Shown one piece after another: positions 1 to 37,358 of a stretch of 37,358 nucleotides of DNA; within the stretch, counting starts at the first letter, position 1; each line of letters starts with the position of its first letter. The position numbers and the translations under genes were made by a program. The notes under the pieces are model-generated. The model did not search any database. It was not told the DNA's origin and worked only from the letters and a program-made list of their open reading frames with translations. The stretch is from contig JAHJMN010000081.1 in the NCBI GenBank assembly GCA_018821305.1, forward strand, positions 1 to 37,358. Reading direction: 5' to 3'. This DNA comes from Myxococcota bacterium (GTDB taxonomy: Bacteria > Myxococcota_A > Polyangia > HGW-17).

Positions 1-194
1 AAGAGAAAGCCCCTGATTTTCCTGTTCCTGCTACTGATTTCCTGAATACCTGATTTTTTTAACAGGGAATCAGGAAGTCAGGTAAACAGGTTCAGGAACA
101 GAACGTAACCATTCAATATCAAATAATAATTAAAAAGAACGTAATTTTTAATTCAATTTCCCAATTTCGATCCTTTTATTCCGAAAGCGGTTTA
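1..194 (+). repeat. Family 1 MITE-like repeat, copy A (cut by window start)
   Basis: This copy belongs to a dispersed repeat of about 245 bp that also occurs at 22641, 36837 and 37113, with a fragment at 7614. It lacks its left end because the window starts inside it. It shows the typical core: CCTG words on the left arm, AACAGG and CAGG words on the right arm, and an A/T-rich right part ending in TTTCGATCCTTTTA. The terminal inverted repeat is CCGAAAGCGGTTTA (181-194). Its last three bases, read on the minus strand, are the TAA stop codon of pyk. Confidence 0.8.
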
Positions 195-1592
195 GTAAAT
201 TTTGTGGAGTTTTAGAGTATTGGTTCTGCCAGGTTCGACACCTTCATAACCGAAGGTAACAGCAATCATATCCCCTTTTTGAACAAGATGGTTTTCCAGT
301 AATAAACTATTCATCTTTTCAAGCATTGATTCAATGCTAGGTTCCTGTTCAAAATAAAATGGCACAACCCCCCAGGATAAAGCCAGTCGGGCCAGAACTT
401 CCAGTCGGGATGTGAGAGCAATCACGGGAATATTGGCACGAAACCGAGAAAAATGCCGTGCAGTTTCTCCAGTCTGGCTGAAAACAACTATCAGTTTGAT
501 TCCAAGGGCCTCTGGAAGGGAAACGGTAGAGCTTACTATAGCATCTGTTGTTGAGGCACCTGCTTCGGGAAAAATTTTCTGAATTCTAAAAAAGGGATTT
601 TCTTCAACGTCCATAAGTGTGCGCGATAACATAGATACAGATTCGATGGGATACTTTCCATTTGCAGATTCGGCACTCAGCATGACAGCATCGGTTCCAT
701 CAAGTACGGAATTTGCAACATCGCTGACTTCCGCTCTTGTTGGAGTAGGATTAGTGATCATACTTTCAAACATCTGCGTGGCCGTTATAACAGGCTTTGA
801 ATGAAGTCTGGATTTCATAATAATCAGTTTTTGAATAACTGGTACATGTTCTGGACCAACTTCAACACCTAAATCGCCCCTTGCGACCATAAGCCCATCA
901 CAGACTTTGATTATATCATCAAGCTCTTTAACAGCCTGAGGCCGCTCTATTTTAGCGATAACTGGAATATGCCGGGCGTAGCTTTTGGCAGTGAGTATAT
1001 CAGATGCTGATTGAACAAATGATACAGCAAAAAAATCAAGTCCCAGATCCAGTCCAAAATAAATATCATCAATGTCTTTTTCCGTTATTGTGGGAATATT
1101 GATTTTGATACCAGGAACGTTGAGGCCTTTTTTGGAAGTTAATAAACCTCCTGTCAGGACACGACACTTTACAGAATTGTTTAGCTTTTCAGTGACTTCC
1201 AGCGCGAAATAACCATCATTTAATAGGACTTTTTCCCCTGGAATTAAATCATGGATAATTGCCTTTTGATTAATTCCAATTCCGCCAGTGCCTTCACCCT
1301 CCGGATAAAGAGTTACAAAGTCACCTTCAACAAGGTTGTAACCATCTCCCAGTTGTCCAACTCTGATTTTAGGACCACATAAATCACCAAGAACACCGAC
1401 AATTCGATCCCGCTTTCGGGCTTCTTCTTTTACAATGTAAAATAATTTTTCATGCTCATCATGGGTTCCATGGCTGAAATTAATTCGTGCTATATTCATA
1501 CCAGCATCAATCAATGCCCCTATGACTTCTCGTGTATTACTCGAAGGTCCAAGTGTAGCAACAATTTTTGTCCGTTTCGTTGCGGATTTCAT
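192..1592 (-). CDS. pyk: Pyruvate kinase
   Basis: Cytosolic glycolytic enzyme that converts phosphoenolpyruvate and ADP to pyruvate and ATP. The 466 residues match the usual length of bacterial PykF/PykA. The N-terminal barrel starts TKIVATLGPSS and is followed by NIARINFSHG and GDLCGPKIRVG. The active-site segment VARGDLGVE and the family signature around ITATQMFESM, with PTRAEVSDVANSVLDG after it, are intact. The C-terminal allosteric domain runs to the end. A good ribosome site (AAGAAAGGA) lies just upstream of the ATG. The gene stands alone: a family 2 repeat begins 28 bases upstream, so its promoter must lie in or beyond that repeat. The TAA stop is part of the terminal repeat of family 1 copy A. 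No residue looks abnormal. Confidence 0.97.
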   Translation of the reverse strand: MKSATKRTKIVATLGPSSNTREVIGALIDAGMNIARINFSHGTHDEHEKLFYIVKEEARKRDRIVGVLGDLCGPKIRVGQLGDGYNLVEGDFVTLYPEGEGTGGIGINQKAIIHDLIPGEKVLLNDGYFALEVTEKLNNSVKCRVLTGGLLTSKKGLNVPGIKINIPTITEKDIDDIYFGLDLGLDFFAVSFVQSASDILTAKSYARHIPVIAKIERPQAVKELDDIIKVCDGLMVARGDLGVEVGPEHVPVIQKLIIMKSRLHSKPVITATQMFESMITNPTPTRAEVSDVANSVLDGTDAVMLSAESANGKYPIESVSMLSRTLMDVEENPFFRIQKIFPEAGASTTDAIVSSTVSLPEALGIKLIVVFSQTGETARHFSRFRANIPVIALTSRLEVLARLALSWGVVPFYFEQEPSIESMLEKMNSLLLENHLVQKGDMIAVTFGYEGVEPGRTNTLKLHKIY

Positions 1593-1619
1593 AGCCCCAT
1601 CCTTTCTTAAAGTTGGTTT

Positions 1620-1771
1620 AATAAGGTACTGTCCTGAAATTCAGTTTTTCAAATTTTTCGTCAGTTTTTCATTCAGGACAGTAACCGCAAGGTGTTAAAA
1701 ATATTACTAGTGGCCGGATAGAATTTTTAATAAAATTCCTCGCGAAGCGAATTTCCGGACACGAACTAATT
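1620..1771 (+). repeat. Family 2 MITE-like repeat, copy 1
   Basis: Element of about 152 bp with imperfect terminal inverted repeats: AATAAGGTACTGTCCTG at the left, and CGGACACGAACTAATT at the right, whose complement reads AATTAGTTCGTGTCCG. An inner copy of the left end, AGGACAGTAAC (near 1675), can pair with the left terminus to form one hairpin. The right half contains CGCGAAGCGAATT beside a TTTTTAATAAAATT hairpin. It fills the spacer between the FHA gene and pyk and sits directly upstream of pyk. The rest of the spacer (1772-1828) is A/T-rich without a recognisable feature. Confidence 0.8.
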
Positions 1772-1828
1772 AATAAAATAAGAGAACGGCTATTTTTTCA
1801 GAAAAAAATGATATTAAAAAAATGATAC

Positions 1829-3592
1829 TTAAGGGAGGGCAATTCCATTTTTCTTGCATAATTTGAAGACAAGATTTTTAGTATTGCCACTTGCTCGCTG
1901 GTAGGCCCATTTTGCCCAGCCTTTTTTCTTTTTATTACAGCCACATAACCCAACATATTTGACTGCAGTTTGACTTGGGGAAAGAGAATATGCTTTGGTG
2001 GCTTTCCTGACTACAGTACCGCAGTTTCCGGAAGAATAGGCAGCTTTTGCAGCAGCCAGAAGAGATTCAGCACTCTCACCCGTTGCCATGGGTTTCTCAT
2101 TCATGGTGGGGAGATCCTGAATTGTTGTAGGATCCATGGGTTTTGCCATGTCCGGCGGATCTTTATCCGGCTTATCCTCGGGACGGGGTTTCATATCACC
2201 GGTCATGATTTTATTGTCGTCATCATCTGGTTTACCAGAACATTTTGAACGGTAGGAGGACAGATCCATAAGTTCGGATTCACTGTACTCCATCGCTTTT
2301 GCTTTAGAATAAAGTGATTTAATTTCGTCGCATTTTTTAGAAGCAAGATATTCCTTGCTTTTAGTCATAATCTGAACCAGATACTCGGTTTTAGACTTGG
2401 AGATGATTCCCGCTGCTTCGGGATGATATACCGAATTGGAAGTAATTTTCTTTGCTTCACTGAAAGCTTTATCCCAGGTTTTGATCTGAACAAAGCTTTT
2501 GGAAGATTCAAGGGATTTCTCATTTTCAACTTCCTGAGTAAAAGTACTTTTTAATTTTTTATACTTTAATTTCAGGTCTTCGGAAAGATCGGCTTTACCT
2601 AAAAGAACATCAACATCAGAAAGGGCGGCTTTCCACTTCTTTTCCGACTGATACTTACTGATACTTTTTTGCAGGTCTTCGTTACTGGTATTTTGGGAAA
2701 CTTCAGGAGACTTGGAGGGCCCTGACTTTTTGCCTCCTGTCATCATTTTAATTCCAACAAAAGCTATTACCGCAACGACAACGACTATTCCAATACCAAT
2801 AAAAATCATATTTTTATTGCCGCTCTGGACAACTGGAGTAGTTTCAGGGGTGAAAACAAAATCATCCCCGGGAGCAACAAACTTGAACCGAACGTGGCCC
2901 AAATCAATGGTATCACCCTTGCGCAGTGCCATTTTGTCATATTGCTCACCATTTATCCTGACACCATTAGCACTTTGCATGTCTTCAATTGAATAATTCA
3001 GTCCATCGAATACAATTTTTGCATGGTTTCTGGAAATTGATTTGTGATCGAGAGCAACATCATTTTCGGGTGTGCGACCAATGATCGAAACCTTCCGTTT
3101 GAGTACAAATGAGGTTCCAGCATAATTACTTGTAATAACAACTAATTTAGCTTGAAGATCTGAAGGAATAACCGACTCGTCGACGGGTTCACTTGAAACC
3201 GCCGGTTGTTCTTTAGAATCAACAGGAATATCAAAAGCTTCGTAATCAACCTTCTCAACGGGAACCGTGGCCATTTCTTCGAAGGGATCAGCTTCTGCCT
3301 GAGTTTCAACCTTGAGCATCAGCATATAATCGCCAATGGCAATTTTATCACCTTCATTTATGGATACAGGTTCGGTAATCTTTTTACCGTTAAGTTTGAC
3401 ACCATTGTAACTGCCGAGATCTTCGAGAATGAAAAGACTGTCTTTTTTGAAGAGCTTTGCGTGACGCCTGCTGACGTTACGCTCCGTCAAACGTATTGTA
3501 TTTCCTTCTTTTCTTCCGATAGTTATCTCATCACGCAGAAGCCTGACAACTTTTACCTGCTTATCGTCATCTTCTATAATTAATTTCAGCAT
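1829..3592 (-). CDS. Double-FHA-domain membrane protein
   Basis: Probable phosphothreonine-reading signalling protein with two forkhead-associated domains. FHA 1 covers residues 1-95 (ITIGRKEGN, then NVSRRHAKL and LGSYNGVKLNG). FHA 2 covers about 148-250 (IIGRTPENDV, SISRNHAKI, SANGVRINGE). Both keep the GR, S-R-x-H and N-G residues that bind phosphopeptides. One membrane helix follows at about 260-283 (IFIGIGIVVVVAVIAFVGI), so the FHA domains are expected in the cytoplasm and the rest outside. The outer part has charged helical segments, a low-complexity D/K/P/M linker (about 455-505) and a TPR-like C-terminus with several cysteines (CGTV, LCGCNKKKK). A partner could be the Ser/Thr kinase at 16342-19461. 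The exact role is unknown. Confidence 0.85.
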   Translation of the reverse strand: MLKLIIEDDDKQVKVVRLLRDEITIGRKEGNTIRLTERNVSRRHAKLFKKDSLFILEDLGSYNGVKLNGKKITEPVSINEGDKIAIGDYMLMLKVETQAEADPFEEMATVPVEKVDYEAFDIPVDSKEQPAVSSEPVDESVIPSDLQAKLVVITSNYAGTSFVLKRKVSIIGRTPENDVALDHKSISRNHAKIVFDGLNYSIEDMQSANGVRINGEQYDKMALRKGDTIDLGHVRFKFVAPGDDFVFTPETTPVVQSGNKNMIFIGIGIVVVVAVIAFVGIKMMTGGKKSGPSKSPEVSQNTSNEDLQKSISKYQSEKKWKAALSDVDVLLGKADLSEDLKLKYKKLKSTFTQEVENEKSLESSKSFVQIKTWDKAFSEAKKITSNSVYHPEAAGIISKSKTEYLVQIMTKSKEYLASKKCDEIKSLYSKAKAMEYSESELMDLSSYRSKCSGKPDDDDNKIMTGDMKPRPEDKPDKDPPDMAKPMDPTTIQDLPTMNEKPMATGESAESLLAAAKAAYSSGNCGTVVRKATKAYSLSPSQTAVKYVGLCGCNKKKKGWAKWAYQRASGNTKNLVFKLCKKNGIALP

Positions 3593-3631
3593 TATGGTAA
3601 CTGGCCTCTTTCATATAAAACCAACCGTTCC

Positions 3632-3660
3632 AGATTATTTATAATTGTCAGAAACGTCAA
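3632..3660 (-). promoter_or_regulatory. Candidate sigma-70 promoter of the FHA gene
   Basis: On the minus strand TTGACG (3655-3660) and TAATCT (3632-3637) are separated by 17 bases. This leaves a leader of about 30 bases before the FHA start codon. It overlaps the stop codon of the upstream nadD fusion gene. Found by eye only. Confidence 0.4.
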
Positions 3661-5006
3661 GGTTTTTCATGATTTTTTTCAAATCGGTTTTTTAAAAAAA
3701 TAGGGCTTTCAATCTCAAACAAGTCACAAATGCCTGATATAACTGAAATGTAAAAATTTGAAAGATTGGTACTTTTCAGTTCAAGAGCATTTATATGCTT
3801 AAAAATCAAATCCCACTGTTTTCGGTATACGGGGCCACTGAGTCTATCTATATTATTTATATTAGAAAAAGTAGATGAATATTTAATAAGACTATTAATA
3901 AGTTGCTGGGAGTTGTTGTTTGAGAGTCCACAAAAAGATGTCAAAATGTCCTGAGATGCTTTTCTTAAAGAAAAAACACCATTGGATGAAATATTACATG
4001 CAGCATGATAAAGACAGAGATCTGTTTTCTCTGGAAGTTCAGCAAAAGAAAGACCAAGAGAATCTATAAGTTTGAGATCATCATGAGTTATCTTACTTCC
4101 GGGGATTAGTGCCCAGAATACGTCATCTAAATTAGAAAACCTGTCAGTTATTGCTGCCGCGGGATGGAAAAGAAGCGCCTTTTCAGGATCGTGTCCGTGA
4201 AACCTTTCAGCGGGAAACTGATTGCCACTTACTGAAAGAACTGGACAGGTAACTTTGTTATCAAAATCAAACTCTGTTCCGTCCGGAGTACAAAGAAATA
4301 CAAGATCCGCATCACTGAAATTTATTTCTGAGAAGGATTTACAGTATTCTGAAGTATCAGAAAACTGAGTATCAAAAGTATGTAAAACATTTATTCCTTT
4401 TGATTTAAGTGTTTTATATATGGAAGATCCAACTTTACCCATGCCAATGATTACAACTGAAATATTAGATATGGTCTCATAAAGGTGGTTTTCTGAGATG
4501 GTAGACAAAACATTTTTATTCACAGGTAAATATCCTGAGAAACCAGCGGATATCATGCGCCTTATTTTGGTCGAACTAATGTCTGGGAGGTGAAAATCCA
4601 TTTGTGAGTCTTCCCCGCGCCCGATTACTTTGATATTCCATCGTTTCTTAATCTCGTCACTTTTATACCAGTCATTCCACCTTGAGAAATTATCTTCTCC
4701 AATATAAAGAGTGAAGTCTTTTTCAGGAAATTTGTCCTGTAGTATGCAAAGGGTATCAAAGGTTTTTCCAGTATGTTCTGGAAAATTTTCGACATCAGAA
4801 ACAATGACTTTTTCACCAAAGATAGAGAAGGCATCTATACACATTCGGTATCTTAAAGAAAAATCAGTCATTTTCTTGCCGAAAGCGTGAGTGCCTGCAG
4901 GAATGATAATTACTTCGTCCATACCCTCAGAGAGAGCAAGGGTTATAATGAAACTATGACCTATGTGCGGAGGATCAAATGAACCACCGAAAACAGCGGT
5001 TTTCAT
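3657..5006 (-). CDS. nadD: NadD-like nucleotidyltransferase fused to Rossmann/DUF2520 domain
   Basis: The first 180 residues look like nicotinate-nucleotide adenylyltransferase (nicotinate mononucleotide + ATP to deamido-NAD). They include GGSFDPPHIGH near the start, the acceptor-side IGEDNFSRWNDW and the ISSTKIR motif. From about residue 182 a second protein begins: a Rossmann fold with GMGKVGSS followed by a helical C-terminal domain. That layout matches the 'Rossmann-like and DUF2520' proteins related to ketopantoate reductase (for example HPAAAITD and YHAACNISSN). Stand-alone NadD is about 190-220 residues, so 449 is a genuine fusion, continuous in one frame. It overlaps the permease gene upstream by four bases (ATGA) and is probably translationally coupled to it. 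Whether both halves are active cannot be told from sequence. Confidence 0.8.
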   Translation of the reverse strand: MKTAVFGGSFDPPHIGHSFIITLALSEGMDEVIIIPAGTHAFGKKMTDFSLRYRMCIDAFSIFGEKVIVSDVENFPEHTGKTFDTLCILQDKFPEKDFTLYIGEDNFSRWNDWYKSDEIKKRWNIKVIGRGEDSQMDFHLPDISSTKIRRMISAGFSGYLPVNKNVLSTISENHLYETISNISVVIIGMGKVGSSIYKTLKSKGINVLHTFDTQFSDTSEYCKSFSEINFSDADLVFLCTPDGTEFDFDNKVTCPVLSVSGNQFPAERFHGHDPEKALLFHPAAAITDRFSNLDDVFWALIPGSKITHDDLKLIDSLGLSFAELPEKTDLCLYHAACNISSNGVFSLRKASQDILTSFCGLSNNNSQQLINSLIKYSSTFSNINNIDRLSGPVYRKQWDLIFKHINALELKSTNLSNFYISVISGICDLFEIESPIFLKNRFEKNHEKP

Positions 5007-6529
5007 GTCTTTCTCCTGGCTAAACCAGCCTGGGGATCCGCATGGGCAGCTTTAAGGGCCGGAAACAGGGTTGCCGCAATACAAAGAAGAAAAGTCGTTA
5101 CGGAGATCATGAAAAAGCTCTCTATATTTATATTAACAGGCAATTTGCTGATAATGTAAACCTCGGGATCCAATGGAAAATTGTACTGCTTCAGTAAAAA
5201 ACTTATGAAAGTCCCTATTGATTGACCGAGAGCAAGGCCTATCAAACCAATTATTACCCCACTGGATACAAAAATCATTGCAATGCTTGAATCCGAAGCA
5301 CCAATTGCCTTCAGAATAGAGATTTCTTTTCTTTTATCTAAAACAAGCATATAGAGCGCACTCAGTACTCCAAAGGAAGAGACTGTAATAAGGAAAAATA
5401 ACAAAACCCATATAACTGTACGGTGGAATTGAAGATTCTGAAAAACCTGTGGATTAAGTTCTCCCCAGGTTACAACTCTGAGGGCAATTCCTTGATTATG
5501 AAGAGTTTGTTTAAGTCTTGCGCTTACCTTTTCAGCCTCATCCATATTTTTCAGTCTGATTTCAATTCCAAATACAGTGGGTTTTTCGTTTTCTCCTCTG
5601 GGATTGAAAAATCGAGTGACATGGATGTGAGTATAGGCAAGCTTCTGATCATATTCTTCAAAGCCGGCGTAAAAAATTCCTGTAACGCAAAAGTCAATGT
5701 TTTTAACAGGAACAGTTTTGCTTCCACTTCCGAGAGTTGCTGAAAATCCGATATATGGGCTTACAAGTGTAACTGCATCTCCGGATTTGATCTTTAAGCG
5801 ATCAGCCAGTCCTTTTCCAATTATCAGGGATGGCCATGGGGCTTTTCCCGAAGCACATAATCTATCACCATCAGATTGATTTTTATTCTTTTTTTCAGAC
5901 TGTACAGTTTCCTCAGAGTCATCTTTGTCATCAAGGGACACTTCCGGTGAGAAGTTTTTATTTATGTTCAGGGAATCGATGGAGCCATTTCTTAAATGCT
6001 TCGGAAGATCGAGAACTTTTTGAGAAACTTCAGGACTTATTCCTTTAATAAGAACACCGCTGTGTCGATTCTTACGCACAATAAGCATCTCATTGAGATT
6101 GAAAGGTGCCGCTTCAACCACTTGAGGATCTTTCCTTGCCACTTCTAAAGGAAGTTCATAGTTTGAAAACTGATTTGTATGGGGCATAAAAAGAATGTGC
6201 CCATTAACTCCCAGTATTTTGTCTTTAAATTCCTTCTGAAATCCGGAAGAAACAGACCACACTATCGAAATTACTGCTGTTCCTAAAAGAACGCTGGTAA
6301 TTGAAATTGTAGTAAAAACATTGAAAAAGTAGAGGAGGCCCGTAATGGAAATTCCAAAAATACCAATGCTGGCAAATATTATTGCAATGAACTGGATAGA
6401 CTTAATTTTTAACAGAAAAGCAGTAAGGCCTATCAAAAAAAGAATTACAGATAATAAAAAAAACTTACCCGCCCGGGAGGTAGATCCCGGGGAGTACAAA
6501 TATTTCCAGGTGGTAAAAAACTCGAACAT
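5003..6529 (-). CDS. LolC/LolE-type ABC transporter permease
   Basis: Inner-membrane permease of the FtsX/MacB family, the type used in lipoprotein release (LolCDE) or other ABC exporters. Several helices lie near the N-terminus (residues about 22-85), then a large periplasmic domain (about 110-370), then three C-terminal helices. The loop after the first of these has the typical KRKEISILKAIGAS sequence. The C-terminus ALKAAHADPQAGL resembles the LolC/E ending (P-A...A...P). Length is 508, longer than the usual 400-415. Part of the excess is a highly charged insertion at about residues 198-225 (many D, E, K, Q). No ABC ATPase gene is seen next to it. It directly abuts the gene upstream and overlaps the nadD fusion downstream, so the three are one unit. 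Confidence 0.82.
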   Translation of the reverse strand: MFEFFTTWKYLYSPGSTSRAGKFFLLSVILFLIGLTAFLLKIKSIQFIAIIFASIGIFGISITGLLYFFNVFTTISITSVLLGTAVISIVWSVSSGFQKEFKDKILGVNGHILFMPHTNQFSNYELPLEVARKDPQVVEAAPFNLNEMLIVRKNRHSGVLIKGISPEVSQKVLDLPKHLRNGSIDSLNINKNFSPEVSLDDKDDSEETVQSEKKNKNQSDGDRLCASGKAPWPSLIIGKGLADRLKIKSGDAVTLVSPYIGFSATLGSGSKTVPVKNIDFCVTGIFYAGFEEYDQKLAYTHIHVTRFFNPRGENEKPTVFGIEIRLKNMDEAEKVSARLKQTLHNQGIALRVVTWGELNPQVFQNLQFHRTVIWVLLFFLITVSSFGVLSALYMLVLDKRKEISILKAIGASDSSIAMIFVSSGVIIGLIGLALGQSIGTFISFLLKQYNFPLDPEVYIISKLPVNINIESFFMISVTTFLLCIAATLFPALKAAHADPQAGLARRKT

Positions 6530-7612
6530 TTACTTCCCTTTTCCCGGCATATTCCGGCCGAGACGATGCCACCTTATACCCTCTTTTGCATGAGAAGACC
6601 ACAGGATACTTATGGGAAATCCAGTTATACTTTTTTTGCTGTATAACAATAATCCGGTTGAAATAATTTCTGAAAGAGTTTCATTGGATCTTACATCCGG
6701 CAGAAGGAAATATCTGTTTTCTGGAAGTTCGACCTTAATTTGATCCCACATCGCCATTTTAACACCGCCTGAAGGGTAGGCGACCCGATATGATTTATTA
6801 CCAAGAGTTTCAAGAAAATAATTACACCTGATATAGTTATTTGAACTATCGAAAAAGACACAGGGATCTACAATTTTCTCGATTTTTGATTTTATAAGTC
6901 GTGAACCTTCAATTCTGAATGATATTATTCCGGTATGATCAAAAGTAACTTTTACCTTTTCCCCAGGGACAGCAATGACTCTATAAAAATGATGAGTATT
7001 TTCGGATTTTACTGAAACAAGATCGCCTCTTTTTATGGTTCTTTTCATCAATGTCTTTGAGAGTCCGAAAACGGATTTATTCAAGACAACTATAGTGTCG
7101 CCAGGATCAATTAATTGTGTTTCTGAGGGCGCTAAAGCACGAATAATTGAAAATTTCAGGTTAAAAATTCCAAAAGACAAAAGGGCAGTCATTAAAAACA
7201 AAAGAGCCCATTTTTTATTAATTTGAGTAAATTCTTTCTTTCCTCCAAGCATCCAACTGTCCAGAACGCAAATCAACTTTACAGGCAGGCCAAGCCAGAT
7301 CAGCGGAGAATTAAATGAAGGAAGCATTCCTGCGATTATTAGAGGAAAACTGATAATGAGGGGCCCGGTGAACAGTCCCATAACTGCAGCCAGGTAAAAA
7401 AAACCAGGTGATTCTAAAATGACAGTAGCAATAAGTGCTGGAATTGATGCAAAAAGGAAAACTGATGCTTTTATCCTGTGAGATCCCTGCCACTGACCCC
7501 ATCCGCTGAAAACAATAGAAAGGATAGCTAGAGAAATGCGATTTTTTAAATTTCCTTTAAATTTATCTTCAGGATTTTTTAAAATTTTAACAGTGGAATC
7601 AAGATCTTCCAT
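6530..7612 (-). CDS. Signal-peptidase-I-like membrane protein, catalytic residues degenerate
   Basis: The N-terminal 155 residues contain about five membrane segments. From residue 160 the protein follows the S26 signal peptidase layout: SETQLIDPGD where the family has S-M-x-P-T-L-x-x-G-D, then RGD, YRVIAVPGEKV, PENRYFLLPDVRSN, and a C-terminal IRWHRLG. Ser163 stands where the nucleophile belongs, but the following Met is Glu. The general-base Lys before R-V-I is Tyr210, and the GDNR...S-D-S-R box reads PDVRSNETLS. It is therefore probably not an active Ser/Lys peptidase. The start codon lies one base from a family 1 terminal repeat, which supplies AGGAAG as a likely ribosome site. It forms an operon with the permease and NadD fusion downstream. 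Confidence 0.75.
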   Translation of the reverse strand: MEDLDSTVKILKNPEDKFKGNLKNRISLAILSIVFSGWGQWQGSHRIKASVFLFASIPALIATVILESPGFFYLAAVMGLFTGPLIISFPLIIAGMLPSFNSPLIWLGLPVKLICVLDSWMLGGKKEFTQINKKWALLFLMTALLSFGIFNLKFSIIRALAPSETQLIDPGDTIVVLNKSVFGLSKTLMKRTIKRGDLVSVKSENTHHFYRVIAVPGEKVKVTFDHTGIISFRIEGSRLIKSKIEKIVDPCVFFDSSNNYIRCNYFLETLGNKSYRVAYPSGGVKMAMWDQIKVELPENRYFLLPDVRSNETLSEIISTGLLLYSKKSITGFPISILWSSHAKEGIRWHRLGRNMPGKGK

Positions 7613-7613
7613 C

Positions 7614-7672
7614 TAAACCGCTTCCTGAGTAATTCGATTGTGACTCGTTTTAAAGAAATGCTGATCGGAAAT
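7614..7672 (+). repeat. Family 1 repeat fragment (left end only)
   Basis: TAAACCGCTTCCTGAGTAA starts here, followed by CGATTGTGACTCGTTTTAAAGAAATGCT spread over the next 40 bases. Together they match the left end of family 1 copies at 22641 and (reversed) 37358. The palindromic core is absent. The terminus lies next to the ATG of the signal-peptidase-like gene, where its complement reads AGGAAGCGGTTTAG before the ATG. A ten-base family 2 remnant, CGAACTAATT (7690-7699), follows and carries the stop codon of the next gene. Confidence 0.75.
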
Positions 7673-7693
7673 TGGAAAAATTATTATCTCGAA

Positions 7694-8290
7694 CTAATTT
7701 GAAAGAAGGTTTTCAACGAGATAGTCAAAACCAACGGGAGTCATGTGATATTCTTTTGCGTTATTTTTTCCGTCAGGAACTGGTCTTGATTCCACAAGAC
7801 CGGAAGTGATTCCCTTATTTTGAAGAGCTTTGCGAACATTCCCTGGAAGAACCTCAAACTGAAATGATTTGCAAAGTTCGCTTATTTCCCTTGGGGTCAG
7901 CCACTCTTTTTCTGTCCTGGCCATGGAATAAATTATTTTAAGCATCTGATCTTTGGCAAAAGCGGTTTTCAATTTGGCAAAAGGAAGTTTCTCAATTTTT
8001 ACAAGAAGCTCGCTGTTTGAAGGAGTTACCACTTCTGGTTCCGGCTGAACTTCCTTCGATTCAGTGACTTCAACAGAAGGAGCAGGTGCTTCAGTTACAG
8101 GTTCAAGTTCCGTAGGTTCATCCGTGATAGTCTCGTCTGGAATGTAACGGGAAATTTTTTCCCAGATCACAGGTCCCCATTGTTCAAGGAATCTTGTTGT
8201 TTGGTCAAAAACAACTTCTGTTACCCTTGTTGTCAGATCAATTCCAGTTTCAATCAGTTTGTTTTTCAGATCATGTATCCTGTTAATCAT
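7694..8290 (-). CDS. Hypothetical protein with C-terminal winged-helix-like domain
   Basis: Not recognised as a named family. The first 55 residues are amphipathic helix (TTRVTEVVFDQTTRFLEQWG). A linker rich in Pro, Glu, Val and Thr follows (about 56-97). The C-terminal 100 residues read like a winged helix: a helix with MLKIIYSMARTEKEWLT, a helix-turn (PREISELC), recognition-like NVRKALQNKGITSGLVES, and a wing ending YHMTPVGFDYLVENL. It could be a DNA-binding or protein-interaction module. It has its own promoter candidate and a GAGGAA ribosome site, and a family 1 fragment separates it from the membrane operon downstream. Its last codon and TAG stop lie in a family 2 terminal sequence (AATTAGTTCG). 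Confidence 0.7.
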   Translation of the reverse strand: MINRIHDLKNKLIETGIDLTTRVTEVVFDQTTRFLEQWGPVIWEKISRYIPDETITDEPTELEPVTEAPAPSVEVTESKEVQPEPEVVTPSNSELLVKIEKLPFAKLKTAFAKDQMLKIIYSMARTEKEWLTPREISELCKSFQFEVLPGNVRKALQNKGITSGLVESRPVPDGKNNAKEYHMTPVGFDYLVENLLSN

Positions 8291-8342
8291 TGGGGTATTC
8301 CTCAGTTAAGACCGATTTCACTTTAAATGCAGTTATTACAAC

Positions 8343-8371
8343 CATATATTATACACAAAAAAGCGCATCAA
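8343..8371 (-). promoter_or_regulatory. Candidate sigma-70 promoter of the winged-helix gene
   Basis: TTGATG (8366-8371, minus strand) and TATATG (8343-8348) are 17 bases apart. A leader of about 45 bases leads to the start at 8290. A TATAAT is also present five bases upstream of the TATATG. The spacer 8291-8446 contains nothing else that I can identify. Confidence 0.45.
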
Positions 8372-8446
8372 ATCCTTATTAAAGTAAAACTAGCCAAGAT
8401 GGTTCAGATTGTATAATACAATAATTTAGCTGATGATCAATAGTTC

Positions 8447-9601
8447 TCAATAGTTTTTCAAACCATCGAGTATAATTATTAGCTCTTCCCCGCGTTCGAT
8501 CAGGTCCATAAGGCGGTTTTCCGCAAGTTTTTCAAGCATTGGACTTTCCATTGAATGCATACCAGTGAGGTAGGGCATTAGAACACGAAGGGATTTCAGT
8601 TGTTCGGAGGAGAACAGGTCTTTTCTGTTTATCAGAGAGGAAATGGATGGCTCCCCTTTGTTTATAATAGTGAGATCGCTACGAAGAATTGAACATATTG
8701 CGAGAAATTTCCTTTTCATTTCAAGTCTTCTTTTGGAGCCGGTAATAATTGTCGGGGGTGTTTGCTCTGTTAATGTAGAATTTGAACCAAACATAAGTGT
8801 TATGTATATAAAAGGCGATAATAAAATAATTAAAAAAAGGCGCAACCCAGTCTGGTCTTCTTTCATTATCTGAGAAATATCAACAAATAATTTCCGCACA
8901 ACTTCTCTCACGGGAGTGTTCTGCCTTGAATCGGGTTTTATACCGTCGGGCCAACCTTTTTCAGTAAAAACGGTCAGTAATATCAATCTTTTACCTGATT
9001 TCTTGAAGTATCGGGCCATATTTTCAACGAGAATATTATTCTCACCTCTTGAAATCATATCATTAATAAAAATGCTGGGATCGCTGAGTAGAAAAAGAGT
9101 TCCGGATCCAACATTGACCTGAGCTAAAAGAGCCCGACGAGATGACGGAAACGCCAGAATAGGCGCTTGATTTATTTCGAAGGATGCCGGGTGATTTGTG
9201 ACAATGGTTTTGACATTGATAACCAGAGGGTGGATATCCGATACGGGCCAGGCAACGGGAAAAGAAGTATCTTCCTTCTGAAGGGGAATACCAAGGGATG
9301 TAAAAATGCTCTCGCCCTGTCTGAAGTCGTCACAAACCCATGCGGTTCCACCGTTATTTAAAAAACTCGCCAATTTTTCTTTTGGAACGAAGGTGGCCGG
9401 GCTCAGGAAAAAAAGTATGTCCTTATCAGGTTTAACCGCTTCCCAGTCGAGATTGTTACTCCTGACGTAGGGCACTTCTTCCTTGATAAATACCGAAAGA
9501 AATTTCCCGAGACCGTTCCACGAATCATGGGATGGGGAGTAATCCCCTTTTGATGGTTCCGCTGCTGATTGGGTTAATATGAGTAAGAGAAGGATGTGCA
9601 T
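8447..9601 (-). CDS. DUF4350-like membrane-anchored protein
   Basis: A hydrophobic N-terminus (MHILLLLILTQSAAEP) suggests a signal peptide. Residues about 20-205 form an alpha/beta domain resembling DUF4350 (class-I-amidotransferase-like fold without catalytic residues): SHDSWNGLGKF, DILFFLSPATFVPKEKLASF, NNGGTAWVCDDF, and GSGTLFLLSDPSIFIND. One membrane helix follows at about 250-270 (LRLFLIILLSPFIYITLMFG), then a helical, probably cytoplasmic tail of about 110 residues. DUF4350 proteins usually accompany MoxR-ATPase/vWA operons, but here the neighbour is the DUF4215 giant lipoprotein, whose stop is four bases upstream. That spacing suggests translational coupling; the ribosome site is weak. 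Function unknown. Confidence 0.65.
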   Translation of the reverse strand: MHILLLLILTQSAAEPSKGDYSPSHDSWNGLGKFLSVFIKEEVPYVRSNNLDWEAVKPDKDILFFLSPATFVPKEKLASFLNNGGTAWVCDDFRQGESIFTSLGIPLQKEDTSFPVAWPVSDIHPLVINVKTIVTNHPASFEINQAPILAFPSSRRALLAQVNVGSGTLFLLSDPSIFINDMISRGENNILVENMARYFKKSGKRLILLTVFTEKGWPDGIKPDSRQNTPVREVVRKLFVDISQIMKEDQTGLRLFLIILLSPFIYITLMFGSNSTLTEQTPPTIITGSKRRLEMKRKFLAICSILRSDLTIINKGEPSISSLINRKDLFSSEQLKSLRVLMPYLTGMHSMESPMLEKLAENRLMDLIERGEELIIILDGLKNY

Positions 9602-9605
9602 TCAG

Positions 9606-12600
9606 TTATGGACAATTGTTGACTTCGTCCGGGGTACCTTCGCCACCTGTTCCGTTAGGTGTAGTTCTTCGACACCAGTTGGCGCCACTATCGTTATCCG
9701 TTTTTATGGTGGGACTTGACAGGAAGCTCTGTTCGAAACTTAGCGTAGAGTAGGTTCCGTCATTATTTGGCCAACCACCACTGTTATCAGCGAAATCAAC
9801 AGTGTCAATAATGCTGGCGTCAGCAGTTGGAGTCGAAATTGTCACAAAGCCAGAAGCGTTGATCCTGTCATCATCTCCACCGGCCCAAGCCCAGGAAACC
9901 ATATCAAAATTAATATCATTAGCGTTTCTAGTATATCCAACAGTTACATATCCCGAGGCAGGAACGATGACATCATCATTTATAATAAATGTGGTTTCAT
10001 TGGTAATAAGACGGCAGTTATTGAGATTGAAATCAGAGCTGTCTGCATTATAAAATTCAACATACTCATCTCCGGCAATGCGAATTCCGATTTCATTAAT
10101 GACCAGCAGTGAGCTAGTTTCCGGTGTTACGGCAACTCCTGTTTCCACAGATAGAGTGAAACTGCCAGTTGCACCAGCAGTGTAGCCGTCAATTGCAAGA
10201 ACGTATGTGCCGGAAGTGGTGGCGACGAAATGAATAAGTTCACCATCCTTACCTGCAGTGGAACCGGCCCAGTCGGAAACTTCAATTATATCGGCAGTTG
10301 GATCACAGCCGTCTGTCATGAGGACAAGTACTGCATCCCAGGCATTTGGATACAGTTTGGCCACGATGAACTCACCTGCGTTCAGGTAGATGTTAAAGAA
10401 CATATCAGGCCCGGGACCAGCAGTTCCACTCCAGGCATCGACTTTACTTGTGTTACGAATGGTTGTATCCGCAATGGATCCCGTTATTGTTTCACCGGGG
10501 CAGGTATCCGTAACCATTGGTACACAAAGACCCGTACCCGGGAGTGGATCACACTCGTATCCGTTAGCACAGGCAGTGTTGTCATTACAACTGCAAACAC
10601 TTGGAGGCGTGGTGTTGTCGCAAGTCCAGCCCGCTTCTACCTGACATGAACCATCGCAGCCATCTCCCGGAGCCACGTTGCCGGAACCCTGATCGCAGCC
10701 TTCTGCAGGATCTGTGCCGTTTGTAGGTTCAATGACTCCGTTACCACATACAGCGTTGCAACCAGCAACATCATAACCATCACAGGCGCCGTTACATGCC
10801 AATCCTGCCGTATCTGCAAACCCGAAATTGGTACAGTCCTGACCGTTAAGGAGGGTACCGTCACAGGTTTCACCGCCGATGAGCATGCCATCGCCGCAGT
10901 CGGGGATACACGCTGATGGTGTGCCGGAGCATAGCCAGCCGGTTTCAATCAGACAGTTGGAATCGCAACCGTCTCCATTGGCAACGTTGCCGGAGCCCTG
11001 ATCGCATTCTTCCGGGGGATTGATGATTGTACCATCTCCACAAACTGTGGTGCAAACACTGGGCATGGATGAGTTATCGCAGTTCCAGCCGGATTCAACC
11101 TGACAGGATGCGTCACAACCGTCTCCGGGTCCAGTTCCTGCAGGACCATCGTCACAGCCTTCGCCGGGTTCCAGAATGCTGTCGTTACAAGTTGGAGAGC
11201 AACCTGTAGTAATATAACCGTCACAATCCGTGTTGCAAGCCAGACCTGAGGCATCGGAGAAACCGTGATCAGTGCAATCCTGACCATCAAGGTCAGTGCC
11301 ATCACAGGTTTCAGTTCCGACTACGAGATTATCACCGCAGTGTTCTACACAGGTTGTTGGAATGGCAGCAATATCGCAATCCCATCCAGTTTCCACCTGA
11401 CAAGCGGCACTACAACCGTCACCGTCGCCGGAATTTGCCGGGCCGTCATCACAGGTTTCCCCGGGTTCAGTAACGTTATTATGGCATACAGCAACGCAGC
11501 TTGATGTCTCAATTACGCAGGCGTTACATGTGAGTGAGCCTGGATTTACATAACCATAATCGATACATGTGGCAGTGCCAAATTGAGCACCGTCACATTG
11601 TTCTGTACCAGCCCGGATACCGTCGCCACAGGTTGTAGTACATACGGATGGCGTTCCGGAGCAAGTCCATCCGGATTCTGGCTGACAGTTTGAATCGCAG
11701 CCGTCACCGTTAGCGGTGTTTCCACCACCCTGGTCACACAACTCACCGGGTTCGATGGTTCCGTTACCGCAGGCAGCACTGCAGCCACCTGTAATATAAC
11801 CACTGCAAAGACCATTACATGCAAGTCCTGCGGGATTTGTAAAGCCGTAGTCAGTGCAATCCTGACCGTTGAGTTGGTTGGTATCGCATACTTCAGAACC
11901 CGCAAGAATGTCGTCACCGCAGGTTGTTGTGCATACTGATGGATTTCCAGTACAATTCCACCCGGAGTTTACAATACATGAGTTGTTACAACCGTTATTA
12001 TTATCGCTGTCACCATCATCGCAGGCTTCGCCAGGCTCAACATTGCCATCGCGACAATCTGAGTTGCAACTGGATGTATCAAAGGCATCGCAACTTGAGT
12101 TACAATCCAGACCTGCAGGATCGGAATAGCCGTGATCATTACAGGTTTGACCATCAAGATTTGTCCCGTCACAGGTTTCAGAACCAACTATAATGCCGTC
12201 ACCGCAGTGTTCCGTACATGTAGTTGGCTGATCAAGGGTGTTGCAATCCCACCCGACTTCGATCTGGCACAGAGCGCTGCATCCATCACCGTCCCCGGAA
12301 TTCGCCGGGCCGTCGTCACAGGTTTCGCCGGGTTCAGTAACGTTGTTATGGCAGACGGCTGTACAACCAGTGGTTACAAAAGCACTGCAACCGGCGTTGC
12401 ATGCAAGGGAGCCCACGCTCGCATAACCATGATCGGTACAATCCTGACCATTAAGGTCCATGTCGTCGCAGACTTCGGTGCCTGCTCTGATACCATCACC
12501 GCAACTTGTAGTACAAACAGAGGGGGTTCCAGCGCAGTACCAGCCAGCTTCAATCTGACAACTTGCATTACATCCATCACCGGGAGTAACGTTACCTCCA

Positions 12601-15227
12601 CCCTGATCACAGGTTTCACCGGGTTCAATTGTCCCATTGCCGCAAACGGGATTACATCCGGAAAGGTTCCAGTTACAGGCAGTACAGGAAAGACTTCCTG
12701 GGTTAACGAAACCGTGGTCAGTACAATCCTGACCTCTGAGATCCGTTCCGTCGCAGGGTTCGCCACCGGCAGCTACGTTGTCACCGCAGGTGTTTGTGCA
12801 TACTGAGGGCGTACCAGAGCAGTACCATCCGGGTTCAACCTGACAAGACGCGTTACAACCATCACCGTTTGCCTGATTGCCGCCGCCCTGATCGCATGCT
12901 TCCGCCGGAGCAATGCCGTTGGCTGGCTCAATAACGCCGTTACCGCAAACGGCAATACACCCTGTGAGAGAGAAACTTGAACATCCATTACACTGAAGGT
13001 TTCCTATATTTACGAAACCATGATCAGTACAATCCTGACCCCGGACATCTGTTCCATCGCAGGGTTCCGCTCCCAGGGCGAGATTATCACCACAGATAGT
13101 GGAACACACGCTGGGTTCATCATTGGTGCACTGCCAGCCGTTTTGAACAACACATTCTATACATGCAGGGGTATTTCCAACCCCGATATCGCATCTGTTT
13201 ACATTAGACTCGGTACCTCTGATGAGACCGTCATGGCAGATGGGTGTGCAGTTAGAAGGTGCGCCGACGCAGTCCCAACCGGTTTCTTCCTGACAACTTC
13301 CATTACAACCATCATTTGGGGCAACGTTACCAGAGCCCTGATCGCATTGTTCAGTACCGAGTATTAACCCGTCACCACATGTAGGACTACAAACAGATGG
13401 TGTTCCATTGCAAGTCCAACCGGTTTCTACCAGACAAAGAGCGTTACAACCGTCTAAAGGTGTATTGTTTCCGCCACCCTGATCGCATTGTTCGGTAGCT
13501 ACAATCTGGCCATCGCCGCAAATTGCAGTGCATGTAGATGGCGCCCCATTACATATCCAGCCAGATTCAATCTGACAACTGGCATTACAACCATCATTCG
13601 GGGTAACGTTAGCAGACCCCTGATCGCATTGTTCTCCACCCAGGATTACGCCATCGCCACAAACCGGCGAGCAAGTGGACGGAGTACCAGTGCAATCCCA
13701 GCCAGGTTCCTCCTGACAGTTTGCGCTACATCCGTCTCCATTAGCCTGATTTCCGCTTCCCTGATCACATTGTTCTCCCTGTACAATAATACCATCGCCG
13801 CAAATCGGCAGACAAACGGAAGTGGACCCTGGAGGATTGGATGTACAAACCCAACCAGGCTCCTGCATACAGGTGCTTGAACATCCATCACCGTCAATTT
13901 GATCACCGTCATCGCAGCGCCCTGCGGTTAATTCGATACCGGAAACTATTCCGTTGCCGCATCCTGGATTACATATTGATGGAGATATTTCGGTTACTTC
14001 ATCGCAGGACCAGCCGGCTACGATCTGACAGTTATCATCGCATCCGTCATCAAGGCCAAGTGCTCCAGTGTCGCATTCCTCACCAAAATCGGGGCCATCG
14101 TCAACGATGCCGTCACCGCAGTAAGGAAGTTGACAATTGGTACGACAGGCGTTTCTTGCAGTCTGGTTAACACCTTCACCATCGTCACATTCTTCAGAAC
14201 CGCCATTGGGGCCGGTTCCGGATGTAACATCTATAATACCATCACCGCATGAAGGAAGGCTGCAGTTCAAACGGCATTTATCGGGATCATCAGCGTTCCC
14301 TGCTGGATCGTCGCATTCTTCAGCTCCACCCGTAGGACCGGTGCTGCTTAAAACGTCCAGAACGCCATCGCCGCATGCAGGATTTTTGCAGTTATAGCGA
14401 CATGTATCGGGCTGATCTTCATTCTTATTACCACCGGCGTTGTCTTCATCGCATTCTTCGAGGGCGGTACCAGTAGCATCTTCAGCAACACTGGTGTTTA
14501 TAATACCATCGCCACAGGTGGCGACATCACAATTTATAGTGCAGGTTGACGACTCAAGACCGTTTGTTCCAAGTCCGTCTTTAATTAAGATGTTGCCAGG
14601 TTCACCCTGATCGCACTGCTCTCCCGTATCCTGAATACCGTCACCGCAGAAGGGATTACGGCAGATATGCAGGGGAAGGTTTTCAGTATTTGCTGAGACG
14701 TCTTCCTCGGCATTATAGATGCAGGCATCCAGTCCTAATTCATCAATATCCCCTTGAACAAAGCGAGTATTACACTGATCAATATCTGACTGAAGTCTCG
14801 GATAGTCAGGATTTCGGAACTGACGACATCTATCCTGAATAGGACTGTCAGGGGTAGAGTTGAGATCTCCTTCATCGCACTCTTCATCAGTACGACCAGT
14901 ACCTGCAACGGAGTTATCATCAGTAATGCCATCACCGCAGTCCTGAAGTTTGCAGTCAACGCGGCAGATGGAATCTTTTTCATTGGAGTTCTGAGGTCCG
15001 CGATCGCACTCTTCGTTTAACTGGGGATTGTTCGGGTTTGGTTCAAGAAGAAGATTTCCGCAACCGGAGTTTGTACAAATGTAGTCTCCCCCGATGTCCT
15101 GAATACACATGGACCCTTCGGGACAGTAAAGATCCTGATCCCCGCACTGGACAAGGCCCAGTTTCTTCGTGCAGGAAAAGTTGAGCAGAACTGTGGATGC
15201 AAGCGCGATAATAATAAACTTCTTCAT
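9606..15227 (-). CDS. Giant DUF4215 cysteine-rich repeat lipoprotein with PPC and lamin-tail domains
   Basis: I place the start at 15227, not at the first in-frame codon (15335). MKKFIIIALASTVLLNFSC is a clean lipoprotein signal with a strong GGAGGT ribosome site, and the longer form would overlap the gene upstream. The mature protein has about 1,870 residues. About 29 units begin CGDG, CGNG, CGDN or CHNN and continue EQCD...GDGC...C..E.GW.C: the Myxococcus cysteine-rich repeat (TIGR02232/DUF4215). After residue about 1,600 comes a PPC-type beta domain (SGTYVLAIDGYTAGATGSFTLSVE), then a lamin-tail domain (LLVINEIGI...EYVEFYN). It is expected on the outer membrane or cell surface, heavily disulfide-bonded, perhaps in adhesion or recognition. 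It lies between the PEGA gene and the DUF4350 gene in one operon. Confidence 0.9.
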   Translation of the reverse strand: MKKFIIIALASTVLLNFSCTKKLGLVQCGDQDLYCPEGSMCIQDIGGDYICTNSGCGNLLLEPNPNNPQLNEECDRGPQNSNEKDSICRVDCKLQDCGDGITDDNSVAGTGRTDEECDEGDLNSTPDSPIQDRCRQFRNPDYPRLQSDIDQCNTRFVQGDIDELGLDACIYNAEEDVSANTENLPLHICRNPFCGDGIQDTGEQCDQGEPGNILIKDGLGTNGLESSTCTINCDVATCGDGIINTSVAEDATGTALEECDEDNAGGNKNEDQPDTCRYNCKNPACGDGVLDVLSSTGPTGGAEECDDPAGNADDPDKCRLNCSLPSCGDGIIDVTSGTGPNGGSEECDDGEGVNQTARNACRTNCQLPYCGDGIVDDGPDFGEECDTGALGLDDGCDDNCQIVAGWSCDEVTEISPSICNPGCGNGIVSGIELTAGRCDDGDQIDGDGCSSTCMQEPGWVCTSNPPGSTSVCLPICGDGIIVQGEQCDQGSGNQANGDGCSANCQEEPGWDCTGTPSTCSPVCGDGVILGGEQCDQGSANVTPNDGCNASCQIESGWICNGAPSTCTAICGDGQIVATEQCDQGGGNNTPLDGCNALCLVETGWTCNGTPSVCSPTCGDGLILGTEQCDQGSGNVAPNDGCNGSCQEETGWDCVGAPSNCTPICHDGLIRGTESNVNRCDIGVGNTPACIECVVQNGWQCTNDEPSVCSTICGDNLALGAEPCDGTDVRGQDCTDHGFVNIGNLQCNGCSSFSLTGCIAVCGNGVIEPANGIAPAEACDQGGGNQANGDGCNASCQVEPGWYCSGTPSVCTNTCGDNVAAGGEPCDGTDLRGQDCTDHGFVNPGSLSCTACNWNLSGCNPVCGNGTIEPGETCDQGGGNVTPGDGCNASCQIEAGWYCAGTPSVCTTSCGDGIRAGTEVCDDMDLNGQDCTDHGYASVGSLACNAGCSAFVTTGCTAVCHNNVTEPGETCDDGPANSGDGDGCSALCQIEVGWDCNTLDQPTTCTEHCGDGIIVGSETCDGTNLDGQTCNDHGYSDPAGLDCNSSCDAFDTSSCNSDCRDGNVEPGEACDDGDSDNNNGCNNSCIVNSGWNCTGNPSVCTTTCGDDILAGSEVCDTNQLNGQDCTDYGFTNPAGLACNGLCSGYITGGCSAACGNGTIEPGELCDQGGGNTANGDGCDSNCQPESGWTCSGTPSVCTTTCGDGIRAGTEQCDGAQFGTATCIDYGYVNPGSLTCNACVIETSSCVAVCHNNVTEPGETCDDGPANSGDGDGCSAACQVETGWDCDIAAIPTTCVEHCGDNLVVGTETCDGTDLDGQDCTDHGFSDASGLACNTDCDGYITTGCSPTCNDSILEPGEGCDDGPAGTGPGDGCDASCQVESGWNCDNSSMPSVCTTVCGDGTIINPPEECDQGSGNVANGDGCDSNCLIETGWLCSGTPSACIPDCGDGMLIGGETCDGTLLNGQDCTNFGFADTAGLACNGACDGYDVAGCNAVCGNGVIEPTNGTDPAEGCDQGSGNVAPGDGCDGSCQVEAGWTCDNTTPPSVCSCNDNTACANGYECDPLPGTGLCVPMVTDTCPGETITGSIADTTIRNTSKVDAWSGTAGPGPDMFFNIYLNAGEFIVAKLYPNAWDAVLVLMTDGCDPTADIIEVSDWAGSTAGKDGELIHFVATTSGTYVLAIDGYTAGATGSFTLSVETGVAVTPETSSLLVINEIGIRIAGDEYVEFYNADSSDFNLNNCRLITNETTFIINDDVIVPASGYVTVGYTRNANDINFDMVSWAWAGGDDDRINASGFVTISTPTADASIIDTVDFADNSGGWPNNDGTYSTLSFEQSFLSSPTIKTDNDSGANWCRRTTPNGTGGEGTPDEVNNCP

Positions 15228-15240
15228 TTTGAACCTCCGC

Positions 15241-16269
15241 TCATTCCGATGCTGAAGACGACTCCGTGTTTGAATCCGGTGTGACTGTGTATTGGACCTG
15301 TTTTTCCTGAATAATAAATAAAACAGCGGTTGCAACTATGCCCGCAATTCCGACACCTACAAGAACGTTACCTACGTTCTGTTTCATAATGGGGGAATCC
15401 TGACGGCTGATATCAAATTCAACGGGTTGTCCGAGACTCTGCAGGAGAAGATCGTTATATTCAGACTGCAGGTCGTCGATTTCACTGCGACCCTGATAGA
15501 TAAGAGTTCCTCCGCCACCCAGAATCAGGGCGGATGAAACACCAGTAAGTATGGGCCACAGGTTGCCGAATCTTTTGACTTTTTTGTATTTTACAATGGG
15601 TTCGAATTTTTTAAGTGAAATTGCACGTTCAGCTACTACACCCGCTGGAATCTGGATGTCTTCATTGAGCCCAACGTGACCTGTAAGATTTGCTGTAACC
15701 AGATGTCTTCCACTTGTAAGAATTATTTCCTTAGTGAAAGGCCCTGTACCGATAATATTTCCGTCAACGTAGACCTGAACTCCCTGTTGCTCCGCTCGGA
15801 ATCTGACGATTGCAAGCGTTCCCATCAATTCCATATATTTTTCTTTTGCTTCTTTATAGCGAGCACCTTCAACGGGATCCGGGCCCAGTTCAAGGACCTT
15901 CTTAAACATGAGGGCAGCTTCTCTCGGACGACTCATCATGCTTAAAGTAACACCCATGTTAAATACGATGCGCGGGTGAGGCCATTGTTTATAGGCCTGC
16001 TTATAGAGATTCAATGCTACAGGTAAATTCCTGTCCTCAAAGTTTTTATTGGCGCGTTTGAAAATTTCTCGCGCTTTTTCTGCGTTTTCGTTTGTTGTCT
16101 GATCAACGAAATTTTTACTTTGAAGTGGCGCCTCGATTTTGTTTGAAACTACTTTAACGCCTTTTGCTTTAACGGTTCCTGCGGTTTCGATACTGACATC
16201 AGTGTCCTGAGCCGAAACAAATCCGGGTATTAATATAGCAATAATTAAAATTGAACTGAATATTTTCAT
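15241..16269 (-). CDS. TPR/PEGA-domain protein with signal peptide
   Basis: MKIFSSILIIAILIPGFVSA is a signal peptide that would be cut before Gln21. Residues 60-140 form TPR-like helices (AREIFKRANKNFEDRNLPVALNLYK is characteristic; a second unit contains REAALMFKKVLELGPDP). A PEGA domain follows (about 150-220; VQVYVDGNIIGTGPFTKE). It is a small beta module common in surface proteins of this type of bacterium. Two hydrophobic helices (about 235-255 and 300-322) suggest anchoring in the inner membrane. The GGATGGTG ribosome site is good. The gene sits 72 bases after the kinase and 13 bases before the DUF4215 lipoprotein. Its position suggests a scaffold or sensor for the kinase-lipoprotein unit, which is inference. 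Confidence 0.82.
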   Translation of the reverse strand: MKIFSSILIIAILIPGFVSAQDTDVSIETAGTVKAKGVKVVSNKIEAPLQSKNFVDQTTNENAEKAREIFKRANKNFEDRNLPVALNLYKQAYKQWPHPRIVFNMGVTLSMMSRPREAALMFKKVLELGPDPVEGARYKEAKEKYMELMGTLAIVRFRAEQQGVQVYVDGNIIGTGPFTKEIILTSGRHLVTANLTGHVGLNEDIQIPAGVVAERAISLKKFEPIVKYKKVKRFGNLWPILTGVSSALILGGGGTLIYQGRSEIDDLQSEYNDLLLQSLGQPVEFDISRQDSPIMKQNVGNVLVGVGIAGIVATAVLFIIQEKQVQYTVTPDSNTESSSASE

Positions 16270-16341
16270 ATGTTCACACCATCCGATGTAATTTAAATGA
16301 TGTCTCCGATAGTATAACGGAAAAACTCACTCGTGCCCGTC

Positions 16342-19300
16342 CTAATTTAAACGTTCAGGCAGTTTTTGAATGATTTTTGACCGGAGAGCCTGAAGTTTCC
16401 GGACGGTTTCCCTTTCTTTCATGAGCATTTCCTGTACCTGCTTGTTAGCCTTTTCAACTTCAATACGAGCTTTACGTTCGCTAGCTGCACTGAGTTGAAC
16501 GAGATAGGCGGCTCTCCGGGCTCTCCGGGTGGCCGCTTCTGCCTGTTTAGTTGCTTCTTCTGCATTACGCAGGGCTGCAAGAAGTTTGGAGTTTGACTCC
16601 TGAAGCTTTTTCTGTGCAAGTTTTTCCTGATCACGTGCAGCTACAACTTCTTTCAATCGCTGGGAAGCAAGATTTTCTGCTCTTTTTGCCTTATCAGTCT
16701 CTTCAGCGAGGAGAACCATCTTCTTCTTAACTTCCTGCTCAGCTTCTGAAGCACGTTTCGCTTCCATTTTTGCGTTCTTTGCAGCGGTTCTGGCGGTTTT
16801 TTCAGCTCCACGAATTGCAAAGAGTGCAGCAATGGCACCGATGGTAACAAGGGCCATTACTGTAATTGCAGTGATAATGAGAGCTTTTTTGATTCTCTTA
16901 CTGCGATCTGCCATTCGAAATGCAGAGTCGAGATATTCTTTCTCAAGGTGGGTAAGACCTCCCTGATACTTTTTCAGCCAGAGTCTTGCTTCTTCAAGAG
17001 TGTCACCGGTCCAGAGGAGTCCTGATGGCTTTCCGCGAAGCTCCCACTGTTTGGTAACATCTCTTAAAGCCTGAAGCATGGCGGCATTTTCGTTGTCTTC
17101 TTCAAGCCATCGTTTCAGGGTTTGCCAACGAGCGATGAGACTTTCGTGAACAATTTCAACCTGTGCATCTTCACTGTGCTCTCCAATGGTTGAAATTGTA
17201 AGAAGGCGGGCTGCGGCGAGAGTTCTGAGTACCCGCGCTGCCGCTTCAGGACCCATAATTGAACTGATTTCACTTACGGTGATAACAGCTCTAGTGCCGT
17301 CGGAAGTAACCAGTCGCTGGAACAGGCGTTTACACGACAGTTGGTCAGCGGTGGTCATTCCTGAAAGAACGTTATCCGCATGACGGGCAAGAGCACCACC
17401 GACACCGCCCATTTCTTCATATACCCGGCGGGAAAGGATTTTACGGCTTTTATCACGGTTTTCCCATAACTTGGATGCCGTAAACTGGAGAAGCGGAAGC
17501 GCCGCCGGTTCATCCCTCAGGGAGCCTACCATTTCTTCAACCATGTGAGGATCTTCGAAGGAATATCCCATCAAAGAAGCAGGCCGGATTATTGCTTCAT
17601 GAAGTCCTGCGGGCCCCGGGGACTGGAGGATTGTAACGTCTTTAGTTACTGCCTCCATCAGTTCTTCGTATTCGGCAACACGATCGAGAAAGTCAGAACG
17701 CATTGCTAAAACCGCACGTACGGGGACTTCAGGATCGGTAGCACTGCCGGCCAGAGCTGTTGTGAACCTCATGGCATCATCGGAAGTAACTAAAGTGAAT
17801 GTCTCCTCAAACTGGTCAACGAAGAGCATAACGGGATGACCCGTGGTCCTTGCTCTTGCCCGGAGAAGGGTTCCCAACTGTCCCGGTTCATGACGAAGCC
17901 TGTTTGCCAGTTCATGTTCTTCATGTACCGCGGAAGAAGTAGCCGTGGACGAGCCACCTTTAAGTAAGCTCCCCGCCAGAGCGGCAAATGGATCGCGACC
18001 GGGTCTGATGACGATCATATCCCATGGTTTTTTACCTTGACGCTTGATACTTGGGATAACACCGGCTCGAATAAAGGATGATTTACCAGCGCCGGAAGGT
18101 CCAATTACCGCCAGTATGCTGTTTTCTTTAAGTTTATTGATGAAACGACTGATTTCAGCATCGCGGCCGAAGAACTTGTCTGCATCTCTTTCCTGGAAAG
18201 AACTGAGGCCCGGATAGGGGCTCTCGGATTCACTGAGGCGTCGGCCCATGCTTCGATTCGGGTCAGCATTTTCAAGATCACTGAGAAGTTCACCAATACT
18301 CTGATATCTGCGTGCCTTGCGTTTTTCGAGGCATTTAGAAATAATTTCAGAAATTTCATTAGGGATTGTAGGATCGATTTCTTTAACGTTGCGAAGGGGA
18401 ACGTCAAGACGTGATGCGGCTTCTGCAAGGGTCTGAGCTGCCCTTGTGCCAACGGGGTGTTCCCCGGTGATCATTTCGAATAAAATGACACCGAAAGCGA
18501 AAATATCGCTGAGTGCATCGACTTTATCCATACCCCACTGTTCCGGAGACATGTAGGCGTATGTTCCCATAATCGCACCGGCTTTGGTGAGATCCTGACG
18601 GGCCCCCGTATCGGAAGCAAGTTGCTTCTGGATTTCGTCTTTTGATCCGCCTTCTTCTTCGGTTCCGAGCATTTTAGCCAGACCGAAGTCGAGAACCTTA
18701 ACGTTGTTGTCTTTGAGAACGAAGATATTGTCAGGTTTGAGATCCCGGTGGATAATACCCTTGGTGTGTGCAGCCTGAAGTGCTTTAACAACGGGAATCG
18801 AATAATGAAGGGCCTGCTGAACGGGAAGTTTACGGCCTTTGATTACCTTAGTGAGTGGAACACCCTCGAGGTATTCTAAAACAAGATATGAACTGCCTTG
18901 AAATTCACCAACGTCGTAAATTGTAACTACGTTTTCATGGTTCAGTTTAGCTGTAACCTGGGCCTCAATTTCAAAACGCTGGCGGAATTTTTCTTTCCCG
19001 GAGATTTTTTTTGAAAGAAACTTAATGGCAACTTTACGACCAAGTTTCGTATCATGGGCAACATACACAGCGCCCATCCCTCCACGACCGAGAAGGCGTA
19101 TGATTTCGTACTTGAAAACCATTACACCGGGAGTAAAAACATCCTCGTTTTTCGGGAAACCTGTGGCCGTGGACCCCTGCTGCCCCCGGACACCGAATTT
19201 TTCCTGACCCTGACGGATGATTTTGTTTCCGATGGCGGAATCCGCGATAATGGGCTGGGTGAAACTGACTTTGCTGTTGTCCTTTGAAGCATCTCCGGAA

Positions 19301-19461
19301 AATGAAATTACCCAGTCATTTTCTTGAGCTTCCGCTTCATCCACTGATGGTTGAAGTTGGGTTTCCTGATCCTCGATAGATGGTGGTTTTACCGGGGTGC
19401 CGTCAGTAATAGTTTTAGTATATTTAGGTACTTTTTTCCGGGGCGTATTGTTGTCCGACAT
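16342..19461 (-). CDS. Ser/Thr protein kinase fused to nSTAND NTPase, membrane helix and coiled coil
   Basis: Modular signalling protein of 1,039 residues. A disordered N-terminus (1-115) precedes a complete Hanks-type kinase: GRGGMGAVY near 125, the VAIK lysine near 145, HRDLKPDN near 236-243, DFGLA near 257, then GTYAYMSPEQWG. At about 425 a novel-STAND (nSTAND1) NTPase begins (YPGLSSFQERDADKFFGRD) with a P-loop GPSGAGKSS at 453-461 and VMLFVDQFEE as Walker B. A membrane helix lies at about 856-882. A long Ala/Glu/Lys coiled coil fills the last 150 residues, where many relatives carry WD40 repeats. A GGAG ribosome site precedes the ATG. All catalytic residues are present, so both modules are probably active. 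Confidence 0.92.
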   Translation of the reverse strand: MSDNNTPRKKVPKYTKTITDGTPVKPPSIEDQETQLQPSVDEAEAQENDWVISFSGDASKDNSKVSFTQPIIADSAIGNKIIRQGQEKFGVRGQQGSTATGFPKNEDVFTPGVMVFKYEIIRLLGRGGMGAVYVAHDTKLGRKVAIKFLSKKISGKEKFRQRFEIEAQVTAKLNHENVVTIYDVGEFQGSSYLVLEYLEGVPLTKVIKGRKLPVQQALHYSIPVVKALQAAHTKGIIHRDLKPDNIFVLKDNNVKVLDFGLAKMLGTEEEGGSKDEIQKQLASDTGARQDLTKAGAIMGTYAYMSPEQWGMDKVDALSDIFAFGVILFEMITGEHPVGTRAAQTLAEAASRLDVPLRNVKEIDPTIPNEISEIISKCLEKRKARRYQSIGELLSDLENADPNRSMGRRLSESESPYPGLSSFQERDADKFFGRDAEISRFINKLKENSILAVIGPSGAGKSSFIRAGVIPSIKRQGKKPWDMIVIRPGRDPFAALAGSLLKGGSSTATSSAVHEEHELANRLRHEPGQLGTLLRARARTTGHPVMLFVDQFEETFTLVTSDDAMRFTTALAGSATDPEVPVRAVLAMRSDFLDRVAEYEELMEAVTKDVTILQSPGPAGLHEAIIRPASLMGYSFEDPHMVEEMVGSLRDEPAALPLLQFTASKLWENRDKSRKILSRRVYEEMGGVGGALARHADNVLSGMTTADQLSCKRLFQRLVTSDGTRAVITVSEISSIMGPEAAARVLRTLAAARLLTISTIGEHSEDAQVEIVHESLIARWQTLKRWLEEDNENAAMLQALRDVTKQWELRGKPSGLLWTGDTLEEARLWLKKYQGGLTHLEKEYLDSAFRMADRSKRIKKALIITAITVMALVTIGAIAALFAIRGAEKTARTAAKNAKMEAKRASEAEQEVKKKMVLLAEETDKAKRAENLASQRLKEVVAARDQEKLAQKKLQESNSKLLAALRNAEEATKQAEAATRRARRAAYLVQLSAASERKARIEVEKANKQVQEMLMKERETVRKLQALRSKIIQKLPERLN

Positions 19462-19523
19462 TAAATAAACTCCGATGAGTCATTGCAGTTGCATGTGGCA
19501 TACAACTTAAAAAATTGTAGTGA

Positions 19524-19532
19524 ATTATACCA
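19524..19532 (-). promoter_or_regulatory. Extended -10 promoter element of the kinase gene
   Basis: TGGTATAAT on the minus strand is a perfect -10 box with an upstream TG, 63 bases from the start codon. No convincing -35 box is seen, as is usual for extended -10 promoters. It probably drives the kinase, PEGA, DUF4215 and DUF4350 genes together. Confidence 0.45.
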
Positions 19533-19605
19533 CAGCAATGCCATGAATGCCATTAACTGTACTATATACTCCTTAAATTGTTAATTAAAAAAAGAGAATT
19601 TGGTT

Positions 19606-19756
19606 AATTAGTTACTGTCCTGAAATACCGCAGATCAAATTTTTCGCCTATTTTTAGCTTAGGACAGTAACCGCAATGCGTTGAATTTATTGTAGTGGCC
19701 TGTTAGAAATTTTAATAAATTTCTTCGCGAAGCGAATTACAGGACACGAACTAATT
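19606..19756 (+). repeat. Family 2 MITE-like repeat, copy 2 (overlaps dnaJ stop)
   Basis: This is the best preserved copy at 151 bp. The left end is AATTAGTTACTGTCCTG; the right end CAGGACACGAACTAATT complements to AATTAGTTCGTGTCCTG, so 14 of 17 terminal bases match. Inside, AGGACAGTAAC (about 19663-19673) can pair with the left terminus to form a hairpin, and AGAAATTTTAATAAATTTCT forms a second one. On the minus strand its right terminus contains the last codon (AAT) and TAG stop of dnaJ, so the repeat is also the 3' untranslated region of dnaJ. Confidence 0.85.
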
Positions 19757-20857
19757 GCGGTCAAAAAGTTTTTTAAAGAAGCTTTTTTTAGAGGCGACGG
19801 GTTTTTTAGTTATTTCTGCAAGTTGGCGAATAAGGTCTTCTTCTTCTTCGGAAATATGGTCCGGAACTACAAGGACTACCTCAAGATGCAGATCTCCTCT
19901 TCCTTTTTCCTGAAGAAACGGAACACCCTTTCCAGGAATAGTAATTATACTACCCGGCTGAGTAGCGCGAGAGATCTTTATTTCAATGGTTTCTTCTTCC
20001 TCTATGGAAGTTGGTACAGAAAATGGAATCTCCGTTCCAAGGGCAAGTTGCGGAAATGTAACGGCAATTTTTGCAAAAAGGTCGAACTCTTCACGCTCGA
20101 AAAGGTCATCTTCTTCAACTTCAATCTGGATATAGAGATCTCCAGGCATACTTCCCGGCGCTTCCTGACCCTTTCCTGCATATTTGATTCGCTGACCTGA
20201 CATCACACCGGCGGGAACTTTTACTTTGATGGTTTCTGTTTTTTCAATTTTCCCGGCACCGGAACACTTACGGCATTTTTCTTTTATGATTTTTCCTTCA
20301 CCACTGCACTGAGGGCATGTAGTGGCAAAAGCAAAAAAACCCTGACGATGTACTACCTGGCCCTGACCGTTACATGTGGAGCACATGGAAAACGAATCCG
20401 GAGATTTTGCACCGCTGCCGCCGCATTCGCTGCACACTTCATATTTTTTAACATCAATGGTTTTACTGGTACCGAACAGAGACTCTCGAAAAGATAATTC
20501 CGCTGCAACCAGAATGTTTTCTCCCCGGCGTCGGGCGCTGCGACCCTGACCCATATTGAAAAAATCTCCGAAAATATCCCCAAGAGATGAGAATATATCG
20601 TCCATACTCGAAAAACCTGAGAAGCCACCGCTTCCCCCGGGAGCATTGTGCCCGTATGTATCATACATCTGCCGTTTTGAATCGTCGGATAACACGGCGT
20701 AGGCTTCCGCTGCCTCTTTGAATTTGTCTTCCGCCGAAGGGTCATCGGGATTTCGATCCGGATGATATTCAGTTGCAAGTTTTCGATATGCTTTTTTTAT
20801 TTCTGCGCTCGTTGAGTTCTTAGAAATACCTAGAACTTCGTAATAATCACGTTTCAT
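19751..20857 (-). CDS. dnaJ: Chaperone DnaJ (type I Hsp40)
   Basis: Cytosolic co-chaperone that loads unfolded proteins onto DnaK and stimulates its ATPase. The J domain (1-70) has the YHPD catalytic loop. A Gly/Phe-rich region follows ([14 protein letters not shown]), then four zinc-binding CxxCxGxG motifs ([32 protein letters not shown], residues about 140-205) and the two client-binding beta domains. At 368 residues it has the family's usual length. No dnaK or grpE lies in the window. The gene follows the ompA-like gene at 36 bases, with only a short family 2 remnant between them. The final Asn codon and TAG stop are part of family 2 copy 2. Confidence 0.96.
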
Positions 20858-20866
20858 GGCATGACC

Positions 20867-20896
20867 TTACTGTGGTGTCTATCAGGACACGAACTA
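20867..20896 (+). repeat. Family 2 remnant, two ends joined
   Basis: TTACTGTGGTGTCTAT resembles the left end of the family 2 copy near 23904 (TTAGTGTCTAT). It is followed directly by CAGGACACGAACTA, the right end, so the 120-base interior is missing. The last three bases are the TAG stop codon of the OmpA-like gene. Confidence 0.55.
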
Positions 20897-21700
20897 CTGT
20901 AAAAAGGATGGAATTTCAGGAATGATCTGGATTTCAATACGGCGGTTGAAAGCTTTGTTTTCTTTCGTCGCATTTGATCTAAGGGGCTGATGTTCGCTGT
21001 AACCTGCGGCACTGAGCATTTTCCCGGGAACTCCTGCATTTTCAAGGATACGAAGAACACTGACGGCCCTTGTGGCACTTAACAGCCAGTTATCTTTGTA
21101 TTTAGAACCTTTGAGCATGGGGTCATTGTCAGTATGGCCTGCAACCTGAAAATGCCTGCCTTTGATTTTAGCGAGGACCTTTGCAACGTCTTCGAGAGCT
21201 TTTTTACCAGCGCGCATTACGTCAACTTCCCCGGCTCCAAAAAGCACGTTTGCTTTAAGTTTGATGATAAGTCGACCATTACGATTTTCGATGTCAAGGT
21301 TACCAGCACGAATCATCTGACGGAATTGATCCTGGAGTTTCTTAAGGGTGTTAGCTCGCTCTTCCGCTTCTTCACGGGCTTTTCTCAATTCAACGAGTTC
21401 TTCCTGTGAAGCTTTAAGTTTTGTTTCCAATTCTCCGGCGAGGCCTTTGGCGCCTTTAAGTTTTGCTTTCATCTCGGTTACAGCAGTTGAAAGATCGTCA
21501 TACTGCTTTTTCAGTTTTTTCCACTCAGCGAGTTTCAGTTCATGCTGTTTTTTAAGTGACTCTTTTTGCTGTTCAAGAGAGTCGAAGTTCATTTTGAGCT
21601 GTTTGTATTTTTCAACCTGCTTTGTATAAGTTGATTTCATGACGCAGGATGGGATAATAAAAACAAATGAAATAGACAATAAAATTGCTTTAAGACGCAT
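20894..21700 (-). CDS. OmpA-family peptidoglycan-binding lipoprotein with coiled coil
   Basis: The signal sequence ends in the lipobox IPSC (Cys19), so this is a lipoprotein, probably in the outer membrane. Residues 25-145 form a Lys/Glu/Leu-rich coiled coil with heptads (KQVEKYKQLKMNFDSLEQQ). The C-terminal OmpA domain (about 150-262) contains the peptidoglycan-binding signature: GHTDNDP near 187, LSATRAVSVLRIL, GYSEHQPL and FNRRIEIQI, with the key Asp and Arg present. The domain holds the outer membrane or a complex to the cell wall, in the manner of Pal or MotB. A GGAG ribosome site precedes the ATG. It is followed closely by dnaJ. Its stop is within a family 2 right end. Confidence 0.88.
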   Translation of the reverse strand: MRLKAILLSISFVFIIPSCVMKSTYTKQVEKYKQLKMNFDSLEQQKESLKKQHELKLAEWKKLKKQYDDLSTAVTEMKAKLKGAKGLAGELETKLKASQEELVELRKAREEAEERANTLKKLQDQFRQMIRAGNLDIENRNGRLIIKLKANVLFGAGEVDVMRAGKKALEDVAKVLAKIKGRHFQVAGHTDNDPMLKGSKYKDNWLLSATRAVSVLRILENAGVPGKMLSAAGYSEHQPLRSNATKENKAFNRRIEIQIIPEIPSFLQ

Positions 21701-21718
21701 TGTTTTACTCCGAAGAAG

Positions 21719-21847
21719 TTAGATCGTGTCCTGTACTGATGAAGGATTTCAGTTAAAATCCAAACAGGCTACGACTATTATATTAAGCACCTTGTGGTTA
21801 ATATCCTTAGTAAATAAGTTGTTGGATTTCAGGACATTAACAAGTTA
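21719..21847 (-). repeat. Family 2 MITE-like repeat, copy 5 (diverged, reverse orientation)
   Basis: Reads TTAGATCGTGTCCTG at the left and AGGACATTAACAAGTTAG at the right. The inner sequence TTAAGCACCTTGTGGTTA corresponds to the complement of AACCGCAAGGTGTTAA in copy 1. It lies upstream of the OmpA-like gene. Its minus strand carries a perfect TATAAT (21777-21782), 76 bases before that gene, so the repeat may supply the promoter. This last point is weak because no good -35 box is present. Confidence 0.6.
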
Positions 21848-21860
21848 GAGGGACCAGTAA

Positions 21861-22547
21861 CTAGTTGTCACCACCACTGAGTAAACTGAGGAGCCACAGG
21901 ATGTACCAGAACAGTGCGATTACGTCGATAAAGAGCATCCATGCGGCAAAAACTTCTTCACCTTCTTGAGCCCTGTGAATAATTCTGGAGGTATCAAAGA
22001 GAATGAACATTGAGAAAATTGCTACACCAGCGGAAGCCACTATCAAGTGGAACATATGAGATCTGAAGAAAATAGCCATGATTCCGGCTCCGAGCAGAAG
22101 TAATACTGCCACAAACAGGAAAGAGCCGAGGAAGCTGAAATCTTTTTTGCTTATATGAGCAAAAGCGGTGAGCCCACCGAAAACAAGGGTCGTAAGTATA
22201 GCAGCTTGAAGGAAAATAATTCCGAGACCCGCTGCAACATAGATTTTCGCAGCAATACCAAGCATCCCACCTTCAAGTAATGCATAAATAAAGAACATTA
22301 CAAGGTTTGCGCCTTTAGTTTTTGCAATAAAAGGTGCAAGAAGAAGCACGCCAAGAGCCCCGAAACTTAGTCCGTAGAATAGCCCCCGGGATATTGGAAA
22401 TGTATAAAATGCGATGAAACCAAAGACTATTGCGGCCATAATATTGGCCATGAGGAGTTTGTAGACGCTAGCGATAAACGAGGCTTTTACCTCACCGCCT
22501 GCCATTGCGACGTTGTTACTGATTTTTTCAAATTTTGCGTATGCCAT
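21861..22547 (-). CDS. Bax inhibitor-1/YccA family membrane protein
   Basis: Integral inner-membrane protein with seven hydrophobic segments in 228 residues, the family's standard size. Family features are the early hydrophobic block after NVAMAGGEVKASF, FIYALLEGGMLGI in the middle (the family's E-G motif), ILFDTSRIIHRA, and a final WMLFIDVIALFWYILWLLS. The Asp residues in the last two helices match the pair thought to control calcium leak in BsYetJ. Bacterial members (YccA, YbhL) are linked to FtsH protease control or ion leak. A strong promoter and AAAGGAGA ribosome site precede it. It appears to be a single-gene unit. Its TAG stop is in CTAGTTACTGGTCC, which resembles a family 2 left end. 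Confidence 0.92.
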   Translation of the reverse strand: MAYAKFEKISNNVAMAGGEVKASFIASVYKLLMANIMAAIVFGFIAFYTFPISRGLFYGLSFGALGVLLLAPFIAKTKGANLVMFFIYALLEGGMLGIAAKIYVAAGLGIIFLQAAILTTLVFGGLTAFAHISKKDFSFLGSFLFVAVLLLLGAGIMAIFFRSHMFHLIVASAGVAIFSMFILFDTSRIIHRAQEGEEVFAAWMLFIDVIALFWYILWLLSLLSGGDN

Positions 22548-22588
22548 GGAAAATCTCCTTTCAGTTAATTTTCAACAAACCGGCGTGT

Positions 22589-22617
22589 ATTATAATAACT
22601 GTTTTAAGTTAAAGCAA
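22589..22617 (-). promoter_or_regulatory. Sigma-70 promoter of the BI-1 family gene
   Basis: TTGCTT (22612-22617) and a perfect TATAAT (22589-22594) on the minus strand are separated by exactly 17 bases, with a leader of about 35 bases and a strong ribosome site. This is the best promoter in the window by eye. Confidence 0.6.
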
Positions 22618-22640
22618 CAGTAGTTTTCAATAGAAATAAC

Positions 22641-22905
22641 TGGACTGCTTTCGGAGTAATACGATTGTGAGTTATTCTAAAGAAATGCTTTATGAAAAAG
22701 CCCCTCTAAAGCATTCCGCTGCGCGAAATTGCCTACCTGATTTTCCTGCTACTGCTACTGATTTCCTGTTTATCTGAAATTTTTCAACAGGGAGACAGGT
22801 AATCAGGCAAACAGGAACAGGATCAGGGCGTAAATATTCAAAATCAATGCATAATTACAAATGTCAGATAAAATATTCACTTTTTAGATTTCGATCCTCG
22901 TGTGA
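22641..22905 (+). repeat. Family 1 MITE-like repeat, copy B
   Basis: Left end TGGACTGCTTTCGGAGTAA, then ACGATTGTGAGTTATTCTAA as in copy D. An unusual insertion of about 30 bases (CATTCCGCTGCGCGAAATTG region, 22710-22731) comes before the CCTG/CAGG palindromic core (22734-22826). The right part TTTTTAGATTTCGATCC matches copies A and D, but the terminal AAGCGG repeat is lost. It occupies most of the 371-base spacer between the BI-1 gene and the first SurA-like gene. Apart from the BI-1 promoter I see nothing else in that spacer. Confidence 0.8.
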
Positions 22906-22918
22906 TAAGTAAAATCAA

Positions 22919-23872
22919 CTATTTGCAAAGAAGAGAAATCGGGGGCGCTGTGATTCTTATGTCGACGAGGTGTTTTGTTCTCAGTGATTTAACCCATTCG
23001 GCCATTTTTTTCTGACGCATACGGGCTTCGAGTTCTTTTTTTAATTTGTCTTTGACAACTTCGAACTTTTCAAAACCACTTTCTGTCCGCTCCATGATTC
23101 TAAGAACCAGCACTCCATCTTCGGTAACAAACGGGCCAATTATTTCGTTTTTCTTTGCGGGTTTTTTGCCGAACAGAACGCGATCTATGGCGGGAGGATA
23201 AGTGCCGGGAGTAGTGTCCGTCCGAAGACCATCCGTGGACTTGAAACGCACGCCATATTTTTTAATGAGCAGATCGAAATCCGTTTTGTCTTTGAGATCT
23301 TTTTCAAGGCTAGCCTTCACCTTCTTGTAGGCTTCCGGCTTGATGAAGATTTCCTGAAGTGTAACTTTTTCTTCAGCATTTACTGCCCGGAGTTTTTGCA
23401 GGTAAAAACTTTTTACCGCTTCATCATCTACGCTGATTCTGGTGGTGACAACGTTTGAAACAAGTTCCGTAACTAAAAGCTGTCTTTTTATATCTTTTCG
23501 CCAGAGAAGATAAGGATAGTTTTTCTCTTTTAAAAGAGCTTTCAGTTGTTCAAGGGAATCGTAGCGGTTTTGCTTTACAATCATTCTTATTGTTCGATCG
23601 ATTTGCTCAGGGCCAATATAAATATTGTGATTCTGAGCTTCGATTTCCATCAGAACAGAGTTGATCTCATCCTGAAGGGCGGCTTTCCATAGATTCTCAA
23701 AAGTTGCAAGACGTTGAGTAGAATCAGCAATACCGCAAATTTGCGTTTTCTGAATCGTCAACTTTTCAGTAACTTCAGAAACCAGAACGATTTTTTTTCC
23801 GACGACAGCAGATACACCCTCTAAAAGGACGGGTTTCTGAGATAGAAGAAGAAGTGGGATGAGATAAAACAT
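22919..23872 (-). CDS. SurA-like periplasmic chaperone (N-terminal SurA and degenerate parvulin domain)
   Basis: A short hydrophobic signal (MFYLIPLLLLSQKPVLLEG) directs export. The following LEGVSAVVGKKIVLVSEV is the typical opening of SurA-type proteins. Helical SurA_N residues run to about 150. A parvulin-like domain at about 160-275 (VTLQEIFIKPEAYKKVKASLEK, then FDLLIKKYGVRFKSTDGLR, and IIGPFVTEDGVLVLRIMER) is recognisable. Its first strand and loop differ from active parvulins, so prolyl isomerase activity is doubtful. Likely role: chaperoning of outer-membrane proteins in the periplasm. It follows two larger parvulin genes after a spacer with a family 2 repeat. AAAGGAAAA serves as ribosome site. 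Confidence 0.8.
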   Translation of the reverse strand: MFYLIPLLLLSQKPVLLEGVSAVVGKKIVLVSEVTEKLTIQKTQICGIADSTQRLATFENLWKAALQDEINSVLMEIEAQNHNIYIGPEQIDRTIRMIVKQNRYDSLEQLKALLKEKNYPYLLWRKDIKRQLLVTELVSNVVTTRISVDDEAVKSFYLQKLRAVNAEEKVTLQEIFIKPEAYKKVKASLEKDLKDKTDFDLLIKKYGVRFKSTDGLRTDTTPGTYPPAIDRVLFGKKPAKKNEIIGPFVTEDGVLVLRIMERTESGFEKFEVVKDKLKKELEARMRQKKMAEWVKSLRTKHLVDIRITAPPISLLCK

Positions 23873-23903
23873 CAGTTTTCCTTTCGGGGCCCCGATACTC
23901 TTA

Positions 23904-24060
23904 AATCATTTAGTGTCTATCCGGAAATTCGAAAAAATGAAGTTTTCGTCAGTTTTTTAAATCCGGATAGGCACCGCAAGATGTTGAATACATTAAAAGT
24001 GGCCGGATAGAATTTTTAATAAAATTCTTAGCGAAGCGAATTTCCGGACACGAACCATTT
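23904..24060 (+). repeat. Family 2 MITE-like repeat, copy 3
   Basis: Element of about 157 bp in the spacer between two PPIase genes. Left part is TTTAGTGTCTATCCGGAAATTCG, with an inner partner ATCCGGATAGGCACC that can form the left hairpin. GGCCGGATAGAATTTTTAAT and GCGAAGCGAATTTCCGGACACGAAC on the right are nearly identical to copy 1. The left hairpin uses CCGG words instead of CCTG, and both arms have changed together, so the paired structure seems conserved. Confidence 0.75.
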
Positions 24061-24136
24061 AACACCCACCGATAAGAAGTTTCAGGACAAAAGCACAGAT
24101 GGAAAGATATCAGAAAAAATCACATTGTCACTCAAA

Positions 24137-25234
24137 TCAGTGATTGTGACCGTGGTGATCATGGCCCTTCATCGGCCCCATGGGCATTTTCGGCATTTTA
24201 CCAGGGCCTCTACGGCCAGGGCGTTTACCAGGCATCATTGCTCCGGGAATTCGCATTTTTCCACCGGGGCTGTGGAAATCCTTGCCCAGAGTAGTTTTTG
24301 ATGTGGTATCGATTTTCACTATCGCAAATTTGTCCTTGTGGATCGTAATCTTGGCAGCTTTTTTCAACTCTTCGATATAATCCGTGTAGGCTTTCTGCTG
24401 TTTTTCTTTTAGAATCCGTTTTTTAATCATTTCAGAAACTTCTTTAATGTCTTTTTCAACTTTGGGTGAAATTCCTGAAAGTCTGATGATTGCCCAGCCT
24501 TTTGCTGTTTTGATAACTGGGGCGAGATCACCGGTTTTTGCGATTCCAAAAGCAGCTTTTACAAGGGCTGCGTCGATAGTTTTTGCATCCTGTTCAAATA
24601 AAGGAAGAAGTCCACCGCGTTTTTTGCTTTCTTCGTCAGTAGAATGCTTCTTGACCAGAGTCTGGAATGTCCTGAGATCGTTCTTTGCTTTTGTAAGCTC
24701 GTCAATTATGGGTTTTGCATCTTTTTCTTCTTTAACGAAGATGACCGCCACACGACGTCTTTCAGGACGTTTGAATTCTGTTACGTGTTTATCGAAATAA
24801 TTCTTGGTTTCTTCGTCGTTGATGTCTGCGATTTTTACCCGCGTATCCAGCACAACCTGACGCTGTCTGTGAATCATAACTCGCTTGAGGGCATCCAGGA
24901 CTTCAGGTTTTTTATCGTATCCAAGGGATGTAGCTTCAAGAGCAAGAATTTCCTGGTCTACAAGAGATTCAATGAATTTTTTCTTTTCAGCGTCATCAGC
25001 AAAACGTTTACGGATGAAGGGAATCTGCGCGTTTATCTTTTTCTCAACATCTGCAACGGTAATAATCAGGTTTGCACCGATTTGAGCAACAGGTTTTGCT
25101 TTATCACCAGTAGCCTGAGCAGTAGCAGCAGGTTTTTTTGCGGCATCTTTAGTGGCGTTTACAACCATGCCCATGCCGAAAAGAAATGTTCCAGAAATAG
25201 CAGTAATTACAGTGTATTTTAATATATTATTCAT
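24137..25234 (-). CDS. PpiC/SurA-type peptidyl-prolyl isomerase with Met/Gly/His-rich tail
   Basis: An N-terminal hydrophobic segment (VITAISGTFLFGMGMVVNA) acts as signal peptide or anchor. SurA_N-like helices follow at about 50-150 (ITVADVEKKINAQIPFIRKRF, LVDQEILALEATSLGY). A parvulin domain at about 155-255 has RRVAVIFVKEE, FQTLVKKHSTDEESKKRGGLLPLF and a closing KTAKGWAIIRLSG. The last 45 residues are low-complexity Met, Gly, Pro, Lys and Arg, ending GHDHHGHNH, which could bind metal ions such as Ni, Zn or Cu. It follows the lipoprotein parvulin by 12 bases and is surely cotranscribed with it. Confidence 0.88.
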   Translation of the reverse strand: MNNILKYTVITAISGTFLFGMGMVVNATKDAAKKPAATAQATGDKAKPVAQIGANLIITVADVEKKINAQIPFIRKRFADDAEKKKFIESLVDQEILALEATSLGYDKKPEVLDALKRVMIHRQRQVVLDTRVKIADINDEETKNYFDKHVTEFKRPERRRVAVIFVKEEKDAKPIIDELTKAKNDLRTFQTLVKKHSTDEESKKRGGLLPLFEQDAKTIDAALVKAAFGIAKTGDLAPVIKTAKGWAIIRLSGISPKVEKDIKEVSEMIKKRILKEKQQKAYTDYIEELKKAAKITIHKDKFAIVKIDTTSKTTLGKDFHSPGGKMRIPGAMMPGKRPGRRGPGKMPKMPMGPMKGHDHHGHNH

Positions 25235-25246
25235 GATGACCCCCTG

Positions 25247-26563
25247 TTATTTGTTACCCATGGGCACAGCCATCGGAGTTGCAGGTTTAGCGGTTCCTTT
25301 TGCAGCAGGAGCAGGAGCTTTTTCATCCTTCACAGCCGGAGCAGGAGCAGGTTCGGAAACATCAACAGTTACGAGCTTGATGTTTTCTTCCATAACTTTT
25401 GCGTTGTATTTCTTTTTAAGTTCACTTACCCAGGCATTGAATGTATCGGTAAGTTTTTGTCTTTCAACGAGTCTCTGGAGTCTTTTCTTTGCTGTGGCAA
25501 AGGGAACATCCATGGCGTTACGTTTGTTGAATCTTTTTACAATGTGCCAGCCCTTTGCGGTTTTCACGGGAGCTGATACTTCGCCATTGCCTTTAATTGC
25601 CCATACAGCGTCAACTATTGCTTTATCAAAGTTTTTATCGTCTTTGATGATGGCGCGGGTTTTCTTGTCACCCAGAAGGCCGCCTTTTGCTTTTGAAGCT
25701 TCATCAAGGGAATGAGCTTTTACGAGATCTCTCCAGATTTTTCCCTTGTTGGGGTCATTTTTCTTTTGAGCTTCCATAAGTTTTGTGTGGAGGTCTTTGG
25801 CTTCTTTCTCTGTCTTAACGAGGATATGAGCAGCAATGATACCTTCAGGTTGTTTGAACTGGGTAATGTTTTCCTCGTAAAATTTCTTCATATCTTCTTC
25901 GGTGACTTTTACGTTTTTCTTGAATTCATGGAATTTTTCACGACGGAGAAGATCTACCATACGTTTTTTGCGAGCTTCAGATACAACTTCGTCTTTTTCC
26001 AGACCACTGTTTTTAGCGGCATCATAAAGAAGAATTTCACTGATGATATTGTTCTGAAGGAATTCTTGCTTTTTATCATCTGTGGCAAACATGCGGCGCC
26101 ATGCGGGGGGACGACTGTTGATTTTGTCATAAAGCTCACCAGCGGTAACTTTTTGACCATTGATTTCAGCTATGACAGTTTCCCTTTCCTGAGGAGTGAG
26201 TCCTGCAGTTTTTACGGGTTCTGGCACCTTTGTCTGAGCAACCTTGGAAGGTTTCACCCCCATTTCATCATGGGCTTTTTCTGCAAAGTAATAATTTTTA
26301 CCATCGATTCCCTGATAGGGTTTTGATGCAATTTTAAGATTTTCTTGACCGTTAGCTGGTTTGGGAGCGGGATTACCAAGCTTAATGGGAAGATAGAGTT
26401 TCCCGTCTTTACCACGGTAGGCATCTCCCTTGAGAAGTTTAGCTTTTTCGGATTCTGCAGCGGGTTCCACATAAAAAGAGGGTGCTTTCTTTTTAGCACC
26501 GCACCCTGCAATCAGGGCTACTGCCGCTAATAATGGCATTGCTTTTGAGATTAATGAAAACAT
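25247..26563 (-). CDS. Parvulin-type peptidyl-prolyl isomerase lipoprotein
   Basis: The signal ends in lipobox LIAGC (Cys21), so this is a lipoprotein. A 100-residue linker contains two similar short motifs (YRGKDGKLYLPIK, YQGIDGKNYYFAEK), which may be a small repeated module. SurA_N-like helices cover about 128-230 (AEINGQKVTAGELYDKI). The parvulin domain (about 235-345) reads IIAAHILVKTEKEAKDLHTK, WRDLVKAHSLDEASKAKGGLLG and VKTAKGWHIVKRF, close to the active family consensus. The C-terminus is an Ala/Pro/Lys tail. Role: folding helper for exported proteins. AAGGAGTG is the ribosome site. It stands first in a pair with the second parvulin gene and follows mfd after a family 2 palindrome. Confidence 0.9.
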   Translation of the reverse strand: MFSLISKAMPLLAAVALIAGCGAKKKAPSFYVEPAAESEKAKLLKGDAYRGKDGKLYLPIKLGNPAPKPANGQENLKIASKPYQGIDGKNYYFAEKAHDEMGVKPSKVAQTKVPEPVKTAGLTPQERETVIAEINGQKVTAGELYDKINSRPPAWRRMFATDDKKQEFLQNNIISEILLYDAAKNSGLEKDEVVSEARKKRMVDLLRREKFHEFKKNVKVTEEDMKKFYEENITQFKQPEGIIAAHILVKTEKEAKDLHTKLMEAQKKNDPNKGKIWRDLVKAHSLDEASKAKGGLLGDKKTRAIIKDDKNFDKAIVDAVWAIKGNGEVSAPVKTAKGWHIVKRFNKRNAMDVPFATAKKRLQRLVERQKLTDTFNAWVSELKKKYNAKVMEENIKLVTVDVSEPAPAPAVKDEKAPAPAAKGTAKPATPMAVPMGNK

Positions 26564-26602
26564 TCGAACACTCCTTATAAAAAAGACTGAAAATAAGCAT
26601 TT

Positions 26603-26673
26603 CAGGACAGTGACTAATTCGTTCGTGTCCGGAAATTCGCTTCGCGAAGCGAATTACAGGACACGAACTAATT
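26603..26673 (-). repeat. Family 2 derivative: long perfect-like palindrome at the mfd 3' end
   Basis: CAGGACAGTGACTAATT (inverted left end) is followed by a near-perfect palindrome at 26621-26668: GTTCGTGTCCGGAAATTCGC and its mirror around TTCGCGAA, ending GGACACGAAC. Only three positions fail to pair. It looks like two right ends of family 2 joined head to head. On the minus strand it begins with the last codon and TAG stop of mfd, so it would form a strong hairpin at the end of the mfd message. No long U-run follows. Confidence 0.75.
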
Positions 26674-29600
26674 AGCACAGGCGGCAAAATATCGCAATAC
26701 TCTTATTGTTTCCTCAAAACGCTCCTCCACGGGGAGATTATTCTCCAGCTGGATCTGAATCCTGCTGGAAGAAGCAAATGAATACCGCGGGGAAGAGTTA
26801 ATCACTTTTAGTAGTGAGTCAATATCAACACAGGCAGATTCATTCAGAGAAATGTAAACCTTTGAACCGGTGACAGTTATTCCTGTTGCGTTGATCTTTC
26901 TGAGTGGAATTTTCAATTTCATTGCCCGGAGAAGGTTCTGAACACTCTGAGGAGGTGAACCATAACGATCGATCAGAACTTCAGAGTAATCAGCCAGCTC
27001 GGTTTCATCAGAACATGATGAGAGATTACGGTATATTACGATACGATCCAGGGGGTCCGGTACCCAGTCTTCAGATATATAAAAAGGAATGTCGAGATTG
27101 AGTTCCGGGTCATTTTTAACCCGTGGGGTCTCCCCTGCAAGGCGGAGGCGAGCTTCTTCCACAAGTTGAACGTAAGTATCAAAACCTACGCTGGACATAA
27201 CGCCGGTCTGTTTTGCTCCAAGGAGATCTCCACTTCCGCGGATTTCAAGATCTTCCGTGGAAAGGTTAAAGCCACTTCCCAGATGAGTGTGTCTTGCAAG
27301 AGCGGCCAGTCTAAGTTGCGCATTACCTGTAACTGCTTCTCCTTCGGGAATGAGAAACCACGCACTGGCGCGAACTTTTCCACGGCCCACACGACCCCGG
27401 AGTTGGTAAAGTTGTGACAGCCCGAAATAGTGAGCATCGGCAACAATAAGGGTGTTAGCCCGACTTATATCAAGACCCGATTCAATGATATTGGTGCTTA
27501 CCAGAACATTGACTCGTCCTTCAAGAAAGGAAAACATTGTGTTTTCTATTGCTTTACTGTCCATTTGGCCATGAATCACACTGCAAATTGCTTCCGGAAC
27601 AAGTTCAGAAATATAAGTTGCCCACTCATGAATGGTTCTGGATAGTTCCGGGGAATTGATTCTTGGAGTGACAAAAAATACCTGTCCCCCACGGGCGAGT
27701 TCCCTGGTAATAGCGGACTTAATAACATTTCCATTTAGTACGCCAATGTTCGTCTTAACAGGTTCACGCTCTGCAGGTGGAGTTGAAATAAGACTTATGT
27801 CCCGGAGGCCTGAGAGACTCATGCTGAGGGTTCTAGGAATTGGCGTTGCCGTCAGGTAGATCACATCAAGTGAAGGGTTCTGGAATCGAAATTTTTCTTT
27901 CTGGGCAACACCAAATTTTTGTTCCTCATCAATAATTAGAAGGCCCAGAGACTTGAAAGTGATGTCCGAGGATAGGATCCGATGAGTAGATATAAGAATG
28001 TCTACTTTACCAGCCGCGACATTCTCAAGGATTTTGTGTTTTTCTGTGGCAGGAGTAAAGCGTGAAAGGCGAGCAACGGTAACGGGAAAATCCCCAACTC
28101 TTTCACTGAATGTTCGGTAATGTTGCTCACACAGGAGGGTAGTTGGAGCCATGAGTGCCACTTGCCTGCCGCTTGTCACCGCAACAAAAGCTGCTCTCAT
28201 TGCTACTTCTGTTTTGCCGAACCCCACATCACCGCAAATAAGCCTGTCCATGGGTCTGGGTGATTCAAGATCCGCCAGAACATCAGTTATAGCCTTAAGT
28301 TGATCCGGTGTTTCTTCAAAAGGAAACAGAGCTTCAAATTCCGTGAAAAGTTCCGCATCTCCTGTGAGGGAATTTCCTGACACTGTATTCCGCTCGGCGT
28401 TCATAAGAAGAAGGCGGTCTGCTAGATCCGCAATTTTCTCCGACGCCTTACTCTTCGTTTTTTCCCAGGTTTTACCCCCAAGTTTGTCGAGCTTTATTCC
28501 TTCACTTCCTCCCCGCAGGGGCATTATCAGGCCGATGCGGTGAGCAGGAACGTAAAGTTTGTCTCCCCCAAGATACTCAATACAAAGAAAATCTCCGGGA
28601 ATATTGCCGGGAGACATGCGGAACAGTCCCTTGAACAGCCCGATACCATGAGTTTCATGTACAACGGGACCATCGACGGGGAGATCGTTCACATTAAACT
28701 GACTTGCTTTGAATTTGTTTTTCTTTTTCCGTCGGACAATGTTTTTTGCCCCCAGAATACCACTTTCACTGAGATAAATAGATGATGGTATCTCAAACTG
28801 TGTATCTCCGGAGGCTTCCCCTCGCCTTGCATATACGCCGGGCTCCGTTGCCAGCGCCGACAAAGGGGAGGTATCATCAAGGTAAATTACCGGGCAGCCA
28901 TGTTCTTCCAGAGCTTTTACAAGCCAGCTTTCCGCCGGTTCATGGGAAACACTGAGAAAAACACGCTTTTCCTCAGAAGGAAGTGTCCGGGCAAGCCATT
29001 CACCGAGGGATTCCCCACGACTTTTCATTTGTTTTGCAGTGTTTATAAGTTCCGTGAGAGGTTCAATGGATGGCCATGCCGGCGGAAGGAAGCCTGTAAG
29101 ACGCAGTGAAATTATGTTTTCTTCGTCGTTTAATGCTTCGATTTCTTCCGGTAGCAGATACCATTTGAAAGGCTCCATGACCGGTTCTTTTGAATCTTTC
29201 CGCTGAGAAAAGGCACTCATTTCATTGTTGTATGCCATTCGATAATTTACAATACAGCTCTCGGGTTCAAAAAAGCACAAACGGAAATCTTTGAAAAAGG
29301 ATGTAATTGGTGCAAGATCTTGATTTATAAGGGGTAAAATTGCTTGTCGCCCAAAGAAATCCTGATTTTCCTCCACACGCTCAAGGTAAAAACGGGTTTT
29401 CGTGGAGGGAATCCCCTGGTTTTCCGCCAGTTCATAAAGTCGGGTCCTGAAGTCTCCGGGGGCTGTCAGAATGGATTCCCTTACAGGATGAACATAAACT
29501 TCCTCATCATCATCAAGTTGACGCAGTCGTTTCTGAGAATCGGGGTCAAACCAGTGCATCGTTTCGATTTCATCATCGAAAAAGATAAGCCTTATAGGAT

Positions 29601-30174
29601 AGGAATACATGGGAATGTATATATCAGTCACCTGACCGCGGATGGAAAATGTTCCAGGAGAATCAACAACTTCTGAACGTTCGTATCCTCCTCTGACAAG
29701 GGTTTGGGCCAGCTCGTCTCGATCAATTGACAGTCCGGTCATAAAAAGGACGCTTAGTTTATTCATCTGGTCCGGAGAAATTGAGCGACGACCGAGGGAA
29801 ACGATGTCCGTAACAGCAAAATGTGCATTATTGCGGAAGAACACGGTGCTGAGACAACCAAGTCTTTCAGCTACCGTCAGAGTATCGGGCAGGACATCAT
29901 TATATATACTCTCCGACGGCAGCGGAATGTGTATCACTCCGCCTTCAGAACCACAGATAAACTCAAGAGTCTGAGCCATTTCACGGGCTGAGGCTGCATC
30001 AGGTGTTATTATAAGCAGGTTTTGGGACTTGTCATCCGCCGCAAAGGTGGACGCACCAGTGATATTTACGAGGCCATTTACTTCAAATCTGCCTGTTTCG
30101 GGAATGGGATAAATTCTACCAGTCATTATAACTTTCTGGAACTTTTCAATTCCGGAAAATGCCTTTTTACTCAT
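26668..30174 (-). CDS. mfd: Transcription-repair coupling factor
   Basis: Cytosolic DNA translocase that removes stalled RNA polymerase at lesions and recruits UvrA. Length 1,168 fits the family (E. coli 1,148). The UvrB-homology part (PGTFSIRGQVTDIYIP) precedes the RNA-polymerase-interacting domain with VHETHGIGLFKG near 505. Helicase motifs follow: CGDVGFGKTEVAM (Walker A, near 646-656), DEEQ near 749, TATPIPRTLSMSL near 775, then VNVLVSTNIIESGLDI and QLYQLRGRVGRG. The C-terminal TRCF domain is complete. The ribosome site is weak. It follows a hydrolase gene at 47 bases. The last codon and stop lie within a family 2 palindrome. Confidence 0.97.
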   Translation of the reverse strand: MSKKAFSGIEKFQKVIMTGRIYPIPETGRFEVNGLVNITGASTFAADDKSQNLLIITPDAASAREMAQTLEFICGSEGGVIHIPLPSESIYNDVLPDTLTVAERLGCLSTVFFRNNAHFAVTDIVSLGRRSISPDQMNKLSVLFMTGLSIDRDELAQTLVRGGYERSEVVDSPGTFSIRGQVTDIYIPMYSYPIRLIFFDDEIETMHWFDPDSQKRLRQLDDDEEVYVHPVRESILTAPGDFRTRLYELAENQGIPSTKTRFYLERVEENQDFFGRQAILPLINQDLAPITSFFKDFRLCFFEPESCIVNYRMAYNNEMSAFSQRKDSKEPVMEPFKWYLLPEEIEALNDEENIISLRLTGFLPPAWPSIEPLTELINTAKQMKSRGESLGEWLARTLPSEEKRVFLSVSHEPAESWLVKALEEHGCPVIYLDDTSPLSALATEPGVYARRGEASGDTQFEIPSSIYLSESGILGAKNIVRRKKKNKFKASQFNVNDLPVDGPVVHETHGIGLFKGLFRMSPGNIPGDFLCIEYLGGDKLYVPAHRIGLIMPLRGGSEGIKLDKLGGKTWEKTKSKASEKIADLADRLLLMNAERNTVSGNSLTGDAELFTEFEALFPFEETPDQLKAITDVLADLESPRPMDRLICGDVGFGKTEVAMRAAFVAVTSGRQVALMAPTTLLCEQHYRTFSERVGDFPVTVARLSRFTPATEKHKILENVAAGKVDILISTHRILSSDITFKSLGLLIIDEEQKFGVAQKEKFRFQNPSLDVIYLTATPIPRTLSMSLSGLRDISLISTPPAEREPVKTNIGVLNGNVIKSAITRELARGGQVFFVTPRINSPELSRTIHEWATYISELVPEAICSVIHGQMDSKAIENTMFSFLEGRVNVLVSTNIIESGLDISRANTLIVADAHYFGLSQLYQLRGRVGRGKVRASAWFLIPEGEAVTGNAQLRLAALARHTHLGSGFNLSTEDLEIRGSGDLLGAKQTGVMSSVGFDTYVQLVEEARLRLAGETPRVKNDPELNLDIPFYISEDWVPDPLDRIVIYRNLSSCSDETELADYSEVLIDRYGSPPQSVQNLLRAMKLKIPLRKINATGITVTGSKVYISLNESACVDIDSLLKVINSSPRYSFASSSRIQIQLENNLPVEERFEETIRVLRYFAACAN

Positions 30175-30221
30175 AAAATTTTTTTAGTCAATCTGGTCTT
30201 GAGTGTTGCTCTGTAAGATTA

Positions 30222-31340
30222 TCAGGTGGATTCAGAAATTCGGTTGGCGATGATGGACCAGACATACTCAAACCTTGCCGTATCAAAACCGGAACCTGAT
30301 GGGAGCCAGTCAGCATATGGATCTCCCCCAGCCCATGGATACTGCCCAACAATATCAAGGTGATCGCTGACTACAATTTTAGGATTTTCTCCGTAAACCT
30401 GACTTAAAGACGGGACAACCCCATCGTTGGAATGTGCAGTCAGGGGGAAAGGAAGTTGATCTTCAAGTTGTTTTTTATATTCATCAGCTCTTGAAGGGTA
30501 TGGATAGTGCGGGTGCTCGCGGCTTGCAATAGTGTACATGAGAGTAAAAAGTCCCGCCATGGAGAGCTTTGCCGCACTGTTTATTTCGTCCAGACGGAAG
30601 TTTGTTGGTGGAGGAGGAGCCGCCGTAACAATGGAAAAGTAATTACAGTTTTCCCGGTCGGAAACTGCTGCGTTGTAGAGGTTCATACCTTCTGGTGTCA
30701 ACTGAATAACAGCTCCCTGATCCCGGGACACTTCATCAAGGAAGCGGAAAAGCTCGTCATTGTCGCCAGTGGTTATCTTCGAAAGAAATTTTTCTGACAG
30801 GCGATCAAGGAATGTGTCAGTACGTCCCGCCCAATCATCAAGGCGGGCAATAAAACTGAGAATCTTACTTCCCGCAAATAGACCGTAGCGACCACTTTTT
30901 GTCGTTGCCATGATAGTTATGATCTGTAAAAGTTGACGGCCGGGGAGGGTTGTGAAGTAATTTGCAAGGGGAGTTCCGAAATGTGGTGTAGAAACGGTAA
31001 TTATGTTTTTTGTAAGCCGCCCGATTTTTTCTTCGATTTCTCCGTCGCGAATCCGCACATTCGGGGTTAAAAGGAGCCTGATATCCAATCCCCCCGTTGA
31101 GTGACCCACGAAATGAAGTCTATCTTCATCAGAAAACCCCTGCTTGATGACTTCATCAAGAACGCACTCGGCCCGTCGTTTAATACTGCCCGTAGGTTTT
31201 GTCTGACATTCAATAATTTGAGCTTTGAAACCAGTTTTTGCAAAATGCGAGTTAAGAAAATCCGCCACACCATGGAAATAACTCAGACTTCCAAGGCGGG
31301 TAAAACCGAAAAACCCGGGAACAAGAAATATTTTATCCAT
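30222..31340 (-). CDS. Alpha/beta-hydrolase, lipase/esterase-like
   Basis: A 372-residue hydrolase without signal peptide. The N-terminal strand and oxyanion region MDKIFLVPGFFGF is typical of triacylglycerol lipase-like proteins. The nucleophile elbow is GHSTGG (Ser81). Candidate partners are Asp306 (HSNDGVVPS) and His327 (DHLDIVGQ), in the right order. VSTPHFGTPLA near 116-126 is a family hallmark of lipases, PHB-depolymerase-like and PGAP1-like proteins. The substrate is unknown. AAGGGG precedes the ATG. It sits between an unrecognised gene and mfd, all in one direction. A link with DNA repair is not implied. Confidence 0.82.
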   Translation of the reverse strand: MDKIFLVPGFFGFTRLGSLSYFHGVADFLNSHFAKTGFKAQIIECQTKPTGSIKRRAECVLDEVIKQGFSDEDRLHFVGHSTGGLDIRLLLTPNVRIRDGEIEEKIGRLTKNIITVSTPHFGTPLANYFTTLPGRQLLQIITIMATTKSGRYGLFAGSKILSFIARLDDWAGRTDTFLDRLSEKFLSKITTGDNDELFRFLDEVSRDQGAVIQLTPEGMNLYNAAVSDRENCNYFSIVTAAPPPPTNFRLDEINSAAKLSMAGLFTLMYTIASREHPHYPYPSRADEYKKQLEDQLPFPLTAHSNDGVVPSLSQVYGENPKIVVSDHLDIVGQYPWAGGDPYADWLPSGSGFDTARFEYVWSIIANRISEST

Positions 31341-31400
31341 TTTATAACCCCTTTTTCAGGCTACCGCCGAAAATGAAAAGTATTCAAGTCAAAATATAAA

Positions 31401-32162
31401 TCATGCCCCTGTCGCAGAAAAATGATTTTTAACTGTTTCAAGAGCGAGAGAAAGTTCAGAAATAGAGAAAAGCCGCACATACTGTCTTGATCCGAAGACT
31501 CTGCCTGAAGGACATTTACCGTCCGGGGACCTGAGATCTGAAAACGGAAAATCATCCAGACCAAGGGTTTCATGGTATGTTCCAATGTAAAAAGTCCCTG
31601 TTGCTTCTTCGTAATGCACACCAAAATTATACCCGGCAAGATAGCACCCGGAAAGTCCGTATTTTACTGTCGTAAATGGTACGCCATCCACAAGTTTGAA
31701 ATTATTTTTCAATTTGAGAAACATCTCGTTAGCAACATCACGGCGCAGAAGCGGCTCCTGGCTCAATATATCAAAATCGCTAACCTGCTGAAGAAAATCG
31801 TCCACCGTAACGCCGGTTTCAATCTTGATATTGCTCGCCGCCAGCCACCAGCAGGTTTCAGAGTTGTAGTGCATATCTTCAGATTCAATAAGGATCTGTT
31901 TGATGGCATCCACGTTATATGCCGCATGCAGAACACAAGAAAGAGCCTGTTTGTCCGGGGGAATCAGATTCATAGCTGCAGCAATTCCAGCGTCAAACCC
32001 CGTAGCTTTTCGTCCGGGCTCCGGCACGCGGTCAAGGAGGGCAGCTTTCACATTTATTGAGGGATCCCAGTGGCCAAGGCTGGCAACGCGATCCATGTTT
32101 GTCTGTACTATTTCTCTGATTTTAAAAATATCGTTCACAAAGTCACCAGTATCTTCGTTCAT
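31401..32162 (-). CDS. Hypothetical protein, family not recognised
   Basis: I use the ATG at 32162 (253 residues): a GGGAG ribosome site lies ten bases upstream, and the longer reading frame (from 32228) would begin inside the promoter. No signal peptide or membrane helix. The protein looks globular with mixed alpha/beta content. Notable residues are a Trp pair in the middle (CWWLAASNIKIETG), a Gly/Tyr-rich stretch (YGLSGCYLAGYNFGVHYE) followed by GTFYIGTYHETLGLDD, and four cysteines. I cannot name a family. It appears to begin a unit with the hydrolase (60 bases downstream) and mfd. Confidence 0.75.
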   Translation of the reverse strand: MNEDTGDFVNDIFKIREIVQTNMDRVASLGHWDPSINVKAALLDRVPEPGRKATGFDAGIAAAMNLIPPDKQALSCVLHAAYNVDAIKQILIESEDMHYNSETCWWLAASNIKIETGVTVDDFLQQVSDFDILSQEPLLRRDVANEMFLKLKNNFKLVDGVPFTTVKYGLSGCYLAGYNFGVHYEEATGTFYIGTYHETLGLDDFPFSDLRSPDGKCPSGRVFGSRQYVRLFSISELSLALETVKNHFSATGA

Positions 32163-32198
32163 TTCAGTCTCCCGGTATGTTTTTGATAATATGAATAT

Positions 32199-32228
32199 AC
32201 TATACCGGAAACAGACACTACACCGCAA
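32199..32228 (-). promoter_or_regulatory. Candidate sigma-70 promoter of the hypothetical gene
   Basis: TTGCGG (32223-32228) and TATAGT (32199-32204) on the minus strand are 18 bases apart, with a leader of about 30 bases to the ATG at 32162. This supports the shorter start of that gene and separates it from the dpdA-like operon. Confidence 0.45.
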
Positions 32229-32322
32229 ATACTAAAATTTGGTTAAATATATACCCAAAATGTCCCGTTTTATAACTTTTTTTTCCACAATTCGCAATGA
32301 AGGGATTTTAAGGTCAGGTTCT

Positions 32323-33513
32323 CTACCGGAGGGTGAGGAACTTTTGCTGTAAGATATAAGTGTTATGGAAGCCTCTTCGGCGATTTCTGTTGTTTCCCCT
32401 GAAAATTGCTACCTGAATACCGGCGGATTTGCACAGGGGGCATGTGCAATTTTCCCAGGGGCGAGCTTCTAAAGTTCGGCGATAGTGTTTAAGGCGCGAG
32501 ATACCGTCTTCAGAATAAAAATTCTCATAGTTTTCTAAAAGACCCATGACGGTTTCAATGTCTGTTTTATGATCTCCGAATTCTCTCAGGGATTGCAGGA
32601 CTTTCTGCTCAAGATTCAGGGCTTTTTTGATCTTTTCTTCCGGCATGTTTTTCATTGGGCCGCGCTTTCCCTCGGGAGAAGGAACCCTGATCGCGCAATA
32701 GTCGCCATCCGGCATGTGGAAATTATCCGTGGAGCCCATCCATGCCCTGCGAAGAGCTGAAGCACTGTCTACACTGAAAATGCTTTTTTCACGATAGAGA
32801 TCAAAAAGTGGTGGCCGTGCGACGCCAAAAAGGTGGATACGTGTTTCAGCATGGATAACTTTTCGGATTTCCGTTACGATTTCAGTTATTTCTTCGTTTC
32901 GCTTGCGTACGAGGCCTCCGATGGCGAGATATCGATATCCCATCTTTTCAAGTTTTGCGGCGCAAACACCATATGTTTCACTATCCCAACCCTGAACAGC
33001 TCCCATGGGGGCCCAGGCCGGTTTCAACTTGCGGTGCATCCGGATGAACTCATCGGCATTTTTAATCGTGATATCATAGCGCAACTGTCGATCAGGATGA
33101 TCCGGTCCGGGTATGAGATGATCGATGCTCACACCAAAATCAAAACCACCAGCGGTGTAGTAATCAATGACTTCCGAAGTTGTGTAAGGAGGCAGTTTTT
33201 CTTCAATGTATCCAAAAGCGCCGCAATCACCCATAACGGGAAAATCCGGACGCACCCGCAGGGCACCTTTTACCCCAAGTTCCCGGGTACGCTTTTTGCG
33301 CAGGGCACTTTTCTCCTCCACTACTTTTGAAACTAAAATGCCGTCATAGGGCGGAGGGCTCATGAGTTCGTGAGCATAGGCGGAGTTGGCCCATCCTTTT
33401 CCCTTTTGCGTGTCCGTAATAAAATCATAGTTGGGATCCACCAGATCATCCCAGTCAGGAATGAAATGCCAGGTGCCCGCTGTATCAAGGAACTCATTGG
33501 GGTTAAAAGTCAT
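32323..33513 (-). CDS. dpdA: DpdA-like tRNA-guanine-transglycosylase-family protein
   Basis: Base-exchange enzyme of the TGT superfamily. Asp96 (MGDCGAFGYI) fits the general base. Asp249 (FSVDSASALRRAW) fits the nucleophile. GAVQGWDSETY followed by YLAIGGL matches the substrate-binding segment of TGT. Cys356, Cys358, Cys361 (CTCPLC) and His383 (FHNTYILQ) form the family's zinc site. The opening FIPDWDDLVDPNYDF and the overall pattern resemble DpdA proteins, which put preQ0 into DNA, more than bacterial Tgt, which uses preQ1 on tRNA. That assignment rests on memory of the family, not on a search. It overlaps the gene upstream by four bases (ATGA). No dpdB or dpdC lies nearby. Confidence 0.75.
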   Translation of the reverse strand: MTFNPNEFLDTAGTWHFIPDWDDLVDPNYDFITDTQKGKGWANSAYAHELMSPPPYDGILVSKVVEEKSALRKKRTRELGVKGALRVRPDFPVMGDCGAFGYIEEKLPPYTTSEVIDYYTAGGFDFGVSIDHLIPGPDHPDRQLRYDITIKNADEFIRMHRKLKPAWAPMGAVQGWDSETYGVCAAKLEKMGYRYLAIGGLVRKRNEEITEIVTEIRKVIHAETRIHLFGVARPPLFDLYREKSIFSVDSASALRRAWMGSTDNFHMPDGDYCAIRVPSPEGKRGPMKNMPEEKIKKALNLEQKVLQSLREFGDHKTDIETVMGLLENYENFYSEDGISRLKHYRRTLEARPWENCTCPLCKSAGIQVAIFRGNNRNRRRGFHNTYILQQKFLTLR

Positions 33514-34181
33514 GGGTTTTCCAGCAGATTCAGAATATTCTCGTGAGTATTTAGAAGGAAAGTTTGTTGAAAGTCCTGTCTTTGCCGGGTGCGGTCTAAA
33601 ATACGAGCAGTTAAAAGACCTTTCAGGGCCACGAGGGTTGCTTTAAAACGACGAGCCTCAGGCATCCCCAGTCGAAGTGCCTTGCTTTTATCCGGCGCTG
33701 CTGACGAAGGCGCACAGAGAAAAAGACTTGTGGAAAACGATTCATCCGATGGGATATCAGCGGCTGTGAGATAGGAATCACCCAGTGCAAAAATTACTCC
33801 TTCAGCGCTTTTTGACGCCGCAATAATTTTTTCACTGATCCCCAGTTTACGGCTCCAGGACTGAATAAACTTTTTTGATTTTCCTGAAAACGTAAAGTCG
33901 TATGCCGGAATCAACTGATCTCCACTTATAAGTCCGAGTCCAGCGCTTAAAATATACACATCAACGCGGCCCCCGGCGTTTCGATAGCGCTTTACGCCTT
34001 CCATGAGGAACTTGTGCTGCATTCCCGTGTACATTTCTTCTGCTTTTTTCAGTTCAAAACCCTCTGGAAGAGTTCCGGAATTTGCGTAATTTTCCAGATC
34101 TGCATCAGTAAGGCCGGCTTGCAAAGCCTTTTTTCCCGTACATGAGGTTATTACTGCGAGATGAGGCAGGTTTTTATTCAT
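33510..34181 (-). CDS. DUF6884-like protein in preQ0 operon
   Basis: The start is taken at ATG 34181 (223 residues). An upstream TTG would extend it but lies deeper in folE2. The N-terminal half fits the DUF6884 pattern: HLAVITSCTGKKAL, AEEMYTGMQHKFLMEG, VDVYILSAGLGLISGDQLIPAYDFTF in pieces. These show a strand ending in Ser-Cys with two Lys, and a Ser-Ala-Gly-x-Gly-Leu loop with a distant Pro-Ala-Tyr-Asp. The C-terminal 80 residues are helical. The biochemical function is unknown. It overlaps folE2 by eight bases and the dpdA-like gene by four, so its production is coupled to the pathway. A role with the transglycosylase, for example DNA or substrate handling, is inference. Confidence 0.7.
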   Translation of the reverse strand: MNKNLPHLAVITSCTGKKALQAGLTDADLENYANSGTLPEGFELKKAEEMYTGMQHKFLMEGVKRYRNAGGRVDVYILSAGLGLISGDQLIPAYDFTFSGKSKKFIQSWSRKLGISEKIIAASKSAEGVIFALGDSYLTAADIPSDESFSTSLFLCAPSSAAPDKSKALRLGMPEARRFKATLVALKGLLTARILDRTRQRQDFQQTFLLNTHENILNLLENP

Positions 34182-34974
34182 CGCCCCGTGTCCACGTCGT
34201 AACGGCAAATGCTTTGTGATTATGAATGCTTTCGTCGTTTACTGCCGTTACTTCATACCACCCAACCCGCTCATCTTCACGGAGTCTTACGGCGGTGTTT
34301 CGAACCATGTCTTCCACGAAAACGGGATTGTCGTAGGCCTGCATGGTAACAAAACGTTCATCTTCACGTTTTAAAAGGGCATAAATGGGCGCCGAGGCAC
34401 TGGCTTCAGCTGTTTCAAAAAGCTCTTCCAGCCAGATATGCCTGAAGTTGTCCGGACCATCGAAAATCGGCTGTACTTTCATCGTGATAATTCCACGCTG
34501 ATTGTGGGCTCCATAATCGGATACTGCTTTTGAGCAGGGGCACAGGCTTGTTACGGGGACTGCTGCCTCTAAAATGAAATCAATTTTGTCACCATCGGCG
34601 GAAATATGAAATGCGCACTGATATTCCATGAGACTTGGAGAACCACTCACAGGGGCCGCCTTTTCAACGAAATATGGAAAACGCACTTCAAGATGCGCTT
34701 TTTCCGCATGCAGGCGACGCTGAACTTCGCGAATCATCCCCGGAAGCGCATCGGCAGTAATATTGTGATGAAAATCGCTGAGAATGGTAACAAAGCGACT
34801 CATGTGAGTGCCTTTAAATTCCTTAGGAAGATCAACACTGATGCGGAAACGTCCAACGGTCTGCTGGGTTTCCCGGGCTCTGTCCGAAACGCTGATGGGC
34901 CAGAGAATATCAGTTATCCCCACGTGATCAATGGGAATCTGCCGATGATCATGGCTGCTCTGAACATCTTCCAT
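34174..34974 (-). CDS. folE2: GTP cyclohydrolase FolE2 (type IB)
   Basis: Converts GTP to 7,8-dihydroneopterin triphosphate plus formate, the first step of preQ0 (and folate) synthesis. I place the start at ATG 34974: GAGGAGG precedes it and the opening MEDVQSSHDHRQIPIDHVG is the usual FolE2 N-terminus, whereas the longer frame runs into queD. The catalytic region has TSLCPCSKAVSDYGAHNQRG, with the metal Cys near residue 147 and the following His. The 267 residues are normal. It begins one base after the queD stop. FolE2 is the form less dependent on zinc than FolE. This copy belongs to the deazaguanine operon and may not serve folate synthesis. Confidence 0.95.
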   Translation of the reverse strand: MEDVQSSHDHRQIPIDHVGITDILWPISVSDRARETQQTVGRFRISVDLPKEFKGTHMSRFVTILSDFHHNITADALPGMIREVQRRLHAEKAHLEVRFPYFVEKAAPVSGSPSLMEYQCAFHISADGDKIDFILEAAVPVTSLCPCSKAVSDYGAHNQRGIITMKVQPIFDGPDNFRHIWLEELFETAEASASAPIYALLKREDERFVTMQAYDNPVFVEDMVRNTAVRLREDERVGWYEVTAVNDESIHNHKAFAVTTWTRGDE

Positions 34975-34975
34975 G

Positions 34976-35347
34976 TTAATCCTCCTCACCGAAATAATCA
35001 CACCGGGAGGTATCGGTTTCGTAAACTGTAACTCTGTGGAGACCCTGAATGTTGTTTTCAAGGCGCTTCCACAGCCAACGGGCGAGTACTTCACTGGTTC
35101 CGTCTTCAAGACCAGGGATATCATTCAGATACGTGTGGTCGAGTTCTTCCACAAGGGGTTTTACGACCTTTGATATGTCTTTGTAATCCATGAACCAGGC
35201 GGTTTCATCGGGAACCTGACCCCGGACTTCCACATCAAATTTGAAACTGTGTCCGTGCAGGTTGCGGCATTTGTGTCCGTCGGGGGCTTTGGGAAGGCAG
35301 TGAGCAGCTTCAAAGCCGTAACTTTTTGATAAATGAACTGTATGCAT
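34976..35347 (-). CDS. queD: 6-carboxytetrahydropterin synthase QueD
   Basis: Turns dihydroneopterin triphosphate into 6-carboxy-5,6,7,8-tetrahydropterin, the second step of the preQ0 pathway. The 123-residue size is typical. The zinc-binding histidines are in FEAAHCLP and CRNLHGHSF; the Cys of that segment is the catalytic residue. ELDHTYLND and the late Glu in VTVYETDTSRCDY complete the active site. A GGAG ribosome site precedes the ATG. It lies 21 bases after queE and touches folE2. Confidence 0.95.
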   Translation of the reverse strand: MHTVHLSKSYGFEAAHCLPKAPDGHKCRNLHGHSFKFDVEVRGQVPDETAWFMDYKDISKVVKPLVEELDHTYLNDIPGLEDGTSEVLARWLWKRLENNIQGLHRVTVYETDTSRCDYFGEED

Positions 35348-35368
35348 AAAGTACTCCGATGCTCTCTT

Positions 35369-35995
35369 TTATGGTACGTCGATGACCTTGTGAAGTTGAA
35401 TCTGGAGTCTCAGGGTTGGAGGCCCTTCCGCTAAAATCCAGCGGGCAAGAACTCCTGCGTCGAGGAGTGGACTCACCGGACTGGCGATTTTGCGGAATGG
35501 ACCATCATATTCCCTGATGATTCTGAGAGCATTTTCAAAATCATCGCGGTCCGCAATGGGAAACTTGACTTCATCGTTCTCATCCAGAATTGCGAAATTG
35601 GATGTGAGCATCCGGGCGTCTTCACCGGAAGACGGTCCTTTGAAGTCCATGATAATGTGTACACTGTGAGGGACTTTATCAAGGGGTAAAGCACCGCTTG
35701 TTTCGAGTAAAACGGTAAAACCCTTTTCGCAAAGAGCTGAAAGCAGTTCGATTGCCCCTTCCTGAGCAAGGGGCTCCCCTCCGGTAACTTCAACGATGTT
35801 TCCTCCCATGAAGACGATATTATTAACGATATCGAGGATATCCAGTTCTTTGCCTTCTGCATTGCGGGCATGGGGCGTGTCACACCATCGGCAATTCAAA
35901 GGGCAGCCGGCTAATCGTATGAAAATACACGGGTAGCCTTGAAAAGAACTCTCACCCTGAATGGACTTGAATATCTCATAAACCCGGACTTTCAT
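35369..35995 (-). CDS. queE: 7-carboxy-7-deazaguanine synthase QueE
   Basis: Radical SAM enzyme that rearranges carboxytetrahydropterin to 7-carboxy-7-deazaguanine. The iron-sulfur cluster motif is CPLNCRWCDT (Cys-x3-Cys-x2-Cys), followed by the SAM-binding VTGGEPLAQEG. The opening YEIFKSIQGESSFQGYPCIFIRLAGC is characteristic. The family's short cluster-loop form is present; the 208 residues are normal. AGGAAAA upstream of ATG inside the end of queC and the four-base ATGA overlap show coupling. Confidence 0.95.
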   Translation of the reverse strand: MKVRVYEIFKSIQGESSFQGYPCIFIRLAGCPLNCRWCDTPHARNAEGKELDILDIVNNIVFMGGNIVEVTGGEPLAQEGAIELLSALCEKGFTVLLETSGALPLDKVPHSVHIIMDFKGPSSGEDARMLTSNFAILDENDEVKFPIADRDDFENALRIIREYDGPFRKIASPVSPLLDAGVLARWILAEGPPTLRLQIQLHKVIDVP

Positions 35996-36681
35996 TTTTT
36001 TTCCTGATATTTCGTGGGATCTGCAACGCCGGCTTCTTCAAAACCCTTTCGGCGAAGTACGCAACTGTCGCAACGACCGCAGGCAAGCATGTTTTCATCG
36101 GGACTGTAGCAGGTATGAGTCAATGAATAGTCAACACCGCAGGAAATGCCGAGTTTTATGGTTTTGCCTTTTGTAAGATGCAACAGGGGGGCGTGGATAT
36201 TGATTTTTCCCCCTTCAAGAGCAATTTTGGTGGCATTGTTTGCAAGATTTTCAAAAGCTTCAATGAACTGGGGGCGACAGTCCGGATAACCCGAGTAATC
36301 CACGGAGGAAACACCGATGAAAATATCGCGGATGTCGAGAGATTCACAGTAAGCAAGGGCATAACTGAGAAAAATCGTATTTCGGGCTGGAACATATGTT
36401 GAAGGAACTCCTTTTTCGTCAATATCCTCACGATCCATGGGAATCACGCCATTTCCCGTAAGGGCACTGGATCCGAAAACTGCTTTGGGAAGTTCAATTA
36501 TTATATGGTCTTTTACATTAAAAAATGCGGCAATTTCTTTTGCTGCCTGAATTTCACCCGTGTGAAGTTGCCCGTAACTGAAGCTCAGGCAGACAGGGTC
36601 AAACCCGCTTTTTATTGCATGACCAAGGCATGTTGTGGAATCAAGTCCACCACTTAAAAGAACGATAGCCCGATTTTTCAT
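35992..36681 (-). CDS. queC: 7-cyano-7-deazaguanine synthase QueC
   Basis: Uses ATP and ammonia to convert carboxydeazaguanine to preQ0. I choose ATG 36681 (229 residues): GAGGAG lies just upstream, while the longer frame from 36702 would place that ribosome site inside the coding region. The PP-loop is LLSGGLDSTTCLGHA at the N-terminus. Near the end, HTCYSPDENMLACGRCDSC supplies the four zinc cysteines. FSYGQLHTGEIQAAK and GYPDCRPQFIEAFENL are family segments. It is the first gene of the operon. No queF (preQ0 to preQ1) is present, so the local pathway stops at preQ0. Confidence 0.96.
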   Translation of the reverse strand: MKNRAIVLLSGGLDSTTCLGHAIKSGFDPVCLSFSYGQLHTGEIQAAKEIAAFFNVKDHIIIELPKAVFGSSALTGNGVIPMDREDIDEKGVPSTYVPARNTIFLSYALAYCESLDIRDIFIGVSSVDYSGYPDCRPQFIEAFENLANNATKIALEGGKINIHAPLLHLTKGKTIKLGISCGVDYSLTHTCYSPDENMLACGRCDSCVLRRKGFEEAGVADPTKYQEKK

Positions 36682-36751
36682 GAAAAACTCCTCGTAACTC
36701 ATTTAAATTCAGTAAGAAAAACATCTGAAAGAGTGCAGAGTAAAATAGTAA

Positions 36752-36774
36752 TTTCGGAACCAAGACTCCCGAAA
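36752..36774 (-). promoter_or_regulatory. Hairpin in the queC leader
   Basis: TTTCGG (36752-36757) pairs with CCGAAA (36769-36774) around an 11-base loop, about 70 bases upstream of queC. It may be a leader structure; it does not fit the preQ1-I or preQ1-II riboswitch consensus that I know. The function is uncertain. Confidence 0.3.
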
Positions 36775-36789
36775 CCTTCAGCTTTTGTA

Positions 36790-36817
36790 CACATATCATA
36801 TATGAAAATCGAGTCAA
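36790..36817 (-). promoter_or_regulatory. Candidate sigma-70 promoter of the preQ0 operon
   Basis: TTGACT (36812-36817) and TATGTG (36790-36795) on the minus strand are 16 bases apart, about 110 bases before queC. The -35 box is good and the -10 box is poor. It lies immediately outside family 1 copy C. Confidence 0.35.
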
Positions 36818-36836
36818 GAGTGTGCTGGTTTTTATT

Positions 36837-37080
36837 TAAACCGCTTTCGAGTATAAGGAACAAGAATAGAACAGTGAATATTTTCTTCCAGCCCTTGTAA
36901 TTTTACATTGATATTGGATGTTTATGACCTGAGCCTGAGCCTGTTTGCCTGACTTCCTGAGTCCCTGTTAAAAAATTTCAGGCATTCAGGTAAACAGTAG
37001 CAGGAACAGGATATCAGGGGCTCTTTCCTGAAGCATTTCTTTAAAATGATTCACAATTGTATTACTCATGAGCTGGTCTA
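36837..37080 (-). repeat. Family 1 MITE-like repeat, copy C
   Basis: A 244-base copy with ends TAAACCGCTTTCGAGTA and TACTCATGAGCTGGTCTA (imperfect inverted repeats). It lies in reverse orientation relative to copies A and B. The core has CCTG words, a TTAAAAAATTTCAGG loop and CAGG words that fold back on each other. Region 36703-36836 between queC and this repeat holds only the queC promoter and hairpin candidates. Confidence 0.82.
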
Positions 37081-37112
37081 GATTTTGCCATAGGACAGTA
37101 ACAATTAACACC
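37081..37112. repeat. 32-base spacer with family 2-like sequence between two family 1 copies
   Basis: The spacer contains AGGACAGTAACAATTAACACC, seen in pieces as the inner part of family 2 (AGGACAGTAACCGCAAGGTGTTAA). It suggests that one family inserted into or recombined near the other. It is too short for certainty. Confidence 0.35.
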
Positions 37113-37358
37113 TAGACCGCTTCATTAGTAAAAGGATCGAAATCTAAAAAGTGAATATTTGCTTCAAGTTTTTGTAATTTTATATTGATATTAGATGTTT
37201 ATGACCTGACCCTGTTACCTGTTTGCCTGACTACCTGAGTCCCTGTTAAAAAATTTCAGATAAACAGGAAATCAGTAGCAGGAACAGGAAATCAGGGGCT
37301 CTTTCCTGAAGCATTTCTTTAAAATAACTCACAATCGTATTACTTAGGAAGCGGTCTA
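37113..37358 (-). repeat. Family 1 MITE-like repeat, copy D (complete, at window end)
   Basis: A 246-base copy with the best terminal inverted repeats: TAGACCGCTTCATTAGTAA at the left and the complement TAGACCGCTTCCTAAGTAA at the right (17 of 19 bases equal). The core (about 37205-37300) is an imperfect palindrome: six CCTG words on the left arm face five CAGG words on the right arm around TTAAAAAATTTCAG. It contains no reading frame of note. The window ends on its last base. Confidence 0.85.

Follow-up and report, generated by a model that had tools for sequence, protein, structure and literature searches.

A six-gene operon in a Myxococcota genome joins the four genes for preQ0 synthesis to a DNA-guanine transglycosylase (DpdA) and a short DpdC-like protein of the DUF6884 family, and very probably serves DNA modification as a conserved, reduced version of a known DNA-marking system. 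In the reading that we favour and consider probable, DpdA places preQ0 in DNA, where the DUF6884 protein hydrates it to ADG; no cognate restriction is known. This reading draws on the family identities of the two proteins, their co-occurrence in related genomes and the consistent absence of DpdB from loci of this type.

The operon and its preQ0 supply

The window (the whole 37,358-nucleotide stretch of DNA analysed here) is one entire contig (C98) of a 5.2-Mb, 216-contig assembly that is 97.7% complete and whose closest named relatives are uncultured Myxococcota/'Deltaproteobacteria' genomes. The queC-queE-queD-folE2-DUF6884-dpdA operon lies wholly on the minus strand (32323-36702; Table 1); an earlier reading, made from the sequence alone (the sequence-only reading), had the six genes, their order and their coordinates correct, and the products of the first four are assigned to preQ0 synthesis by Pfam and NCBIfam. 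Overlaps of 4 bases occur at the queC/queE and DUF6884/dpdA junctions and one of 8 bases at folE2/DUF6884; 21 bases separate queE from queD and a single base separates queD from folE2, whose start was set from the sequence at 34974 with GGAGG ahead of it. For queC, 36681 is a possible alternative start to 36702. The operon's neighbours are housekeeping or unrelated genes (mfd, peptidyl-prolyl isomerases, dnaJ, a kinase-STAND protein and pyruvate kinase), and a search for a preQ1 riboswitch upstream of queC returned chance matches only, far below threshold.

Table 1. Genes of the operon, with positions in the window and the matches on which their names rest.
Gene	Product	Position	Strand	Evidence
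queC	7-cyano-7-deazaguanine synthase	35992..36702	-	Pfam QueC 231.9 bits; NCBIfam TIGR00364 above cut-off
queE	7-carboxy-7-deazaguanine synthase (radical SAM)	35369..35995	-	NCBIfam rSAM_QueE_gams 205.9 bits, below cut-off 300; syntenic in relatives
queD	6-carboxytetrahydropterin synthase	34976..35347	-	Pfam PTPS 119.6 bits; TIGR03367 97.2 bits, above cut-off 89.25
folE2	GTP cyclohydrolase IB	34174..34974	-	NF010200 272.8 bits, above cut-off 215
DUF6884 gene	DUF6884 protein, 223 aa, short DpdC-like, YaaA fold, C14-T-x-x-K18 motif	33510..34181	-	Pfam DUF6884 31.9 bits, gathering 30
dpdA	DNA-guanine transglycosylase, 396 aa, last gene of the operon	32323..33513	-	NCBIfam NF041059, 7ui4, tree

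QueC is single-copy in the genome, a second match falling below the cut-off, and no preQ0 source other than the operon is evident. As the sequence-only reading had noted, the operon lacks queF; a strong QueF is encoded elsewhere (C75), as are queA-tgt (C57) and another Tgt, which is fused to an MnmC2-like domain (C215). With queF, queA and tgt elsewhere in the genome, an incomplete preQ0/queuosine pathway was ruled out, and since QueC is single, tRNA queuosine and the proposed DNA modification would therefore share one preQ0 source.

Identity of the two terminal proteins

Known DpdAs swap guanine for preQ0 in DNA. The last protein of the operon matched the NCBIfam DpdA equivalog model (NF041059) with 401.6 bits (cut-off 200) over residues 16-392 of 396, scored 39.2 bits against TIGR00432 (cut-off 350) and 25.2 bits against TIGR00449 (cut-off 47.6), and failed both the Tgt and the TgtA equivalog models. 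A solved DNA-guanine transglycosylase (7ui4) aligned with its residues 16-391 (E 9.3e-72). The catalytic aspartates D96 and D249 and the zinc ligands C356, C358, C361 and H383 (CxCxxC...H) are present and invariant among the aligned DpdAs, and the RNRRRG(F/I/L)HN motif is kept, R376-G381 being invariant columns. In a maximum-likelihood tree of 98 rows (quick method, SH-aLRT support only), bacterial Tgt formed one clade (support 100) and archaeal TgtA/arcTGT another (98), with the window DpdA outside both; it joined Myxococcota DpdAs (100) inside a larger group consisting mostly of DUF6884-fused DpdAs (96), and the DpdAs accompanied by classic DpdC and DpdB formed a single clade (96). Small TGT paralogues have unsure positions in this tree because of their long branches. 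The sequence-only reading had described a TGT-like protein that keeps both catalytic aspartates and the zinc site and resembles DpdA, and had proposed profiles and a tree, with a place inside tRNA Tgt or arcTGT as refuting its idea; the alignment, NF041059 and 7ui4 bear out the description, the tree places the protein apart from both tRNA clades, so that this refutation fails, and, judged by homology, it is a true DpdA.

The preceding gene encodes a relative of DpdC. PADLOC DpdC models matched its product partially (best E 2.9e-9, residues 12-111), and profile-profile comparison of DUF6884 with classic DpdC (hhalign) gave a probability of 99.35%. Its AlphaFold model (pLDDT 95.5) had E. coli YaaA (PDB 5caj) as best match (Z 10.5, rmsd 4.6, 182 residues; next row 7.6), which surfaced only through VIA comparison, Foldseek of the model against the PDB alone having yielded no significant match; YaaA was also the best match of the classic DpdC model, less clearly (Z 8.4, next 7.0). 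DUF6884, DpdC and YaaA share six invariant positions (Y, G, S, G, Y, Y) in addition to the start Met. A C[ST]xxK motif that ends the first strand is found in the checked DUF6884 and DpdC sequences and is absent from YaaA; of two aligned DpdCs lacking it, the Enterobacter one has the motif before the annotated start, and L033, the other, is read from a start within the domain. One survey connects DUF6884 with dpdC, and dADG is reported to need DpdC (PMC11888242). Searches by sequence found no solved structure of a DpdC relative and no DUF6884 in phage records. By fold, phage DUF6884 proteins look like the window protein.

These matches identify the DUF6884 product as short and DpdC-like, and therefore not as a substitute for DpdB by descent; descent from DpdB was ruled out, the protein matching DpdC and YaaA and DpdB being a different family. 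Two claims of the sequence-only reading thus change: DpdC, which it had listed as missing, is in substance represented by the DUF6884 gene, and its suggestion that this protein replaces DpdB finds no support. Classic DpdC has a C-terminal segment of about 70 residues that the window protein lacks and, because of this and the partial PADLOC coverage, its activity could differ from that of DpdC; moreover, since YaaA shares the fold and several motifs, nitrile hydration is not proven by homology alone.

Conservation, DpdB and restriction genes

We compared the window's genome with 12 relatives of the same order (G000-G012 in all). The full operon order is kept in a congener (G001) and in three members of the same family (G002, G003 and G005). 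G006 and G004 keep queD-folE2-DUF6884-dpdA with queC elsewhere, the G004 dpdA being cut at a contig end and starting with the expected sequence, and G009 has queE-queD-folE2-DUF6884 together and dpdA on another contig, so both DUF6884 and dpdA are kept there as well. Eight genomes, the window's included, thus contain both DpdA and DUF6884, and both are absent from the other five (G007, which is 70% complete, G008 and G010-G012). Between two family members, dpdA (dN 0.15, dS 1.36) and the DUF6884 gene (dN 0.36, dS 1.04) are under purifying selection which, together with the gene order conserved in G001, G002, G003 and G005, argues that the operon is no chance assembly. The flanking genes vary among the relatives, which ruled out conserved restriction genes adjoining the operon.

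DpdB, which the sequence-only reading had taken to be absent, indeed is: a profile search gave no match in any of the 13 genomes and strong ones in both control genomes (G085, E 9.1e-169; G169, E 1.9e-144). To place the operon more widely, we drew on the 80 of 301 candidate stretches most like the window DpdA, a sample that is accordingly biased towards the window. DUF6884 was fused in front of DpdA in 46 of these 80 loci and was a separate nearby gene in 12; 14 had no linked DUF6884 above threshold, also without DpdB, and the remaining 8 had classic DpdC. DpdB was found at all 8 classic-DpdC loci and at none of the other 72, including the 58 with DUF6884. The sampled loci are therefore cleanly split between a class with DpdB and classic DpdC and a DpdB-less class with a short DUF6884, fused or separate. 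The sequence-only reading had also proposed looking for DUF6884/dpdA co-occurrence, which is seen both in the linkage at 58 of the 80 closest loci and in the paired presence or absence in the 13 genomes. Outside the sample, an Allocoleopsis plasmid carries a fused gene near an annotated DndB that is 20% identical to DpdB.

Known restriction genes or helicases lay within 8 kb of at least 26 of the 46 fused, 3 of the 12 separate and 4 of the 8 classic loci, these counts being minima because of contig ends. Within the window, comparison with Dpd reference proteins revealed no Dpd restriction protein adjoining the operon. Profile searches of the whole genome (a 216-contig assembly) covered DpdE, DpdJ and one helicase of the cyanobacterial dpd-plasmid type: no DpdJ was detected, DpdE gave no full-length match, only partial generic SNF2-domain ones of ~100 bits versus 735 in the control, and the helicase profile matched partially (215 bits) in the window's genome and over a longer stretch in G002 and G003. 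All three genomes may owe these matches to housekeeping helicases. The earlier statement that the dpd restriction genes are absent thus holds for DpdJ and full-length DpdE across the genome, and for DpdD, F, G, H, I and K beside the operon in the window.

Compatible with the chemistry that we favour, another possibility is a full restriction-modification system in which the operon supplies the modification and the restriction genes, from unrecognised families, are encoded elsewhere in the genome. The dpd-type restriction genes or helicases near 26 of the 46 fused loci are in keeping with this, as are the DEAD helicases of G002 and G003, distantly like those of cyanobacterial dpd plasmids. However, the family has no DpdJ and, for DpdE, only the generic SNF2-domain matches, the best helicase match in the window's genome is partial and the operon flanks differ between relatives, and we regard such a hidden partner as unlikely. 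Because no cognate restriction module is known in the genome, the mark may be protective or epigenetic rather than one half of a restriction-modification pair.

A different role for the DUF6884 protein would be that of a helper that recruits or activates DpdA on DNA, the job of DpdB elsewhere, leaving dPreQ0 as the final base. In the sampled loci DUF6884 indeed occurs only where DpdB is absent, often fused to DpdA, and YaaA, its nearest solved fold, is annotated as DNA-binding. Nonetheless, DUF6884 is homologous to DpdC and not to DpdB, its conserved residues and C[ST]xxK being common to classic DpdC, which is reported necessary for dADG (PMC11888242); moreover, DpdB and a linked DUF6884 above threshold are both missing from 14 of the 80 loci, and some DpdAs thus do without the domain. 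We therefore find a helper role rather improbable. That DUF6884 and DpdA modify tRNA or another RNA, the novel tRNA route that the sequence-only reading had kept as an alternative, is very improbable. In its favour, DpdA has tRNA-guanine transglycosylases as homologues, and no other preQ0 source for tRNA queuosine is evident here. Against it, the protein groups with the DpdAs, away from the clades of bacterial Tgt and archaeal TgtA, and matches 7ui4 over its length; queuosine moreover has queA-tgt, a second Tgt and queF of its own in this genome, which weakens the alternative further.

Proposed mechanism and relation to known systems

In the DNA modification that we propose, FolE2, QueD, QueE and QueC would convert GTP to preQ0, and DpdA would exchange guanine in double-stranded DNA for preQ0 with no need of DpdB. 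The DUF6884 protein, sharing a complex with DpdA or working on the same DNA, would then turn the nitrile into an amide, yielding dADG. A share of the preQ0 would become tRNA queuosine by way of QueF, Tgt and QueA, whose genes lie elsewhere, one pool thus feeding two nucleic acids. Homology supports the exchange step well and hydration by the DUF6884 protein moderately. Gene order, family identities, co-occurrence and the absence of DpdB, DpdJ and any full-length DpdE are what we observe; DNA as substrate, dADG as product, independence of DpdB and the role of the mark are what we infer.

We tentatively suggest that DUF6884-DpdA, fused or as neighbours, might be a second major, DpdB-independent class of DNA 7-deazaguanine systems spanning a dozen or so bacterial phyla and archaea, which in this myxobacterial family would be fixed, modification-only and reliant on a single preQ0 supply shared with tRNA queuosine. 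In the published survey of dpd islands, a locus had to carry dpdA together with dpdB (PMC11888242), and DpdB-less loci, the majority in the set closest to the window, would therefore be uncounted in it. If such loci modify DNA, base exchange does not require DpdB; the two-domain enzyme could then be the smallest bacterial writer of ADG into DNA, which would be useful as a tool in practice and would test directly the purpose of DpdB. DpdA, DpdC, preQ0 operons, restriction-less islands and doubts about DpdB are already known. This analysis adds the division of the sampled loci between DpdB with classic DpdC and short DUF6884 without DpdB, and a conserved myxobacterial operon that joins the DpdB-less class to the sole preQ0 supply, parts of which may already have been described in the literature.

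E. coli YaaA (PDB 5caj) shares with the DUF6884 protein its fold and the invariant Y, G, S, G, Y and Y, but is 16% identical to it, has no C[ST]xxK cysteine and is annotated for peroxide stress and DNA binding. Phages with DpdA and preQ0 genes (Rosebush, CAjan) contain large amounts of dPreQ0, and their DpdAs are reported not to cluster with bacterial ones (PMC6884629); they resemble the window in combining DpdA with preQ0 genes, DpdB being unmentioned in the text of that paper, and differ from it in that the window has a DpdC-like gene. Fused DUF6884-DpdA loci, on plasmids and chromosomes of cyanobacteria, Paenibacillus and others, where the product is annotated as 'tRNA-guanine transglycosylase DpdA', have the same two domains in the same order and no recognised DpdB in the 46 sampled, and part of them group with the window DpdA in the tree; unlike them, the window has two overlapping genes and neither a second small TGT nor helicases adjoining. 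The Dpd system of Salmonella Montevideo comprises a dpdA-C synthesis operon and a dpdD-K restriction operon, and shares with the window the catalytic and zinc residues of DpdA, an adjoining DpdC-family protein and preQ0 genes nearby. In contrast to it, the window's genome has no DpdB, no DpdJ or full-length DpdE was found in it, the DpdC-like protein is short, and all four preQ0 genes stand in one operon with dpdA.

Variant DpdA proteins and their loci

Proteins encoded on Deinococcus and Nostoc plasmids and annotated as DUF6884 contain a very divergent DpdA-like domain, and dpdE and dpdF lie close to the Deinococcus gene. A 739-residue DpdA with insertions, its gene adjoining one for DUF6884, is encoded on a haloarchaeal plasmid (Salinigranum) that also carries the full preQ0 gene set, a small TGT gene and one for a BREX-like ATPase. 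Two putative viral contigs from a viral collection (L210 and L211) each have queC, folE2 and a fused DUF6884-DpdA gene; in L211, short GC-rich repeats are abundant and a PAPS-reductase-like gene lies 3' of dpdA.

Coordinates of the features discussed
Feature	Stretch	Positions
DUF6884-annotated proteins with divergent DpdA-like domain, Deinococcus and Nostoc	L043; L046	8001-9971; 9869-11287
DpdA with insertions, Salinigranum	L009	11992-14211
DpdC start region with CTNGK motif, Enterobacter	L041	~18,950-19,060
Tgt-MnmC2-like fusion	L001 (contig C215)	595-2598
Small TGT paralogue and overlapping methyltransferase-like gene	L038 (contig C213); also L117-L124	8473-10507 (L038)
Direct repeats upstream of queC	window	36850-37358

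An annotated start and a contig end

The annotated start of Enterobacter DpdC (WP_168434909) seems too late, because the conserved motif CTNGK is found in frame upstream of it. Upstream of queC, the window has direct repeats measuring 141 and 88 bases and spaced by ~278 bases. They continue up to the end of the contig, and a repeat may therefore be where the assembly broke off.

Additional TGT-family proteins

The window's genome encodes two Tgts, one a canonical Tgt with an MnmC2-like methyltransferase domain fused to it and the other an ordinary one; two are also present in its relatives G001 (a congener) and G005 (same family). The window's genome further encodes a small TGT paralogue of 281 aa, from which the zinc CxC motif is missing and whose gene is followed by an overlapping one for a tRNA (uracil-5-)-methyltransferase-like protein, a pair conserved throughout the family and found also in G009, of the same order.

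Many fused DUF6884-DpdA loci (L006, L007, L008, L162, L170 and L176) contain a second small TGT, whose neighbours there, helicases or a large P-loop NTPase, suggest a two-TGT system with restriction. The second TGT of cyanobacterial dpd plasmids shows ~30% likeness to the small paralogue of the window's genome.
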